Positions 1 to 64,000 of a stretch of DNA of 64,000 nt are shown piece by piece. This DNA comes from Bryobacterales bacterium (GTDB taxonomy: Bacteria; Acidobacteriota; Terriglobia; Bryobacterales; Bryobacteraceae), in contig PLOR01000019.1 of NCBI GenBank assembly GCA_003142185.1, positions 1 to 64,000 on the forward strand, read 5' to 3'. How positions within the stretch are numbered: the stretch's first letter is position 1; every line of letters begins with the position of its first letter. Both the position numbers and the translations under genes were made by a program. The notes below the pieces were generated by a model, which searched no databases, was not told the origin of the DNA, and saw only the letters and a program-made list of their open reading frames with translations.

Positions 1-28
1 CATGTCCCCGGTCCGTACCTCCCCTGGT

Positions 29-195
29 GGCACGGCTGAAGCCGTGCCCTGATACAAAGCTACGGAATCCTGTTGCGAACTTGTGAGACAGGACACTAAA
101 TTTAGCAGGTGGGGCGGACGCCGTCGTCCGCGCGCGACCCCCTGGTCGCGCGTGCGTTCGAATCGAGTGGCGATTGTGGGACGAATTCGTCCCAC
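29..195. repeat. Cluster of three perfect intergenic hairpins (REP-like)
   Basis: Three perfect inverted repeats lie in a row. 29-36/41-48 is an 8-bp stem GGCACGGC with loop TGAA. 131-139/144-152 is a 9-bp stem CGCGCGACC with a 4-base loop. 176-195 is a 20-bp self-complementary palindrome. They sit just past the stop codon of the leftward YceI gene at 210, so they could act as transcript ends, but no T-run follows. The first resembles palindromes dispersed in Solibacter-type genomes. No gene is visible in bases 1-209. Confidence 0.6.
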
Positions 196-209
196 CAGAC
201 GTCTTCCTA

Positions 210-803
210 CTAGTGCGACGGCACCGGGCTGGCCGCGTTCGCCACGGTGTGCACCGTGATATCGACATGGTCCTCCACGCGGAGGAAGAAGGTGCTGGGG
301 TTCTTGATGCCCCATTTCTGGTAGGGGACGGCGAATCGAGCGGTGATGTCATACTTACCGCCGGCCACGCGGACCTCGACCGGTGCGGTGAGTTCATGTT
401 CGGCGCCGTGGATGGCGAATACCCCATGCACCTGCATCTGGCTGACGCCCTGCGGCGCCAGTTTGCCTTCCACAAGGTCGGGGCGAAACACGATATCCGG
501 GAAGCGCTGGCTTTCGAGGATCTCTTTGTGCATTTTGCGATCGCGCGTGTCGTTGCCGCTGGCTCCGCTACGCGCGTCTACCAGCAACTCACCGGAGGCC
601 TTGCCGGAACCAAGGTCAAATCGAATGGCGCCGCGCTTGAACTGGAAGGAGCCACGCACGGTGTGCAGCACGTCGCCCAGGGTGAACTCCACCTTGGATT
701 GCGCGGGGTCCATTTCGAGCGAAAGATCCTGCGCGGCAAGCGGCGAAATCAGCGCCAGGGCACAGGCTGTCAGAAACAGGGAGGAACGAAAGTGTTGGAT
801 CAT
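210..803 (-). CDS. YceI family periplasmic lipid-binding-like protein
   Basis: A 197-residue protein with an N-terminal signal peptide (hydrophobic segment at about residues 8-23, probable cleavage after SPLAAQ). The mature part has the YceI pattern: 'DPAQSKVEFTLGDVLHTVRG' near the start, then a beta-rich body with 'MHKEILESQRFPDIVF' in the middle. YceI proteins are lipocalin-like beta barrels that bind isoprenoid or other amphiphilic ligands in the periplasm; the ligand here is unknown. The ATG at 803 overlaps the stop codon of the upstream flavoprotein gene (ATGA), so the two are translationally coupled. A flavoprotein of the geranylgeranyl-reductase type next to a lipid-carrier-like protein suggests isoprenoid or quinone chemistry, which is inference. 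A second YceI gene lies at 30692. Confidence 0.85.
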   Translation of the reverse strand: MIQHFRSSLFLTACALALISPLAAQDLSLEMDPAQSKVEFTLGDVLHTVRGSFQFKRGAIRFDLGSGKASGELLVDARSGASGNDTRDRKMHKEILESQRFPDIVFRPDLVEGKLAPQGVSQMQVHGVFAIHGAEHELTAPVEVRVAGGKYDITARFAVPYQKWGIKNPSTFFLRVEDHVDITVHTVANAASPVPSH

Positions 804-1918
804 AACGTCAACATTCGCCAGCCCAGGGCGAGCCCATTGGCGGCGGTATCGAAAAAGGAAAGTTCACCCACATGCAGGGCCAACATGCGGGAAAGCAGGC
901 TGGGACGGGCGGCAAAAGCGTGCAATACGCGGCTGCGCAGGCGGCCATGACGGTCGAGCAGCAGCATCAAATCGGCCATCAATTCCGGACGCCGGCCCAG
1001 GCGACGGTGGGCAGCCTGGTATGATTCGAGATCGTCCGCCGCCAGCGCGTCGGCGAGCGCCACGGCGTGCTGAAACAGCAGGCACAGACCCTCCCCGGTG
1101 ATGGCATCCACCGATCCCGAGGCATCGCCCACCAGCGCCACGTTACCGCGCCAGACGCGCGCGAGGCGGCGCGAAGCAGAGACTCCGCCGCGCTCGCTGG
1201 AGGCCGCGCCGGCGGCGGCCAAGCGTTGCGCCAGGAGCGGAAAACGCGGCAGGACATGATCCAGGCGCTGGCGACGATCGCTGGAGATCAACACCACGCA
1301 GACTTCGGCGTCGCTGACCGGCGTGAGGTAAAGCTGGCAGCCGTCGCTCCAGTGGATCTCCATGAAGTCGCTCCACGGGGCGATGCGGTAGTGGCGGCGG
1401 AAGCCGTAGCGGCGGCTATCGCGCGCACAGGCATCCAGACCGGCCCAACGCCGCACCACCGAATTGCCGCCATCGGCGCCGACGATCCAGCGCGCGCGCA
1501 AAAACTCACCCGCCACGCGAACGCCGTCGCGCTCGAGACCGGTAACCGATGCGCCCCACATCATGCGCACGCCGGCCTGGGCGGCGCGCTCCGCCATCAA
1601 TTCGTGCAGGGCGGTGCGGCGGATGCCGAATCCCACGCCTTGCGGGAAGGCAGCTTCCACCGCCAGATCCCGGTCACAAAAGCGGATGCCGCGAAAGGGC
1701 CGCGCGCCGGCCTCGTCGAGCGAGATGCCAAGCGCGCGCGCGGCGGCAACGCCATCCGGCATGATGCCCTCGCCGCAGGCCTTGTCGATGGGAGGCTGCG
1801 AACGATCGGCCACGGTGACGTCGAAGCCGCGGTGGCGCGCGGCGATGGCCGCGGCCAGCCCCGCCGGGCCGCCGCCGATGACGAAGACATCGGTGGATTG
1901 AGCTAGACCGGACATCAT
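800..1918 (-). CDS. FAD-dependent oxidoreductase, geranylgeranyl reductase / UbiH-like
   Basis: A 372-residue flavoprotein. Residues about 12-40 form the FAD dinucleotide-binding fold (VIGGGPAGLAAAIAARHRG). 'ACGEGIMPDGV' at about 47-57 is the Cys-Gly-Glu-Gly segment seen in geranylgeranyl-reductase-like enzymes. 'GADGGNSVVRRW' at about 145 and 'GDASGSVDAITGEGL' at about 260-275 are the second and third FAD contacts of the FAD_binding_3 group. It probably oxidises or reduces an isoprenoid, halide or quinone-type substrate, which cannot be decided from sequence. Two adjacent ATG codons (1918 and 1915) are possible starts. Its stop overlaps the start of the YceI gene. A REP-like hairpin lies upstream at 1985. 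Confidence 0.8.
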   Translation of the reverse strand: MMSGLAQSTDVFVIGGGPAGLAAAIAARHRGFDVTVADRSQPPIDKACGEGIMPDGVAAARALGISLDEAGARPFRGIRFCDRDLAVEAAFPQGVGFGIRRTALHELMAERAAQAGVRMMWGASVTGLERDGVRVAGEFLRARWIVGADGGNSVVRRWAGLDACARDSRRYGFRRHYRIAPWSDFMEIHWSDGCQLYLTPVSDAEVCVVLISSDRRQRLDHVLPRFPLLAQRLAAAGAASSERGGVSASRRLARVWRGNVALVGDASGSVDAITGEGLCLLFQHAVALADALAADDLESYQAAHRRLGRRPELMADLMLLLDRHGRLRSRVLHAFAARPSLLSRMLALHVGELSFFDTAANGLALGWRMLTL

Positions 1919-1984
1919 TCAGGAATTGTGCATCCGCTCCCTTACGGACGCGGTTCAGAGAAAATCGGTTGCCAGGCGGGCGTT

Positions 1985-2004
1985 GGCAAGCTAAAGCATG
2001 CCCC
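1985..2004. repeat. REP-like hairpin (GGCAAGCTAAAGCATGCC type)
   Basis: This is a copy of the short imperfect palindrome that also flanks the RAYT gene at 7046 and 7619: GGCAAGC, loop TAAA, GCATGCC, followed by CC. It lies between two leftward genes. Confidence 0.7.
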
Positions 2005-2071
2005 ATCATCCACTAGGTTAGTGGCCGCGGCGCACGCGGATGTTGCCGCGAGGTAAATACCGCGTAAAAGT

Positions 2072-2911
2072 CTAGCGGAGCGCGGCTCCCATGCCTCCGG
2101 CGGCCGCGGTTGGCGATAGCCGCGCCAATTCCTGCGCGTAAAGCGGATTGTGCGGGTACTCGCGCACCAGCCCTTGGAGCAGCGTCCGCGCCCGCCACGT
2201 ATCGTGGTCGCGCAGCGCCGCCACCGCCAGCAGCAGTTTCGCGAAGGGCGCCAGGTAATGGCCCTTTTCGGAAGTCAGCTTCAACTTTTCGATGCCCACC
2301 GCCTTGTCGGTCTCGCCGCCGGCCAGCCGAAACAGCAAGCGCAAGCACAGGGGTCTCACGCTCAGCATGTAGTTCTCGACGCCAATCGCGATCCACGCGT
2401 CGTACATTCCCGGGTGCGCGTCCAGCAGCCGCTCCGCCACGACACGGCTGGCTTTCATTTCCTGAAACGAAGCGGCGTAGCGTTTCTCAATCAACGCCAG
2501 GTAATCGGAGTGCAGGCCGTTGGCCAAGATCATGGCGAATTGGCAATCGGGATTTTGCGGCGAGCGCGCCGCCAGGCGGCGAGTGGCATCGAGGGCGGCA
2601 TCGAACTTGCGCTTGGCCACCGGGTCCGGCGCGAGCTTGTGATCGGTCATGAAGTGCTGTTCGTGAATGAAGAACTCGGACTGCAAAATGTGCAGGCGGT
2701 CGAATTCGGCGAACAAATAGGCGGCAGCGTCGGAAGCCGGCCCCATCGGATCGTCGGGGTGGGTGTTCTGCCAGTCCGCAAAGGTGCGATGGGCGGCGGC
2801 GAATTGAAGGTCGTACATCTGCCGATAGCCCACTTCGAGCGGCGTTTCGGCGCTCGCGGCGGCAGCCAGCGCGCAGAGGCAGCAGGGGAGAATCAGGGTG
2901 CGGAGCGGCAT
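2072..2911 (-). CDS. Secreted TPR-like hypothetical protein
   Basis: A 279-residue protein of no named family that I recognise. The ATG at 2911 gives a standard signal peptide (residues 1-19, MPLRTLILPCCLCALAAAAS); the open frame continues upstream to 2989, but that stretch is basic and unlike a leader. The mature protein is alpha-helical and looks like degenerate tetratricopeptide repeats: 'YRQMYDLQFAAAHRTFADWQ' near the N terminus and 'WRARTLLQGLVREYPHNPLYAQELARL' near the C terminus match the TPR pattern of paired helices. It is probably a periplasmic scaffold or assembly protein. It is leftward, about 150 bases from the flavoprotein gene, with a REP hairpin between. Confidence 0.6.
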   Translation of the reverse strand: MPLRTLILPCCLCALAAAASAETPLEVGYRQMYDLQFAAAHRTFADWQNTHPDDPMGPASDAAAYLFAEFDRLHILQSEFFIHEQHFMTDHKLAPDPVAKRKFDAALDATRRLAARSPQNPDCQFAMILANGLHSDYLALIEKRYAASFQEMKASRVVAERLLDAHPGMYDAWIAIGVENYMLSVRPLCLRLLFRLAGGETDKAVGIEKLKLTSEKGHYLAPFAKLLLAVAALRDHDTWRARTLLQGLVREYPHNPLYAQELARLSPTAAAGGMGAALR

Positions 2912-3058
2912 GGCGTCAAACGTTGAGCACGTGGAGGGCCAGCGGCGCGGCAACAACCCCTTTAAACGTCCTCTGAGACAGCTTACCATTTATTGCGACG
3001 CGGACTCCGGGAAGAGGGTTGCAGGAGACGCGATTTTTTTGCGGGGGTATATTCAACC

Positions 3059-3943
3059 TCATCCCTTCAAATCCTGAAACGCCGCTTCAATCTCCTGTTT
3101 TGCCTCGGCTGTGGGAGGAACCAGGGGAAGGCGCGGAGGGCCGCCGTAATAGCCGTTCAGATCCATGGCATATTTCAAGCCGGGAATCCCATACCGCGTG
3201 GTCACCAGCGCGGAGGGGCGGCCGATGCGGTTCTGCCAATCCATGCCGGCGGCTTCGTCGCGCATGCGGAAGGCTTCCCAGATGGCGATCGTCGAATACG
3301 GCGCTGCGTTGGCATAAGCGAGAATCGCGCCGCAGGCGCCCATCAACAGCGAGGGCCACAGCGTGGGCGCCGAGCCGACCAGCACCTGGAAATCGTGCTT
3401 CACCTCGCGGATCATCTGCATCACTTTTTCCAGATTGCCGGAGCTTTCCTTGATGGCGATGATGTTGGGATGCTCGGAAAGCGCGGCCACCGCCTCGGCC
3501 GGAATATCCACTCCGGTGGTCTGCGGCCAGTTGTAGATGATGAGTGGGATCTTCGTGCGGTCGGCGACCGAGCGGTAGTAGAGCATCTGCGCATCGCCGC
3601 GATTGATCAGGTTCTTGTAATAGTGCGGCGTACGCACCATGGCGGCTTTGTAACCCATCTCGGCGGCGCGGTTGGTGAGCGAAACCGTCTCGCGCACGCT
3701 CTCCACGCCGGTGCCGGCGATGAGCAGTTTCTCCGCGGCGGCGTGCTTGGCCACCAACTCCCACACGGTGTACTTTTCCGCTTCGGTCAACATCACGCTT
3801 TCGCCGGTCGAGCCCATGACGACGTAGCCGGAGAGCGTGGTGCGGTTCCACTTTTCCACGTTGTGCTGAATCTTGGCGGTGTAGATGTTGCCTTCGTAAT
3901 CGAACGGGGTCGTAATTGGTGGGAAAATACCTTGTAGTTTCAT
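3059..3943 (-). CDS. Dihydrodipicolinate synthase family (DapA-like) aldolase
   Basis: A 294-residue class I aldolase of the DapA/NanA family, TIM-barrel fold. The ATG at 3943 starts the canonical 'MKLQGIFPPITTPFD'; in-frame sequence upstream is not protein-like. Visible motifs are GSTGES (the GTTGES loop), the catalytic Tyr in 'LIIYNWPQTTG' and the Schiff-base Lys in 'IIAIKESSGN'. True dihydrodipicolinate synthases have an Arg after that Tyr block (YNxPxRTG); here the position is Thr (YNWPQTTG). The substrate is therefore probably another pyruvate- or 2-oxoacid-linked aldol rather than aspartate semialdehyde. It is divergent from prmA, with 48 bases between the starts, and no sugar operon surrounds it. 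Confidence 0.8.
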   Translation of the reverse strand: MKLQGIFPPITTPFDYEGNIYTAKIQHNVEKWNRTTLSGYVVMGSTGESVMLTEAEKYTVWELVAKHAAAEKLLIAGTGVESVRETVSLTNRAAEMGYKAAMVRTPHYYKNLINRGDAQMLYYRSVADRTKIPLIIYNWPQTTGVDIPAEAVAALSEHPNIIAIKESSGNLEKVMQMIREVKHDFQVLVGSAPTLWPSLLMGACGAILAYANAAPYSTIAIWEAFRMRDEAAGMDWQNRIGRPSALVTTRYGIPGLKYAMDLNGYYGGPPRLPLVPPTAEAKQEIEAAFQDLKG

Positions 3944-3991
3944 GATTGCGTTGAGGCCGCGAAAAGCGCGGCCCGACATTCCACGATAACA

Positions 3992-4759
3992 ATGTTCTCG
4001 CTCGAAATCGATTCGGATTCGGATGGCCACGATCTGCTGATTGCGGAGTTGTGGGAGCTTGGCTCGGCTGGGATCGTCGAGCTGAGCGACACGCGCGTGC
4101 GAGCCTTCTTTGAAGCCGAAACGGACCGCGCAGAGCTGCTGGCGCGCTACCCGGGCGCGAGCGTGCGCGAAGAGGAACATCGCGATTGGGTACAGGAAGC
4201 GCGCGATCTGTTGCAGCCGATGGAAGTGGGCCGCCGCTTCTTTCTTGTGCCGGAATGGCGCGACGATCCGACGCCGCCTGGCCGCTTCCGCATCACGGTG
4301 AACCCCGGCCTGGCATTCGGCACCGGTGTGCATGAAACCACTCGGCTTTGCCTGGAAGCGCTGGAAGAATTGGTGACGCCCGGGATCGACGTGCTGGATA
4401 TGGGCACCGGCTCTGGCATTCTCGCCGAAGCCGCGCGTCTGCTGGGCGCATCGCGTGTAATCGCCTGCGACATAGACCCGGAGGCCGTGCGTGTCGCCCG
4501 GCAAGGATTCGTCGGCTCGGCCGATGCCGTGCGCTCAGCAGCGGTCGACTTGGTGGTAGCCAACATCAGCCCCGAGGCGATCATTGCATTGGCGCCGGAA
4601 TTCGCCAGAGTGCTGCGACCGGGTGGAACGCTGGTGGCGAGCGGGTTTAACTTTAGCGAAGTGGAAACGGTGAAGGCGGCGCTAGCGAGGGTTCGCGGGG
4701 TGTGGCAAAAGGGCGAGTGGGCGGCGGTGGTAGCGGGCAAACGGACCGTAACATCCTAA
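3992..4759 (+). CDS. prmA: Ribosomal protein L11 methyltransferase
   Basis: A 255-residue SAM-dependent methyltransferase with PrmA architecture. There is a small N-terminal domain (residues 1-95), then 'TVNPGLAFGTGVHETTRLCLEALE', which is the PrmA-specific linker and start of the Rossmann fold. 'VLDMGTGSGILAEAARLLGA' is the SAM motif I, 'ACDIDPEAV' the acidic ribose contact and 'VVANISPEAI' the motif IV. It should trimethylate ribosomal protein L11. It is a little shorter than typical PrmA (about 290 residues) because the N-terminal domain and the loop before motif IV are short. The stop overlaps by four bases the stop of the convergent gene at 4756. Confidence 0.88.
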   Translation: MFSLEIDSDSDGHDLLIAELWELGSAGIVELSDTRVRAFFEAETDRAELLARYPGASVREEEHRDWVQEARDLLQPMEVGRRFFLVPEWRDDPTPPGRFRITVNPGLAFGTGVHETTRLCLEALEELVTPGIDVLDMGTGSGILAEAARLLGASRVIACDIDPEAVRVARQGFVGSADAVRSAAVDLVVANISPEAIIALAPEFARVLRPGGTLVASGFNFSEVETVKAALARVRGVWQKGEWAAVVAGKRTVTS

Positions 4760-5337
4760 CGGCGCAAGCGGAGGACAACAACCCGCACACACTTGTCAGG
4801 ATTCCAGTTCACCATGATCGGCTCCGCTACTTCGTATTCACACAGCTCCCCATGTCCCGCCGCTGCGTCTTTAACCCAATCCCTGATATCCTCTGGCGTT
4901 GACTTCGCTTCTGTAGTCAGAATCCAGGCGCAGTATCGCTTTGACGGTGCGATGTCCGGGAGTTCCAGAAGCTTTTGAAGGTCCCGTCGTAGCGGCTCCT
5001 TCACCTTTCGCTGTTTTCTGGCCCTTCCGGAAATATTCCATGCCCCTTTGATTTCGCAAAGCGCGGCGTCTACGCCGTCTTCAGTGAAGCAGAAATCGAC
5101 CACGCAGCCATTGATCTCTTTTTCGTATTCAATCGGGATGTCTTGGCGGAGGGCCTCCTTTCGCAATAGATGGTGGACAACGTGTTCGGGAACATCGGCC
5201 ACGCTGCGCAAGAAGTGCGCAATTGGCTCCCTTGCGCCGAGTTGGTGGATCTCATCTTCCTCACGCTTCAAGGCTGAATACAGAAGATCGCGGATCAGGC
5301 TGGCGTCGCGCGGCGCCGACGAGAGTAGAGTAGGCAT
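4756..5337 (-). CDS. PD-(D/E)XK nuclease-like protein
   Basis: A 193-residue cytoplasmic protein of no named family that I recognise. The ATG at 5337 is chosen because an AGGGGG ribosome-binding site sits about eight bases upstream; the frame remains open to 5481 but without better signals. An N-terminal helical region (about 1-70) is followed by 'INGCVVDFCFTEDGVDAALCEIKGAW', in which the spaced Asp and the Glu-x-Lys match the PD-(D/E)XK active site found in restriction enzymes and repair nucleases. No methyltransferase or helicase gene is adjacent, so a classical restriction system is not supported. The gene is convergent with prmA and divergent from vapBC. Confidence 0.55.
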   Translation of the reverse strand: MPTLLSSAPRDASLIRDLLYSALKREEDEIHQLGAREPIAHFLRSVADVPEHVVHHLLRKEALRQDIPIEYEKEINGCVVDFCFTEDGVDAALCEIKGAWNISGRARKQRKVKEPLRRDLQKLLELPDIAPSKRYCAWILTTEAKSTPEDIRDWVKDAAAGHGELCEYEVAEPIMVNWNPDKCVRVVVLRLRR

Positions 5338-5437
5338 CACATTCCCCCTGGACATTATCGTACGCGGTCTTGCCCGCAGTAAGGCGAGTTCTCTCGGAAT
5401 CCAAGCTCCGCCCGCTGCCCATCGGATCGCCCTTGCC

Positions 5438-5468
5438 ATGTATGCATAAACAATACATACTAATGCAT
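5438..5468. promoter_or_regulatory. Candidate vapBC operator/promoter
   Basis: This AT-rich block sits in a GC-rich surround immediately before vapB. It has nested palindromic elements: GTATG at 5440-5444 against CATAC at 5456-5460, TATGCATA at 5441-5448 and ATGCAT at 5463-5468. VapB antitoxins usually autorepress through such palindromes. Operator use is inferred. Confidence 0.45.
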
Positions 5469-5660
5469 ATGAGAACCACACTGATTATCGACGAGACGCT
5501 GGTCGAGCGCGCTCGGGAACTGACGGGCATCCATGAAAAGACGGCGCTGGTGAAGGCGGGGCTGGAGGCGCTGATTGCGCGGGAAGCCGGCAAGCGGCTG
5601 GCGGCGCTGGGCGGCTCGAACCCGCGGATGGCGCGCATCCCGAGGCGGCGGTCCGCCTGA
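5469..5660 (+). CDS. vapB: VapB-type antitoxin
   Basis: A 63-residue protein starting 'MRTTLIIDETLVERARELTG' (ATG 5469; an in-frame ATG at 5463 is also possible). The first 45 residues have the ribbon-helix-helix pattern of VapB antitoxins: a short beta strand (TTLIID), then two helices with 'EKTALVKAGLEALI'. The basic C-terminal tail would wrap the toxin. Its TGA stop shares one base with the vapC ATG (ATGA-like junction TGATG), the standard arrangement for a type II toxin-antitoxin operon. The protein should bind the AT-rich palindromes directly upstream and repress its own promoter. Confidence 0.85.
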   Translation: MRTTLIIDETLVERARELTGIHEKTALVKAGLEALIAREAGKRLAALGGSNPRMARIPRRRSA

Positions 5661-6016
5661 TGGTGCTCGCCGATACCTCCGTCTGGATTCAGCACTTCCG
5701 GCGAGGCGAGCCAAAGCTGGCGAGCCATCTCGCCGATGGACTTGTTCTCATGCATCCCTTCGTATTGGGTGAACTGGCTTGCGGAAACCTGAAACACCGG
5801 GCGGAAATCCTGTCCGATTTGCAGGAACTCCCGTTGGCAAAGCTGGCATCCACGGCGGAGGCGATGCGACTGATCGAAGACCGGCGGCTGTGGGCACGCG
5901 GGCTCGGTTGGGTTGACGTGCACCTGCTCGCCTCGGCGCTGCTCTCGGATTGCGGGTTTTGGACGCTCGACAAAAAGCTCGGCCGTGCTGCGGCGGAACT
6001 GGGACTGAACTCGTAA
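5660..6016 (+). CDS. vapC: VapC PIN-domain ribonuclease toxin
   Basis: A 118-residue PIN domain. The acidic active-site residues are visible: Asp5 in 'VLADTSVWI', Glu in 'FVLGELACGNL' (about 38), Asp in 'VDVHLLASALL' (about 86) and Asp in 'WTLDKKL' (about 103). VapC toxins are Mg-dependent endoribonucleases that cut tRNA or rRNA and are neutralised by VapB. Length and motif spacing are normal, so the toxin looks intact. A block of four hairpins follows 45 bases downstream. Confidence 0.9.
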   Translation: MVLADTSVWIQHFRRGEPKLASHLADGLVLMHPFVLGELACGNLKHRAEILSDLQELPLAKLASTAEAMRLIEDRRLWARGLGWVDVHLLASALLSDCGFWTLDKKLGRAAAELGLNS

Positions 6017-6060
6017 TCCGGAGACCACGCGAGTAGCTCCGTCAGAACGGTGTTTCTTGT

Positions 6061-6148
6061 GTGGGGCAGGATGATATCCTGCGCGGCGATTGATAATCGC
6101 CGCGCGTGCCGATTGGCAATCGGCACGCAGCTTGGCAAGCTGCCCCAC
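6061..6148. repeat. Four-hairpin palindromic module enclosed by an outer stem
   Basis: Four perfect hairpins, all with three-base loops, lie end to end: 6066-6082 (7-bp stem, loop GAT), 6083-6103 (9-bp stem, loop GAT), 6104-6128 (11-bp stem, loop GGC) and 6129-6141 (5-bp stem, loop GGC). The outermost bases GTGGGGCAG (6061-6069) and CTGCCCCAC (6140-6148) also pair, so the whole block can fold as a cloverleaf-like structure. It is a compound REP/BIME-like element between vapC and the dioxygenase gene. Confidence 0.75.
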
Positions 6149-6179
6149 CCACCGGAGCTCGCGCGAGAGAATAGAAACC

Positions 6180-6959
6180 ATGGCTACTCTCATGCCGGCA
6201 GTCTTCTTCGGGCATGGCAATCCGATGAATGCCTTGAGCCGCAATCGTTACACGGAGGCGTGGGCGGAACTGGGGCGCACCATCCCCAGGCCGAAGGCAA
6301 TCCTCTCGATTTCGGCGCATTGGTTCGTGCCGCAGACGGGTGTCACGGTTTCCACGGCGCCCAAGACGATTCACGATTTCGGTGGGTTCCCGCGCGAGCT
6401 TTATGGCGTCCAGTATCCGGCGCCGGGCGACCCGGAGCTGGCGCAGCGCGTACGGAAACTGCTGGCGCCGACGCCGGTGGCGCTCGACGAGAGTTGGGGG
6501 CTCGATCACGGTACATGGTCCGTGCTGTGCCACGCCTACCCGGAGGCCGACATACCAGTGGTGCAGCTCAGCATCGACGAAACCAAGCCGGCGAGCTTTC
6601 ACTACGAAATCGGAGAGCGGCTGGCGCCGCTGCGCGAGGAGGGCGTTCTCATCGCCGGGAGCGGGAACCTGGTGCATAACCTGCACGCGTATGCATGGGG
6701 GCGGCACGACGTGGAACCGTATGACTGGGCCGTCCGCTTCGAGCAGGAGGCGCGTGACAGGATTCTCTCGGGCGAGAACACGGCGCTGATTCAATACGAA
6801 AAGCTCGGCCGCGACGCGCTGCTTTCGATACCGACGCCAGACCATTACCTGCCGCTCTTGTACGTGCTGGCAACGCGGCAGCCGCATGACGCCGCCAGCT
6901 TCCCCATCGAAGGCGTGGATGGCGGATCGGTATCGATGCTGGCGGTGAAGGTAGGGTAA
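6180..6959 (+). CDS. ygiD: 4,5-DOPA dioxygenase extradiol / LigB-family ring-cleaving enzyme
   Basis: A 259-residue protein that follows the E. coli YgiD pattern almost end to end. It starts 'MPAVFFGHGNPMNAL' (first metal-ligand His), then 'AILSISAHWF', 'TIHDFGGFPRELY', 'WGLDHGTWSVL', 'GSGNLVHNLHAY' and 'PDHYLPLLYVL'. The family is Zn- or Fe-dependent extradiol dioxygenase acting on catechol-type substrates; YgiD itself cleaves DOPA in vitro. The conserved His residues for metal binding are present. The ATG at 6180 aligns with family starts. The stop codon TAA (6957-6959) falls inside a REP-like hairpin (6954-6973), which suggests the repeat inserted at the very end of the gene. Confidence 0.88.
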   Translation: MATLMPAVFFGHGNPMNALSRNRYTEAWAELGRTIPRPKAILSISAHWFVPQTGVTVSTAPKTIHDFGGFPRELYGVQYPAPGDPELAQRVRKLLAPTPVALDESWGLDHGTWSVLCHAYPEADIPVVQLSIDETKPASFHYEIGERLAPLREEGVLIAGSGNLVHNLHAYAWGRHDVEPYDWAVRFEQEARDRILSGENTALIQYEKLGRDALLSIPTPDHYLPLLYVLATRQPHDAASFPIEGVDGGSVSMLAVKVG

Positions 6960-6973
6960 GCTTTAGCTTGCCC
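6954..6973. repeat. REP-like hairpin overlapping the ygiD stop codon
   Basis: GGGTAAGCTTTAGCTTGCCC folds into an 8-bp stem (one T-G pair) with a TTTA loop. It is the inverted form of the GGCAAGCTAAAGC repeat at 7046 and 7619 and contains the ygiD stop codon. Confidence 0.7.
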
Positions 6974-7045
6974 AAAATAATAGAAAGAATGAGAGCCGTA
7001 GGCCCTTCGCTCGACTATCTATTACGAACGCTCTGCCCGATTCTT

Positions 7046-7643
7046 GGCAAGCTAAAGCGTGCCCTACCAAATGGCCGAGTACCGAAGACATTCTGCCCCA
7101 TTTCCATCCCGACGGTGCGCACCTGTTTGTGACATGGCGCCTCGATGGGTTGTTGCCCACGCAGGCACCGGACGTCATCTATGCGACTCCCGGCCACGCG
7201 TTCGCCGCCGAGGATCGTGCGCTGGCCCAGAGCCATGAGCACCTATGGTTGAACGATACGCGAGTCGCGCGGCAAGTGGCGGAAGCGATTCGCAACGGCG
7301 AGAGCGAGAAGCGGTTCTATGAGTTGCAGGCTTGGGTCATCATGCCCAACCATGTGCATGTACTGCTGCTGCCGCGCGTGGCACCGGCCCGAATCACCCA
7401 TTGGCTCAAAGGGAAAACAGCCATGGAGGCGAATCTGCTGCTGGGACGGACGGGCGCGTTTTGGCAGCATGAGTCTTACGATCATTGGGTGAGAAACGAG
7501 CGCGAGTTCAATCGGATCGTGGCGTACATCGAAGAAAATCCGGTGTCGGCGGGGCTTGCGGCTGCGGTCGAGGACTGGCCTTGGTCAAGCGCAACACGGG
7601 CAAGTTGAAACATTTTCTGGGCAAGCTAAAGCATGCCCTACCA
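7046..7643. mobile_element. REP-RAYT unit: transposase gene between two directly repeated REP hairpins
   Basis: The transposase-like gene is bounded by two near-identical direct copies of a REP palindrome. The left copy GGCAAGCTAAAGCGTGCCC (7046) and the right copy GGCAAGCTAAAGCATGCCC (7620) are both followed by TACCA; they differ by one base. Inverted copies lie at 6954 and a further copy at 1985. RAYT genes are known to sit among the REP sequences they mobilise. No target-site duplication was identified. Confidence 0.65.
7129..7608 (+). CDS. REP-associated tyrosine transposase (RAYT, Y1_Tnp), N terminus frameshifted
   Basis: A Y1 transposase-like protein. The HUH metal site is 'WVIMPNHVHVLLL' (about residues 68-80 from the GTG). 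The probable catalytic Tyr lies in 'WQHESYDHWVRN' and the C-terminal family signature is 'VAYIEENPVSAGL'. RAYTs nick single-stranded REP hairpins. The GTG at 7129 is only the first open start. Homologous sequence continues upstream in the same frame to about 7090 (ILPHFHPDGAHLFVTWRLDG) without a start codon, whereas an ATG at 7071, directly after the left REP copy, encodes MAEYRR in the neighbouring frame. One extra base near 7086-7089 would explain this. The gene is therefore probably a recent pseudogene, or the site holds a sequencing error. Confidence 0.75.
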   Translation: MTWRLDGLLPTQAPDVIYATPGHAFAAEDRALAQSHEHLWLNDTRVARQVAEAIRNGESEKRFYELQAWVIMPNHVHVLLLPRVAPARITHWLKGKTAMEANLLLGRTGAFWQHESYDHWVRNEREFNRIVAYIEENPVSAGLAAAVEDWPWSSATRAS

Positions 7644-7654
7644 CAGTTCTCGCG

Positions 7655-9103
7655 TCAATCGGTCCAGTCGGTGGCTAAGCGCACCAGGGTGCGCACGGGC
7701 AAGCCGGTGGGGCCTTTGGGCATGTTGGGCTGGGGTTCGTCCAGATAGGCGGTGCCGGCGATATCCAGGTGGACCCACGGCGTGTCTTCGGCGAATTCCT
7801 TGAGGAAAATCGCGGCGGTGATGGCGCCGCCCCAGCGCGTACCGATGTTGGCAAGGTCGGCGAAGGGGCTCTTCAAGCCTTCCTTGTACTCGTCATCCAG
7901 CGGCATGGGCCACATGCGCTCGCCTTCGGCACGGGCGGCGCGCAAGACGCGGTCGCGCATGGCGTCGTTGTTCGAAAAGACGCCCGTGTAGATGTGGCCG
8001 AGCGCTACCACAATCGCGCCGGTGAGCGTGGCCGCATCCACCAGGTGGGTGCAACCCAGACGGCGCGCGTACGCCAGGGCATCGGCCAGAATGAGACGTC
8101 CCTCGGCATCGGTATTCAAAACCTCGATGGTTTTGCCGGACATGGCGGTGACGATATCGCCGGGGCGCTGGGCGCGGCTGCCGGGCATGTTTTCGACGCA
8201 GGGAATGAAGGCCGTCACGGCGAGCGGCGGTTTCAGTTGGGCGATGGCGCGCATGGCGCCGATCATGGCTGCGCCGCCGCACATATCGTACTTCATCTTC
8301 TCCATGCCCTCGGAGGGTTTGATGGAGATGCCGCCGGTGTCGAAGGTGACGCCCTTGCCGACCAAGCCGAGGTGCGCCGCCGAAGCGGCCGCGGGCGGCC
8401 GGTAGCGGAGGACGATGAGCGCGGGCGGTTCGGCGCTGCCCTGCGCCACGCCGAGCAGTGCGCCCATGCCGAGGCGCTCGAGGTCGCCGCGTTCGAGCAC
8501 CTCGCACTCCAGGCCCTGTTCCTGAGCCATCTCGCGCGCGGCAGCGGCCATTTTCAGCGGGGTGAGGAGATTGGCGGGCTCGTTCGCCAGCGCGCGCGTG
8601 AAGTTCTGGGATTCGGCGAGCACCTGGCCGCGCAATACCGCGGCGTCGAGATCGGCGGTGCCGTTCGGGCACACCACGGTAAACGAGGCCAGCGCCGTCT
8701 TGTCGTTGCCGGTCTTGTGGCGATCGGGTTCGAAGTCACCGAGGATGGCTCCCTCGACGGCGGCCGAGGCGAATTCGGCGCCGGTGCGGATTCCCTCGAG
8801 CAGCACCGCCGCCGACAGCACCTTTTTCTTTTTCAGGAAGCGGACCGAGGCGGCCACCAGCTTGCGCATTTCGGCCGAGTCGAAACGGTCGGCCTTTCCG
8901 GCGCCGGCCAGCAGCACGCGCGCGGCGGCGGCGCCGGCTGGGTTGTGCAGCAGCGTGAATTCGGCCGCCTTGCCAGCCACTTCGCCGGCGTCGACAAATG
9001 GAGCGGCGCCGAAGCGCGGTTCCTTTTCTCCTTCGAAGACCGGCACAATCAGGGCGCCGGCGGCAATCTGTTCGGCGGGATTACGTTCGAGCGTGATTTT
9101 CAT
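7655..9103 (-). CDS. pepA: Leucyl aminopeptidase (M17 family)
   Basis: A 482-residue M17 cytosol aminopeptidase. The N-terminal half is the macro-domain-like regulatory region. The catalytic half begins near residue 190 and carries the metal and active-site residues: 'GKGVTFDTGGISIKPSEGM' (Lys and Asp ligands), 'MKYDMCGGAAMIG' (Asp ligand) and the family signature 'NTDAEGRLIL' (Asp and Glu ligands plus the catalytic Arg). It removes N-terminal residues from peptides in the cytoplasm as a hexamer. Length is normal (about 480-500). The gene ends 47 bases before the RAYT stop (convergent), and its start is 71 bases from the divergent SDR gene. Confidence 0.95.
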   Translation of the reverse strand: MKITLERNPAEQIAAGALIVPVFEGEKEPRFGAAPFVDAGEVAGKAAEFTLLHNPAGAAAARVLLAGAGKADRFDSAEMRKLVAASVRFLKKKKVLSAAVLLEGIRTGAEFASAAVEGAILGDFEPDRHKTGNDKTALASFTVVCPNGTADLDAAVLRGQVLAESQNFTRALANEPANLLTPLKMAAAAREMAQEQGLECEVLERGDLERLGMGALLGVAQGSAEPPALIVLRYRPPAAASAAHLGLVGKGVTFDTGGISIKPSEGMEKMKYDMCGGAAMIGAMRAIAQLKPPLAVTAFIPCVENMPGSRAQRPGDIVTAMSGKTIEVLNTDAEGRLILADALAYARRLGCTHLVDAATLTGAIVVALGHIYTGVFSNNDAMRDRVLRAARAEGERMWPMPLDDEYKEGLKSPFADLANIGTRWGGAITAAIFLKEFAEDTPWVHLDIAGTAYLDEPQPNMPKGPTGLPVRTLVRLATDWTD

Positions 9104-9174
9104 CAGCTATGATTGTCCCGAACCGCGGCGCGGCTTGCAAATGCGGGGTGCGCGTCGGCTACAATGCGGTCACG

Positions 9175-9933
9175 ATGGAAACCGATTTCTTGCAGGGACG
9201 CACGGCGGTCATCACAGGCGGCAGCCGGGGGCTGGGAAAGGCGATCGCGGTGGCGCTCGGGTCGGCCGGGGCGCGGCTGGCGCTGGTTTCCCGCGACGCG
9301 GCCGCGCTCGAAGCTGCGGCAGCGGAGATCCGCGGCGGCGGAGCGGAGGTAGAAGTCTTTCCCACAGACGTGACCGACGAGCGGCAGGTACGGCAGTTGG
9401 AGCGCGACGTCCTGGCCCGGTTCGAGCGCGTAGATATTCTGGTGAACAATGCCGGCACCAACGTGCGCCGCGCGGTGGAAGAGTTCACGCTGGAAGATTG
9501 GAACAAAGTCATCTCGACCAACCTGACGAGCGCGTTTCTGCTGTGCCGGTCCTTTGTGCCCCAGATGAAAGGCCGCGGATACGGGCGGATTCTCAATCTG
9601 ACTTCGACCATGAGCCATGTGTCTTTGCCTGGGCGGGCAGCCTATTCGGCTAGCAAAGCCGGCCTGCTGGGATTAACCAGAGCGCTGGCGCTGGAGCTTG
9701 CCATGGAGGGAATCACGGTGGTCGCCATCAGCCCGGGGCCGTTCGTCACGGAGATGAACACGCCGCTGCTGGAGGACCCGGCCCTGAATGCGCAATTCAT
9801 CTCGCGAATTCCGGCCGGGCGCTGGGGGGAAGTGCGGGAGGTGGGCCGGCTCGCCTTGTTCCTGTGCTCGCCGGACGCCGGGTTCATCACCGGAACCGAC
9901 ATTCTGATCGACGGGGGATGGACCGCGCAATAG
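9175..9933 (+). CDS. SDR-family NAD(P)-dependent oxidoreductase
   Basis: A 252-residue classical short-chain dehydrogenase. The cofactor motif is TGGSRGLG (about 14-21), NNAG lies at about 92-95, the active-site Tyr/Lys are in 'YSASK' (about 158-162), and 'SPGPFVTEMN' is the C-terminal substrate-loop start. The closest textbook groups are 3-oxoacyl-ACP reductase and gluconate 5-dehydrogenase; the substrate cannot be assigned. The ATG at 9175 is chosen because the leader in the frame from 9109 is not conserved SDR sequence. It stands alone, divergent from pepA. A stem-loop begins at its stop codon. Confidence 0.9.
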   Translation: METDFLQGRTAVITGGSRGLGKAIAVALGSAGARLALVSRDAAALEAAAAEIRGGGAEVEVFPTDVTDERQVRQLERDVLARFERVDILVNNAGTNVRRAVEEFTLEDWNKVISTNLTSAFLLCRSFVPQMKGRGYGRILNLTSTMSHVSLPGRAAYSASKAGLLGLTRALALELAMEGITVVAISPGPFVTEMNTPLLEDPALNAQFISRIPAGRWGEVREVGRLALFLCSPDAGFITGTDILIDGGWTAQ

Positions 9934-10003
9934 CGGGCGGTTCGATAACGTACACTATTTAACGCTCCGCCCGCAAGAACCCCGCGACGGCGCCGCGGGT
10001 TCG
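9933..10003 (+). terminator. Tandem stem-loops after the SDR gene
   Basis: GCGGGCGG (9933-9940) pairs with CCGCCCGC (9967-9974) around a 26-base AT-richer loop. A second GC-rich hairpin follows (GAACCC...GGGTTC, about 9977-10003, one bulge). There is no T-run, so this would be an atypical terminator or a stability hairpin. It lies between the SDR gene and the next ATG at 10021. Confidence 0.4.
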
Positions 10004-10020
10004 GGCTATCATCGAAGCAT

Positions 10021-10554
10021 ATGAAAAAAGCGCTGACAGTTCTCTCAGCGGCATTATGCCTTTCCTTGGTTGGCGTGGCGCAGGAAAAGAAAGGTGGGAA
10101 ACCGGAAGTGGGGGGCGGCTACATCCCCAAGCACGGTCCCGCCCCGGCGCATCAGGCAGCGCCGGCGCCGGCTTCGGCGAAAGGCAATCGGGTCGCGGAC
10201 AAGGCCGGGCATCCGGAAGTTCCTCACGTTCACACGACCGGCGAATGGGTTGGGCACGACTCCGGCAAGGGCGACGCGGCGTATCATCTGGACAAACCGT
10301 GGGAGCATGGCCGCTTCCCGGGAGGCATAGGCAAAGGTCACGTGTTCCGGCTGGTGGGCGGCGGCCCGCAGCGGTTCTGGTTTGGCGGTTTCTATTTCAA
10401 CGTGGCTGACCCCGACATCGCATTTTGCGATGGCTGGCTGTGGGACACGGATCAGATCGTGCTGTACGACGATCCCGACCATGTGGGCTGGTACCTGGCC
10501 TACAACGTTCGCTTGGGCACGTACGTTCACGTAATGTATTTGGGCAATTCATAG
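10021..10554 (+). CDS. Secreted hypothetical protein
   Basis: A 177-residue protein with a clear signal peptide (residues 1-20, cleavage around GVAQE). An Ala/Pro/Gly/Lys-rich low-complexity spacer follows (about 22-60), then a C-terminal domain of about 110 residues rich in aromatic and Asp residues ('[45 protein letters not shown]'). I do not recognise a named family. The repeated Asp/aromatic turns resemble small beta-rich periplasmic domains. It is monocistronic: the preceding gene ends 88 bases upstream behind hairpins, and the next small gene begins 150 bases downstream. Function unknown. Confidence 0.65.
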
Positions 10555-10706
10555 CAAGGGAGGGGCGGCGAGCACCTGATAGCTTTGTTGTCCGGCAATC
10601 GCCTGCTTCAGCCGGGCGAAACACGTTGGCGTCGAGGTTGGGGGTGTCGCGTTGAATGTTGTTACAATGCGACAGCGGGCTGAAGGAGTCATTGGAAGCG
10701 AATTGC

Positions 10707-10931
10707 ATGTGGTCCTGTCCCAGTTGCGGAGGGCACGACGTCCGGCGGTCCCGTGCGCGGGGTTTGCTGGATGACGTGATGTCCAACTTCCGCCGGTTTC
10801 CGTTTCGGTGCCGGGCTTGCTCCCGCCGGTTTTACCGGTACGTTGCGGCTGGCGGCGAAGAAGTGGAAGTCGAGCGGGACACCGAAGACACGCCAGCCGA
10901 AAGCCCTCACGGGACCAACAGCCAGCGCTGA
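10707..10931 (+). CDS. Small zinc-ribbon protein
   Basis: A protein of about 74 residues starting 'MWSCPSCGGHDVRR' (ATG 10707; a TTG at 10692 or the frame from 10656 are alternative starts). Two Cys pairs, CPSC near the N terminus and CRAC about 25 residues later, form a typical zinc ribbon. The C-terminal third is acidic and probably unstructured. Arg-rich stretches between the pairs suggest nucleic-acid contact, which is inference. An AAGGAG motif at 10683 is too far from the ATG and too close to the TTG for a clean start decision. It is convergent with the deaminase gene, with stops 24 bases apart. Confidence 0.55.
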   Translation: MWSCPSCGGHDVRRSRARGLLDDVMSNFRRFPFRCRACSRRFYRYVAAGGEEVEVERDTEDTPAESPHGTNSQR

Positions 10932-10955
10932 GCACCGGTCAGCGTAAAGCTTGGG

Positions 10956-11408
10956 TTAAACCCGCCGTACAACCACGCCGGCTTCACCGAACAGCACTTC
11001 CACCATGCCGAAATGCTCGTCGTAATACTGGCTGGAATATTCGGTCATGCGTTGGCGCGAAACCACCACCTGGACAATCCCCGCCTGCACGACGGCGCGC
11101 GCGCAGTCCATGCAGGGCATAATCTCGACGTAGATGGTGCAGCCCTCGGTGGCCGTGCCGGCGCGCGCCGCATTGCAGATGGCGTTGCGCTCGGCGTGCT
11201 CGATCCACAAGTACTTGGTGGGACGCACCAGGCGCTCCGGCACGTCGTCGCGAATACCGCGCGGAAACGAGTTGTAGCCGGTGGAGCGGATCTCGTGGTT
11301 GGGCCCGACGACAACGCAGCCGATCTGCGTATTCGGATCCTTGCTGCGAGCCGCCACCACTTTACAGATATCCAGATAATACTGGTCCCACCCGGGGAGA
11401 TTGCGCAT
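10956..11408 (-). CDS. comEB: dCMP deaminase / ComEB family
   Basis: A 150-residue zinc-dependent deaminase. The zinc and catalytic residues are visible as 'IEHAERNAI' (His and the proton-shuttling Glu) and 'PCMDCARAVVQAGI' (two Cys ligands). 'DPNTQIGCVVVGPN' and 'STGYNSFPRGI' near the N terminus are typical of the dCMP/ComEB group, which converts dCMP to dUMP for thymidylate supply. The ATG at 11408 (MRNLPGWDQYYLD) matches family starts; the frame upstream to 11438 is not conserved. The tRNA-Gln gene lies about 110 bases upstream on the opposite strand. Confidence 0.9.
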   Translation of the reverse strand: MRNLPGWDQYYLDICKVVAARSKDPNTQIGCVVVGPNHEIRSTGYNSFPRGIRDDVPERLVRPTKYLWIEHAERNAICNAARAGTATEGCTIYVEIMPCMDCARAVVQAGIVQVVVSRQRMTEYSSQYYDEHFGMVEVLFGEAGVVVRRV

Positions 11409-11516
11409 AGTTCCCGCAACTGTATCACAGGCGCGCACTCGCCGGGAGCGTGCATTGTCGCGCGCGTTGCAGCGCGGCTGCGGAAGACGCTACACTGGAG
11501 ACAATTCCACCGGAAT

Positions 11517-11590
11517 TCCCCGGTCGTCTAATGGTAGGACAGCGGCCTTTGGAGCCGTGAATCGTGGTTCGAATCCATGCCGGGGAGCCA
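11517..11590 (+). tRNA. tRNA-Gln (anticodon TTG)
   Basis: A full cloverleaf of 74 bases. The acceptor stem is TCCCCGG (11517-11523) with CCGGGGA (11580-11586), the discriminator is G and CCA (11588-11590) is encoded. The anticodon stem GCGGC/GCCGT encloses loop CTTTGGA, giving anticodon TTG (codon CAA). The T arm is CGTGG TTCGAAT CCATG. All stems pair, with one G-T in the T stem and one in the anticodon stem. Confidence 0.95.
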
Positions 11591-12197
11591 AATTGCATCG
11601 CATTCATTCCATTAGGCGCTCGGATGTGCGGGAGAGCTAAACCGCTTGTATTTAGGTTCGAATCCTCGCTGCCCCATGTGGAGAAGCACCGAAACACCGG
11701 GGTCTTGTCTGGATTCCAGCTAAATGGCCTCTTCAGTCCCGAGACGGACCTGATTCTCCCATCGCTACGAAAGCCAGACTCCCGAGTTGGCGCATTCCGG
11801 CCACAGCCAGAGTAATCGGTAAACGCTGGCGACCAGGGAGGACTTTGGCGCCGCGATGCCGGATCTCTCGCAGAGGAGGTGCGCCCGGCGACGCCCGGCG
11901 CACCTCTTCCTTGCTGGTAGGTGGTCAGTTTGAATCGGGAGCCATGGCGGTTGCCTCTACTGGAGTGACGGTTGCGAACTCTCTACGGGCTTGAAGAGCT
12001 GCGTCCGGTATCGTGGGGCGAGGGCCTGAACCGGAACGAACGGACGCCACATTCTAAACTGGCCCCTACCCCCACCTGACAACGGGCCGGCTTTCGTTTC
12101 GATCCGGCGATGCCTTTCTTGCGGCTGTGGCCTGACGGTGCGCCCACGCTGGTTGGCCCACCTCCGCTACCTGAGGTTGCGCGAGGCGGAAAGGCGA
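11591..12197. other. Intergenic region with tRNA-like fragment and one strong hairpin
   Basis: No convincing gene. At about 11650-11676 there is a T-arm-like string (AGGTTCGAATCCT) followed by GCTGCCCCA. It resembles the 3' end of a tRNA, but no acceptor or anticodon stem can be formed, so it is not called as a gene. A perfect 10-bp hairpin lies at 11876-11885/11897-11906 (GAGGTGCGCC), about 290 bases beyond the stop of the leftward VCBS gene; no T-run follows in either direction. Confidence 0.5.
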
Positions 12198-15100
12198 TCA
12201 CTGCGCCACGGGAATCATGGCTCCGGTGGGCGAACTGGTGCCGTCGTAGGTCGCGAGCACCTGGTTGTCGCCGTTAGCGGCATTCGATGGCACCACCGCG
12301 TTGATCTGGTACAGCCCCGGGCTGATCAGCCCGGCGAATTGCACGGTAGCCGTGGTGCCGCCGATGGTGACCTGCGGCCAGGGGGTGGGCAGCGCGCCCG
12401 TCTGCACATCCGAGCCCGCCGTCAACGTTGAAACCGGCAGGCCGAAGCCATCGCCGAACAGCAGGATGGTCTCGCCCGGTGTGGCCGGTGTGAACGTGTA
12501 CCCCGGCACCGACATGGAGGCCGGCCCCAGCAGGCTGTAATCGGCGTGCATGGCGGCAATGTGGATGCCGTCGCCGAAGCGCAGGAATCCCGGCGACACC
12601 GTTTGCAGGTTCGCCGTATAGGGAGCGCTGGTTGTGGTTCCATTGTTCACTGTTACCGCGACCGGACCAGTGGTGGAATCGAGCGGCGTCAGCACATTCA
12701 CCTGCGCGGAGCTGATGAAGTAGATATACGCCGGCTCGCCGTTCACGGTGACGCTCACGCCATCCAAATCGGTCGGCATCAGGCCGGACGCGAAAGATGG
12801 CGCGCTGCTCCAAACGAGCCCGCCCACGCCGGCTGGCGCCAGGTTGGACCCGTAGATGGACACCCACGCATTCTGCGCGATGTTGGCGCTTCCGCCAGAG
12901 ACGCCGACGCCGGTGATGAGGGGAGTGGCGACCTGTGTCGTCTGCACCGCGGGAGACCCGCCAAGGTAGACGGCCGTGCCGCCAGCGCCCGAGCCGCTGC
13001 CGCCCGCAAGGGCGATCAAGGGGCGGCCGCTTTTCCGCACTATGGATGCGGCGAACTGGGCATCCGGCCCGGCGCCGTCGTATATCGCGTCTTGAAATGT
13101 CCCGTCGCCATTGCCGAGGCGGTGGGTGGCCTCGGTGTCTCCACAGCAATGCGGTAGAAACAGGTCCAGTTTGCCATCGCCGTTCAGGTCCACGAGCAAG
13201 GGCGCACCGGTGCCGAAATCGTCGTCCATCACGGGTCCGGCCTTGAAGGTGCCATCACCGTTGCCCAGCATCACCGCGAGTTTGAAGGTGACGTCGGCAT
13301 CCCAGTAGGCGACCACCAGGTCCGCGTGGCCGTCGCCATTCACGTCGCCGATTGCGAATCCCTGCGGCGTGATCCCACTCTCGGCGAAAGTAACGTTGAT
13401 GGGCGCCTGCAGCGTGCCGTCTCCTTTGTTCAGGAAAACCAGCACACCGCCGCCTTGCCCATCCGGGTTCGCCACGGCGGCAACCACGTCGGGTTTGCCG
13501 TCGCCGTTCAAGTCGGCTACGTGGACCTGAAGCACGGGAAACTGCCCCGATGAATAACTCGCGGCAGCGCCGAACGTGCCATCGCCTTTGCCAAGCAGGA
13601 TGGAAACTCCGCCGCCCGTGCCCAATGGGAAAGCCCCGCCGTCACCCACCACCGCGTCCAGCTTGCCGTCCCCGTTGAAATCCGCAAGCTCCACCGAGAC
13701 GGGCCGCAAACCGGCAGGATAGGTCTGGAACGTGCCCAACGTTCCGTCTCCTCTGCCCAGCAGCACGGAGAGGGTGCCCGGCTGCCCTGGCGAGGAACCC
13801 GAGCTCGCAGCCACCACATCCAACTTCCCGTCGCCGGTCAAGTCCCCCACCGCCACGCCGGCCGGGGAATCGCCCGCGAGGGACGCCGCATAAGTCGTAG
13901 GCTGGTCGAGCGTAGCGCCCCCAAGTGCCACCACCACGCCGCCGCCGCCGGCGCCGCCCTGGTCTGCGCCAATCACGTCGGGTATGCCGTCCCCGTTCAG
14001 GTCCGCAAGGGCCACGCCGGCGATTTGATTGCCCAGCCGATGGACAACGCGCCCGCTGAGGCCGCCTTTGACGCCGATGAACATACGCACCTGCTGAGTA
14101 AGATCGTCGGCCGCCACAAGGGCATACCCGTTCGCCGCCGGCAGCAACGCGATGCTCGCGGGCCCCGTCCCGATGGCAAACTCGCGTTCGAATTGAAAGG
14201 AGCCGTCTCCCTGGCCGAGAAGAAACGTCACCTTGTTGCGATCGTAGGCTGCCACGGCCAGGTCGAGTTTGCCGTCCCCATTCAGATCGGCATACGCCAG
14301 AAACGGCAGGCTGAACTGGCCCGACGCTGTTGAGGTCACCGCCTTCCGCATGGTTCCGTCGCCGTTGCCGAGCAGCGCCGATACGGTGCCGTTCACCGAA
14401 CTGGCAGTGACGATATCGGGTTTGCCGTCGCCGTTGAAATCGGCCACCACCATCGACGCCGGGTACTGGTCCACGGCGTACGCCACCGGCGCCTGGAACG
14501 TGCCATCGCCGTTCCCCAGCAGGATCGAAACCTCGGCGTTGCCGGCGTTGGTGACGGCAAGATCCACCTTGCCGTCGCCGTTGAAGTCGGCCGCGGCGAT
14601 GCTTCCCGGGTATGGCCCGGCCGAGAGCGTCGTGGCGGGCTGGAAGGTGCCGTCGCCGTTATTGAGCAGAAGGTAAACGGCTCCGAGATCGGTCGCGGTG
14701 TTTCCGCCGGCACCGCTGACGATGATGTCCGGTTTACCGTCGCCGTTGACGTCGGCCACAATCACTTGGGTGCCCGCTTCGCCGATCGGGTACAGGGTGT
14801 GTGCGTTCCAGCCGGAGGGACTCTTGCCCAGGTTGACGTAGACGGCGTTTCCGCCGAGGCGAACGGCATCGAGCACGCCGTCGCCATTGAGGTCCGCGAC
14901 GGCAACCGGGCCAGCGTCCTGTCCGTGCCGGGAAGCCGGCGCGCCGGAGACGGCCGACGCGAGGGGCCCTCCCAACAAATCCTCAAACAGGTGCTGCAAC
15001 GTATCGCCGCGCGCGTGCCACATCACCGGCAATTGCCCTGGCTTTGCGGTCCCGAGTACCAGGTCGCCCGCGGACGGTGCCGCGGCTGCACGGCTCCGCA

Positions 15101-15548
15101 CAAGGTTCGGAAGCTCCTGATTGAAGATGTTGTACCCCGGATCGAGGATCCACGGGGCGTTCGACACAGAGGGGTCGAATGGTATCAGGTCACCACCGGG
15201 AAGGGGCGGAAGGTCGGGCGGCGGGTCGGGGAGATCCTCGAAAGGATCGTCGAAAGGAGGGGGAGGTAAAGGGATATCATCGAAAGGATCGTCTGGAGGA
15301 AACGGAATATCAAGCGGGTAGGGCGGGTCCGGGATGTCCCAGGGGTCGAATTGGAACTCGTCCGGGTCTGGAGGAAAAGCGTCGGGATTCTGCAACGCCT
15401 GGTCTGCTGACTGGCCCGTGGCAGTCGCGGCGTGAGGCGAGAGGGTGTGACCGGGTGCATGTCTGTGCGCGTTGGGCGGCGCACTCTGCGCGTTAGGCCC
15501 GCGGACAGACAAAAAGAGTATGACGGCGAACGTCAGGCAGCGTCTCAT
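12198..15548 (-). CDS. Giant secreted FG-GAP/VCBS-repeat protein with Solibacter-type C-terminal domain
   Basis: A 1116-residue protein. ATG 15548 has a GAGGGGAAC ribosome-binding site, better than the GTG at 15560. After a signal peptide (about 1-20) comes an unusual Pro/Asp-rich low-complexity stretch (about 50-125, runs of DPP, FPPD and LPPPPFDD). From about 195 to 880 there are many copies of the Ca-binding FG-GAP/VCBS unit 'VADLNGDGKPDIV ... LLGNGDGTF', which predicts a beta-propeller array. The last 240 residues ('AQNAWVSIYGSNLAP' to 'LYQINAVVPSNAA') match the Solibacter C-terminal domain found on large secreted proteins of this lineage. It is probably exported and extracellular or surface-bound. 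It is monocistronic, with about 770 bases of gene-poor DNA upstream. Confidence 0.9.
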   Translation of the reverse strand: MRRCLTFAVILFLSVRGPNAQSAPPNAHRHAPGHTLSPHAATATGQSADQALQNPDAFPPDPDEFQFDPWDIPDPPYPLDIPFPPDDPFDDIPLPPPPFDDPFEDLPDPPPDLPPLPGGDLIPFDPSVSNAPWILDPGYNIFNQELPNLVRSRAAAAPSAGDLVLGTAKPGQLPVMWHARGDTLQHLFEDLLGGPLASAVSGAPASRHGQDAGPVAVADLNGDGVLDAVRLGGNAVYVNLGKSPSGWNAHTLYPIGEAGTQVIVADVNGDGKPDIIVSGAGGNTATDLGAVYLLLNNGDGTFQPATTLSAGPYPGSIAAADFNGDGKVDLAVTNAGNAEVSILLGNGDGTFQAPVAYAVDQYPASMVVADFNGDGKPDIVTASSVNGTVSALLGNGDGTMRKAVTSTASGQFSLPFLAYADLNGDGKLDLAVAAYDRNKVTFLLGQGDGSFQFEREFAIGTGPASIALLPAANGYALVAADDLTQQVRMFIGVKGGLSGRVVHRLGNQIAGVALADLNGDGIPDVIGADQGGAGGGGVVVALGGATLDQPTTYAASLAGDSPAGVAVGDLTGDGKLDVVAASSGSSPGQPGTLSVLLGRGDGTLGTFQTYPAGLRPVSVELADFNGDGKLDAVVGDGGAFPLGTGGGVSILLGKGDGTFGAAASYSSGQFPVLQVHVADLNGDGKPDVVAAVANPDGQGGGVLVFLNKGDGTLQAPINVTFAESGITPQGFAIGDVNGDGHADLVVAYWDADVTFKLAVMLGNGDGTFKAGPVMDDDFGTGAPLLVDLNGDGKLDLFLPHCCGDTEATHRLGNGDGTFQDAIYDGAGPDAQFAASIVRKSGRPLIALAGGSGSGAGGTAVYLGGSPAVQTTQVATPLITGVGVSGGSANIAQNAWVSIYGSNLAPAGVGGLVWSSAPSFASGLMPTDLDGVSVTVNGEPAYIYFISSAQVNVLTPLDSTTGPVAVTVNNGTTTSAPYTANLQTVSPGFLRFGDGIHIAAMHADYSLLGPASMSVPGYTFTPATPGETILLFGDGFGLPVSTLTAGSDVQTGALPTPWPQVTIGGTTATVQFAGLISPGLYQINAVVPSNAANGDNQVLATYDGTSSPTGAMIPVAQ

Positions 15549-16318
15549 TGTTCCCCTCACGAGCTTTCGGCAACCCCTTACACCAGCTTTCCGTCCGCCG
15601 CTGTTTCAAACCGTAGACGTGGACGCGCCGGAGCGCGATGAACATCCGGAGATACCGCCGCGCCAGAGAGGGGAACTGGAGCAAAACACAGAAACAAAAA
15701 CACCATCGGGTTACCCAGTCCGCCACAGTATACTACATGCGGACCGCCCGGTTCTTTGCCATTCGACAAAGGGGGTGCACGAAATCCGCCGGTGAGATCT
15801 CGATGAATACATCGGAACTGATCGGGACCCGAGGCTCCAACAGGATCTGGCGAAAGGGTACTTCACAGACCGAATACTTGCGCCAACATCGGGCCCCTGA
15901 GCATGCCAGGCCACCGGGAAGGAAGGTGCGCCGGCGGAGTTCGGGGATTTAGATCCTCCCTGACGCCGTAGCCTTTACCGTCCCGACCCCGATCCTCCGA
16001 TTGTCGTCTGGGGGATGCTGGTCCTCGCGCGGTTCGAGACTCATCCTTGCTGGGCGCCCAGCCTGGAAGTGTGCGCCGGTTTTGTGCGGATGTCAGTCGC
16101 TAACAGGCATTTGGAGCGGTTCGAATGGACGGCCTTCTAGGTAGCAAAAGTCCGAAGCGCGTCCAGTGTGGGGAGCCAATTCTTGGGGCCCAGCAATGCT
16201 ACTTTCCAAACTCGGCGCTCTCGGTTGACGGCGCCGCCCACGCCCCGATGATCATCGCTCATTAAGCACCCTGACTTGCACCCGTACGTGCGTTTAGCAA
16301 GCAAGCAGGACAAGGCTA
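15549..16318. other. Gene-poor stretch
   Basis: About 770 bases upstream of the VCBS gene. Short open frames exist on both strands, but none has a ribosome-binding site, family motif or consistent codon use. The right end runs into the decayed XRE-type gene. No toxin gene partner for that gene could be read here. Confidence 0.5.
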
Positions 16319-16633
16319 TTGCCGCAGCGCGCAAAGCCGGGCGCGAACCTCTTCCTGGAACTCGGTTTTCCACCGGACGAGGCCAAACGTCTACAAGCTG
16401 CGTCCCGCAAGCAGATCAATGACACGCGCCTGCTGAAGTAGCAACTGATGGAAGAGTTGTCTGTCTGGATCGCGAAACACGGCTTGAAGCAGGCCGAGGC
16501 AGCCGAGATTTTGATGGTCTCGCGCCCCCGTGTGTCCGATGTGGTGAATAAAAAAGCCGCCAAGTTCACCATCGATACGCTCGTGGAAATGCTCAGCCGC
16601 GTCGGCAAGCCGGTCAAGCTGGCAATCAGTTGA
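16319..16633 (+). pseudogene. XRE/HigA-like antitoxin gene interrupted by an in-frame amber codon
   Basis: The open segment 16448-16633 encodes 'MEELSVWIAKHGLKQAEAAEILMVSRPRVSDVVNKK', a clear helix-turn-helix of the XRE antitoxin type. The same frame upstream reads 'NLFLELGFPPDEAKRLQAASRKQINDTRLLK', which is the normal N-terminal part of this family (NVFxDLGFxxEEAxxL), and is separated only by a TAG at 16439-16441. No ATG precedes the N-terminal part; another TAG is at 16295. The full-length gene therefore looks broken twice, although the ATG at 16448 could still express the bare DNA-binding domain. No RelE/HigB toxin is visible next to it. Confidence 0.65.
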
Positions 16634-16746
16634 CCAGTGGATGTTCTGATGCTTAGGGCGATTCTTGCCGGCTTCTCAAGACCGCGATCGATCAGTGCGA
16701 ATAGCGGGGAACGGCACCCATTCCGCGCGTGAAGTGATGTCGGCAG

Positions 16747-18855
16747 CTATCCTGCCGGCCTCTCATAGCGCTCCTCACGGGCTATCGGCATGGAGGGTGC
16801 GCGCGGCCCCTCATCCAATGCGGCCGGCGTCGGGGTGTAGGCGTGCTTCCGCTCGACCTCCTCCTTGAGCGTGCATAGGGCATGATTCCACACCACGTCG
16901 TGCACGAATCCCGGAAACAAAACCCTGGCAACTCCCCACAGAACCCGACCCGTAAAGCCCTGGCCTTTCTTGTAGTCGAATGCCGCGTAAATGGACAGCC
17001 CTCTGTTTCCATCCTTGGTCGGTGCGATATTGAAGATAAGTTGTCCGTGGTCCGCAAGCCGCCTGTCGAACTGGTAAAACAAGGTCTCCAAGCCGACCCT
17101 CTTGGTCAAGCGCAACTCTGCGCCGAACCCGGCGAACGGCACCCTGTATCGAATCACCGATCCGACTTCGTTGGGCTCCCCCTGAATCTGCCGAATCTCC
17201 ACAAATCGCAGGTCGAGGAACCGCGCATCGGGATGGCCGAACTTGGCTAACTCGTCCATGATCTCTTGCTCGGAGCCCCGGATCTTGATCACATACATCC
17301 GTTCGAAATCGGGCGTAACTCCGAGTTCCATTCCCAGGCTCAGCGACAGGCGCCCCTTGAGGACTTCGCGCTTCTCTTTCAGGACCACCGTCGGGTAACG
17401 TCCGTACTCGCCCCATTTCAGACCGAAGAGCGATTCGAACACCACATTGCGCAGCGTGATCGCCGCGCCCATGACAATGGATCGCAAAACGCCATAGCTG
17501 CACATTTCACGCAACACTTCCCGATAGTCAGCCGTCCCGCTGGCGATCTTCCACAACACGGAGCTCAGCGGCCGACTGCCCTCGTCTCGCACTTTGGACT
17601 CGGTGGCAAATGCCTGGTAAGTGATGCGGCCGACCACCGGCGTGGTGAACGCCACCCTGCTCAGGCCAAATACCATCCGCCCGAAGCGATTGTCTGCCGC
17701 CAGCCACTGGATGGCCTTCCCGTATCCTTTTGCCAGAGCCCGCTGGTCGATGCCGTCCTGAAGCACGGTCTGTGCCAGCCGGCTCGCCGTCACGTGGGCC
17801 GAAAACAACCCGTCTTTGTTCAACCGCGACCCGACCGCGTCGCCGATAATGGCGAACCGGTAGCCAAAGGGGGATCTGGCGGTGGTCACGGTCATTCTCG
17901 GAGCGCAGGCACAGGCGAGGGGAGCCGCCTCGATGCCTGGCAGGATGCGCTCGATTTGAGGCAGCGTCAGAAAGTCGTGGACGATCTGCCGGCTGTCTCG
18001 CGGCAGGACCGCCTCGTCGACACATTTGCCGAGCATGGCGACGGTCAGAAACCTGCCCTTGGGAACCAGCGCGGTGTGTTCCAACGCGAGGTGTTTCGAG
18101 CCGTACTCAATGAAGTATATCTCCCGGTGCAGGTTATGTTCGAGATAATCCTCGCCGACGTCGAGTTCGAAAATCAAGGCCTTTCGGGACCTGCCCGGCA
18201 CGAACGCCGGATTCAACCGCTTGATGGAGGCGATCAGAGAATCGCCACGATAATCCAGGCCGCAGTGGGCATTGATTCCGGTGGCGATGGTCACGAAGCT
18301 GGCGTCCAGCGGTGCGCTCTCTCCGGATTCCGTTCTAACTGTCAGCCTGGGCAGCCCCGACGCGCCATAGGACATGGCCTCGACTGTGCCATACAGGATG
18401 CGCGCGCCTTCTTTGACCGCTTCGCCCAGCAGAAACCCATCGAAACCTGCGGGTTTCCCGCTCCGCCTGCCGGGCAACGACCCCCGGAATACGGAGTACA
18501 TCCGCATATCCTTGGGAACTCGCAGCCGGAAATTCTTCCATTGCCCTTGTATCCAGACGTAGTCGAAGCGCCCCTGGACGATCTCGTCGGGAACGCTGAG
18601 GCCTTGCTCCTCGAGTATCTGGTCCAATCTGGGGGAGATGCCGCCCGCGCAGAAGGTGCATCCCCGGCACCCGAGGGCGGCGTCCATTTCGATCGGACCA
18701 CGCTTCTCGACGATGACGACGTCGATCGGTCGATTGAGACGCCGGGCTTCCCTCAGCAGATGAATCGCAAAGAACGAACCGGAAGGTCCACCACCGACGA
18801 CGGCAACGCAGTCGTTGTTCTGGAGGCTCACCGATTGAGAAGATGTTCGGTGCAT
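16747..18855 (-). CDS. FAD-dependent oxidoreductase fused to an uncharacterised C-terminal domain
   Basis: A 702-residue protein, last gene of the Rieske/cytochrome b operon. Residues about 14-400 are a geranylgeranyl-reductase-like flavoprotein: 'VAVVGGGPSGSFFAIHLLR' binds FAD, 'GCRGCTFCAGGISPRL' is a Cys-rich version of the CGG(G) segment of that family, and 'FGYRFAIIGDAVGSRLNKDGLFSA' is the C-terminal FAD contact. Residues about 440-690 form a second domain with alternating beta strands ('MYVIKIRGSEQEIMDELAKF', 'VIRYRVPFAGFGAELRLTKRVGLETLFYQFD') that I do not recognise with certainty; it resembles a SRPBCC/polyketide-cyclase-type lipid-binding fold. It may act on the quinone or isoprenoid pool. 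It follows the preceding gene by 13 bases. Confidence 0.75.
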   Translation of the reverse strand: MHRTSSQSVSLQNNDCVAVVGGGPSGSFFAIHLLREARRLNRPIDVVIVEKRGPIEMDAALGCRGCTFCAGGISPRLDQILEEQGLSVPDEIVQGRFDYVWIQGQWKNFRLRVPKDMRMYSVFRGSLPGRRSGKPAGFDGFLLGEAVKEGARILYGTVEAMSYGASGLPRLTVRTESGESAPLDASFVTIATGINAHCGLDYRGDSLIASIKRLNPAFVPGRSRKALIFELDVGEDYLEHNLHREIYFIEYGSKHLALEHTALVPKGRFLTVAMLGKCVDEAVLPRDSRQIVHDFLTLPQIERILPGIEAAPLACACAPRMTVTTARSPFGYRFAIIGDAVGSRLNKDGLFSAHVTASRLAQTVLQDGIDQRALAKGYGKAIQWLAADNRFGRMVFGLSRVAFTTPVVGRITYQAFATESKVRDEGSRPLSSVLWKIASGTADYREVLREMCSYGVLRSIVMGAAITLRNVVFESLFGLKWGEYGRYPTVVLKEKREVLKGRLSLSLGMELGVTPDFERMYVIKIRGSEQEIMDELAKFGHPDARFLDLRFVEIRQIQGEPNEVGSVIRYRVPFAGFGAELRLTKRVGLETLFYQFDRRLADHGQLIFNIAPTKDGNRGLSIYAAFDYKKGQGFTGRVLWGVARVLFPGFVHDVVWNHALCTLKEEVERKHAYTPTPAALDEGPRAPSMPIAREERYERPAG

Positions 18856-18868
18856 GGCCTGAACCTGC

Positions 18869-20164
18869 TCACGAGCCGGCTTCCGACATTTGCAGATTGA
18901 GGCTGACTCGTTCGCCGTTAATCAGAACGAAACTCGCGTCGATCAATTGCTGCCCGGTACAGTCGAATTGCGCGTAAGTGTGCAGCAGGCTCAGTGGGAA
19001 TATGAACTCCACCGCGACCGCGCCGCCGTCCGAGGACTGTTCTCCGGCCAGTCTCACGGATGTGCTGAAGTCTATTCCGTCAAAATCTTCATGGCCTTTG
19101 AAGTACTCGAGTACGGGACGAATGAGATGTGCGATGTGCTGATCGAAGGCCAGCGCGGACAGCCGGTACTGGGAAGCCACGGCGGTCTTGGGGAGTGTAG
19201 TGGTAACCGAGAGCTGCAGATAAAGACCCTTGTGAAAAGGGACGAACGCGGGCGGAGCGTAGCCCACAAAATGCGCCTGCGCATTGAGTTCCTGGACCAT
19301 CCTGTCGAGGTCGGACTGATAGGAGCTCTGTAAGTTCTTCACCGCGTCGGGAGAAGTATCCCGTGAAGAAGGCTTATCACCCGAAGGAGGGGCCGGCGCG
19401 GGCTGCTGGGCCAGGATCGCGGCCGGTGGTTGGGCGAGACGATCGGGTATGCCGGCATAACCTGCCAGACGCGGTGAGACGGCGGGTGCTGGTGGCGCCT
19501 GCACGGTCTTCTCGGGCGCCGGCTGCGCTGGAGCAGCCCGTTCCTCGGGTCGCGGCCAAAACGAAATAGGGACGGCGTTGAGGAACGCTTTGCCTTCGAA
19601 GATCGCGGCATGGCGCGCCGAGGGATCGGCTGCCGCTACCAGCCGTTGGGCCGAATCCCTGGGGAGGATCAGTACGACATTTTCGACGCCTTCCGATGAA
19701 ACCCCCAGCATCTTCTTTCGCACGTGGTGGGAAATCTCAAGCGCAAAGGCTTGGGGCACATCGGTGTTCTCCAGTGCCTTGACGGATGCCTGCAGCAGTG
19801 GGAACATCACATCCTCGTAAGTTTGCCGGGCCCGCTCCTCTGGCTTCATCAATTCCGCCGAATAGGATGCAAAATAGTTGCCGGTAATTTTGAGAACGGT
19901 CTGGTCCTGATAACGGTCGAATTGGACCGAGCGCTGATCGCTTCGCGGTTGTTCTTTCTCGGCGAGATCCAGAGTCCGGCTGAAATAGAAATGATACGGA
20001 AAGCTGTGCGCAGCGGCTGCCTTGGTGATGAGCTTCAATTCGGCCAGATACTTTCGCTGCAGCGCGCTCATTTGAGGATCGCCAATCTCCTCGGGCGAGA
20101 GCACCTGCGCCGCCGCCAACGCTTGCAACAGAAATGCGCAAAACAAGATGCTACCTGCCCGCAT
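18869..20164 (-). CDS. Secreted hypothetical protein of the respiratory operon
   Basis: A 431-residue protein with a signal peptide (residues 1-19, cleavage near ALAAAQ). There are two globular parts, about 20-200 and 270-430, joined by a Pro/Ala-rich linker (about 205-270). No cysteine pairs or haem motifs are seen, and I do not recognise a family. 'FPYHFYFSRTLDLAEKEQ' in the first part and 'AHFVGYAPPAFVPFHKGLYLQLSVTT' in the second are the most distinctive segments. The ATG at 20164 overlaps the stop of the haem lipoprotein gene by 14 bases, so it is expressed with the cytochromes and probably acts in the periplasm beside them. Confidence 0.65.
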   Translation of the reverse strand: MRAGSILFCAFLLQALAAAQVLSPEEIGDPQMSALQRKYLAELKLITKAAAAHSFPYHFYFSRTLDLAEKEQPRSDQRSVQFDRYQDQTVLKITGNYFASYSAELMKPEERARQTYEDVMFPLLQASVKALENTDVPQAFALEISHHVRKKMLGVSSEGVENVVLILPRDSAQRLVAAADPSARHAAIFEGKAFLNAVPISFWPRPEERAAPAQPAPEKTVQAPPAPAVSPRLAGYAGIPDRLAQPPAAILAQQPAPAPPSGDKPSSRDTSPDAVKNLQSSYQSDLDRMVQELNAQAHFVGYAPPAFVPFHKGLYLQLSVTTTLPKTAVASQYRLSALAFDQHIAHLIRPVLEYFKGHEDFDGIDFSTSVRLAGEQSSDGGAVAVEFIFPLSLLHTYAQFDCTGQQLIDASFVLINGERVSLNLQMSEAGS

Positions 20165-20882
20165 AGAAGATCCCCTGAGGACGATAGGGAGGATCGGCGA
20201 GGGCGCGCAACAAGCCGATCAGCGCGTCAATCTCCGGTTTGGTGAGCGTGTTTCCGTAAGGGGGCATCTCGGCCGACTTGCCCAGCGCGGCGCCGCCGTG
20301 ACCGATGATCGCAGCCAGGTCCGCGTCGCTCATCGCATTCAGTATCGCGCCATCGGTGAAGGAATGGGCCTGAGCGATCAGGTTGTCGTGATTGGACACG
20401 CGTTCCGGCGTCGATTCGGAATCGTGGCAGCGCACGCAGTGAATGTCGCTCACCTGCTTTCCCAGCGTCTCCTGGTATCCAAGCGCGATTTCATCGATGC
20501 GAATTTCAGCCGCTTTGCCTGAGGAATTCTTGGTAGCGGCGACTATCCGATACAGCCCGTGAACGCCGCCGAGGCTTACGTTCGTGGTGAACTGTCCGTC
20601 GGATCCGGTCAATCCACGATCGGGATCGAAAATCACGCCTCCCGCTCCGGCGAATCTGACGAGCGCGCCGGCGACGGTGGTTCCCTTCTCGTCATTCACT
20701 TGGACGACCACTGGCTGGTCCAGCGCCGACCCCACTCCCGCCGCCTGTTTGTCGCCGCTCACCAAAACCAGCGCGGCGCCGAAGGCTTTCGGCGGTGCCT
20801 CCGCGGGCCCGGCCGCGTGGCGCGAGCAGGCGCTCGTCATCGCCAGTGCCAGAACGATCGATCCCAACCATGCCCGGTTCAC
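20151..20882 (-). CDS. Monohaem cytochrome c lipoprotein with Ig-like domain
   Basis: A 243-residue protein. The GTG start at 20882 overlaps the stop of the eight-haem gene (GTGA). The leader ends in a lipobox (LAMTSAC, Cys about 19), so the protein is probably anchored to a membrane by lipid. Residues about 35-140 look like an Ig-like/carboxypeptidase-regulatory beta domain ('VVVQVNDEKGTTVAGALVRFAG ... LTGSDGQFTTNVSLGG'). The C-terminal part has one haem site, CVRCH (about 159-163), and a later Met in 'SAEMPPYGNTLTK', the usual sixth ligand in class I cytochromes. It is likely an electron carrier of the operon's complex. Confidence 0.8.
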   Translation of the reverse strand: MNRAWLGSIVLALAMTSACSRHAAGPAEAPPKAFGAALVLVSGDKQAAGVGSALDQPVVVQVNDEKGTTVAGALVRFAGAGGVIFDPDRGLTGSDGQFTTNVSLGGVHGLYRIVAATKNSSGKAAEIRIDEIALGYQETLGKQVSDIHCVRCHDSESTPERVSNHDNLIAQAHSFTDGAILNAMSDADLAAIIGHGGAALGKSAEMPPYGNTLTKPEIDALIGLLRALADPPYRPQGIFYAGR

Positions 20883-22942
20883 TTTTGAGCTGCCTCCTTG
20901 CGGGGGGCGTTCTTTTGCGCCACCAGGAATGCCGTCACGGCTCGGGCGTCTTCGTCATTCATGTTCCAGACCGGCTCCTGAGTGCCCGGACGAAGGCTCT
21001 GCGAGTTCTTCAACCAGTGGAAAATCCAGGAGGCCGTTAGCCGCGCTCCCACCTGGGTCAAAGTTGGACCGATATATCCCTTATCCTTATTCGGATCGAC
21101 GATGTGGCAGGATTGGCAGGCATATTTTCCATAGAACAGTTCTTTGCCATGCTCCACGTCGGCCGGGGTGAAACGTGAGGAATCGAGTGTCTCCTGGTCG
21201 AAAGCCGGCGTCTGATAAACCGTCATGATGTAGTCAGCCAGAGTGCTGGCTTCGGCATCGGTCACATTGAACTTGGGCATGCGGCGGATCAGGGACGGGC
21301 GCAGCGTGTTCGGATTTTTCAGGAAGCTGACCAGCCAGGCGCGCTCGACCGAACTTCCCTCCCAGGTCAGTTCCGGCGCCATGTCGCCGCCACGCCCGTC
21401 GATCTTGTGGCAACTGAAGCAGCGCATGTCGTCGATGAGCTGGCCGGCTTTGCCGGCGGGCCGGTAGTGGGAAGGTGCGCGTCCCGGTATGCGCAGAGAG
21501 ACGGGCAGCGTCTGCGCCAGTTGGGTCTGTGCGAGTAATGCCGTCGCCAGCGCGTCTACTTGCTGGGGCGCCAGGGTGTACTGCGGCATCTTCAATGCAT
21601 TTCCGAACGATCTTGGCTGGCGGATCTTGGCGCCGATGTAGTCTGCCAGTGTATGGGGCACGCCGGGCGCGAACAGGATTCTCTCCAGAGGCCGGCTGCC
21701 TACCAGCGTCAGCTCCGGGGCGAAGTTATCCGGCTTTTTCACGCCGTTGATGGCGTGACAATTGGCGCAGCCGCGCTCGATCACCAATGTCTTCCCATGC
21801 TCGACCTGCGCGGGTGTCGCCGCAGCAAGCTGAGTGTTTCCCAGAAAGTCGGAGTCGGATTTGCTGGAAAGAAACCCGATCAGAAGCCCAACCTCCTTGG
21901 CATCCAAACGGTAGTGCGGCATCCGCGTGTCCGGGTCGTACGTCTTAGGGTCGCGCAGCCAGTCGGCAAGCCACTCGGTTTTCACCTTCGAACCGGCGCG
22001 CGTCAGCTCCGGGCCAAGATTGCCTCCGACCAGCATTCCAGCGGTATTCTGCATCGCGTGGCACGAGGAGCAGAAGCTTTCGCCGTAAAGGCTGGTGCCT
22101 TCCTGTAACGCGGCGGTATCCTGGCTCGCCGCCGGCGCAGGCTCGGTACCTTTGTGGGTCTGATAGGGCGTGCTCTGCGCGATCAGGAACGCGGAGATGT
22201 CGCGAGTCTCATCGTCCGCCAACTGGAAGTTCGGCATGGTGGCCGAGCCGGCATAAGCCTGGGGATTCTTGAGCCAGGCGGCAATCCACTCGCGGGTCGT
22301 CTTATCGGCAATGTGCTGCAACGGAGGCGGAGCATCGGAGCCGGTCATGGTGACGCCATCCGGGCTCTTGATGGTGTGGCAACGCACGCAGCCATATTGG
22401 GCGAGCGCGTCGCGCCCCTGGTTCAGCCGCGGCGTTCCCATCAGCCGGTCCAGGTGGCACTGGCCGCACGAGGCTTCCAGATACCGGGCCGGCAGGATCG
22501 GCTCTTCCCATGATTTGGTGCTGTTATGCGCCTCTTCCACCGTCGTGGCGGCGCCTTGTCCGCGATGGCATATCACGCAACCAAATTCCGTCAGTTTGTG
22601 CGGGATCGCCGGGTGCGGCCGGAACGGTTGTGTCTTTACGTCGGCCAGGCTCGCTTCCTTGAGCGCCGTGTGACAGGTGGTGCAGCGGTCTACTACGCCC
22701 AACTCAGGCATCCAGATCTGTTGCAGACCGCCCTGAAAGCGGCGGCTTAGCGAAGTGGCGTCGCCGCGCCCGTGGATCAATCGCAGATATTGTTTCTGAT
22801 ATCCGAGCCATTCCCGGAAATAATCCTTCGCAGGGACGACGGCGAGCAGGATCAGGAGCACCCCACTGAGCGTGCCGAAGGCGCTCGCGGAGTTGCCGAA
22901 CAGATATTGCCAGGCCGAACGGACTCTCTTAGGGAGGCTCAT
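20879..22942 (-). CDS. Membrane-anchored octahaem cytochrome c
   Basis: A 687-residue protein with one N-terminal membrane segment (about 20-38, 'FGTLSGVLLILLAVVPAKDYF'). Eight CxxCH motifs are visible: CTTCH (about 87), CVICH (121), CGQCH (158), CVRCH (184), CSSCH (290), CANCH (391), CFSCH (507) and CQSCH (608). The first three are closely spaced, as in NrfH/NapC-like multihaem heads. The last five sit in repeated class I-like modules with the 'ADWLRDPKTYDPDTRMPHYRL' pattern supplying a Met ligand. It follows the cytochrome b C-terminal gene by ten bases. It is the obvious electron acceptor of the Rieske/cytochrome b pair. Confidence 0.9.
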   Translation of the reverse strand: MSLPKRVRSAWQYLFGNSASAFGTLSGVLLILLAVVPAKDYFREWLGYQKQYLRLIHGRGDATSLSRRFQGGLQQIWMPELGVVDRCTTCHTALKEASLADVKTQPFRPHPAIPHKLTEFGCVICHRGQGAATTVEEAHNSTKSWEEPILPARYLEASCGQCHLDRLMGTPRLNQGRDALAQYGCVRCHTIKSPDGVTMTGSDAPPPLQHIADKTTREWIAAWLKNPQAYAGSATMPNFQLADDETRDISAFLIAQSTPYQTHKGTEPAPAASQDTAALQEGTSLYGESFCSSCHAMQNTAGMLVGGNLGPELTRAGSKVKTEWLADWLRDPKTYDPDTRMPHYRLDAKEVGLLIGFLSSKSDSDFLGNTQLAAATPAQVEHGKTLVIERGCANCHAINGVKKPDNFAPELTLVGSRPLERILFAPGVPHTLADYIGAKIRQPRSFGNALKMPQYTLAPQQVDALATALLAQTQLAQTLPVSLRIPGRAPSHYRPAGKAGQLIDDMRCFSCHKIDGRGGDMAPELTWEGSSVERAWLVSFLKNPNTLRPSLIRRMPKFNVTDAEASTLADYIMTVYQTPAFDQETLDSSRFTPADVEHGKELFYGKYACQSCHIVDPNKDKGYIGPTLTQVGARLTASWIFHWLKNSQSLRPGTQEPVWNMNDEDARAVTAFLVAQKNAPRKEAAQK

Positions 22943-22952
22943 CTTTCACCGC

Positions 22953-23660
22953 TCATATCTGGCCGCTCCAGGGCATCACGAGGGACCAACCGGGGCCGCG
23001 GAAGAATGTCCCGATCAGTGTGAGGATCGCGGCCTGCACCAGAAACCAGGACATGATCCAGAAGGAGAGCGGCTTCGAAGCCAGCCAAACTTGAAAGCGG
23101 CCCGGCGATGGCGTACTGCGAGCGGAGAAAAACATCGATGCGGCTATGAGCAGCGTTGGAATGAGTACGGCATAGACGTGAAAGACGGCCAGGAACACCG
23201 CAAAGACCGCAGTGACCACGGCAAGGATCCGAAGCCGCTGGGTCCGGTTACGGGTCCACAGCCCTTCGGCCTCGATGTTGATTTTGAAGTACGGGATGAC
23301 GATCAGCCCGAGAATCACCAGCGTCGGAATCAACACGCCGGCCACAACCGGCGGAAAGTAGTGCAGCAGCTCTTGCAGCCCCAGGAAGTACCAGGGCGCC
23401 TTGGCCGGATTGGGCGTCACGGTCGGGTCGGCGAGCCCCTCGAGCGGAGCATCCCACAGCAGCGCGATCGCCACCAGAATCAGCGCCAGCACCTCCACCG
23501 CAACCGCCGCCCGAAACAAACCTTCCGGGAAGGTCATCACGGTGTCGTCGTCATGCGCTTTCACGTGCGGCGAGGTACGCCGCGTGACGAATGCGACGCG
23601 CACCGGGGTTTTGCGGCTGTTCGAATCCATCGCCGCGACGAAGTCCTTGGGCTCGCTCAT
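22953..23660 (-). CDS. Cytochrome b C-terminal subunit (subunit IV-like)
   Basis: A 235-residue integral membrane protein, counterpart of PetD or the C-terminal half of cytochrome b. Four hydrophobic segments lie at about 55-75, 95-120, 140-170 and 200-225. The Qo-site PEWY motif appears as APWY in '[19 protein letters not shown]', so the usual Glu is missing. The N-terminal 40 residues are cytoplasmic and basic. The ATG at 23660 has an AGGGGAG site upstream and overlaps the stop of the cytochrome b N-terminal gene by four bases. It should form the quinol-oxidising site with the Rieske protein and the b6-like subunit. Confidence 0.88.
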
Positions 23661-24400
23661 GGCTTCTTGATCTCCCCTGAATAGATTCCGCCGTCTTTGC
23701 GAATCCGCCAGAAATGGATCGCCACAAAGATAGCGGCGGCTAGCGGCAGAACGACGCAGTGCAGCACATAGAAGCGCAGCAAGGCATTGGCATTCACCGT
23801 GTGGCCGCCCAAAACCAGGAAGCGTATCTTGGTCCCGAACACCGGCACTGCTGAGATCAGATTCGAGCCGACGGTGATGGCCCAGAACGCCAGTTGATCC
23901 CACGGCAACAGGTAGCCGGTATAGCTGAGGAACAACGTGAGCATCAGCAGCACCACACCGATCACCCAGTTGAACTCGCGCGGTGGCCGGTACGCGCCCC
24001 GGTAGAACACCTTGAACAGGTGCGCGAAGACCAACAGCACCATCGCGTGCGCCGACCAGCGGTGCAGGTTGCGGAGGAACACCCCGGCGGAAACCGCAAA
24101 CCGCAGGTCCTTCATGTCGGCATAGGCTTGTGGCACCGAAGGATGGTAATACAGCATCAAGGGAATGCCCGTCGCCACCAGGATCAGAAAGGTCCCCAGA
24201 CTCAGCGTGCCGAGGAACCAGGTGACGCGGAACGACAGCGACCGTTTCCTGATCTTGACAGAGGACAGGTGCAGGAACACGTTCTGCTGGACAGCCAGCG
24301 CCCGGTGCAGATTGGTCGGCCCGAAGCCGCTTCGAAAGATCGAGCGCCAGACGCGAGTGTCGCGCAGGTTTGCGAGTTGTTCAGCGAGTGAATTGGCCAC
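23657..24400 (-). CDS. Cytochrome b N-terminal subunit (b6-like, dihaem)
   Basis: A 247-residue protein with about four membrane helices and two bis-His haem b sites. The ligands in one helix are in '[19 protein letters not shown]' (His pair with 13 residues between) and in the other '[19 protein letters not shown]' (14 between), which is the cytochrome b6-type spacing. '[20 protein letters not shown]' is the conserved Qo region between helices. The start is a GTG at 24400, one base after the Rieske stop. Together with the next gene it makes a split cytochrome b as in b6f-type complexes. Confidence 0.93.
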
Positions 24401-24401
24401 G

Positions 24402-24896
24402 TCAGGTCCTCACGAACTGCTTTTGACCGAGGGGCTCGGAGCGATCGATCAGAAGGTCCCCATCCTCGTTGATCCAAGCCCGCAGCCAGGGCAACGGGTG
24501 GGGCGCCGGACCCTCGATCTTGACGCCAGCGCGGGTGAACTTGCTGCCATGGCACGGGCACGCGATAATACCCAGTTCCGGCTTCCAGGCGGTCAGGCAA
24601 CCCAGATGCGTGCAGACGGCGGACATCGCGTAGATGCCTTCCGGGCCGTGCACGATGTAAACGGCCGACTGCTGATCCTGCGTCACCGAACCCGCCGGAT
24701 AGCCATCCGGCTTTCCGGCGTTGACCACCGGCGATGGCTCGTAGAGCACATTCGGCGCCAGGAACTCGTAGCCAAACATGGCTGCCCCTGCGCATGCCGC
24801 ACAGATGGAACCAACCCCGAGTGTGACGAAAGCCTGCCGCCGGCTGACGGCGGCATCGTTTTCAGCGCCCTCTGGTTTCTTGGCGTCGTCGCTCAT
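24402..24896 (-). CDS. Rieske [2Fe-2S] protein
   Basis: A 164-residue Rieske protein. After a short cytoplasmic head comes '[25 protein letters not shown]', a twin-arginine-type signal anchor (Tat export is usual for Rieske proteins). The cluster ligands are in 'CTHLGC' (about 109-114) and 'CPCHGS' (about 127-132), giving the CxH...CxxH set plus the disulphide cysteines. The ATG at 24896 overlaps the stop of the upstream GltD-like gene (ATGA). It is shorter than mitochondrial Rieske proteins and close to the b6f type. Confidence 0.93.
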
Positions 24897-26791
24897 TGCG
24901 CTCCTCGCATCGAATAGGCTTCCATGGTGATGACGCTCACCGGACAGCGCTCGGCGCATAGCCCGCAGCGGATGCAACGCGTCTCGTCCTTCAACATCGC
25001 CGAACCGGTGATAACTCCCAGCTCTTCGGCCGCCACGTCGTCGAGTTCCACGCGCAAACTCGCCGAGTTGGCCCGGATCTCCTCCAGCACTTCAGGCGTG
25101 AACTGGATGCTCTCCAGCGGCACGAGCTGAATGCAGTTCTCCGGACAGACGTCGACGCATCCGCCGCACAGGACGCACTGCGAACCGTCCGGCTCATTCC
25201 CTTCGAAAACGGTATTAATCCAGCACCGCAGGCAGCGGCGGGCCTCTCGCATAGCGGAAGCTTCGTCGTAGCCGGTCTCGACCTCGGTTACACCGGTGCG
25301 GCGATCGAGAGGGAGCATGGGCACTGGCTGGCGGCCGAGATTCATATAGTCGCTCGCCATGCGATGATGATCGAAGACTTCCACTTCGATCTCGGTTTCG
25401 GGGCGCTCACGCCCGGTCAAGTAACGATCGACGCCCAAGGCGATTCGCTTGCCGTCGCCGACACTGTCGATGATGAGCCGGGGGCCGAACACACAGTCGC
25501 CGCCGGCAAACACGCCCGGCGCGGTGGTCATCAGGGTGTTTCGATCGGTTACGATCAATCCCCGTCCCGAAATCTCCACGCCATCCTCGGCGGTCAGAAA
25601 GTCGAGCCGCGGAGCCTGTCCGATCGCGAGGATGACGGTGTCACAATCAATGATGGATTCGCTGTTCTCCTCAAACGTGGGATTAAACCTGCCGGTCGAA
25701 TCGAAAACCGCCAGGGTTCGAACTGTCTCCAGGCCGATCACTTTGCCATCCCGGCCCAGCACGCGTTTGGGGCCGCGCCCATCCCGCATGAGGATGCCTT
25801 CCACCTCGGCCTCTTCGATCTCTTCCATGGCAGCCGGCATCTGTTCGCGCCGCTCGATGCAGACGATGCTCACTTCCCGCGCGCCCAGGCGCAGTGCGGA
25901 CAGAGAGATGTCCATCATCTCGTGGGTGGCTACGGCGCTGATATTCTGTTCATCGGGCACCGCCTCATCGGGGCGATGCTGCTTGAGAACTTCTCGCGCC
26001 GCGGAGCGCGCCACATCCATGGCGACGTTGCCGCCGCCGATCACAACTACGCGCTTGCCGATGGTGAAGCGATAGCCCAGGTTCGCGTTCAGCAGGAAGT
26101 CGATCCCCTTGTGGACACCATCCAAATCCACTCCGGGAATGGAGAGGTCCCGGCTGCGGTGCGCACCGACGGCGAGCACGACCGCATCAAATCCCTGTTC
26201 GCGCAGTTGCCGGATGGCGAAATCGCGCCCGGCAGCCTGATTCACTTTTAGGGTCACGTCACCGGTCTCGAGGATCTCCCGGATCTGGGCTTCCACCACG
26301 CTGCGGGGCAGACGGTATTCGGGAATGCCAAGGGTCAACATGCCGCCCGCTACCGAAGCCGCTTCGAAGATAGTCACCGAGTAACCCATCCGAGCCAGAT
26401 CGTGCGCCGCCGAAAGACCCACGGGGCCGCTGCCTACGATGGCGACACGATGCGGCAGTTTGGCTTCCGGCGCACGCCGGATCTCGAGTGGATGCCGCGA
26501 CTCCGGACCGTATCGCTCGGTCAGAAAACGCTTGAGAGCGCGGATCTGGATCGGCTTGTCGATCTCGCCGCGGCGGCAGGCGGTCTCGCAGGGATGTGCG
26601 CAGACGCGTCCGCAGACGCTTGCCATCGGGTTCGGATCGCGCGCGTAACGATAGGCTTCTTCAAAGCGCCCGTCCGCGATGAGGGACACATAGCGGCCCG
26701 CGTTAGTGCCCGCTGGGCAGGCCATCATGCACGGGAAATTGGTGTCTAACCATTCCCGGTCGACTTTCTTGTCCTGGAATCGATTCAGCAC
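24893..26791 (-). CDS. GltD-like FAD/NAD(P) oxidoreductase with N- and C-terminal Fe-S domains
   Basis: A 632-residue soluble protein. Residues about 15-100 carry Cys clusters ('CMMACPAGTNAG', 'CGRVCAHPCETACRRG') as in the N-terminal Fe-S domain of glutamate synthase small subunit and NfnB. Next come an FAD site (GSGPVGLSAAHDLARMGY, about 118) and an NAD(P) site (GGGNVAMDVARSA, about 250), with 'GVFAGGDCVFGP' near 450. The last 130 residues hold two ferredoxin-like clusters, CVLCGGCVDVCPENC and CIRCGLCAERCP. The GTG start is 30 bases after the cupredoxin gene. It has no glutaminase or GltB partner, but its stop overlaps the Rieske start. A role coupling NAD(P)(H) or ferredoxin to the quinone complex is therefore likely. 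Confidence 0.85.
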   Translation of the reverse strand: MLNRFQDKKVDREWLDTNFPCMMACPAGTNAGRYVSLIADGRFEEAYRYARDPNPMASVCGRVCAHPCETACRRGEIDKPIQIRALKRFLTERYGPESRHPLEIRRAPEAKLPHRVAIVGSGPVGLSAAHDLARMGYSVTIFEAASVAGGMLTLGIPEYRLPRSVVEAQIREILETGDVTLKVNQAAGRDFAIRQLREQGFDAVVLAVGAHRSRDLSIPGVDLDGVHKGIDFLLNANLGYRFTIGKRVVVIGGGNVAMDVARSAAREVLKQHRPDEAVPDEQNISAVATHEMMDISLSALRLGAREVSIVCIERREQMPAAMEEIEEAEVEGILMRDGRGPKRVLGRDGKVIGLETVRTLAVFDSTGRFNPTFEENSESIIDCDTVILAIGQAPRLDFLTAEDGVEISGRGLIVTDRNTLMTTAPGVFAGGDCVFGPRLIIDSVGDGKRIALGVDRYLTGRERPETEIEVEVFDHHRMASDYMNLGRQPVPMLPLDRRTGVTEVETGYDEASAMREARRCLRCWINTVFEGNEPDGSQCVLCGGCVDVCPENCIQLVPLESIQFTPEVLEEIRANSASLRVELDDVAAEELGVITGSAMLKDETRCIRCGLCAERCPVSVITMEAYSMRGAQ

Positions 26792-26821
26792 GATGGTCTG
26801 GTATTTGCGCTTCGGCCACGC

Positions 26822-27418
26822 TTACTTGGAGAGCGCGAAATCGAGCGTAGCATCGCCGGCAACCGTAACCGGCTTGGTCTGGACCTTCATACCTTCGCGC
26901 CACGCCGAAACAGAGTAACTGCCATTCGGAACGTCGGCGATCTTGTAGCTTCCGGATGCGTCGGTTTCCGCGTAAAACGGCGTAGGGGTGACTATGACGA
27001 AGCCCGACATCTCGGGATGAACGTTGCAGAGCAGCGGAACGATGCCGGGTGTGTCGAACTTGAAAGCGCGCTTTTCCCCGGTCGGCCATGTTCCCAGGTT
27101 GTGGCCCAGCTTCTTGTTTCCGTTGATGGCGGGCCAGAAAATGTTGTGAGCCACCTTATCGCTATTGAGGAACTCGACCGTGGATCCCACCGGCGCCACC
27201 AGAAGGTGCGGTTGAAACAGGAGCGACTTCTGGTCCATCTCGAAAGGCTTCGCAGGTGGCGGAAAAGTCTTGCCCGGAACTGCTTCCAGGTATACAACGG
27301 AAACGCCCTTCCCGCCGCTGACCTTCCCGGTGATGTCGCCGCCCTGAGCTACCAGGCTGGCTATCGGCAGGAGGACTATCAGGTTCAAGAGTCTCGACGT
27401 CATTAGTTGAGTGTGCAT
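26822..27418 (-). CDS. Cupredoxin-like secreted protein with regulatory-like domain
   Basis: A 198-residue protein with a signal peptide (about 1-25). The ATG at 27418 has AAAGGA six bases upstream. The core resembles plastocyanin-type copper proteins: His in 'SDKVAHNIFWP' (about 97), then Cys, His and Met in 'LLCNVHPEMSGF' (about 136-146) give the His-Cys-His-Met type 1 copper set. The last 45 residues ('AETDASGSYKIADVPNGSYSVSAWREG') form a carboxypeptidase-regulatory-like beta domain. It is probably a periplasmic electron carrier between the porin-cytochrome and the cytochrome complex. Confidence 0.8.
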   Translation of the reverse strand: MHTQLMTSRLLNLIVLLPIASLVAQGGDITGKVSGGKGVSVVYLEAVPGKTFPPPAKPFEMDQKSLLFQPHLLVAPVGSTVEFLNSDKVAHNIFWPAINGNKKLGHNLGTWPTGEKRAFKFDTPGIVPLLCNVHPEMSGFVIVTPTPFYAETDASGSYKIADVPNGSYSVSAWREGMKVQTKPVTVAGDATLDFALSK

Positions 27419-27435
27419 GTTGAGTCCTTTGAGAT

Positions 27436-29076
27436 CTAGTAAACGAATTCCAGGCCGAACAGAGCCGTGTTGACCCGGAACGGAGTGACTGCCGTTAATG
27501 CTCCGGTTGTGAGATTGGTTTGAATCACGACCGACTGTTGCGGCCGGAATTGATATTCAAACGAGAACTTGATGTTCGGGTGAATCAGGAATTGCAGGCC
27601 TGGGGTGTAGCGATTGCGGGTGGAATCGAGCGGCCCGAAGTACGGAGTCGATGTCGAGAGCGCCAGGCCGTTGATGCGATCGGCGCTCGAATGAACACTG
27701 TCCCAGCGGCCAGTCGCCATGAGCCAGGGAAAGACCATGTAATCGGCCTGAACGAAGCCGCCGTCGAACGTCGCGGGTACGCTCTGGACGAAACCGATGG
27801 GGAGGGGCGAAGCCGACGTTAGAGGGAGGACAATCAGCGCCCCGGTTGAGTCTATCGGCAGCAAGTTATTATCGCGGCCGTACATGTAGAGCCCGTAAAC
27901 ATTGAGCTTGCGGAAGTTGAAGTTCAAATCGCCGCCAGCCCGGTAGTAGGGTTCCTGCACCTGCAGAGTCGTGTTATTTCCCTGGAGAGTGACGCCGGCG
28001 AATTGCTGGAGCGATCTCCCATACAGATAAAACGATCCGACGCTGATAAAAGAGTGGTCGTGCGGGCCGGTGGTCCCGGCGGCCTGAACGGCGTGCCGGC
28101 TTTCCGAATCGCGTTCGAGATTGAAGCGGTACGAGAAGCGCCCGTAGTAATTCTTGAAACTGGAGTCGGAGCCGAATCCGACGCCTCCGTTGGCACCCCC
28201 GGTTGCGGAGGGCACGTAGGGACTTGTATTCGCGGGCTGATCGACGGCGCTGGTATTTTGATCGACCACCGCCACGGAGTAGTGATATCCGCCGTATTGG
28301 TGCCCTCCGCTCAGCTCAATTCCTTTCGCCGCGTCGGCAAACGTAAACTGGTTGTTGACGTTTTGCTGCAGCGCGACCATGGAGTTCATCGCGCCAACGT
28401 TGGCCTGCGAATAAATGTCGTACGGGCTCAAGTTGTAGCTGCGCGCCTGCGTGAAGGGCAGATCCAGTTCGAACTGTCCCACGCGCACGCTCAGGGAGTC
28501 CTTCGGGAGTTTCAGAAAACGGCCAGCGTCGACAAATTTCAGGTACCCGTCACCGAGACTACCGGCGCTATTGTCTCCTCCGACGCTGATGTCGTCGTCG
28601 ACCCAGAACGCGATCCCGCTGCCAAAGTTGCCGGCTGTAAAGATGCTGAAGAATCCGCTTGCAAAATCGGTTCCCGGGAGGACCTGTGGCAGGTTTCCGA
28701 CTGGGGTGAGCACGGCGAACTGGTTTCTGTTGGCGCCGGTTGCCTGGAAAAACGTGTTGAAGCGCAACCCGATGGGGGGTATACCCGGAATCGACCCCGG
28801 CCACACCGACTTTGGGAAATTCTGCTTCAGTGCCTCGGCGCCGAGCATCACCGGCGCGACCTTCAGCATATCCTCGTCGTCTTTCGGAAATTTGAATCCC
28901 GCATCCTTGAAGGCCTTCCCGAAATCGTTCAGCTTCGGAAAGTCTATGTGGCACGTCATGCACGAGGTTTGGTATTGCCGCGAAAAAGCAGGGATCGCGG
29001 CCCCCCGCTGAGGCACTAGGAGAAATGAAAGCGCCAAGATCGGGAGCACCGGCAGAGCTTTCGAGATGGGACCCAA
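27436..29076 (-). CDS. Outer-membrane porin-like beta barrel with one N-terminal haem c site
   Basis: A protein of about 546 residues. The TTG at 29076 is preferred because a perfect AGGAGG lies five bases upstream and it yields a clean signal peptide ('MGPISKALPVLPILALSFLLVPQRGA'); an ATG at 29148 would add 24 atypical residues. Soon after the cleavage site is a single haem motif CMTCH in 'RQYQTSCMTCHIDFPKLNDFGKAFKDAGF'. The remainder (about 100-546) is rich in alternating aromatic/polar strands and ends with Tyr, as expected of an outer-membrane barrel. It is the first gene of the ten-gene operon. A haem fused to a barrel suggests electron transfer at the outer membrane. Confidence 0.8.
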   Translation of the reverse strand: MGPISKALPVLPILALSFLLVPQRGAAIPAFSRQYQTSCMTCHIDFPKLNDFGKAFKDAGFKFPKDDEDMLKVAPVMLGAEALKQNFPKSVWPGSIPGIPPIGLRFNTFFQATGANRNQFAVLTPVGNLPQVLPGTDFASGFFSIFTAGNFGSGIAFWVDDDISVGGDNSAGSLGDGYLKFVDAGRFLKLPKDSLSVRVGQFELDLPFTQARSYNLSPYDIYSQANVGAMNSMVALQQNVNNQFTFADAAKGIELSGGHQYGGYHYSVAVVDQNTSAVDQPANTSPYVPSATGGANGGVGFGSDSSFKNYYGRFSYRFNLERDSESRHAVQAAGTTGPHDHSFISVGSFYLYGRSLQQFAGVTLQGNNTTLQVQEPYYRAGGDLNFNFRKLNVYGLYMYGRDNNLLPIDSTGALIVLPLTSASPLPIGFVQSVPATFDGGFVQADYMVFPWLMATGRWDSVHSSADRINGLALSTSTPYFGPLDSTRNRYTPGLQFLIHPNIKFSFEYQFRPQQSVVIQTNLTTGALTAVTPFRVNTALFGLEFVY

Positions 29077-29778
29077 AATTGCCTCCTGAGCTGCCGCGCG
29101 TTGCACCGAGGCCCTGAACCGAAGGCCGCATGCCCGGCTCGACAACATCCGCTGGGCCCCGTCTCAGCAGCCTTGTGGCCGAAACCGGTTTTCCTAACAA
29201 ACAAGGGCATTCCCAGTGCCGAGGATCTCCTGCCACGGTTGAAGCGTTGGGTGATCCTGCCCATCGCCCACTCAGTTGTGCGTAATTACACCCATCGGGA
29301 TGGATAATCACTGTTGAAAAATCCGCCACATGTTCCCAGCACCCATTTCGGCTCGAGTGGATAAGCCTTTGCCGGTTTTGGATTTCCCCGGCACAGATCA
29401 GTTGCCGCTTGGCGGAGCCAAAGACCACTGTTGAAAACATCGGCGCTTCGAGAAGAATCAAAACCTGGCTGCTGGGTCTAAAATACCTGGAAACCGGGAG
29501 CCAAAATGGAAATCCAGGGCGAAACAAACACTTCTTCCTGAGTTTGGTGCGCGCTCCTTCCGAGGGCAAGCGCGGTCGCCAGGCGTCCGATATATCGCGC
29601 AATTTCGGCAACTAGTCGGCCAGCCATGGTACTGCCTAACAGCGTTTCGGCGTGTGCCCTCGTTTCACACTGTTTCCAATTGCAATCGCTGCATTCCGAA
29701 CAGACAGGATATACAATCGAGACCAGTCGGGAGTTCCAGACGGACCTCCTGGCTCAACGCAAGACACAGAGGTGAAGG
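29077..29778. other. Divergent intergenic region upstream of the respiratory operon
   Basis: About 700 bases between the leftward operon and the rightward b561-like gene. No gene-like frame is seen. The 12-mer CACTGTTGAAAA occurs twice (29309-29320 and 29426-29437, same orientation, 117 bases apart) and may be a regulator site. Promoters for both directions must lie here, but no clear -35/-10 pair could be fixed. Confidence 0.45.
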
Positions 29779-30681
29779 ATGTTCAGGAATACCTTCGGCA
29801 ACTGGTTTGGTAGTGTCCGGGGCCTGGTTGTGGTTTGTCTGTTCGCGACCTTGGCTCCGTTTCTAGTGGCCCAGACGGCTGAAACGGGAACCTTGATGGG
29901 CAAGGTTGTCGATGCGTCGGGCGCGGCGGTCGCGAATGCCAAAGTCACGGCGGTGAGTGCGGACACCGGCCAGGCGCAAACTGCGACCACGGGGGCGGAC
30001 GGTGTTTACCGGTTCACGCTGCCGCCGGGCAACTACCGCGTGAAGTTTGAGGCTGCGGGCTTTGTGAGTGTAGAGATTCCGTCTACGACGGTTCCGGCAT
30101 CCGGGGCGGCGGTCCTGGATCGGAGGCTGGAGGTGGGCGCCCAGAGTAACGAGCAGACGACAGCAAAGTCTCCGGAGAAGCCGGCAGAACCCTCGATGAA
30201 TGACCTGGGATTCCCTTCGGACCAAACCGCGGGGAACGCGGCGGAACAGGCGAGACTGGACAAACGGTCGCACATGCTCAAGATCCATCAGCGGCTCGGC
30301 CTGATCACGGCCGGTGCCTTGGTCGCTACACTCGTCCTCTCCAACGGTGCGGCCGGCAAGAATAGTACGGCGTCCGGGCGCGAGTTACATGCTGCCGTGG
30401 GCGGGTTGACGGCGGGCCTGTATATGACGACCGCTTCCTTTGCCATCTTCGCGCCCAAGGTGCCGGGAACCAAAACCCGCGGTTCCATCCGTTTGCACAA
30501 GGCCCTGGCCTATATTCATGGGCCGGGTATGATCCTGACCCCCATCCTGGGAGCGCTGGCGTATGACGAACGAAACCGCGGCGAAAAGGTGCATGGCATC
30601 GCCAGTGCGCATGGGGCAGTGGGGACCGTGACGGGCATTGCGTATGGGGCCGCCATGTTGTCGGTGGTGTTTAAATTCTAG
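29779..30681 (+). CDS. Carboxypeptidase-regulatory-like domain fused to a b561-like four-helix membrane domain
   Basis: A 300-residue protein. A signal peptide (about 10-31) is followed by a regulatory-like beta domain (about 35-115, 'GKVVDASGAAVANAKVTAVSADTGQ...DGVYRFTLPPGNYRVKFEA'), a polar linker, and four hydrophobic segments from about 170 to 298. Each helix start carries His: 'MLKIHQRLG', 'ELHAAVGG', 'RLHKALAYIHGPGM' and 'VHGIASAHGAVG', as in haem-binding cytochrome b561-type or ferric-reductase-like bundles. Haem binding is inferred. The next gene is YceI, 10 bases on; in E. coli yceI is likewise paired with a b561-family gene (yceJ), which supports the assignment. Confidence 0.65.
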   Translation: MFRNTFGNWFGSVRGLVVVCLFATLAPFLVAQTAETGTLMGKVVDASGAAVANAKVTAVSADTGQAQTATTGADGVYRFTLPPGNYRVKFEAAGFVSVEIPSTTVPASGAAVLDRRLEVGAQSNEQTTAKSPEKPAEPSMNDLGFPSDQTAGNAAEQARLDKRSHMLKIHQRLGLITAGALVATLVLSNGAAGKNSTASGRELHAAVGGLTAGLYMTTASFAIFAPKVPGTKTRGSIRLHKALAYIHGPGMILTPILGALAYDERNRGEKVHGIASAHGAVGTVTGIAYGAAMLSVVFKF

Positions 30682-30691
30682 GGTGAATATC

Positions 30692-31231
30692 ATGAATCAG
30701 CGAATTCTGGCGGCCTTTTGGCTGCTGGCGCCCGCCATGCTTTTCGGAGCGGACAGCCAATGGGTTCTGGGGCAATCGACGCTTAGCTATCATGTGTCTC
30801 ACCCGCTGCACGAGAGTGTGGGTGTCAGCCACCAGGCGCGCGGCAAGGGTGTTTGCCACGCCGGACAATGCGATTTTCTAATCGCCGCGCCTGTCAAGTC
30901 GTTTGACTCGGGCGACAGCAATCGCGATCTTCACATGCTGCAAGTGACGCGCGGCGCGCAATTTCCCATGGTCACGGTGCGCGTGGTACTGCCCGAAATG
31001 GAACTCACATCTGCGACGATCCATTGCGATCCGGAGATTCAGTTCGCTGGCCAGACCGCCCGCTATAAGCAGGTTCCGTTCCAACGGGAAGTTCATGGCA
31101 GCGAGATTCGGATCACGGGAACGATTCCGGCGACGCTGTCCGATTTCAAGATCGATCCACCGTCGCTGCTGGCGGTACCGGTCAAAAACGACATACCGGT
31201 ACGCGTGGATATGACCTGGCGTCCGCAGTGA
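30692..31231 (+). CDS. YceI-like periplasmic protein
   Basis: A 179-residue protein with a signal peptide (about 1-19). The sequence follows the YceI layout in a divergent form: 'WVLGQSTLSYHVSHPLHESVGVS' near the start, 'APVKSFDSGDSNRDLHMLQV' and 'FPMVTVRVVLPE' in the middle. It is likely a lipocalin-like isoprenoid or quinone-binding protein. It has two extra Cys ('GVCHAGQCDF') that could form a disulphide. The ATG at 30692 follows an AGGGTGA site and lies 10 bases after the b561-like gene, so the pair is an operon. It is only distantly similar to the YceI protein at 210. Confidence 0.72.
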   Translation: MNQRILAAFWLLAPAMLFGADSQWVLGQSTLSYHVSHPLHESVGVSHQARGKGVCHAGQCDFLIAAPVKSFDSGDSNRDLHMLQVTRGAQFPMVTVRVVLPEMELTSATIHCDPEIQFAGQTARYKQVPFQREVHGSEIRITGTIPATLSDFKIDPPSLLAVPVKNDIPVRVDMTWRPQ

Positions 31232-31434
31232 ATGGCAGGCGTCGCTTCCGTCCGCTCAGCCATTGAGACTGGATCTTCTCTTTCGGCGTGGGTTTTGTCG
31301 CAATCGTACTCACGCGCAGTGCGCAGAGCGTGTTAGCTGCACTCAAAAGGCAAAATGATGCGCCTACGGGGATTAGCGATGGTGTGGAGGCTGCTCGCAC
31401 AACGAGCCTGGCTGCCATGCGAAGCGCATTTCTG

Positions 31435-33597
31435 TCATTGCACGCGGAGAGCGATCGTACGGCTGGCGGTGGACGCGCCTTGCCGCGCCGTCACCCTGAT
31501 TTCGTACTGGCCCGGGGCGGGCGAAATGGTGCTCATGAAGGGGATGGCGCCGGTCGCGTCGGGAGGCGGCAGATCGGGCGAGGCGCTGGACACCGGCTTC
31601 CCATCGCGCAGAACTTCGATCGCAAGCCGCGGCGCTCCGCCCGTTTGGGCCGGGTAAACCACCATATAAAGCGGGATGTCGGTTCCGGCCGCATACACTT
31701 CGTCGAGCGACGGAGTGACCTTGCCGCCGGCAAAGTGCAACGGGTCGGTGGGATTCCGGCCGCCGTCGTGAGGGACGTCAAAAGGATCGACACGCCGCAC
31801 CGGCACCAGTTCACTCAACCCGATACCTGGCTGATCCGCCACTAGCAGGGCCGTCCGCTTTACGCTGGCTGCGCCGTTTTCGCGGTCTACCACGGCGGTC
31901 TCGAGGGTATACCGTCCGGGCGACAGCAGCAGCGGCTGCGCGAAGGTCAGGTCGCCGCGGGTAAACGCTTCGAACTTGTCTGCCGGAATATCGTTGGCCA
32001 AATCCCGGCTGACTTTCGCGGCTACCTGGCCGTCCGCGTCCTTCACCAGCGCCAGCAGGGAAACATGCGAGCGCAGCTTGGCGGTTTGCTTGTCCTCGCG
32101 ATAAGACAGGTTCTGCATCGCCATCTGGAAGACCAGGGAATACTGCACGGCGCTGCCCGCGGCGCGGAACGGCATAGCCTGCGTGCGGTATGGGAAGGCG
32201 CTCGGCTGGGGCTTGGTGTTCAGCGCATCCAGGGCGGCCATTTCGAACGGTTCCATGACCTCGCCGGCCATCAGCGGCAGGGCGAAATAGCCGGCGCGCG
32301 TATGAACCTGCGCGCCTGGCCGCTTCACCTGCACTTCGATCTTGCGGAAGTGCCCGTCGTAATTCTGCGAGGTGGGAACGTAGCTCAGCTCATAGTGCGC
32401 GCGCACATCTTCCATTACTTCATGCAGAGGCTTGGCGACATCGTTGGTATTGGCGATCAGAAAGCCTCCCGTGCCTTCCGCCAGATTTGCCATGGCTTGT
32501 TGTGGATTGGCGGCCAAGCTCATATTCACCGTCTCGCCCTGGTGAACCATGTCGACCGCCGCGTCTCCCTCTGCCGCCATGCCTTGGTTTTGGCTGATCC
32601 TCGCGCTGGTACGCAACAAATCGGTGTTCGCAGTCGCCGGAGACTTGACCGAGAGACCCGTGACGTCCACGCAATAGATGCTCACGTTGGCGCGGTTGGC
32701 CGCGCCGATGATCGCCTGGAAGACGTTCTCGACCTCCCATGGCACCACCAGCCCTTCGGAAAGCAGCAAAACAGTCTTGCGGCCGGGCAACGCGGCCTGC
32801 GCCTGGACCAGCGACAGCAGCCCGTCGAGCGAGCGCCAGCCCGCTGCATAGTTGAACATTTCCATCTGCTTCCAAACAAGCCGGGCCAACATCATCTGCC
32901 CTTGCGAGCTCATGCCGGGGGATTCGGCGCCCTGCGTGGCCGCGCCGGCACTTTGGAATGGATCGCCGCCTGCCGCGGCGATCGTAATGCCACCCTGGCT
33001 GCCGGAGACCTCGACCGCCAGATTATTGAGCACGTTTTCGGAATCTTTGCGGAATTCGGTGTAGTTCCCAGTGGTGGCGCGCGTAATCGCCTGGCGCAAT
33101 AGATCCCGGTTGTTGGTGTAAGGCTGCAGTGCATTCAACCGGGCGTCCAGGCTGAAGACGCCGCCGTAAGTATTGGAGCGAAATTCATTGGCGAGGAATT
33201 CGGTGGCAGCCGTCTGGGCGAACAGGCGGCTGCCTGGTCCCATACGCTCGAAGACGATGGTCACAATGTTGAGATTGTGGAGTGGGTTGAGCGCGGGACC
33301 ATTGGACGCGGCGGTTGTGCTCGCGCCGGGCGTAGCGCCCGGCTGCGCGGTGGCGGGCTGCTGTTCATCGGCATCGGCATCGGTGAACCGGAAGGTCTGC
33401 ACCTTCTGGAGAACTCCATCCTCCAGCACGCGGACCTCTTCCGGCTTGAGATTGCGGATGGGGCGCTCTTTCTTGTCGCGCACCACGGCGTCCAGCAACA
33501 CTTCCCGCGTGGTAGTGCGGATTACCGGGAGGTTGGCCTCCTGGGCCGCCAGCGGCAGGCAGGCCAAACCGGCGCAGAGGAGCGAGACGATGCGCAT
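31435..33597 (-). CDS. VWFA-related Acidobacterial domain protein (secreted)
   Basis: A 720-residue protein. ATG 33597 has GAGGGTCTC just upstream and gives a signal peptide (MRIVSLLCAGLACLPLAAQ). The N-terminal 'TTREVLLDAVVRDKKERPIRNLKPEEVRVLEDG' is the standard opening of the TIGR03436-type family of Acidobacteria. The von Willebrand A-like region spans about 95-400 ('LNIVTIVFERMG', 'GRKTVLLLSEGLVVPWEVENVFQAIIGAANRANVSIYCVDV'), and 'YELSYVP...GHFRKIEVQVKRPGAQVHTRAGYFA' closes it. The C-terminal 250 residues are beta-rich and end in a 'GQYEIRVTARQG' module. Function is unknown; the family is periplasmic or surface-exposed. A paralogue is at 53430. Confidence 0.88.
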   Translation of the reverse strand: MRIVSLLCAGLACLPLAAQEANLPVIRTTTREVLLDAVVRDKKERPIRNLKPEEVRVLEDGVLQKVQTFRFTDADADEQQPATAQPGATPGASTTAASNGPALNPLHNLNIVTIVFERMGPGSRLFAQTAATEFLANEFRSNTYGGVFSLDARLNALQPYTNNRDLLRQAITRATTGNYTEFRKDSENVLNNLAVEVSGSQGGITIAAAGGDPFQSAGAATQGAESPGMSSQGQMMLARLVWKQMEMFNYAAGWRSLDGLLSLVQAQAALPGRKTVLLLSEGLVVPWEVENVFQAIIGAANRANVSIYCVDVTGLSVKSPATANTDLLRTSARISQNQGMAAEGDAAVDMVHQGETVNMSLAANPQQAMANLAEGTGGFLIANTNDVAKPLHEVMEDVRAHYELSYVPTSQNYDGHFRKIEVQVKRPGAQVHTRAGYFALPLMAGEVMEPFEMAALDALNTKPQPSAFPYRTQAMPFRAAGSAVQYSLVFQMAMQNLSYREDKQTAKLRSHVSLLALVKDADGQVAAKVSRDLANDIPADKFEAFTRGDLTFAQPLLLSPGRYTLETAVVDRENGAASVKRTALLVADQPGIGLSELVPVRRVDPFDVPHDGGRNPTDPLHFAGGKVTPSLDEVYAAGTDIPLYMVVYPAQTGGAPRLAIEVLRDGKPVSSASPDLPPPDATGAIPFMSTISPAPGQYEIRVTARQGASTASRTIALRVQ

Positions 33598-33672
33598 GAG
33601 ACCCTCCCTCTTGAGCGTACGCCAAAAAAAAGCGCAAGGCACACCGCCCGGTGCACCTGATCAGCGTTTCAG

Positions 33673-34656
33673 CTACTGCGGAAGCGTATAGAACTCATAA
33701 TTAATTCTCCACTTCGCCTCCTGCCCCGGCTCTACCCTGAGATCGATGAAGGCCTCCGGGCAGACGGTGGTGCGGATGGACCAGAAGACCAGCTTCGCCA
33801 TCGGCCGGTTCGACGTTTGCCGCACGCCGATTCCCGCCTTCCGGTTCTCCACCCGGATATCGTAATCGCGCGCCGTTTCACCGAAACCGTCCATCGCAGT
33901 GAAGACGTGCTGGCCCTCCTGCAGTTCCTTCAGGTAGGTAAACTCTTTGCCCCGCGCTTCCGCCAGCCCGCGCAGATCGGCCTGCGGGCGCACTTCAAAC
34001 GGAAACCGCACGCTGTAGTCAGGACCCGCCGGCTGGTGGTCCAGCATGTAGAAGTTGTGCTCGTAGACGCTGGTCGAGATCGGCTTCTTGCCGGTGTTCC
34101 TCAGACTGTGCTCCAGCACCATCTCCGGTTTGCCCGGTGCCAGCCGAACGGTCTTCTTATATACATAGGCATACCCGAGAGTGTCGGAGAGCTCGTGCGT
34201 GAACTCCACGAAATCGGGGCCCTTGTTGATGGTCCACTTTCCACCGTCGGTAATGTCGTAAGTGGCGAACTGGCGGAAGGCGGGCTCCTCGGGTTTGCGC
34301 AGCGCGCCCACCCCGATCTTGACGAAGCTCTCGCCCGGTTTCGCTTCTTCGTAACCCAGGCCCATGCCGTTGCTGAGGAACTCCTCCACCGGGCCCATAA
34401 TGGCATCGTGAATCTTCGGATCGTACCGGTCGAACCATTTGCCGAAGTATTCGTGGCCCTTGAACTGAAGGCTCGAGATCGCACCCGACCAGTCAAACCG
34501 CGTGCCGCGGTAGTAGCCGTTCTGCGCATCCGGCAGCAGCAGATCCACCTGCAAGGTGCCGTTCGAAATTCGCGCTTCGGGATAAGCGGCTAGCGCAGCC
34601 GCAAATGCCAGCGTCAATGAACCGGACGCCAGCAACAAAATAGTAGTTGCCGTCAC
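33673..34656 (-). CDS. Secreted protein of the galactose-mutarotase-like fold (tentative)
   Basis: A 327-residue protein. The GTG at 34656 is chosen because AAGGAG lies four bases upstream and it begins a signal peptide ('TATTILLLASGSLTLAFAAALAA'). The mature part has 'RISNGTLQVDLLLPDAQNGYYRGTRFDWSGAISSLQFKGHEYF' at the start and 'LEHSLRNTGKKPISTSVYEHNFYMLDHQPAGPDY' in the middle, which resemble aldose epimerase/mutarotase-superfamily proteins (beta sandwich, His in the centre). No catalytic assignment is attempted. It is divergent from the dehydratase-like gene at 34888 and lies next to other sugar-related enzymes. Confidence 0.6.
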   Translation of the reverse strand: MTATTILLLASGSLTLAFAAALAAYPEARISNGTLQVDLLLPDAQNGYYRGTRFDWSGAISSLQFKGHEYFGKWFDRYDPKIHDAIMGPVEEFLSNGMGLGYEEAKPGESFVKIGVGALRKPEEPAFRQFATYDITDGGKWTINKGPDFVEFTHELSDTLGYAYVYKKTVRLAPGKPEMVLEHSLRNTGKKPISTSVYEHNFYMLDHQPAGPDYSVRFPFEVRPQADLRGLAEARGKEFTYLKELQEGQHVFTAMDGFGETARDYDIRVENRKAGIGVRQTSNRPMAKLVFWSIRTTVCPEAFIDLRVEPGQEAKWRINYEFYTLPQ

Positions 34657-34887
34657 AACTCTCCTTTTTGGCCAGCACGCTTCGCCCGCCCGGCAAGACT
34701 GAACCAGGCCTCCTCGATGGGCGTGCTCACCACTTCGATGCGGTTTCAGATCGCGCTCACCCACACCAACATCTTCCCCCAAGCCGCGCGCACGTCACAA
34801 TAGGCCGCCGGCTCAATCGGGACGCGAACGCGGCCTGGCTGAACACACTGTGGCAAATGCAGTTGGCTCTGAAGCTATACTTTGGAC

Positions 34888-36228
34888 ATGGCGATTCAGC
34901 GTCGCAGTCTGTTGCAGGCAATCGGGACGGCAGGGCTGCTCAGCCTCGCCGGCCCACGGGAACAGAAGGCGCAGGAGCAGGCGGCCCGCGCCACCCGTGC
35001 CCTGCCCATACCGAAGATCAAAGACATCGGCGTGATCGAGTGCCAGCCCAACGGCGTGCGGCTGACCGTGGTCAAGATCACCACCGACCAAGATGGCCTC
35101 TACGGTTACGGCTGCGCCACCTTTACGCAACGCGCCGAGCTGGTGAAGCCGGCCGTGGAGCGGTATCTCAAGCCGTTCCTTTTGGGCAAGACCACGGACC
35201 GGATCGAGGATATCTGGCAATCCTGTTACGACAGCTCCTATTGGAAGAACGGCCCGGTGCTGAACAACGCCATCAGCGGAGTGGACCAGGCGCTGTGGGA
35301 TATCAAAGGCCGCCAGGCGGGCATGCCGGTCTACCAGCTTGCGGGCGGCAAGTGCCGCGAGGCGGTGGATTGTTACATGCATGCCGCGGGCGCAGAACCT
35401 GAAAACACCATCGAGGCGGCGAAGCGTGCTATCGCGCAAGGCTTCCGCTATGTCCGCGTACAGGTTGGCGTGCCCGGCATGGAAGGCTACGGTAGCGCGC
35501 GCGACGCCAGCACCATCCAAGCGCTGCACGACCGGCCGGTGTTTGAGCCGGCCTATTACATCAGGCGAGCCCTCAAGCTGTTCGAGCTCTGCCGTAAGGA
35601 ACTGGGCGACGAGATTGAATTGCTGCACGATGTCCACGAGCGTGTCTCGCCGAACCAGGCGGTGCAGTTCTGCAAGGACGCCGAAAGATTCAAGTTGTTC
35701 TTCATGGAAGACCCGCTGTCGCCGGAAGACATCGCGTACTTCCGGCAAATTCGCCAACAATGCGCCACGCCGATCGCCATGGGAGAGTTGTTCAACAGCC
35801 CGCACGAATGGCAGCCGTTGATCGCCGAACGGTTGATCGATTACATCCGAGTGCATGTTTCGCAGGCGGGCGGGTTCACGCCCGCGCGTAAGATCGCGAT
35901 TCTGGCGGAGAACTTCGGCGTGAAGACCGCCTGGCACGGCCCGGGCGACGTTTCACCAATCGGCCACATGGCGAACGTGACGCTGGACCTGGTGAGCTAC
36001 AATTTTGGCATTCAGGAATACTCGCCCTTCAACGAGCCCACGCAGGAGATTTTCCAGGGGTGCCCGGTGATGAAGGACGGCTACTTATGGGCCAACGAGA
36101 AGCCCGGCTGGGGCATCGAGGTGGATGAGAAAGCCGCGGCGAAATCGCCGTTCACCCCGGGCAAGAACAACCTGAACGGAGGGTGGGGCGAGATCCGAAG
36201 GCGCGACGGCACGGTGATCAAGCAGTAG
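34888..36228 (+). CDS. Tat-exported enolase-superfamily dehydratase (mandelate racemase / mannonate dehydratase-like)
   Basis: A 446-residue protein starting 'MAIQRRSLLQAIGTAGLLSLAG', a twin-arginine signal. The capping domain spans about 45-160. The barrel contains metal-ligand motifs of the ManD branch: 'LLHDVHERVSPNQAVQF' (Asp and the His of the ManD type), 'FFMEDPLSPED' (Glu) and 'PIAMGELFNSPHEW' (Glu), then 'WHGPGDVSPIGHMAN' with the C-terminal His. Enolase-superfamily members dehydrate sugar acids such as D-mannonate or D-gluconate. Export by Tat is unusual for the family and recurs in the next three genes, so periplasmic sugar-acid metabolism is inferred. Confidence 0.85.
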   Translation: MAIQRRSLLQAIGTAGLLSLAGPREQKAQEQAARATRALPIPKIKDIGVIECQPNGVRLTVVKITTDQDGLYGYGCATFTQRAELVKPAVERYLKPFLLGKTTDRIEDIWQSCYDSSYWKNGPVLNNAISGVDQALWDIKGRQAGMPVYQLAGGKCREAVDCYMHAAGAEPENTIEAAKRAIAQGFRYVRVQVGVPGMEGYGSARDASTIQALHDRPVFEPAYYIRRALKLFELCRKELGDEIELLHDVHERVSPNQAVQFCKDAERFKLFFMEDPLSPEDIAYFRQIRQQCATPIAMGELFNSPHEWQPLIAERLIDYIRVHVSQAGGFTPARKIAILAENFGVKTAWHGPGDVSPIGHMANVTLDLVSYNFGIQEYSPFNEPTQEIFQGCPVMKDGYLWANEKPGWGIEVDEKAAAKSPFTPGKNNLNGGWGEIRRRDGTVIKQ

Positions 36229-36269
36229 CGTGGCGGTCTACGCACCCCAGCCCGTGGAATCCCATTTCG

Positions 36270-37247
36270 TCAGGAACGCATGAGAATGCGGTGAACGATC
36301 TCCGCGTTTTCGCGGACCTCGTCCTTGACTCTGGGGAACATGCCCACGTAAACCCCGTCGATGGGTTTGATGCTTTCGAACGCCGTGCGGAACGCCTGCT
36401 CGATGCCTCGATCGGGGATCCGTCCGGCAGCCAGAATCTTGAAGGCGAAACAGGGTTTCCTGGTCTGCTGGATTACCTGATACATGCGCGGCGGATCGCT
36501 CTTCAGGTAGATGTCGTTGGGCATTTCCATCATCTCGCCGTTCAATACCTTCTTCCATTCGTCCACGGTGCGCCGCCGGTTATATACGCAGCCGGCGTAG
36601 AAATCGACGTCCCAGTTCTCTTCCTCCACCTGCGCGATGACTTCCGGAATGTGCGTGCCCACCCCGACCATGACTCCCAAATCCCGCACCTTCTTGCACC
36701 ACTCCTTGACGCTGTTCATGTCGCCGTTCTGGTAGGCGGTATCGACCACTTCGCCCTGCCTTTGCAGCGCCAGAGGCTTCAGGGTGCGCACCAGCATTTC
36801 CACATCGACCCCGGCGGTCACCTGGGGGATGAGGTGCATCTGGCCGCCCTCGGCCACGAAACGCGCCCAGTCCCGCGGCCCCCTATCCAGGTGGACGTAA
36901 TTGAACGCATTGATGCCGAAGCGGTTGGCCTGATGCATCACGTCGCAGACTTTATCCTGGGTGTACCACTCCTTCATGGTCGTGCCGAAGTTGTTGTTGT
37001 AATGGGCGAAGCCGTAGAAGGGGTTGACGCCGAGGACCATGCGGCTGATTTCCACGCCGCCGAATTTCATCTTGGGAACTTGAAGCTGCGAGGCCGGCGT
37101 GAGCGGCGCGGACTGCCCCACTGGAGCTTGGGGAACGCCGGGGGGCATGGGCCCTCCGGCCTGTGCTTCCAACGCCGACGTCAAGCCCGTCAGACCGGCC
37201 GCGAACCCCGCGCCGGACTGCAGGAAATTTCTACGCGAATGAGACAC
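36270..37247 (-). CDS. Tat-exported aldo/keto reductase-like protein
   Basis: A 325-residue protein with an N-terminal twin-arginine signal (MSHSRRNFLQSGAGFAAGL). The mature part starts with 'MKFGGVEISRMVLGVNPF', the classic AKR opening strand. Further on are 'HQANRFGINAFNYVHLDRGP' and 'PCFAFKILAAGRI', typical of TIM-barrel reductases of the YdjG/Tas type. The AKR catalytic tetrad (Asp, Tyr, Lys, His) cannot be located cleanly: Tyr is plausible in 'FNYVH', but the Lys is not obvious. Activity is uncertain. It is convergent with the dehydratase gene (40-base gap) and divergent from the Gfo/Idh gene. Confidence 0.7.
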   Translation of the reverse strand: MSHSRRNFLQSGAGFAAGLTGLTSALEAQAGGPMPPGVPQAPVGQSAPLTPASQLQVPKMKFGGVEISRMVLGVNPFYGFAHYNNNFGTTMKEWYTQDKVCDVMHQANRFGINAFNYVHLDRGPRDWARFVAEGGQMHLIPQVTAGVDVEMLVRTLKPLALQRQGEVVDTAYQNGDMNSVKEWCKKVRDLGVMVGVGTHIPEVIAQVEEENWDVDFYAGCVYNRRRTVDEWKKVLNGEMMEMPNDIYLKSDPPRMYQVIQQTRKPCFAFKILAAGRIPDRGIEQAFRTAFESIKPIDGVYVGMFPRVKDEVRENAEIVHRILMRS

Positions 37248-37413
37248 GGCGGTGACCTCCCGCGGACAGCTAATTCTTCAGATTCGAATTGCCTCCAGCA
37301 TATCGGATCTCAGAATCCGGTTCAAGGGCTGCTGCCACCAGGAGGGGGAGTGGAGAGTTATGATGGCAGTCGGCTATTAACGGCCGGCGACCGCGTTGAT
37401 TTCAGGAGGAAGC

Positions 37414-38937
37414 ATGACACCCGATCAGAACCGCCGCGAATTTCTGGGAGCCGCGGCAGGCGTTGCCGCATTCACGATTGTTCCACGGCCTGTGCTAGGA
37501 GGGCCCGGGTTCGTCGCCCCCAGCGACAAGATCACCCTGGCTTACATCGGCGTGGGAACGCAGGGCTTGCGGGAACTGCTGCCAATGCTCGCGGTCCCGG
37601 ACATCCAGGTTGTTTCGGTTTGCGACCCGAGCCGGGATGCGGTCGGGTATCGCGACTGGTCCCGCAGTGGCCTTCTCAGCGCGATTCGATCCACACTGGG
37701 CAAGCCGGACTGGTGGGCCGGCGGGGAAAGCGTAATCCCGGGTGGCCGCGAGGCGGCGAAAGATATCGTGGACACTTACTACGCCACGCTAAGATCGGCG
37801 GACAAGTTTAAAGGCTGTTCGGCCTACGCCGACTATCGCGAGTTACTCGACAAAGAGAGAGATCTCAACGCGGTCAAGATCATGACGCCTGATCATCTCC
37901 ACGGGATCATCAGCATCGCCGCCATGAAACACGGCAAGCACGTGGTGATGCATAAGCCTATCGCTAACCGTCTGGCCGAGGCCCGGCTTGTCCTCGACAC
38001 CGCCCAATCGAAAGGCGTTGCCACGCACTTCATGCCGTGGGACTCGAACGGGTCCATGGTGCAGGTTATGGCCTGGATCCGGGACGGGGCCATAGGAACC
38101 CTCCGCGAGATCCATAACTGGACGAACCGCCCTGTATGGCCGCAATACCCGACTCTGCCGGCGGAAGCGCCTCCCGCACCCAAGGGCTTCGACTGGGATC
38201 TCTGGCTCGGCCCGGAGGCATACCGTCCATACCATCCGAACTACACGCACATGGTCTTTCGTGGGTGGTATGACTTCGGAGGCGGCAGCATGGCGGACAT
38301 GGGCCACTACAGCCTATGGACGGTGTTCAATGCCCTGGAGTTGAGCGGCCCTGTTAGCGTCGAGCCGATGCTGACTCACAACTGCACGCTGGCGGAGAAC
38401 GTATCGACAACCGTAAGAAACGATTTCTCGTTCCCCACGGCCAGCGTCGTGCGGTTCAAGTATCCGGCGCGGGGGCAAAGGCCCGCGGTAGATCTGGTCT
38501 GGTATGAGGGTGGGATCAGGCCTCCGACGCCGGACGAACTGGAAGAGGATCATAAGGACCTTCCGTCCGAAGGCATGATGTTCGTGGGCGACAAAGGCAA
38601 GATCCTCGCAGGCTTCCAGGTGGAAAGCCCGCGACTGATTCCTGAATCGAGGATGCGCGGCTACACCACGCCACCGGCTCCCCAGCGGCCCAGTGGAGAC
38701 CACGTTCAGCCTGGAGTGCTTCAGTGGGTAGAGGCCTGCCGGGGCGGCGCGCCATCGCCTGGAAATTTCCTCAACGCGTGGCCCATTTCAGAGGCGGTCA
38801 ACCTGTACGCCGTGGCGCTGCGCACGGGACGTAAGCTGCAATACAATGCGGAGAGCATGAAGGTCACCAACCTGCCCAACGCGAACAGGTATCTGTCTCG
38901 CGAGTACCGCAAGGGTTGGGAACCGGAATCTGCGTGA
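37414..38937 (+). CDS. Tat-exported Gfo/Idh/MocA-family oxidoreductase
   Basis: A 507-residue protein. ATG 37414 has a perfect AGGAGGA site and begins the twin-arginine signal 'MTPDQNRREFLGAAAGVAAFTIV'. The Rossmann fold follows ('ITLAYIGVGTQGLRELLPML', 'VVSVCDPSRDAVGYRDW'), then 'MTPDHLHGIISIAAMKHGKHVVMHKPIANRLAEARLV', the family signature with the Lys of the (E/H)KP motif. The C-terminal barrel includes 'DFGGGSMADMGHYSLW' (Asp/His of the active site). It is like other secreted acidobacterial and Bacteroidetes Gfo/Idh proteins that act on glycans with bound NAD(P). It is followed after 22 bases by the isomerase-like gene. Confidence 0.9.
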   Translation: MTPDQNRREFLGAAAGVAAFTIVPRPVLGGPGFVAPSDKITLAYIGVGTQGLRELLPMLAVPDIQVVSVCDPSRDAVGYRDWSRSGLLSAIRSTLGKPDWWAGGESVIPGGREAAKDIVDTYYATLRSADKFKGCSAYADYRELLDKERDLNAVKIMTPDHLHGIISIAAMKHGKHVVMHKPIANRLAEARLVLDTAQSKGVATHFMPWDSNGSMVQVMAWIRDGAIGTLREIHNWTNRPVWPQYPTLPAEAPPAPKGFDWDLWLGPEAYRPYHPNYTHMVFRGWYDFGGGSMADMGHYSLWTVFNALELSGPVSVEPMLTHNCTLAENVSTTVRNDFSFPTASVVRFKYPARGQRPAVDLVWYEGGIRPPTPDELEEDHKDLPSEGMMFVGDKGKILAGFQVESPRLIPESRMRGYTTPPAPQRPSGDHVQPGVLQWVEACRGGAPSPGNFLNAWPISEAVNLYAVALRTGRKLQYNAESMKVTNLPNANRYLSREYRKGWEPESA

Positions 38938-38959
38938 GTGGAAGGGCGGAAAGGAGACT

Positions 38960-39820
38960 ATGAACGCGACCAGACGAGAGTTTCTTCAACGAGGTGCCCT
39001 GGGCCTGACAGTGGCCGGTTGCGCGGGACCAGGCGCACTCGGGTTGCGCGCCGACCCACTGGGGTTCCCGATCGGGTGCCAGACGTTCCCCGTGCGAAAC
39101 GCGCTGTCCCAGGATTTCGACGGCACTCTCCGGCAGCTTGCGGGGATGGGATACCAGACCATCGAGATGTGTTCGCCGCCCGGCTACGCAAACGCCGGTT
39201 ACGGGGCGTTCGTGAATATGAAGGCCGGGGAGATGCGGCACAGGATTCAGGACGCCGGCCTGCGTTGCGAAAGCTGTCATTACCAGTTCCAGGAATTGAA
39301 GGCCCATATGGACGAGCGGATTGCCTTCGCCAAGGAACTGGGGCTGAAACAGATGGTGGTCGCCACGTTTGCGCTGAGCCCCAATGCAACGCTGTCCGAC
39401 TGGACGCGAGCCGCCGATGAATTGAATCATCTGGGCGAACAGACGCAAAAAGCGGGCATCCAACTGGGATTTCACAACCACGATTTCGAGTTTCACGAGA
39501 TTGATGGCGTGCTCATTTACGACAAGCTGATGGAGACGTTCGAGCCGAGGCTGATCAGACTGCAGTTCCAGGTCGCCGTGATCAGGATGGGCTACAAAGC
39601 CGCCACATATCTGCGAAAGTACCCGAACCGCTTCCTCTCCATGCACCTCGCGGACTGGTCGACAGCGGACGGCAAATTCGTGCCGGTGGGATCGGGCGTG
39701 GTGGATTGGACGGATCTTTTCGCCGCCGCCAAAACGGGCGGGATCAGTAACTACTTTGTCGAAATGGAAATGGACGCACTGAAGCCGAGCTACACATATC
39801 TGCACGGGCTGCCGGGGTAA
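38960..39820 (+). CDS. Tat-exported sugar phosphate isomerase/epimerase-like TIM barrel
   Basis: A 286-residue protein with a Tat signal (MNATRREFLQRGALGLTVAGC). The barrel reads 'IGCQTFPVRNALSQDFDGTLRQLAGMGYQTIEMCSP', 'IQLGFHNHDFEF' (His ligands) and 'RFLSMHLADWS' (His and Asp), as in the xylose-isomerase-like (AP_endonuc_2) family. Family members usually have an Asp in a 'xxDxYW' strand after the first His block; here it reads 'RLQFQVAVIRM', so one metal ligand may be missing. The final Glu is present (VEMEMDAL). The gene is co-transcribed with the Gfo/Idh gene. An epimerase or dehydratase role on a sugar or inositol derivative is likely. Confidence 0.82.
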   Translation: MNATRREFLQRGALGLTVAGCAGPGALGLRADPLGFPIGCQTFPVRNALSQDFDGTLRQLAGMGYQTIEMCSPPGYANAGYGAFVNMKAGEMRHRIQDAGLRCESCHYQFQELKAHMDERIAFAKELGLKQMVVATFALSPNATLSDWTRAADELNHLGEQTQKAGIQLGFHNHDFEFHEIDGVLIYDKLMETFEPRLIRLQFQVAVIRMGYKAATYLRKYPNRFLSMHLADWSTADGKFVPVGSGVVDWTDLFAAAKTGGISNYFVEMEMDALKPSYTYLHGLPG

Positions 39821-40034
39821 TCGCCGCGATAAACCGGCACGAGGCAGAGAATGCAAGAGTCTTACGAGAAAGGGTTAGCGCCCCGCTCGGCCTCGACTTT
39901 TGCGTCAGGTGCCGCGAGGTATCTGGCGAAGAGTAAACAAAGGTACAGGTGGGCTGGGTATCGAGCTTCGAAAAATTGCAATCAGGATGCCGACGCTCTG
40001 GATTTCGTAGTCATAGACCCCAGACACGCCTGGA

Positions 40035-40218
40035 GGGTTCGTGCACGAGAACGGGAGACCTCGGGGATGCCTATCGGGAAATAGACGGCAGGCCGGCGGC
40101 AGAAGGCGATAGCCACACGGCCCGCATGCACGTCCGGGAGGAGTCGGACAGCGGAATATTACCGACCCAGATGCGGTATTTGAATGAGACAAAAGAGAGG
40201 CAAAAGGCGAATCGAACT
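40035..40218 (+). mobile_element. Possible group II intron remnant (RNA part, no reverse transcriptase)
   Basis: This stretch resembles from memory the segment that precedes the reverse transcriptase ORF in bacterial group II introns: GAGAACGGGAGACCTCGGGG (40049), then CGGCAGAAGGCGATAGCC, GCATGCACGTC, GGAGGAGTCGGACAGCG, ATATTACC, and GAGACAAAAGAGAGGCAAAA before 40206. No reverse transcriptase frame follows; the redoxin gene starts instead. No splice boundaries or domain V were identified. The rest of the 39821-40220 gap holds no gene. Confidence 0.35.
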
Positions 40219-40220
40219 TT

Positions 40221-41360
40221 ATGGTTAAACGGCTCTTGAACTACGCGTGTTTCGCAATCCTCTTTCCGAGCAGGTTGGTGTGTGGGGACGCTCCCACGTG
40301 GATGCAGGACACTGTGGCCCTGGGAATTCCGGCCGGCGCAAAGGCCCCCGGCTTTGAATTGCCCGACCAGTCGGGCCGTAAGCGCAGCATGGCCTCGTTG
40401 ATGGACCGGCGAGGCTTGGTCCTAGTTTTCTTTCGCTCGGCGGACTGGTGAGTGTATTGTAAAGGGCAGCTCGGCGAGCTGCAGCGCGATCTTCCTTTGC
40501 TCAAGCGGGCTGGCCTCGGCTTGGCAGCTATCAGCTACGATAGCCGCGCGGCCCTACGCGATTTCGCCTTGCGAAAAGGGATCGTCTTCCCCCTTCTGTC
40601 CGATCACGAGTCGGATGTGATTCGGGCCTATGGAGTTGCCGACCGCCGATATCACAAAGGCGCCCAACTCGATGTCGATTCTTCCGGCGAGGTTCCGGTG
40701 TATGGTTTGGCTTATGCGTCAGTGTTCGTTCTCAACCCTAACGGAACGGTGCGCTGGCGGTTTGTCTCGGAGCACGAGGAAGTGCGCCTCACCGTAAGCA
40801 GCATTCTGCAAAGGTCCCTCGGCCAGCTTGCGAATCAGTCCCGAACGCCTCTCGAAAGTGGCTGGATTCAGGTCGAGATCACGGCCAGCGACACGTCCGC
40901 GGGCATGGGCACCAGTTTGACGATCGGCGTCGAATTGCGAATACCGCGCGGGTGGCACATATACGGCCCGCAAGCCGGGGGGGACTACCGGGGGATCGCT
41001 TGGCGCATGGATTCATCGCAGTGCTCCATCGTCAGTGACACAGAGTACCCGGAGCCGAGCTGGGAGCAGCCGGCCTTTGCCGATGCGAAGCTGCCCGTGT
41101 ATGAGGGTAACATCAGGCTCACGCGCGAATTCGTTATCCGACCCATGATCAGCGACACACGAACGGCCGCGGACCGGTTTCGCAAGGCCTGCCTGGATTC
41201 CGACTCCAGGTTCCCTGCATCGGGATCGCTCGCGTTTCAGGCCTGCACTGATCGCGAGTGTTCACCACCGCAATCCGTTCCGCTGCGGTGGACTTTTGCT
41301 TTCACCCCTCCTGACCGCGAACGCGTGCCTATAGAACTCTGGCGAGCCTTTGAGCATTAG
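40221..41360 (+). CDS. Probable selenoprotein: redoxin (AhpC/TSA-like) fused to a DsbD N-terminal-like domain, UxxC motif
   Basis: Read through a TGA at 40449-40451 (codon 77), this is one continuous 379-residue protein. After a signal peptide (about 1-22) comes a redoxin domain: 'GIPAGAKAPGFELPDQSGRK', then 'LVLVFFRSADW-[TGA]-VYCKGQL'. Homologues of this family normally read SADWCPxC, so the TGA replaces the first Cys of CxxC, giving Sec77-Val-Tyr-Cys80. The redoxin fold continues to about 200. Residues about 215-375 resemble the DsbD N-terminal immunoglobulin-like domain ('PRGWHIYGPQAGGD', 'FQACTDRECSPPQSVPL'). Downstream of the TGA there is no plausible restart codon for about 150 codons. 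A hairpin at 40466-40482 fits a SECIS. Read literally without Sec, it would be a 76-residue fragment. Confidence 0.75.
40466..40482 (+). promoter_or_regulatory. Candidate bacterial SECIS hairpin
   Basis: A perfect 7-bp stem GCAGCTC/GAGCTGC with loop GGC lies inside the coding sequence. The loop is 22-24 bases after the TGA, within the window known for bacterial SelB-binding SECIS elements (roughly 16-37), and begins with G as they usually do. It is the only strong hairpin near the TGA. Confidence 0.6.
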
Positions 41361-41416
41361 TGCGGGGTAATTAGCCGCACAGCGGCGAGCACCATCATGC
41401 ACCTGGCCACAAACAG

Positions 41417-41449
41417 AAAAGAGCGCCCCCGTGCAGGAGGCGCTCTTTT
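41417..41449. terminator. Bidirectional rho-independent terminator
   Basis: AAAAGAGCGCC (41417-41427) pairs perfectly with GGCGCTCTTTT (41439-41449) around an 11-base loop. A-run and T-run at the two ends let it work on both strands, between the convergent selenoprotein gene and the TonB-receptor gene. Confidence 0.85.
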
Positions 41450-41476
41450 CCGACGTTCACTTTCTTAAGGTCGCGA

Positions 41477-44400
41477 TCAGAAGTAGAATTTGACCGCGAG
41501 TTGTATGATACGGTGGCCCTGCTTGTCCGTGGTAGTGCCGAACAACGGAGTGTTCACCGCACCTGTGCCGCCATCGAAGCCGAGCGTCAGGTTCTCCCCG
41601 TTATAGAAGGACCACAACGGATGGTTCAGGAAGTTATATCCATCGATTCGGAACTGCAACTTCCGGGATTCGCTGAACTGGAAGTTCTTGAACAACCCCA
41701 GATCGGAGTTAATGAACCACGGTCCGTAGACGGGCGGCAGAACCGACCCGCCGTTCTCCCCGACTTGCGTCGGGAAGGTGAAACAGCTCGCGTTGATGAA
41801 CTGCTGCGGCGCCAGGTTCTTAGCGGGGTTACAGGTTTCGATCGGGTTCAGTTGAATATCGGGAGTTCCCAGCAGCGACAGGTTGCTAACATTGAACGTC
41901 GGGTTGCTCGGCATCTTGTAGCTATTCAGGCTCATGCCGAAGTTGTCGTTGCTACTGTTCCCGGTCAGGTTAACGCCGCTTTGCAACTGGGTGATGCCGG
42001 AGAGCTGCCATCCGTTGACAAACCCACCCAATATCTTGTCATGGGTCGGGCTCCCCAACTCGATCGAGTAGGCTGCGTTGAAGATGTGCGTGCGGTTGCC
42101 CGGCTGCACCCCATAATTGTTGACCAGATTGAACGCATCCATTTGGGCGTTGTTGATGATCCCCATGGCCTTACCGAAGGTGTAGTTCAGGTTAATGTTG
42201 TAGCGGCCCTTGGAGCGCACCCAGGTCACCTGCAACGCGTTGTAGTTGGCGTACAGGTTATTGGTTGCCAAGTCCACGTCGGAGAAGCCGACCAGCGGAC
42301 GGAAATTGTTCGCGGTCAGGCTGTTCGGGTCCACGCCGCCGTTCTTCGAGGACAGCATGGCTCCCAGCGGCACCAGGTTGATGTCGCTGCCGTAGCCGTT
42401 ACCGGTGTTTGGCAGGTCCCGGCTGCGGTTGCCAACATAGGACAACTCCAGCAAGCTGGACCACGGCGTGCGACGGGATACCGTGAAGTTCCAGCTATCT
42501 GTGTAGAGCTGGTCGCTGTCTTTGCTGTCAACCGCTCCCGGCGTCAGCGGCGCGCTGGCGAAGCTGAGGGTGTCCAGTTGCTTGGCGAACAGCGGTACGC
42601 CGTTACCCAAATAGTTGGTGCCCAGCGAGATGCTTTGCACACCCGCCGACACATCCAGGCCGGTGGTGAATTGCCCCGAGTGGTAGTAGTAGCGGCCCCA
42701 TCCGCCGCGTAGCACGGTCTTGCCGGAGCCCGTCAGATCATATGCGGCTCCAATACGCGGCTGGTAGAATAGGGCGCGCGTTGGGAAGCCGCCCAGCGGA
42801 ACGCTCGCGTCGCGCTTGTGCCATTCGAACCCGCAGTATTGACTGGGAGTGCAATTGGCGTTGTAATCCGCGTAGTTGAAGACGGAGAAGCCGTTCCCGG
42901 TCCGATCGTCCCAAGGGGTGAAGTGCGTCAGGCGGATGCCGAAGTTTACGGTCAGCCGCTTGTTCACTTTCCAGTCGTCCTGCACGAAGCCCTCATACGT
43001 GCTGTAGGCTTCGTCGTGGAGGTTCCCGTAGGATGTTTCGTTGTAACCTTCCAGATTGCCCGTGATCAGATCCGCGTATTCGTTGCCATAGCTGTTGGAG
43101 TTGCCTCCCTGCCACACTGTCAACTGGCCGTTGGTGTTGTTATTGGCCGGCTGCGCGTTGCGAATCCACTCCCAGAAGAAACCACCCTTGACCGTGTGGG
43201 TTCCCACCACCTTGCTGAACGTATCGCTCAGGTTGGGCATCCATTTGTCCGCGTACAAACCCGCCGAAGGGCCTCCCACTTCGAATCCACCCGGATTAAA
43301 CACCAACGCGGCTTCCTGGCCGGTCCACCCAGTACCACCGAAAGACGGGATCTGCGCCACTCCGTTCTTGTACAACCCGGTGTAGTCGTAGCCCACCGTG
43401 GTGCGATTCACTTTCGCAGGATCGGCGAACACGTTCGGGAACCCGATGAAGGTGTAGCTGAACACGAACTCGTTGGTCATGGTCGGGCTGAACACGTGGG
43501 TCAGCGAACTACTGACCGAGTCGGACTTATTCTTGCCCAACACCGAGGTCGGGTAGGGAACCTGATCGGTTTGGCGCCACCAAAGTCCCACCGGGAACAT
43601 CTGCGTCTCGCGCTGCATGTTATAGCGTATGAACAGCTTGGTGCTATCGCTAATGCTATAGTCCACGCGCGACATCCACTGCGTGTTGTTCTCATTGAAG
43701 ATCTCCGACTGCACGTAGTTGTAACCGCCGGTCTGAGCGGGGTTGGCATTGGCGGCCGGATACAGCTTCATCAGCGCCACCATGTTCGGGTCGATCGCAC
43801 TTGCCGGAAGCAGCCCCCCCGGAAATTGCCCCGCGGCTGCGGCGCTGAGCGCTCCGGGAGGTCCGCCGGAGGCTGTGATGGCGCCTTCCCCGGCGATCGA
43901 CGACGGGGAGAAATTGCCCGCCATCTCGTTTGCGGTTGGCACAGTGGCGCGCAGCAGGCTGGTGTCCAGCACCTGGTAGAAGTACTCGAAACCGGTGAAG
44001 AAGAACAGCTTGTTGCGGTTCTTGTTGAACCTGGTGCCGGGAATCAACACCGGGCCGCCGATGGTGCCGCCTGGATAGAAGTACTTGTTTTGCGGTTGCG
44101 AGACACCGTCCTTGTTGTTGATCCAATCGTTGGCGTTCAGCGCGTAGTCGCGGGCGTAGAAGAATCCCGAACCGTGGAATTCGCTGCCGCCAGACTTGGC
44201 GATGCTGCTAATGACCATCGGGCCCTTTTGGTTCTCAGCGCTGAAATTCCCAGCCAGGACCTTGAATTCGGATATCATATCCGAGTTGGGATTGACCGGG
44301 GTATCGCAGTTGCAGCCCGGGTCGGAAACGTGCGCGCCGTCCGCGGTGATGTCCAGCGAGTTGCCGGGCAATCCGTTGTAAGAATAGGCACCGTTCAACG

Positions 44401-44986
44401 GGCTCATGCTGCCAGCGTCGCCATTGGCGTTGATGCCGATCACTTCGCCCGTGTAGTTAGACGAGTTGCTGGTGCCATGGCTGATGCCAAATCCAGGCAT
44501 GATCTTGATGTACTCGGCGGCGTTGCTGCCGACCTGGACGTAATTCTGTAACTCTTTTGTTGTCAGCGTTTCCGACTTTTCGCCCGAGTCTACGGGCACG
44601 ATCGAATCGGCCACGCCAACCACTTCGACTTTATCGGTAGCGTTTCCAACCCGTAACGATACGTTGACGTTGCGCCTTTCGCCGCCCAGCAGCGAGATGC
44701 CCGGCGCGTCGTAGGTCACGAAGCCCTTGGCTTCGACTGTTAATCCGTAGCTGAAATCGCCAACGGCCATGCCGACGAACGTATAGTAACCGTCATTATT
44801 CGTAATGGTTTCGCGCGTGTCGTGAGTTTTTTCGTTAACAAGTTTGACCTTGGCCTGCGGCACAACCGCGCCGGACGGGTCGGATACCACTCCGGTCAAC
44901 GTGGCGGAAGTGAATTGCGCCTGCAAGTTCACGGTCGACAGAATCAACAACGCCAAAGCTACGAGGATCACGGTGCGATTCTTCAT
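41477..44986 (-). CDS. Oar-like TonB-dependent receptor with N-terminal carboxypeptidase-regulatory domain
   Basis: A 1169-residue outer-membrane protein. A signal peptide (about 1-23) is followed by a carboxypeptidase-regulatory-like domain (about 27-110, 'ATLTGVVSDPSGAVVPQAKVKLVNEKT...NDGYYTFVGMAVGDF'). Next comes a plug-like region ('SETLTTKELQNYVQVGSNAAEYIKIMPG', 'GLPGNSLDITADGAHVSDPGCNCDTPVNPNSDMISEFKVLAGNFSAENQ') and a long beta barrel ending 'RIIQLAVKFYF' with C-terminal Phe. Acidobacteria carry many such receptors, thought to import glycans or oligopeptides. It faces the malectin-domain regulator gene across a 240-base gap and ends at a bidirectional terminator. Confidence 0.92.
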   Translation of the reverse strand: MKNRTVILVALALLILSTVNLQAQFTSATLTGVVSDPSGAVVPQAKVKLVNEKTHDTRETITNNDGYYTFVGMAVGDFSYGLTVEAKGFVTYDAPGISLLGGERRNVNVSLRVGNATDKVEVVGVADSIVPVDSGEKSETLTTKELQNYVQVGSNAAEYIKIMPGFGISHGTSNSSNYTGEVIGINANGDAGSMSPLNGAYSYNGLPGNSLDITADGAHVSDPGCNCDTPVNPNSDMISEFKVLAGNFSAENQKGPMVISSIAKSGGSEFHGSGFFYARDYALNANDWINNKDGVSQPQNKYFYPGGTIGGPVLIPGTRFNKNRNKLFFFTGFEYFYQVLDTSLLRATVPTANEMAGNFSPSSIAGEGAITASGGPPGALSAAAAGQFPGGLLPASAIDPNMVALMKLYPAANANPAQTGGYNYVQSEIFNENNTQWMSRVDYSISDSTKLFIRYNMQRETQMFPVGLWWRQTDQVPYPTSVLGKNKSDSVSSSLTHVFSPTMTNEFVFSYTFIGFPNVFADPAKVNRTTVGYDYTGLYKNGVAQIPSFGGTGWTGQEAALVFNPGGFEVGGPSAGLYADKWMPNLSDTFSKVVGTHTVKGGFFWEWIRNAQPANNNTNGQLTVWQGGNSNSYGNEYADLITGNLEGYNETSYGNLHDEAYSTYEGFVQDDWKVNKRLTVNFGIRLTHFTPWDDRTGNGFSVFNYADYNANCTPSQYCGFEWHKRDASVPLGGFPTRALFYQPRIGAAYDLTGSGKTVLRGGWGRYYYHSGQFTTGLDVSAGVQSISLGTNYLGNGVPLFAKQLDTLSFASAPLTPGAVDSKDSDQLYTDSWNFTVSRRTPWSSLLELSYVGNRSRDLPNTGNGYGSDINLVPLGAMLSSKNGGVDPNSLTANNFRPLVGFSDVDLATNNLYANYNALQVTWVRSKGRYNINLNYTFGKAMGIINNAQMDAFNLVNNYGVQPGNRTHIFNAAYSIELGSPTHDKILGGFVNGWQLSGITQLQSGVNLTGNSSNDNFGMSLNSYKMPSNPTFNVSNLSLLGTPDIQLNPIETCNPAKNLAPQQFINASCFTFPTQVGENGGSVLPPVYGPWFINSDLGLFKNFQFSESRKLQFRIDGYNFLNHPLWSFYNGENLTLGFDGGTGAVNTPLFGTTTDKQGHRIIQLAVKFYF

Positions 44987-45088
44987 AGGGAACTCTCCAC
45001 TCCAGAAACGAGACTTTACTTCAGCAACGAGATGCCCAGTAATATAAATCGACTAGTGCGCGCCGTAAAGGCTAAAGCTGTTAACTCA

Positions 45089-45130
45089 CATGAAAGAAGT
45101 AGTTACTTGCAAAAATCGCTTTCTTTTCAT
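45089..45130. promoter_or_regulatory. Imperfect inverted repeat in the receptor/regulator intergenic region
   Basis: CATGAAAGAAG (45089-45099) is mirrored by CTTTCTTTTCAT (45119-45130), with one slipped base in each half. It lies between the divergent TonB-receptor and malectin-regulator genes and is AT-rich, so it is a candidate operator. No promoter hexamers were fixed. Confidence 0.3.
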
Positions 45131-45228
45131 ATGCGTTACTGCTAATCTGGTCTCGGTTACAGCGTTCCACGGGGGGTTAACGTCTCGCTGAAGCCTTCGT
45201 TAATCATTGAGATGCGTGGGGAAGGCCC

Positions 45229-46836
45229 ATGTCGGGTATTGCGGATTCGGACGAGCGTAAGGCCGAACTCAAGGCGTTGATCGCCTCGGGGATCTTCGCG
45301 AAGGCACCCAGCTTGGCGCTGCTCTTGGATTATGTCTGCACCAAGTACTTCGAGGGCCAAGCCAACGAGATCAAAGAATACAGCATCGCGGTGGAGGCTT
45401 TGGGGCGTCCGCCCAGCTTCGATCCCAAACAGGATTCGATCGTCCGGGTGGAGGCCTTCCGGCTGCGGAAGCGGCTAAAACAGTACTACGAAAACGAAGG
45501 TGCGGGCCACCATGTGCGCATCGTTGTTCCGTCCGGCCAATACGTGCCGCAGTTTCTGGAGAATGGCCGGTCCGCCAGCAACGGCCAGGCACCCGATGCC
45601 GACTCCGATCCTGGCCATGATGAGGAATTAGGGTTGGAGTCCGCGCTGACGGCGGCGCCAAATCGTGAATTGGCGGTGGCGTCAGCTCCGCCCCTTGTGG
45701 CGCCGCCTATCACTGTCCGGCCCAAGCTTGCCTCCGGGGTGAGGTTAGCCGGCCTTCTGGCGCTGCCAGTGATGGTGGTGGCTTTGGTCGTCGCCGTCTG
45801 GTATTTCCGCCTGGATTTGCCGGCCAGGGCCGTCGGCGTGGCGAAAACAACATCCGTGCCGCTGGGCGCCGAGTCCGAGGAAATCCGGATTCTGTGCGGC
45901 TCATCCGCCGTGCGGCATGTGGACCGGGCCGGCAACATCTGGTCTGGCGACCGCTTCTACCGGGGCGGGTCCGTGTTCGCCGCGCCCAACCATAAAATTC
46001 TCCAGACGGCCGATCCGGACTTGTTCGGGCACAGACGCGAAGGCGATTTCAGTTATGACATCCCGTTGAAGCCCGGCGTTTATGAGTTGCATTTGTACTT
46101 TGCGGAGACAATATTCGGCGAGAACAACAGCGCGGGAGGCGGCGAGTCCAGCCGGGTCTTCCGGATTTTGATCAACGGAAAAACCGTGCTGGGAACCTTC
46201 GATGCGCTCTCCGACGCGGGCGGCAGCAACATTGCCGACGAGAGGGTATTTAAAGACGTTTCCCCGGCGCCGGACCATATGTTGCACGTGCAACTCGCCG
46301 CGTTGGTCAATAACACTCCTTTCCTAAACGCACTGGAGATCGTGCCGGGCATCCCGGGCAAGATGCGGCCGGTGCGTATTGTGGCGCGCCCCCGAAACTA
46401 CACCGATCAGCGAGGCCAGGTGTGGGGCGCGGACCGTTACTTTAGTTGTGGCTTCGCCGTGCCGCGCTCCGAGCCGGTCTCCAATACCGCGGATCCGGAG
46501 ATGTTTCAGGCCGAACGCTTCGGCAACTTCAGGTACACCATCCCGGTGGCGGAAGGCCGCTACACCGTGACCCTGCGATTTGCGGAGACTTGGTTCGGTC
46601 CCGACAGGGCCGCCGGCGGTGGAGCGGGCAGCCGCATCTTCAATGTGTACTGCAACGGAATCGCGTTGCTACGCAATTTCGACATATTCCGTGCCGCTGG
46701 TGGGTCGCAACGCGTCGTTGAAAAGAGTTTTCACGGTGTCAATTCCAATGCCCAGGGCAAGATCGAGTTGTCGTTTGCGCCAGTGGTCAACTACGCCTGC
46801 GTGAATGCCATCGAGGTTGTGGACGACAGTAAGTGA
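45229..46836 (+). CDS. Transmembrane one-component regulator with two malectin-like sensor domains
   Basis: A 535-residue protein with no signal peptide. Residues about 10-115 ('IFAKAPSLALLLDYVCTKYFEGQANEIKEYSIAVEALGRPPSFDPKQDSIVRVEAFRLRKRLKQYYENEG..VRIVVPSGQYVPQF') are the N-terminal domain seen on many acidobacterial CadC-like regulators. A single membrane helix lies at about 173-193 (LLALPVMVVALVVAVWYF). Outside it are two malectin-type carbohydrate-binding domains, about 220-365 and 378-532; both contain 'W..DR.F..G' at the start, 'Y.L.LYFAET.FG....GG..SR.F.I..NG' in the centre and a closing 'NALEIV/NAIEVV'. The topology suggests external glycan sensing and cytoplasmic output, with the divergent TonB receptor as an obvious target. 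Confidence 0.8.
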   Translation: MSGIADSDERKAELKALIASGIFAKAPSLALLLDYVCTKYFEGQANEIKEYSIAVEALGRPPSFDPKQDSIVRVEAFRLRKRLKQYYENEGAGHHVRIVVPSGQYVPQFLENGRSASNGQAPDADSDPGHDEELGLESALTAAPNRELAVASAPPLVAPPITVRPKLASGVRLAGLLALPVMVVALVVAVWYFRLDLPARAVGVAKTTSVPLGAESEEIRILCGSSAVRHVDRAGNIWSGDRFYRGGSVFAAPNHKILQTADPDLFGHRREGDFSYDIPLKPGVYELHLYFAETIFGENNSAGGGESSRVFRILINGKTVLGTFDALSDAGGSNIADERVFKDVSPAPDHMLHVQLAALVNNTPFLNALEIVPGIPGKMRPVRIVARPRNYTDQRGQVWGADRYFSCGFAVPRSEPVSNTADPEMFQAERFGNFRYTIPVAEGRYTVTLRFAETWFGPDRAAGGGAGSRIFNVYCNGIALLRNFDIFRAAGGSQRVVEKSFHGVNSNAQGKIELSFAPVVNYACVNAIEVVDDSK

Positions 46837-46943
46837 AGAAAGCGATCGGATGCTTCTGGAAGCCGCCCGGTAACGGTCGCACGCCCTCGCAAAAGTTGCT
46901 GGGCCGCAATCGTAAGCGCCTGCTATAACATCAGTAGAAGCGC

Positions 46944-48056
46944 ATGATCGCTATCGCCGCAGTTTTGCTGATGCAGGCCTCCACCGGGAACCCCGCGCCG
47001 GCTCGTCCGGACGGCGCGCCATCTTTCGAAGTCCTGTCACGGCAGGCAGCAGAGGCGCGCGACACCAAACGGTTGGCGGAGGCCCTGATCCTCTTCAGGA
47101 AAGCGCTCCAGCTCAAGCCGGACTGGGCCGAAGGCCTGTGGGAGGCCGGCTCCATTGAATATGACCAGGACCAATACAAGGAGTGCTCCGCCGATTTCCG
47201 GAAGCTGGCTGCCCTGAAACCGGACCAAGCCCCTGGCTGGACCATGGCCGGACTCTGTGAGTACCATCTGCGGGATTACGATGCGGCGCTGAAGTGCCTG
47301 CTCCAGGCGCAGCAGTTGGGATTCCAGCAAGGCGCCGAACTGGCCCGCGCCGGGAGGCTCCACTTGGCCCTGGTCCTCATCAAGCTGAGCAGGTTTGAGA
47401 ACGCCATCACCACGCTAGTCAAACTGACACGGGACGACAACAGGAAGACGCCGGAGATCATCGTGGCTTCCGGGATCGCCGGGTTGCGGGAGCCCTGGAC
47501 ACCCCCCGAGGTGCCCGAATCGGAACGCGACAAGGTCTTCAAGCTGGGCGATGCGATGACCGCGGCGATGGAGCAGGATTCGAAGGAAGCCATCGAGAAG
47601 TTCGGCGTCGTGGTGCGGGACTATCCCAAAGATGCCAATGTCCGCTTCCGGTACGGCGCCTTTCTCATGCAGGAGGACCCGCAGCACGGGATCCAGGAAA
47701 TCGGCAAGACCCTTGAGTTGCAGCCGGACCATATTCCAGCGTTGGTCAGCCTGGCCAATATCTACCTGAAACGCGATCAGGCGCCAGCCGCGCGGCAATA
47801 CGCCGAGAAAGCGGTGAAGTTGGCGCCCGGGGATTTCGCAACTCATGTAACCCTGGGCAGGGTGTTGCGGGAGGCCGACGATGACGCAGGTGCGGTCCGG
47901 GAGTTCCTCACCGCCGTGCGCCTGGCGCCAGCCAGCCCCGAGTCGCACTACGACCTGGCCACCACCTACGCCAAACTCGGCCGTATAGCCGACGCCGCGC
48001 GCGAGCGCGAGGAATTCAGACGGCTGCGGCAAGTCACCGACCCCAATCAGCCGTGA
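46944..48056 (+). CDS. Secreted TPR protein
   Basis: A 370-residue protein beginning with a short leader (MIAIAAVLLMQASTG). It contains several tetratricopeptide repeats: 'RLAEALILFRKALQLKPDWAEGLWEAG', 'QYKECSADFRKLAALKPDQAPGWTMAG', 'DYDAALKCLLQAQQLG', and later 'HGIQEIGKTLELQPDHIPALVSLANIYLKRDQAPAARQYAEKAVKLAPGDFATHVTLG' and 'GAVREFLTAVRLAPASPESHYDLATTYAKLGRIADA'. A non-TPR spacer with 'REPWTPPEVPESERDK' sits at about 180. It is probably a periplasmic protein-interaction scaffold. It follows the malectin regulator by 107 bases and is convergent with the next gene. Confidence 0.8.
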   Translation: MIAIAAVLLMQASTGNPAPARPDGAPSFEVLSRQAAEARDTKRLAEALILFRKALQLKPDWAEGLWEAGSIEYDQDQYKECSADFRKLAALKPDQAPGWTMAGLCEYHLRDYDAALKCLLQAQQLGFQQGAELARAGRLHLALVLIKLSRFENAITTLVKLTRDDNRKTPEIIVASGIAGLREPWTPPEVPESERDKVFKLGDAMTAAMEQDSKEAIEKFGVVVRDYPKDANVRFRYGAFLMQEDPQHGIQEIGKTLELQPDHIPALVSLANIYLKRDQAPAARQYAEKAVKLAPGDFATHVTLGRVLREADDDAGAVREFLTAVRLAPASPESHYDLATTYAKLGRIADAAREREEFRRLRQVTDPNQP

Positions 48057-48128
48057 AGGGCGAGCTGGTCTCGCCGTGTCCGGTGGCTGGTCTCCGGTAT
48101 TTGTTGCGAGCTGCGTCTGAGAAGCCGG

Positions 48129-50684
48129 CTAGCGTTGCGGCGGCGCCTCACCGTGACTGTGGGAAGCTGCGGCAGCGGCCTTTTCATAAAGCGAAATGCT
48201 GTTATGGAAAGCCTGGATCAAATCGCGGTCATTGCGCTGGGTGGCGAGCGCGAGGCCCTGCCGGGCGGCTCGCAACGCATCTTCCAACCGTCCGACTTTC
48301 GCATAGACCGATGAGAGCGCCCCGAGGGCGAGGGGATCATCGGATTTGGCAACTGCCTCGAACTGCGGAATCGCCTCGTCGAATCGCCCTTTGCCGGCCA
48401 GGGCGCGGCCCAGCGCGCGGTGTACGTTCTCCGGGTCGAATCCGCCCGCGAGCGCCTTCTCGAGATGCGGAATCGCCTCGTCGAAACGGCCTTGCCGCGA
48501 TAGGATCAGGCCCAGGTTTCCGTGGAGCTCGGGCGCATCCGGGTCGGCGGCTAGGGCTTTTTCGAGGTACGGGATAGCCGCTTCGGCCCGGCCCGCGCGC
48601 ACCAGCGCGACGGCAATATTGTTCTCGGTGTCGGCATCCTTGGGATCCAATTCCAGCGCCGTATCAAAATGTGGAATCGCCTCCTGGATCTGGCCGCGCT
48701 CGGCAAGCAGACTCCCCAGTGCACCCTGTGCCTTGGCGTCCCTCGGATTCAGCTCGATGGCCTTTTGCAGCTGCTCTAACGCTTCGTCGGGGTGTTTGGT
48801 GCGCAACAACGCCATGCCCAGACCGGTGTGCGTCCGTGCGTCGGTGGGCTTGAGTTCCACCGCCTTACGCAGCGGCACGAGGGCTTCTTCGTCGCGCTTC
48901 GAGTCGGACAGCGCCAAGCCCAGGTTGTAGAGCGCCATGGGTTCGTCCGGACTCATCGCCAGCGCATTCTTCCACTCGGCGATCGCCGTCTCGAGTTCGC
49001 CCTTGCCTTGATGCCCGACGGCGACGTTGAACAGCCGGTAGAATTCGGTGGCTGGCGCATTCATGACTTCAATAAAGTCCGGCGCGATGTTCACGAATTC
49101 AGGAATGTTCACCCCGCGATTCGCCGCCGTCGCGTTTTCCACCAGGATTGCCGGGCTGTCATTGCCGTTTTCGTCGATGTGGGTCAGGAACAACTGCGTG
49201 AACAGCGAGCGTCCCTTCGATGAAAACGCGAGCCAACGCCCGTTCGGCGAAAACGTGTGCCAGGAGTTCATCGGCGAAAGGTTGCAGTTCATCCGGCGCG
49301 CCGTGCCGCCTTCAAACGGCACGATGTACAGCTCACTATCGGGCCGCATGAGCAGGCCGTTCTTGTTCTTGACGAACACGATCCACTTGCCGTCGGGCGA
49401 AACTTTGGGGAAATTGTTGCTCATCCCGTTATCGGCTGCGCCCTCGACCGGCTCGGGCTTGCCGCCGTTGCCGTCGTTGAACGGGATCCGGTACAGGTCG
49501 TATTGAATCTGCGTCTCGTCGGGCGAGTTGGCGTACTGGGGATCCTTCGCGCCCGGCGGGAAGGGATCGCGCGCTTTGGCGCGTGAGAACACCAGGTACT
49601 TACCGTCCGGGCTCCAGAAGGCGCTGGTCTGGACCATGTCGGGGTCGTCGGCGCCGGGCAGGGGCTGCAGCTTGCCGGTCGCCCGGCTGTACCACGAGAG
49701 AATGCCACGCGTCGGATAGAACACCTGTCCAAAGCCGTAGTCCTTGTAGAACCCGTTGAATAGCCGATCGTCCACGCTCTTCATGCCCGCGCCCAGGGGC
49801 TCGGTGGAGGTAATCAGATACTGCCCGTCGGGCGAAATCTGGCTCATGAACCCGAAACGCTTCTTGGCCGGATCGTTAGAGAACGAGTTCCAGCGGATCA
49901 CATAGTCGTTGCGGATCGAGGTTTCCTTGCGCACCGGCACCAACGCGTAGAGGCCCTTGTCGTTCTGCGGGCCGTCCACGTCGATGCCCATCCATTTACC
50001 GTCGCGTGAGAACGAGTGGCAGTTGGCGCAGGTCGGCAGGCCCTCCATCATCACGCGGCTACGCCCCGTCGACAGGTCCATCAGCCGCCACGCGATCAGC
50101 GGCACGGCCTCCGGAGGCAGCGGCTGGATCACGCCGTGCTCGCCCACGGGCACCGAAATCAGCGGCACGTCGCGGTAGAAGACGGGCGCGCCCACCGGGT
50201 CGCTGGAGATGCGCAGAGTGGCTTGCCCGCTGGAGACCGGCCTCTTCGTCTTTTCATCCTCGTATCCGAGGAGCCGCACCGTCACTGGCTGCTTGACGCC
50301 GTGTTTCTTGACCTGGTCCCAGGTCGCCCGGTCCGGTTTCCAGGCGTGCCCGGCCTGCTGGTTGGGAGTGAGTTGCGGCGTCACGGCGCCGGCCTTGGCA
50401 CAGCGCTCGTCAATCGGGCCAAGCTGCAGTCGCTCGCCATGCGACTTCACCCGCACCGGCGCGGCGCCGTCCCCGAACGCGAATTCGACGACCCACAGCT
50501 TGGCGCTCGGATCGGCATCGCGCCACTCTATCGTCGGCGGGGCAAAGTCGGGCGGAAAAACGGAACCTGCCGCGGGGTAATCGACTGTAATCGCGCTGGC
50601 GCCCGCCGGTGAGCGCTGGTGCGGAGTCCGCGCCAGCAGAATTGCCGGCACCAGCACGGCCACGAATATCACACGCGCCTTCAT
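48129..50684 (-). CDS. Secreted CxxCH / WD40-like propeller / TPR protein (paralogue of 55716)
   Basis: An 851-residue protein. ATG 50684 begins a signal peptide (MKARVIFVAVLVPAILLA). Region order: an N-terminal beta domain (about 30-200, 'ITVDYPAAGSVFPPDFAPPTIEWRDADPSAKLWVVEF'), one CANCH motif in 'GLPTCANCHSFSRDGKWMGIDVDG' (about 225), a WD40/PD40-like beta propeller (about 230-560, repeats such as 'SPDGKYLVFSRA', 'SPDGKWIVFVKN', 'SPNGRWLAFSSK'), and seven to eight TPRs (about 580-825). The CxxCH could bind haem c, but no sixth ligand is evident. It is leftward and followed upstream by the TMTC-like gene. Function unknown. Confidence 0.82.
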   Translation of the reverse strand: MKARVIFVAVLVPAILLARTPHQRSPAGASAITVDYPAAGSVFPPDFAPPTIEWRDADPSAKLWVVEFAFGDGAAPVRVKSHGERLQLGPIDERCAKAGAVTPQLTPNQQAGHAWKPDRATWDQVKKHGVKQPVTVRLLGYEDEKTKRPVSSGQATLRISSDPVGAPVFYRDVPLISVPVGEHGVIQPLPPEAVPLIAWRLMDLSTGRSRVMMEGLPTCANCHSFSRDGKWMGIDVDGPQNDKGLYALVPVRKETSIRNDYVIRWNSFSNDPAKKRFGFMSQISPDGQYLITSTEPLGAGMKSVDDRLFNGFYKDYGFGQVFYPTRGILSWYSRATGKLQPLPGADDPDMVQTSAFWSPDGKYLVFSRAKARDPFPPGAKDPQYANSPDETQIQYDLYRIPFNDGNGGKPEPVEGAADNGMSNNFPKVSPDGKWIVFVKNKNGLLMRPDSELYIVPFEGGTARRMNCNLSPMNSWHTFSPNGRWLAFSSKGRSLFTQLFLTHIDENGNDSPAILVENATAANRGVNIPEFVNIAPDFIEVMNAPATEFYRLFNVAVGHQGKGELETAIAEWKNALAMSPDEPMALYNLGLALSDSKRDEEALVPLRKAVELKPTDARTHTGLGMALLRTKHPDEALEQLQKAIELNPRDAKAQGALGSLLAERGQIQEAIPHFDTALELDPKDADTENNIAVALVRAGRAEAAIPYLEKALAADPDAPELHGNLGLILSRQGRFDEAIPHLEKALAGGFDPENVHRALGRALAGKGRFDEAIPQFEAVAKSDDPLALGALSSVYAKVGRLEDALRAARQGLALATQRNDRDLIQAFHNSISLYEKAAAAASHSHGEAPPQR

Positions 50685-50841
50685 CAGCGAACCACACCGT
50701 GCTTTCGCTTCGCTGATCCGATTCGCACTCGCCAGCCTGAAGCCTGCACCCGTTCCCGGTTTCAATGTACTCACATTGGACTCTCGCGTCAAGCGCCACC
50801 AGCCACCGGGTCCCGTCAGGCGCGCCGAGCGATGCTCGTCC

Positions 50842-53238
50842 TCAGTGCGTGGCGGAAGCGCACCGGGGGCACACTCGCGCCAGGTTGTTCCGCGCCTCCG
50901 CGTAATCTGGCTGCAACCGCAGCGCTGCCTGGAAGTGAGCGATGGCCTCCGGCAGCCGTCCCGGTGTTTGCGTCAGCGCCACGCCCAAGCCGTTGTGGGC
51001 TTGCGCGTCATCCGGCTTGATGCGCAGCGTCTTCTGGTACTCGACGATGGCTTCCCCTAGCCGGCCCGGCGTTTGCACCAGCGCGTTTGCCAGGTTCTCT
51101 CGCGCGTCCACATAATCCGGCTTGATGCGCAGCGCGGCCTGGAACTCGGCAATTGCTTCCGGCAATCGGCCAGGCAGTTGCGCCAGGTCCACGCCCAGGT
51201 CATTGTGCGTCTCCGGGTCATCCGGCCTCAAGCGCAGCGCCGCCTGGAACTCGGCAATCGCATCCGGCAGCCGGCCGGGAATCTGCGAGAGGGCGTTGGC
51301 CAGGTTGTTGCGCGCGTCCACGTAATTCGGCTTGATGCGCAACGCCGTCTGGAACTCGGCAACCGCATCCGGCAGCCGCCCCGGCATCTGCAACAGGGCG
51401 AAGCCCAGGTTGTTGCGCGTTTCCGCATCATCGGGGTTGGCTTGAAGTGCCGCTTCGTACTCGGCGATGGCATCCTCCAGGCGGCCTGGTGTCTGTGCCA
51501 GGGCGCGCGCCAGGTTATTGCGGGCGTCCGCGTAACTCGGCCTGATCCGCAGCGCTGCCTGAAACTCGGCAATCGCTTCAGCCTGCCGGCCGGAAACCTG
51601 CATCAGCGCGACCCCCAGGTTGTCGTGCGCCTCCGCATACTCGGGATTCAACTGCAGCGCCGCCTGGAACTCGGCAATCGCTTCCGGCAGCCGGCCAGGG
51701 ATCTGTGACAGCGCGACGCCCAAGTCGTTGCGTATTGGCACGGAATTCGGTTTCAGCCACAACGCCGTTCGGAACTCGCTAACCGCCTCTGGCAACCGCC
51801 CAGGCATCTGCGCCAAGGCGTTTCCAAGGTCCGCGTAGGTCTGCGCGTTATCTGGTTTCAGCCGCAGCGCCGCTTGGTATTCGGCGACGGCCTCCGGCAG
51901 GCGGTTGGGGGATTCCGCCAGCGCGACTCCCAGATTGGTGTGCGCCATCCAGCTTGCCGGATTGCACGCCAACGTGGCCCGGTACAGGGTCTCCGCGTCG
52001 CGATAGGTGCCGCTTTGGCGCCACGTCAGTATCCCCAGAGTAGCCAGCAGCACGCCTGGCAAGACCATCATGGCTGGCTTCCCCAGCCTGATTCTCCTGG
52101 CGCCTAGCGCCAGTCCGCAGGTGATCGGAACGATCATTCCGAGGCTCGCCAGGTACTGGAAGTGGTCCGCCACGAAGGAGAAGATAAACGGGTAGACGTT
52201 CAGAAAGCCCAGCACCGGAAACAGCGTTCCGGCGAAGATGAGAAATCCCGCCAGAGGACCCCGGTGTCTCCGCGCCAGCAGCCAGAGGCCCATCGCAGCC
52301 GCCAACACTCCCGCCGGGGCCAGATACTGCCACCAGACCCCCGCGTCTATCTTCCAACGCGGGTAGGTAAAAATCAGGTGCGCCGGCCACACGAGTTTGC
52401 CCGCATAGAACCAGATCGCGCGGCTGGCCAGTAGGAAGCGCTCGGTCAGCGTCAGCGCGAAATCGGCACCCCTCGCGCCGATGTAAGTCCGCTCTACCCA
52501 GGCGGTGAAAAGCCCGGCAGCCGCGCTGAGCGCGAACCACGGCAGCAGCGGGCGCACATCCCGCCGGAAGCCGATGCGGCCCCGCTGCCACCAGAACACC
52601 ACCAGCAGCGCCGCCGGCAGTGTCGCCGTCACGGTCTTGCTCAGCAGAGCCAGCACGAACAGTCCCAGCGCACACAGGTAATCCCGCCTGCGCCGGCTTT
52701 GGTCGAAGCGCAGGTAGACCATCGCCGCCCCCAGGTAAAACACCCCGGACAGCGTACTCTTTTGCTCTGAGATCCAGGCCACCGCTTCTACGCACACCGG
52801 ATGCAGGGCGAAGATCAGGCCCGCCAGCCAGGCGCCAGGCAACGAAAGGCGCTGCACGATCCGTACCACCAGGCAGGCCGCGACGGCATGCAGGATGAGG
52901 TTAGTCAGGTGATAGCCCAGCACCGCGTCGCCCCAAACGCGGTGCTCCATCCAGAAAGCGCTATGCAGAAGCGGATAGTACTGCTGGGTGGCTCCCAGGT
53001 CGAACCAGATGCGCCAGAGGCCGTGGAGGGATTGGAGCGCAGGGTTGGTGATGTGGCTGGCATCGTCCCAAACCAGGCCCCCCCGGAGCGCCGGCCAGTA
53101 AGCCAGCAGAATCGCGCAGAAGATCGAGGCCCAGATGGCCGCATCCGGCAGGCTAAAGAAGTGAGTACGCGCTATGCGGGCTGGCGGTATCTTTATCTCA
53201 GCGGGTTCCCGGCCAATGGCGGGACGCTTTCTGGCCAT
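50842..53238 (-). CDS. TMTC-like polytopic membrane protein with long TPR array
   Basis: A 798-residue protein. Residues about 30-430 hold about ten membrane helices of the PMT/TMTC glycosyltransferase-like type: 'LAYWPALRGGLVWDDASHI' with the Asp-Asp pair in the first loop, 'YYPLLHSAFWMEHRVWG', 'ALHPVCVEAVAWISEQK' and 'VYPFIFSFVADHFQYLASLG' all match the TMTC pattern. Residues about 430-790 are ten or more TPRs, nearly identical and 35 residues long ('GRLPEAIAEFQAALRLKP...ARNNLGVALAQTP'), one residue more than the classic 34. Such proteins are proposed to transfer sugars from lipid carriers. The TPR part makes the DNA quasi-repetitive with a 105-base period (about 50900-51950). Confidence 0.85.
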   Translation of the reverse strand: MARKRPAIGREPAEIKIPPARIARTHFFSLPDAAIWASIFCAILLAYWPALRGGLVWDDASHITNPALQSLHGLWRIWFDLGATQQYYPLLHSAFWMEHRVWGDAVLGYHLTNLILHAVAACLVVRIVQRLSLPGAWLAGLIFALHPVCVEAVAWISEQKSTLSGVFYLGAAMVYLRFDQSRRRRDYLCALGLFVLALLSKTVTATLPAALLVVFWWQRGRIGFRRDVRPLLPWFALSAAAGLFTAWVERTYIGARGADFALTLTERFLLASRAIWFYAGKLVWPAHLIFTYPRWKIDAGVWWQYLAPAGVLAAAMGLWLLARRHRGPLAGFLIFAGTLFPVLGFLNVYPFIFSFVADHFQYLASLGMIVPITCGLALGARRIRLGKPAMMVLPGVLLATLGILTWRQSGTYRDAETLYRATLACNPASWMAHTNLGVALAESPNRLPEAVAEYQAALRLKPDNAQTYADLGNALAQMPGRLPEAVSEFRTALWLKPNSVPIRNDLGVALSQIPGRLPEAIAEFQAALQLNPEYAEAHDNLGVALMQVSGRQAEAIAEFQAALRIRPSYADARNNLARALAQTPGRLEDAIAEYEAALQANPDDAETRNNLGFALLQMPGRLPDAVAEFQTALRIKPNYVDARNNLANALSQIPGRLPDAIAEFQAALRLRPDDPETHNDLGVDLAQLPGRLPEAIAEFQAALRIKPDYVDARENLANALVQTPGRLGEAIVEYQKTLRIKPDDAQAHNGLGVALTQTPGRLPEAIAHFQAALRLQPDYAEARNNLARVCPRCASATH

Positions 53239-53429
53239 ATAGAAGAATCACATGATATCCCTAATCGCGGGAGCGCTGGTTGAGAGGAGCCGTGGAGGAC
53301 CCGCGCAATCCTGGAGGTCCGCCCCACTGAGATGGCTGCCGGCCCAAAGTCGCTGGCGGGCGCGCAAAGCGCCGCAAGGTGCCCTACACTTAAAAAGAAA
53401 GAGAGAGCCGGAGATCCGGATAATCAATC

Positions 53430-55601
53430 ATGAGGATTTGCATTTACTCACTCACCCTGGCGGCGATCGCCATGATCGCCACTTTGCCGGTGCCCGCCCA
53501 ACAGCCGGCCGTTCCCGCCGGCGCCTCGCAAAATCCCGTTGTCAAAACCACCGTCGATGAAGTCGTGCTGGACTTCATTGCCCGCGATAAGAAAGGCAAG
53601 CCTGTCACGGATCTCAAGCAAGACGATCTGACGGTCAGCGACAACGGCGCCAAGCAGCAACCGACCAGCTTTCGCCTGGTGCAGGGCGCCGAGGCGATCA
53701 CCCAAGGCGGCGCCACCACCAAGCTCGATCCCCTGCGCCAATTACGTCTGGTGACTCTGGCCTTCGAAGCTCTGGGCGACCCCACCCAGCGAAAGACCGC
53801 ACGCGAGGGCGCGCTCGACCTGGTTAAGGGCGAACAGGGCGCCAACGTTTTCTATTCGGTAGTCGTGATCGACACGCGCTTGCTGGTCCTGCAGCAGTTT
53901 ACGGCGGATAAGGACGCGCTCGTCAAGGCCATCGAAACCGCCACGAGCGGGTACTCATCCACCCGACTGCTTCCCGAATCGGACAAGATCAAGAGCGATC
54001 TGAAGAGGTACCTGGCCGGTCAGACCGTCAACGGCGCCGATCAGCCCAACACGACGCTCACCGCAGCCACTCAGACTGCGACCCAGGCGCTGCCGACCGG
54101 CTCCGCGGCCGGCTCGGCAGCCATCGAAGCCAGGCTCGCAACGGTGATGCTCGACATGCTGCGCATGGATGCGACGATGGCTTCTCAGGAAACGCGGCTT
54201 TCGCTCACTGCGCTGGAGTCTCTGGTGCGGGGGCTGCAATCCATGCCTGGACGCAAGTCCGTGCTCTACTTCACGGCGGGAATGTATTTGACGCCTGAGC
54301 TGGATGCGATTTTCCGCAATCTGACGAGCATGGCAAACCGCGCCAACGTTACTTTTTATGCGGTGGATACCCGTGGCGTGATGACCTTCGCGCAGAATGC
54401 GGGAGCCACCGACCAGTTGGGCCGAGCCAACGCGGCTTCCTCCACCAGCACGCTGCAGGAGGGGAACGCCACCCAGGCGGAGATGAGGTCGTCGGACGAT
54501 GCCGAGACCTCCTCGCGCGCCAACAAGCAGCTTCCGATCCGCAACCTGGCGGAGGCCACCGGCGGCTTCCTGCTCGGCGAGAGCAACGACTTGCGCACGC
54601 CGCTTCGTCACGTGAACGAAGAAATCGCCAGCTACTACGAGCTAACCTATGACCCGCACATCGACAACTACGATGGCAGCTTTCACAAGCTGAAACTGGA
54701 CAGCGACCGAAAGAACCTGGTTCTGCAAGCTCGTAATGGTTACTTTGCCTTACCTCCGGAAGCGCGCGCCGCGGGCCTGGAAGCCTTTGAATTGCCGCTG
54801 CTCAAAGCCATCTCCGAAGCTCGGGTTTTGCATGACGTCGAATTCCGTGCAGGCGCTGTCCTCCAGCAGCCGCGCAGCGACGGCAGGGATCTTTCGGTAT
54901 TGGTCGAGGTTCCGCTGCATGGCTTGCAGGCCAAACCGGATGCGGCCGGGTTCAATGTCCACTTCTCGGTGGCTGCGCTGGCGAAGGACGCCAAGGGCGA
55001 AGTAGCGGGTTCCAAGCTGACCCGCGACCGTTCGGTCCACGTTACCGCCGATCAGTTGAAGATGGGCAATTTCGTGGACAAGATGGCGATCGAGCTTCCA
55101 CCCGGAAAATATACTCTGGAGACCGCGGTGATGGACCGCGAGAGCGGCAATATGGGAACCGGGCACAGCGAGTTCTCGGTGGCGCCCACAGCCAAAGGCG
55201 TGGGCATCTCCTCGCTGACGTCGGTTCGCTCTTACACACCCAATGTGAAGGGCCTGGATCCCAACGAACCATTCCAGTTTCAAGGTGGCAGCATTACGCC
55301 GACATTGAATAACAGCGTGCCTCGGGCGGAGAATTCGAACCTGCGGCTGTTCTTCGTGGTCTATCGAGACCCCGCGATTTCCGCCAAGCCCACGGTGGAA
55401 ATCGAATTTCTGCTGAACGGCGTGAGCTTGACGAAGGTGCCGATGCAGTTACCAGACGCCGACGCTCAGGGCCGGATCCCATATGTGCTGACCATTCCAG
55501 CGGCCTCCATTCCACCAGGTGTCTACCAAGTCCGCGCCTCGGCCCGCCAAGGCGACACCGAATCGGTCACGCAGACTGACGTAAAGATCGAAGCGAACTG
55601 A
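53430..55601 (+). CDS. VWFA-related Acidobacterial domain protein (secreted), paralogue of 31435
   Basis: A 723-residue protein with a signal peptide (about 1-23). 'VVKTTVDEVVLDFIARDKKGKPVTDLKQDDLTVSDNGAKQ' is the TIGR03436-type opening. The VWA-like region (about 95-430) contains 'LRLVTLAFEALGD', 'GRKSVLYFTAGMYLTPELDAIFRNLTSMANRANVTFYAVDTRG' and 'EEIASYYELTYDPH..NYDGSFHKLKLDSDRKNLVLQARNGYFA'. The C-terminal 270 residues are beta-rich. Strand order and length match the protein at 31435, but identity is only moderate. It is divergent from the TMTC-like gene and is followed after 114 bases by the second propeller/TPR gene on the same strand. Confidence 0.88.
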   Translation: MRICIYSLTLAAIAMIATLPVPAQQPAVPAGASQNPVVKTTVDEVVLDFIARDKKGKPVTDLKQDDLTVSDNGAKQQPTSFRLVQGAEAITQGGATTKLDPLRQLRLVTLAFEALGDPTQRKTAREGALDLVKGEQGANVFYSVVVIDTRLLVLQQFTADKDALVKAIETATSGYSSTRLLPESDKIKSDLKRYLAGQTVNGADQPNTTLTAATQTATQALPTGSAAGSAAIEARLATVMLDMLRMDATMASQETRLSLTALESLVRGLQSMPGRKSVLYFTAGMYLTPELDAIFRNLTSMANRANVTFYAVDTRGVMTFAQNAGATDQLGRANAASSTSTLQEGNATQAEMRSSDDAETSSRANKQLPIRNLAEATGGFLLGESNDLRTPLRHVNEEIASYYELTYDPHIDNYDGSFHKLKLDSDRKNLVLQARNGYFALPPEARAAGLEAFELPLLKAISEARVLHDVEFRAGAVLQQPRSDGRDLSVLVEVPLHGLQAKPDAAGFNVHFSVAALAKDAKGEVAGSKLTRDRSVHVTADQLKMGNFVDKMAIELPPGKYTLETAVMDRESGNMGTGHSEFSVAPTAKGVGISSLTSVRSYTPNVKGLDPNEPFQFQGGSITPTLNNSVPRAENSNLRLFFVVYRDPAISAKPTVEIEFLLNGVSLTKVPMQLPDADAQGRIPYVLTIPAASIPPGVYQVRASARQGDTESVTQTDVKIEAN

Positions 55602-55715
55602 TCATCCATGAAAAAGATGACACATCAGCAGGTCCAGACACGTGGGTGGATCTTCACAATCTTCACAGGGCGCGCTGGCTAAAGCCGGGCCTCCGCGTTA
55701 GAATATAGAGCCAGC

Positions 55716-58286
55716 GTGAGGGATTTAGGGACCTGCGTGCTCTGCTTGTGCGCCGCGGCCGCGATAGCGGCGTCGCCCGGCCCGCGCTCCGAGAGCGTAG
55801 CCCCGATCACCATCGACTACCCAACTGACGGGTCGATCTTCCCACCCGACATGGCGCCTCCAACATTCTTATGGCGCGACGCCGAAGCCAGCGCTACGCA
55901 TTGGAAAATCGAAGTGAAATTCGCCGGCGGCGCGGCGAGTTTGCAGGTGAAGTCCAGCGGCGAGCGTTTCGAAGTCGGCGAGATCGATCCGCGCTGCGTG
56001 GGCGCTGTGCCGCCCACCCTCACGCCGGAGCAAGCCGCGGCGCATACCTGGAAGCCCGATCCGCAGACCTGGGCGGCCATCAAGAGCGGTTCCACGAAGG
56101 GCGCCGCCACCGTCACCATCACCGGATTCGCGGACCCGAACGACACCCGCGCCGTTTCACGCGCCCGAATCTCCATCGAAACTTCGCTGGACCCGGTTGG
56201 CGCGCCTATCTTTTACAGGGATGTGCCGCTGATCCCCAGCCCGACCGTCAATGGCGTGATTAAGCCGCTGCCGCCCTTTGCCATCGGGCTGATTGCCTGG
56301 CGTCTGCGCAATGTGGGCGAGACGCAAAGCAAGATCGTGATGCAGGGTCTGCCGACTTGCGCCAACTGCCATTCCTTCGCGCGCGATGGCCATACACTCG
56401 GACTGGATGTGGACGGCCCCCAGAACGACAAGGGCTTGTACGCGCTGGTCCCCGTGCGCAAGGAGATGTCCATCCGGGATGAAGACGTGATCCGATGGAG
56501 TTCCTTTCGCGGCGAGGCGCCGGTGAAGACCGATGGGCCGGCCGCCAAGCGATTCGGTTTTATGTCCCAGGTGTCGCCCCATGGCGAGTACGTAGTCACC
56601 ACCATCGACGATCCGCGCGTGCGCCGCACGCTGAACGTGAACGGCCTGGCGCGCGGCTTGGCGGACCGCCTCTACAACGCGGGTTACAAGAATTACGGCT
56701 TCGGCCAGGTATTCTATCCGACACGAGGCATCCTGGCTTGGTATAGCCGTGCGGCGGCCCAACTGCAACCGCTGCCGGGCGCCGACGATCCGCGCTATGT
56801 GCAGACCAATGCGGTGTGGAGTCCCGATGGCAATTACCTGGTGTTTGCGAGAGCGGAGGCCAGGGAACCGTATCCGGCGGGACAAAAAGCGTCGGAATAC
56901 GCCAATAGTCCGGACGAGACGCAGATTCAGTACGACCTCTACCGGATTCCGTTCAACGGCGGCCAGGGCGGCCAGGCGGAGCGCATCGAAGGCGCTTCGC
57001 GGAACGGCATGAGCAATAATTTCGCGAAGGTGTCGCCGGATGGCAAATGGATCGTCTTCGTGGAATGTCACAACGGTTTATTGATGCGCCCCGACAGCCG
57101 GTTGTTCATCGTACCGGCCACGGGCGGGGTGGCGCGGCCGCTCAAGTGCAATACGTGGCGCATGAACTCGTGGCACAGTTTTTCGCCGAACGGGCGATGG
57201 CTGGTGTTCTCTTCGAAAGCGCGTTCGCTGTACACGCAGATGTACCTGACCCACCTGGACGAGAATGGCAACGACAGCCCGGCGATCCTGATCGAAAACG
57301 CGACGGCCGCCAACCGCGCCGTGAATATCCCGGAGTTCGTCAACATTGCGCCGGACGGCATGGCGAGGATCGACACGCCCGCTACGGAGTTTTACCGATT
57401 GTTCGACGTGGCATCGGAACTGGGGCAGAAGAATGAATACAACGCGGCCATTGCGAAATGGAACGAAGCGTTGGCGCTGAGCCCCGACGATGCCAAGGCC
57501 CACAGCAACCTGGGGGTGCTGCTGGAAACGGTGGGCCGGACCGGCGACGCCATGGCCCAATACCGGAAGGCGATGGAATCCGAGCCGGACTATCCGGATG
57601 GGTACACCAACCTGGGCATCGCGCTGGCGCGCGCGGGAAAACTGGACGACGCCATTCCGTATTTGGAGCGGGCCGCGCAACTGAGTCCGTGGGACGCCAA
57701 GGCGCACAGCAACCTGGGCGCAGCATTGGCGGAACGCGGCAGGACGGGCGAAGCGATTGCGGAGTGTGAGAAGGCGCTGCAGCTCAGCCCCGGGGATTCG
57801 GAGGCGCACGCCAACCTGGCGATTGCGCTGGCCAAGGCGGGACGGCTGGACGAAGCCATCGCGAGTTTTGAGAAGGCGCTGGCGGGCGACCCAGACTCGA
57901 GCGAGATCCATGCGAACCTGGCAGGCGCGCTGCTGGAGAAAGGCCGCTTCGACGACGCGATTCCGCATTTCGAGAAAGCTTTGGCCGCCAATCCGAACTC
58001 GGCCAAACTGCATTACGATCTGGGACGGCTGTTGGCCACGCGCGGGAGGTTTGACGAAGCGATCCCGCATTTAGAGAGGGCGGCTGCGGGGGAGGACCCG
58101 GCGATTGGCGGTACACTGGCCGCGGTCTATGCGCAGTTGGGCAGGTGGGGCGACGCGCTGGAGATGGCGCGCAGGTCGCTGCGGGTGGCGCAGGCGCGGA
58201 ACCAGCAGGACCTGGCGCGGGCGCTGAGCGCGAGTATCGCGAGTTATGAGGCAGCCCAGGCTCAGGGCGGGGGCAAGCAGGAGTGA
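55716..58286 (+). CDS. Secreted CxxCH / WD40-like propeller / TPR protein (paralogue of 48129)
   Basis: An 856-residue protein from a GTG start with a leader (about 1-20). It repeats the architecture of the product of 48129: an N-terminal beta domain ('ITIDYPTDGSIFPPDMAPPTFLWRDAEAS'), CANCH in 'GLPTCANCHSFARDGHTLGLDVDG' (about 215), a propeller with 'SPDGNYLVFARAEA', 'SPDGKWIVFVECHNG' and 'SPNGRWLVFSSKAR', and about seven TPRs from 565 to 820. Long stretches are identical between the two (for example 'QNDKGLYALVPVRKE' and 'KNYGFGQVFYPTRGIL' against 'KDYGFGQVFYPTRGIL'). It arose by duplication; the two copies point away from each other around the TMTC and VWFA genes. Confidence 0.82.
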   Translation: MRDLGTCVLCLCAAAAIAASPGPRSESVAPITIDYPTDGSIFPPDMAPPTFLWRDAEASATHWKIEVKFAGGAASLQVKSSGERFEVGEIDPRCVGAVPPTLTPEQAAAHTWKPDPQTWAAIKSGSTKGAATVTITGFADPNDTRAVSRARISIETSLDPVGAPIFYRDVPLIPSPTVNGVIKPLPPFAIGLIAWRLRNVGETQSKIVMQGLPTCANCHSFARDGHTLGLDVDGPQNDKGLYALVPVRKEMSIRDEDVIRWSSFRGEAPVKTDGPAAKRFGFMSQVSPHGEYVVTTIDDPRVRRTLNVNGLARGLADRLYNAGYKNYGFGQVFYPTRGILAWYSRAAAQLQPLPGADDPRYVQTNAVWSPDGNYLVFARAEAREPYPAGQKASEYANSPDETQIQYDLYRIPFNGGQGGQAERIEGASRNGMSNNFAKVSPDGKWIVFVECHNGLLMRPDSRLFIVPATGGVARPLKCNTWRMNSWHSFSPNGRWLVFSSKARSLYTQMYLTHLDENGNDSPAILIENATAANRAVNIPEFVNIAPDGMARIDTPATEFYRLFDVASELGQKNEYNAAIAKWNEALALSPDDAKAHSNLGVLLETVGRTGDAMAQYRKAMESEPDYPDGYTNLGIALARAGKLDDAIPYLERAAQLSPWDAKAHSNLGAALAERGRTGEAIAECEKALQLSPGDSEAHANLAIALAKAGRLDEAIASFEKALAGDPDSSEIHANLAGALLEKGRFDDAIPHFEKALAANPNSAKLHYDLGRLLATRGRFDEAIPHLERAAAGEDPAIGGTLAAVYAQLGRWGDALEMARRSLRVAQARNQQDLARALSASIASYEAAQAQGGGKQE

Positions 58287-58321
58287 CTGCATCGACCGGA
58301 TGCGCCAGAGCTATGACCAGG

Positions 58322-61300
58322 CTAAGGCTGCTTTACCCACAAAGGAACAACCTGGCTTGAGGAGCCACCGGCGGTGATCTGCAAAGACAGTGGATTGCCC
58401 GCCGGAAGAGTGCCGGGCAGTTGGACTTGCACCTGCGTCAAGCCAATTGCGCCGTAAGTCAGGCCGGCGTAGGTCACGGTAACATCGGTTCCCGCGAGAG
58501 ACGCCGTGGGCAGCGTGGTCACGGTGGCGTCCAAAGGACTCCCGAAGCCGGTGTCGGGAACCACCGTCACGTCTCCGAAGCCGGTCATCCACACCACGAT
58601 CTGGTCTCCGGGAACGGCGGGATTTGCCGCGGTCACCAGGCTATAATCCTTATGCGTGATGACGCCTTCCGTATCTCCCGCCGCCGGTGAATACTGAAAA
58701 ACTCCCGGAGCGTAGGGAGAGAGAGTCACGGAAACAGCGTCGCTGACACCGAGCCCGTTGTAGATCTGGATACTGGAAGTGCCTGCCAATGCCGCGTCCC
58801 ATGGCATCTGAAAATTGATCTGCCCCGAAGAGACGTACCAGAGCGGGGCGGGGAAGCTGTCGACTGTGACTATCACGCCGTTGAGACTGGTGGGCAGCGG
58901 GACAAACGCCGCCGCGGCCGGAGGCCCATCCGGCGCAAGGTTAGCGCCGAAAATCGAGGCTACCGAACCGCGCGTTAATACGTCCGAGAAACTCGCGCCG
59001 TTAGTCACCGCATTCGCAGTGAAGGTGGGCGCGGCCGGAGTGGAAGCCGGCAGGGTGCCGTACCAGATGCCTCGCCCGGCCACGGCCAGATAGAGCAGGT
59101 TCGGGGTTCGCATGTCACCCTCCATCTGCGCCACGTTCAGCATGGCCTGGGTATCCGGGTTAGTGATGCGAATCCAGGTCTGTCCTCCGTCCGCGGACTT
59201 ATAGATAGCGTCGCGCGTCGCGCCGGCGATGCGGCCCAGGATATAGATGAAGGGAGTCTGCAGGCTGTTGCCCAGGCCGAAAGCGACCTTGTCGCAGATG
59301 TCGATCCCCGCCACGGTGTGGAAAGTCTTTCCCCCATCGGTGGAATGGTAGAGCGGGTTGCCGTTGACGTCCGCGGTTCCACAACAGCCGTTGCGGGCGA
59401 AGGCCATCCAGACATCGCCGTAAGCCACCGGGTTGGAGGCGATGGTAACGCCTGTGATATAGGAGGGGAAACCGGCCGCGGCGCTGGTAGTCCAGGTTGC
59501 TCCGCCGTCCGTCGAGTAGTAAAAGAACGAGTTGTCCCAATAGTAGAAAGTCTTGCCGTTGGCGTCGTTCCTGTCCGCCGACAGAATGTTGCTGGTCACG
59601 TAAGGGCTGATGCCGATGGCCCAGGATTTCGGCAGCGAGTCATAGTGCACGTTATCGTTGTTCTGGGGATCGTAGGGGATGGGCCGTGGCGGCGGGTTGG
59701 CCAGCTTGCACAGAGCCCAGGTCTTGCCGCCGTCGGTAGTGTAATGCGGCCAAGGCGCATTTGGCGCACTGGCGGTGTCAAATCCGCCGTCAAACGTGCC
59801 CCAGGCCGGCGCCCAGATCATATTCTGCGGATTGGTGGACGACATGGCGATCTGTCCGCTAACGGGCGTGGACAACTGTTCGGTGCCGCCCGACCAGAGC
59901 TGCTCGGAGGGTACTGAGGCAAAGGCTGTCCAGTTCACGCCGTTGTCGCTCGAGAAGCCGTATAGCGACCAGGCCTGCCATTCGCCATTGCCGACGAAGG
60001 CCAGATTGTCCGGATGGTAGTAGCTGTAGTCCAGGCTTGCGCCCATGGAAACGTTGGGCCACGGCACGGGATAAGTAGTGCCGCCATACATGCCGGTTTG
60101 CCAACTGAAGCTCGGATTAGGATCGAACGGGACGCCGGACGGGTTGATTTTGGCGACGGGCACCTGGTCGCGATCGGCGTGACGGAACCCGACCATGTCT
60201 TCCACCATGCTGATCAGGTCGGCGCCGCCGCTCTTCGGAGGAACCCGCACCATCACGCCAACCAACTCTTCCAGATTCTGCATCTGCCAGGCCCAGAAGG
60301 GCGGGCTGGCCGTGACGTCGGTAGTGAGCGCGACTCCCCAGCCATTGGTCCACCAGACCTGTTTGCTATTCGAAGGATCGATGAAGAGAGCTGCCATACC
60401 GCCGGAAGCTCCCGCAGTGGAAATATAATACTTCGGGGCGGAAAGATTCGAGCCGGAGTCAAGCCGGTCGACGCCGTTCATGACCATGACTTGCCGGCTC
60501 CAGGAAGCGCCCGCGTTGGTGGATCGCCAGACGGAACTATCGCGGCCGACCATCACCGTGGCCGGGTTGCCCGGATCCGCGGTGATTCCGGTGTACGGAG
60601 CGGAGTTGTCGCCGGGAGTAATATCGGTCCATTGGCCGTTGGAATACCGCGCCACGTTTCCAGCGCCGGGGCTGGTTACGCCGCAACTCACATACAGCGT
60701 GCCGTCACTGGCAACCACGCCGCGAATGGGGTTGCTGGGACCGCCCAGGCTGGTCCAGGTCTGGCCACCGTCTGCCGACCGCCAGACGGCGCTGCCGTGC
60801 ACGCCGGTGTAGATGGTTTGGGAAACGCCGTTGGTGGTTGCTCTGGAATCGAAGAGTACGAAGGTGTAACCGGCTGCGTCGGTGGCCGGATTGGTGGTCC
60901 ACGGCGGAAGGCCACCGGAAACCTGCGTCCAGGTATATTGCGCGTCGGACTGGCGCGAACCCTTCCACAAACCGTTGCGGCGGGATGCGAAGTAAAGCAC
61001 GTTTGGGTTAATGGGGTCAACCGCCAGGCGCTCGCCGGATTCCACCCGGTAATCGTCATTGGCGCCGATATAGAGGCCGTGCTGCACCAGGCCAGTGCCG
61101 CGCCAGGTGACTCCGCGGTCTTCCGAGACCATCACCTCGGCGGTGTACTGGTATTCATTCTTGACGATGGAATTGGTGCGGGGGATGACCACATAGGCGC
61201 GCGAGGGAGTGCCGGGATCGATGGCCACCGTTTCGGTCCCGATACCGCCCTGAGTGGCAAGGCCATCGAGGAGAGGAATCCAACTGGATGAGGGTCGATC

Positions 61301-61519
61301 GAAGCGATAAGAGCCGCCGACATCGGTGCGGATGTAAACATCGAACGGTGCGACCGGCTGCACCACCAGACCGGTCACGTAGCCCATGCCCTGGATGTTG
61401 ACGTTCTTCCATTGGAATAATTGCACCGTTTCGGAGTGGGAGACGGGCAAGAGGCAGGCAAATAGCGCAAGTACCTGGACTGGCCGGGAAAAGCTCGCGG
61501 ATAACCACTGACGGGTCAT
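58322..61519 (-). CDS. GH74-like (xyloglucanase-type) BNR-propeller protein with Solibacter C-terminal domain
   Basis: A 1065-residue secreted protein with a leader (about 1-29). From about 38 it follows the GH74 double seven-bladed propeller: '[41 protein letters not shown]' is the family opening and includes the Asp (about 66) that is catalytic in GH74; a second candidate Asp is in 'WGTFDGGFD' (about 575). Repeated BNR units read '[12 protein letters not shown]', '[12 protein letters not shown]' and '[11 protein letters not shown]'. The last 240 residues ('[28 protein letters not shown]' to '[23 protein letters not shown]') are the same type of Solibacter C-terminal domain as in the gene at 12198. 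Its ATG overlaps the stop of the UXS-like gene. Xyloglucan cleavage is likely but unproven. Confidence 0.85.
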
Positions 61520-62448
61520 GCCGCTTCCCGGCGAAAGTACTCCACGGTGAGGCGCAGGCCGTCTTCGAGCGTCACACGCGGCTCCCAGTCTAGAATCGCG
61601 CGCGCTTTGCCGATGTCGGGACGGCGCTGCTTGGGGTCGTCCTCGGGCAGCGGGCGGAACTCGGTGGGCGATTGGGAATCCGTCAGCCGCCGTATTTGCT
61701 CCGCGAACTCGAGGATCGTCATTTCGTGCGGGTTGCCCAGATTCACCGGGTAGCGCTCGTCGCAAAGCATCAGCCGGTACAGGCCGTCCACCAGGTCGGT
61801 CACGTAACAGAAACTGCGGGTCTGCGAGCCATCGCCAAAAACCGTGATGGGCGCTCCCGCCAGCGCCTCGCCAAGAAAGGCCGGCACCACGCGGCCGTCA
61901 TTCAGCTTCATGCGCGGGCCGTAAGTATTGAAGATGCGCGCGATGTGGGTGGCCACGCCGTGCTTGCGGTGATAGGCCATGGTCAGCGCTTCGGCGAAGC
62001 GCTTGCTTTCGTCGTAACACGAGCGCGGCCCGACCGGGTTCACATGGCCCCAGTACGATTCCACCTGCGGGTGAACCTCCGGGTCGCCATAGCATTCCGA
62101 AGTGGAAGTCAGCAGGAAGCGCGCGCGCTTCTCCCGCGCCAGGTCGAGCATGCGCCCCGTGCCGGCCGAGCCCACCATCAGGGTTTCGATCGGGTGTTCA
62201 TGGTAATCCTTCGGGCTGGCGGGCGAAGCCATGTTCACCACTGCATCCACCGCGCCCGCGATTGAAAACGGCTCGGTGATGTCCTGCTGGATAAGTCTGA
62301 AACGCGGTTCGTCCGCCAGGTGCATCAGATTGCGTGCGGCTCCGGTGAGGAAATTGTCTAGCCCCACCACGGTATGCCCTTCCGCCAGCAGGCGGTCGCA
62401 AAAATGGGACCCGATGAACCCGGCGGCGCCGGAAACGACAATGCGCAA
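61516..62448 (-). CDS. UDP-glucuronate decarboxylase (UDP-xylose synthase)-like NAD epimerase
   Basis: A 310-residue extended SDR. The NAD site is GAAGFIGSH (about 7-15). The UXS-specific motifs are strong: '[19 protein letters not shown]', '[42 protein letters not shown]' with the catalytic Thr/Ser, Glu, Tyr and Lys (YDESK), and '[10 protein letters not shown]'. The enzyme makes UDP-xylose from UDP-glucuronate for glycan synthesis. Length is normal for the soluble bacterial form. It is the first gene of a pair: the stop overlaps the ATG of the GH74-like gene by four bases. A purine-rich inverted repeat lies 34 bases upstream. Confidence 0.9.
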
Positions 62449-62481
62449 GGAAGCCTCCCTCTTGATTCTAGCTGGGCGAGG

Positions 62482-62586
62482 CGGAAGTCAGGAGTCAGAA
62501 GACAGAAGTCAGAAGACGGAAGGCGCCGCGCTGGCACCACTCCGACTTCTGACTTCTGTCTCCTGACTCCTGTCTCCTGCCTTCTG
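62482..62586. repeat. Purine-rich tandem repeat with its inverted copy
   Basis: At 62482-62522 a short unit of the form GAAGTCAG/GGAGTCAG/AAGACAG is repeated about five times. At 62543-62586 the complementary pyrimidine-rich version (CTTCTGAC, TTCTGTCTCCTGACTCC) follows, so the two arms can form a long imperfect hairpin around about 20 bases. It lies between the divergent UXS-like and Fe-S oxidoreductase genes. Confidence 0.7.
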
Positions 62587-62606
62587 TTACGCTCAGACTT
62601 TGGCGA

Positions 62607-64000
62607 ATGCCGATGGGCTCATCGTGGCTGGAACAGTTCATTCTGGTTGTGCTCGTCGCCGCTTCGGCGTGGCTGTTCTGGCGGCGCTTTCGCACCGTGG
62701 TGCAGGTGTTGCGCACGGCGCGCCCGACGCCCGACTATAGCCTCACGCCCATCGGCCCGCGCGTCCGCCAGTTCCTTTGGGAAGTCGCGGCGCAGGGCAA
62801 GGTGATTCGCGGGCGCCCGCTCGCCGGCCTCGCGCACGCATTCGTGTTCTGGGGATTCTGCGCCTTTGCGCTGGTCACGCTGAATCATTTCGCGGAGGCG
62901 TTCGGCGTGCGCCTGCTCTCGCCGGCGAGCGCTTGGGGCCGCGCCTATCTGGATTTTGTCGCCGTCTGGGCGGTCGCGGTCGCGGTAGCGATCACCGGCC
63001 TCTGCGTGCGCCGCTTTGTAGCGCGGCCGGTCTGGCTCGGCAAGGTTTCGAAGGAATCGGGCGTGATCGCGGGGCTGATCTTTTTCCTGATGCTCACCTA
63101 CCTGGCCGGGCTAGCGCTGCCCGAGGGCAACGCGGCGCACGTGAACTGGTGGCTGCACACGCTGGCGCTGCTGGCGTTTCTGCCGCTGATTCCGCACACC
63201 AAGCACTTGCACCTGGCGCTCAGCCCGGTGACGGTGTTCCTGCGCCGGCAAGGCTTCAGCCGCATACCGCCGCTCGAGGGCGACGAGGACTTCGGCCTCG
63301 ACACCGGCAAAGATGTCACGCGCATGGACGCCTTGCAGGCATTCACTTGCGTCGAGTGCGGCCGCTGCACCGAGCATTGTCCGGCGTACAACACCGGAAA
63401 GGTTTTGAACCCAAAGGAAATCGTGCTTGGGGTTCGCCGTTACCTGAACGAGTTCGGCACGGGCGGGGAAGCGCCTCTGCTGGGCCGCCATATCGACGAA
63501 GAGGCTGCATTTCAATGCACCACCTGCGGGGCTTGCGAATTCGAGTGCCCGGTGGGGATACAGCATTTGCCGCTCATCGTCGGCCTGCGGCGCGGCGCGG
63601 TGAACACCGGAAAATGGGAAAACGAATACGGCTCCAAGCTCTTCCGCAACCTGGAGCGCAACGGTAACGCGCTCGGCTTCGCCCCATCCGAGCGGCAGAC
63701 GTTCATCGAGAAAAACGAGCTGCCGTATTTCGACGGCACGCAGGAATACTGCCTCTGGCTGGGCTGCATGGGCTCTTACGATCCACGAGGGCGGGAGATC
63801 GTTCTGGCGCTGGCGCGCGTGCTACGCCATGCCGGCGTCACCTTTGGCGTGCTGCGCAAAGAAAAATGCACCGGCGATCCGGCGCGCCGGCTGGGCAACG
63901 ATCTGGCGGCGGCGCAAGTGGCCGAAGCTAACATCGAAACACTGCGCGCCGCGAAGGTAGCCCGCATGGTTTCCATCTGCCCGCATTGCGTGCGCACCAT
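62607..64000 (+). CDS. Membrane-bound (Fe-S) oxidoreductase, HdrD/GlpC-like, partial at right edge
   Basis: An open frame from ATG 62607 (or 62613) runs off the window, giving at least 464 residues. The first 220 residues contain about five to six membrane helices of the nitrate-reductase-gamma/HdrE type ('LAHAFVFWGFCAFALVTLNHF', 'FVAVWAVAVAVAITGLCV', 'SGVIAGLIFFLMLTYLAGLAL', 'HTLALLAFLPLIPHTKHLHLAL') with His residues suited to haem b. Two 4Fe-4S motifs follow at about 248 (CVECGRCTEHC) and 304 (CTTCGACEFEC). Then comes the first CCG domain ('CLWLGCMGSYDPRG', 'EKCTGDPARRLGNDL', 'CPHC'). Similar proteins (FadF and EtfQO-like types) pass electrons from flavoproteins to menaquinone. Its C-terminal half is outside the window. 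Confidence 0.88.
   Translation, partial: MPMGSSWLEQFILVVLVAASAWLFWRRFRTVVQVLRTARPTPDYSLTPIGPRVRQFLWEVAAQGKVIRGRPLAGLAHAFVFWGFCAFALVTLNHFAEAFGVRLLSPASAWGRAYLDFVAVWAVAVAVAITGLCVRRFVARPVWLGKVSKESGVIAGLIFFLMLTYLAGLALPEGNAAHVNWWLHTLALLAFLPLIPHTKHLHLALSPVTVFLRRQGFSRIPPLEGDEDFGLDTGKDVTRMDALQAFTCVECGRCTEHCPAYNTGKVLNPKEIVLGVRRYLNEFGTGGEAPLLGRHIDEEAAFQCTTCGACEFECPVGIQHLPLIVGLRRGAVNTGKWENEYGSKLFRNLERNGNALGFAPSERQTFIEKNELPYFDGTQEYCLWLGCMGSYDPRGREIVLALARVLRHAGVTFGVLRKEKCTGDPARRLGNDLAAAQVAEANIETLRAAKVARMVSICPHCVRT

Follow-up and report, generated by a model that had tools for sequence, protein, structure and literature searches.

The locus at positions 40221 to 41360 (+) of the window, by which we mean the whole 64,000-nucleotide stretch of DNA analyzed here, raises the question of whether the TGA between two adjoining open reading frames is a stop codon or a codon for selenocysteine (Sec). 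The two frames make up a single frame that begins with ATG at 40221, ends with the TAG stop at 41358-41360, and gives 379 residues when the TGA is written as U. The TGA (40449-40451, +) is codon 77 and the sole in-frame stop; that is, the frame contains no other in-frame stop and no frameshift. It lies inside the sequence SADW-U-VY-C, and the alignment of homologues places it in a UxxC redox motif, Sec77-Val-Tyr-Cys80 (40449-40460, +). The initial annotation had proposed that the two frames form one gene and that the TGA falls on the first Cys of a SADWCxxC motif.

We compared this position among the homologues of the gene. A homologue was found at E <= 1e-20 in 113 of the 257 genomes of the window's order. 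When distinct loci containing the active site were counted (126 loci in the order), the equivalent of codon 77 was TGA in 116 and Cys in 10, and no other residue occurred. The homologues thus carry either Sec or Cys where the motif was expected to have its first Cys. The proposal of one gene is also borne out, because the Cys homologues read through this codon without a break, and the part of the frame beyond the TGA is under purifying selection, with a dN/dS of 0.40 between the window and an orthologue of 91% identity.

It could be argued that the TGA ends a first gene and that a second one is started from the adjoining codon. In the window, the codon right after the TGA is indeed GTG (40452), and an ORF of 302 amino acids begins there. 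However, a start-like codon after the TGA is absent in 133 of 140 Sec members, and a Pro codon stands there in 130. Two genes would also cut the active-site motif in two, whereas the Cys members run through it without interruption. We therefore regard an arrangement of two genes as extremely unlikely.

If the TGA is decoded as Sec, a bacterial SECIS element is expected just downstream, and the initial annotation had pointed to a perfect hairpin there. This hairpin was confirmed at 40466-40482 (+), where the stem strands 40466-40472 and 40476-40482 enclose the apical loop GGC (40473-40475). The structure, GCAGCTC-GGC-GAGCTGC, has a perfect stem of 7 bp, a G-first loop of 3 nt, and an energy of -11.5 kcal/mol. 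It starts 14 nt downstream of the TGA, and its loop occupies nt 22-24 after the TGA, so that 21 nt separate the UGA from the loop. In the window alone, the 61-nt stretch carrying the hairpin folds no better than shuffled sequences (z = +0.96), and the conserved peptide QLxEL accounts for part of the stem. The identification of the SECIS thus rests on the covariation of the stem among homologues and on the weaker stem of the Cys members, and not on the folding of the window sequence.

Across 116 Sec sequences, the cells of the stem were paired in 97.6%, and compensatory changes, most of them synonymous, were present in four pairs. The covariation score of the stem was 0.378, compared to 0.139 for shuffled and at most 0.089 for slid alignments. 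One pair joins the last base of the Gln codon to the opening base of the second Leu codon, and the two switch together. The combination CAG..CTG was found in 60 sequences, CAA..TTG in 51, and mixed forms in 5. Both bases are synonymous and the switch leaves the protein unaffected, but it was joint in 111 of the 116 sequences (p = 6e-27, a value that ignores relatedness). When phylogenetically independent pairs were used, 20 of 23 changes on one side of this Gln/Leu stem pair were accompanied by a change of the partner base, compared to 4-15 of 23 for control columns. For the loop-closing pair, the partner had changed in 25 of 29, against 4-19 of 29 for controls. At the loop-closing positions, the covariation follows N1-G-U-N4 (CTC-GTG or CTG-GTC), in agreement with the bSECIS consensus in the literature, where the bases on either side of the G[G/U]N core pair with each other (PMC13188914). 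A reading of the stem with a 24-28 pair, which is how the window's own loop pairs, was set aside, with 91.1% of cells paired versus 97.6% for the N1-GU-N4 reading (24-27 pair). The loop core was G-first in all 140 Sec members, and 133 of them were within the bSECIS energy limit. The mean hairpin energy was -9.9 kcal/mol in the Sec members and -3.4 kcal/mol in the Cys members. From these comparisons, we conclude that the hairpin is a genuine bacterial SECIS element.

A gene of this kind needs the Sec machinery, which had been predicted to lie outside the window. We found all of selA, selB, selD and tRNA-Sec elsewhere in the host genome assembly (5.79 Mb, 119 contigs): SelB at 371 bits (cut-off 242), SelA at 505 bits, SelD at 362 bits, and a tRNA-Sec with a tca (UCA) anticodon at 71.6 bits. 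The SelD gene (G000:C83:2848-3771, L160) has its own in-frame TGA in the sequence AAGUASKL. The host SelD is apparently itself a selenoprotein, and Sec synthesis in this bacterium would then hang on Sec decoding. For the gene in the window, SelB and the tRNA-Sec (UCA) would decode the TGA of codon 77, guided by the SECIS within the coding sequence.

The possibility that the TGA is recoded as another residue, such as Trp, genome-wide or locally, draws on the open frame and nothing more. All of the homologues without TGA have Cys at this position and never Trp, and both the Sec machinery and the covarying SECIS are present. We find this reading hardly credible at all. Taking the sequence evidence together, we consider that the codon-77 TGA is almost certainly decoded as Sec.

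What, then, would the protein do? The first of its two domains is an AhpC-TSA/redoxin domain at residues 39-179 (40335-40757, +; PF00578, 89.5 bits, E 2e-25). The second, at residues 223-352 (40887-41276, +; PF11412), resembles the N-terminal (alpha) domain of DsbD. The match of the window protein to this DsbD_N model of Pfam is marginal (25.3 bits against a cut-off of 25, E 1.6e-5), but both domains were matched in 50 of 50 aligned members, with DsbD_N reaching E 4e-12. The same 50 members share the invariant residues S73, A74, W76, U/C77, C80, Q340, C342, C347 and P350. Among these, C342-x4-C347 (QAC-TDRE-C-xPP; 41244-41261, +) is a redox cysteine pair of the DsbD-alpha type in the alignment. 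Both redox pairs, the U/C-x-x-C of the redoxin and the C-x4-C of the DsbD-like domain, are thus among the most strictly kept parts of the family. An immunoglobulin-like fold would be expected of a DsbD alpha domain; the predicted model of this region was mostly beta, but at a confidence (pLDDT 52, from four input sequences) too low to assign the fold. A phmmer search of the C-terminal half against the PDB gave no match at E 1.

The N terminus starts with MVKRLLNYACFAILFPSRLVCGD (40221-40289, +), in which a basic start is followed by a hydrophobic core. This hydrophobic stretch suggests a putative signal peptide and export. The product would probably be an exported redoxin of the thioredoxin fold in which Sec77 and Cys80 make up the active site; its fusion partner is a DsbD(alpha)-like domain bearing its own Cys342-x4-Cys347 pair. 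In the mode of action that we find most likely, DsbD or a similar membrane donor would reduce the alpha-like domain, this domain would reduce the selenenylsulfide of the redoxin, and the redoxin in turn would reduce disulfides (or peroxides) of substrates in the cell envelope.

There is a precedent for such a pairing, since nDsbD of E. coli donates electrons to the periplasmic thioredoxin-like protein CcmG (PMC3884852). The host genome also encodes a full DsbD on contig C2, with alpha, membrane and thioredoxin-like parts. Furthermore, contig C51 holds an unfused counterpart, in which a ResA-like, lipoprotein-like ORF with WCGPC and a stand-alone DsbD(alpha) ORF overlap on one strand (L208, ~559-1527 and 1442-1927; G000:C51, ~174.1-175.4 kb). 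Because of the precedent, the full DsbD and the unfused pair, the fusion is most simply read as an envelope relay. We hold the flow of electrons from the alpha-like domain to the redoxin as about an even chance. The DsbD on C2 (L207 1339-4422, minus) has features of its own, namely a CANC thioredoxin-like part and an extra C-terminal TlpA-like domain with WATWCVPC. The neighborhood pointed to no partner, as no neighboring gene recurred at more than 16 of the 126 loci when the neighbors were clustered. The flanks likewise showed no synteny with those of the 91% and 64% orthologues, except for a TonB-receptor match near L007.

The same selenoprotein might instead be a peroxidase of the peroxiredoxin type, in which the DsbD(alpha)-like domain serves as a resolving or recycling partner. 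The best relatives by sequence among solved structures are the Bcp/AhpE peroxiredoxins, with whose peroxidatic Cys the residue Cys80 aligns, and the redoxin-only relatives in the phylum are likewise Sec proteins. However, the peroxiredoxin motif PxxxT/SxxC is not kept, since Sec/Cys77 occupies the position of its Thr/Ser and the invariant Ser73 that of its Pro. For this reason, the sequence would favor the reduction of disulfides over that of peroxides. The UxxC pair is also the layout of thiol-disulfide oxidoreductases, and a proline typical of the cis-Pro position of thioredoxins is retained in 47 of the 50 members. We thus think that a peroxidase is rather unlikely, and that the protein is likely a putative exported thiol-disulfide redox enzyme. 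The best explanation of the whole, which we consider quite probable, is a selenoprotein that forms a self-contained electron relay of the cell envelope.

The redoxin-only relatives just mentioned (L198-L206), which come from other Acidobacteriota, carry the motif FxRGxW-TGA-xxC, mostly in the form W-TGA-P-(Y/F/W)-C, and most of them have hairpins of the QLGEL type. They lack the C-terminal domain and have RGxW instead of SADW ahead of the Sec. They are probably a second, separate clade of Sec redoxins.

The window's own copy departs from the family at several points. Among the 140 Sec members, a G in place of U at the second loop base is confined to the window and its 91% orthologue. The near-invariant P166 is absent from only 3 of 50 members, namely the window, the 91% orthologue and L007, and is replaced by A or S in the window clade. 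The DsbD_N part gave a dN/dS of 0.72 between the window and the 91% orthologue, which indicates fast evolution, and for this reason the window clade may be relaxing or specializing, as far as the sequences tell. The same deviations in the loop, at P166 and in the DsbD_N half could also be taken to mean that the TGA is a nonsense mutation or an assembly error, or that the gene is a decaying pseudogene in the host genome. However, an identical TGA is present in the 91% orthologue, whose assembly is independent, and in about 100 other genomes. This excludes a sequencing error, and the TGA is not a misread TGC or TGT. The intact frame and the purifying selection past the TGA, both described above, also speak against decay. 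A mutation, error or pseudogene is therefore very unlikely, and we keep to the reading of a functional selenoprotein gene. The claim on the family is nevertheless stronger than any claim on the decoding efficiency of the window copy. Just upstream of the gene, an Rfam match to the group-II-D1D4-6 intron was observed at 39856-40020 (+) of the window (84 bits, gathering threshold 49). It has no match to domains 5/6 and occurs as a single copy in the genome, and it is probably a remnant.

How far does the family extend? A profile search of 396 genomes of the phylum gave 66 near-full-length matches, most of them with one internal TGA, and among 28 further phylum loci examined, 24 had TGA and 4 had Cys. 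The restriction of this codon to Sec or Cys also holds in distant classes. On the sequences, the recoded gene family is spread across much of Acidobacteriota. Within the order, tRNA-Sec was detected in 194 of 257 genomes, which is a wider spread than that of the redoxin-DsbD(alpha) family. Further selenoproteins probably exist in the bacteria of the order. By form of the gene, compared with Fisher tests, tRNA-Sec was detectable in 92 of 102 genomes that contain the TGA form, 5 of 9 that have the Cys form only, and 96 of 144 that lack the gene. The ten TGA-form genomes without a detected tRNA-Sec are mostly fragmented or incomplete assemblies.

Parsimony on a midpoint-rooted FastTree tree placed Sec at the root and gave 10 changes, every one of them from Sec to Cys, although the count depends on the rooting. 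Some of these apparent changes fall in genomes in which tRNA-Sec was not found. In the genus coded g64, for example, four of the Cys forms belong to genomes without a detectable tRNA-Sec (G182, G189, G190, G192). A review calls the direction from Sec to Cys rare and documents it mainly for FdhA and SelD. We regard the repeated change from Sec to Cys in this family as a lead and not as proof. On balance, we somewhat favor the broader view that this is a phylum-wide, uncatalogued selenoprotein family of Acidobacteriota, in which each chain holds a complete envelope relay (DsbD-alpha and Sec redoxin) and Sec has repeatedly been lost to Cys.

The initial annotation had also suggested that the fusion may be undescribed. 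This stands for the fusion itself, but the redoxin part is a member of a superfamily already known to include Sec proteins. A catalogue of 2026 lists 119 families and subfamilies of prokaryotic selenoproteins (PMC13188914), and the redoxin-DsbD(alpha) fusion is absent from its Table 1. The window protein reaches no NCBIfam cut-off either; its score with SelL_rel_redox (NF040769) was 37.4 bits against 120. We found no description of the family in the literature on selenoproteins of Acidobacteria, Solibacter or Bryobacter or on DsbD fusions.

With its AhpC-TSA domain and UxxC, the protein fits the Sec superfamily of Prx-like proteins and redoxins. The Prx-like thiol:disulfide oxidoreductase selenoproteins (PF00578, UxxC/UxxU; PMC13188914, PMC1794560) likewise have the AhpC/TSA fold, Sec as the first residue of UxxC, and Cys homologues. 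Their catalogue entry names no second domain, whereas the present family has the DsbD(alpha)-like fusion and the SADW-U motif (PMC13188914). The catalogued "Redoxin family protein" (PF08534, UxxC; accession HEU0032618.1; PMC13188914) has a redoxin and UxxC in common with it. It may be like the redoxin-only RGxWUPYC proteins of other Acidobacteriota, although its record may conceivably contain a fusion that the catalogue does not mention. TsoB (NF045694; PMC13188914), another catalogued selenoprotein, also resembles a DsbD fusion. However, TsoB is rhodanese-like and has two Sec in UxxxxU, while the present family has a redoxin partner and one Sec, and its DsbD-like domain keeps the cysteines. 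Finally, DsbD or nDsbD with its clients CcmG and ResA (PMC3884852) shows the same pairing of an nDsbD-type C-x4-C with a CxxC-type motif of the thioredoxin fold. In contrast to that system, the partners here are on one chain without a membrane domain, and Sec takes the place of the first Cys.

Gene calling under table 11 halts at the TGA, and a gene of this kind is therefore easily split or lost in annotation. Acidobacteriota are hardly mentioned in the selenoprotein literature that we found, yet the gene is common in the window's order. Sec and Cys members are both numerous in the family, its SECIS is compact, lies in the coding sequence and shows compensatory pairs that arose naturally, and Sec appears to have changed to Cys repeatedly. 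These features make the family a good test case for the advantage of Sec over Cys in envelope redox chemistry. It also suits the study of how a SECIS decays after Cys replaces Sec.
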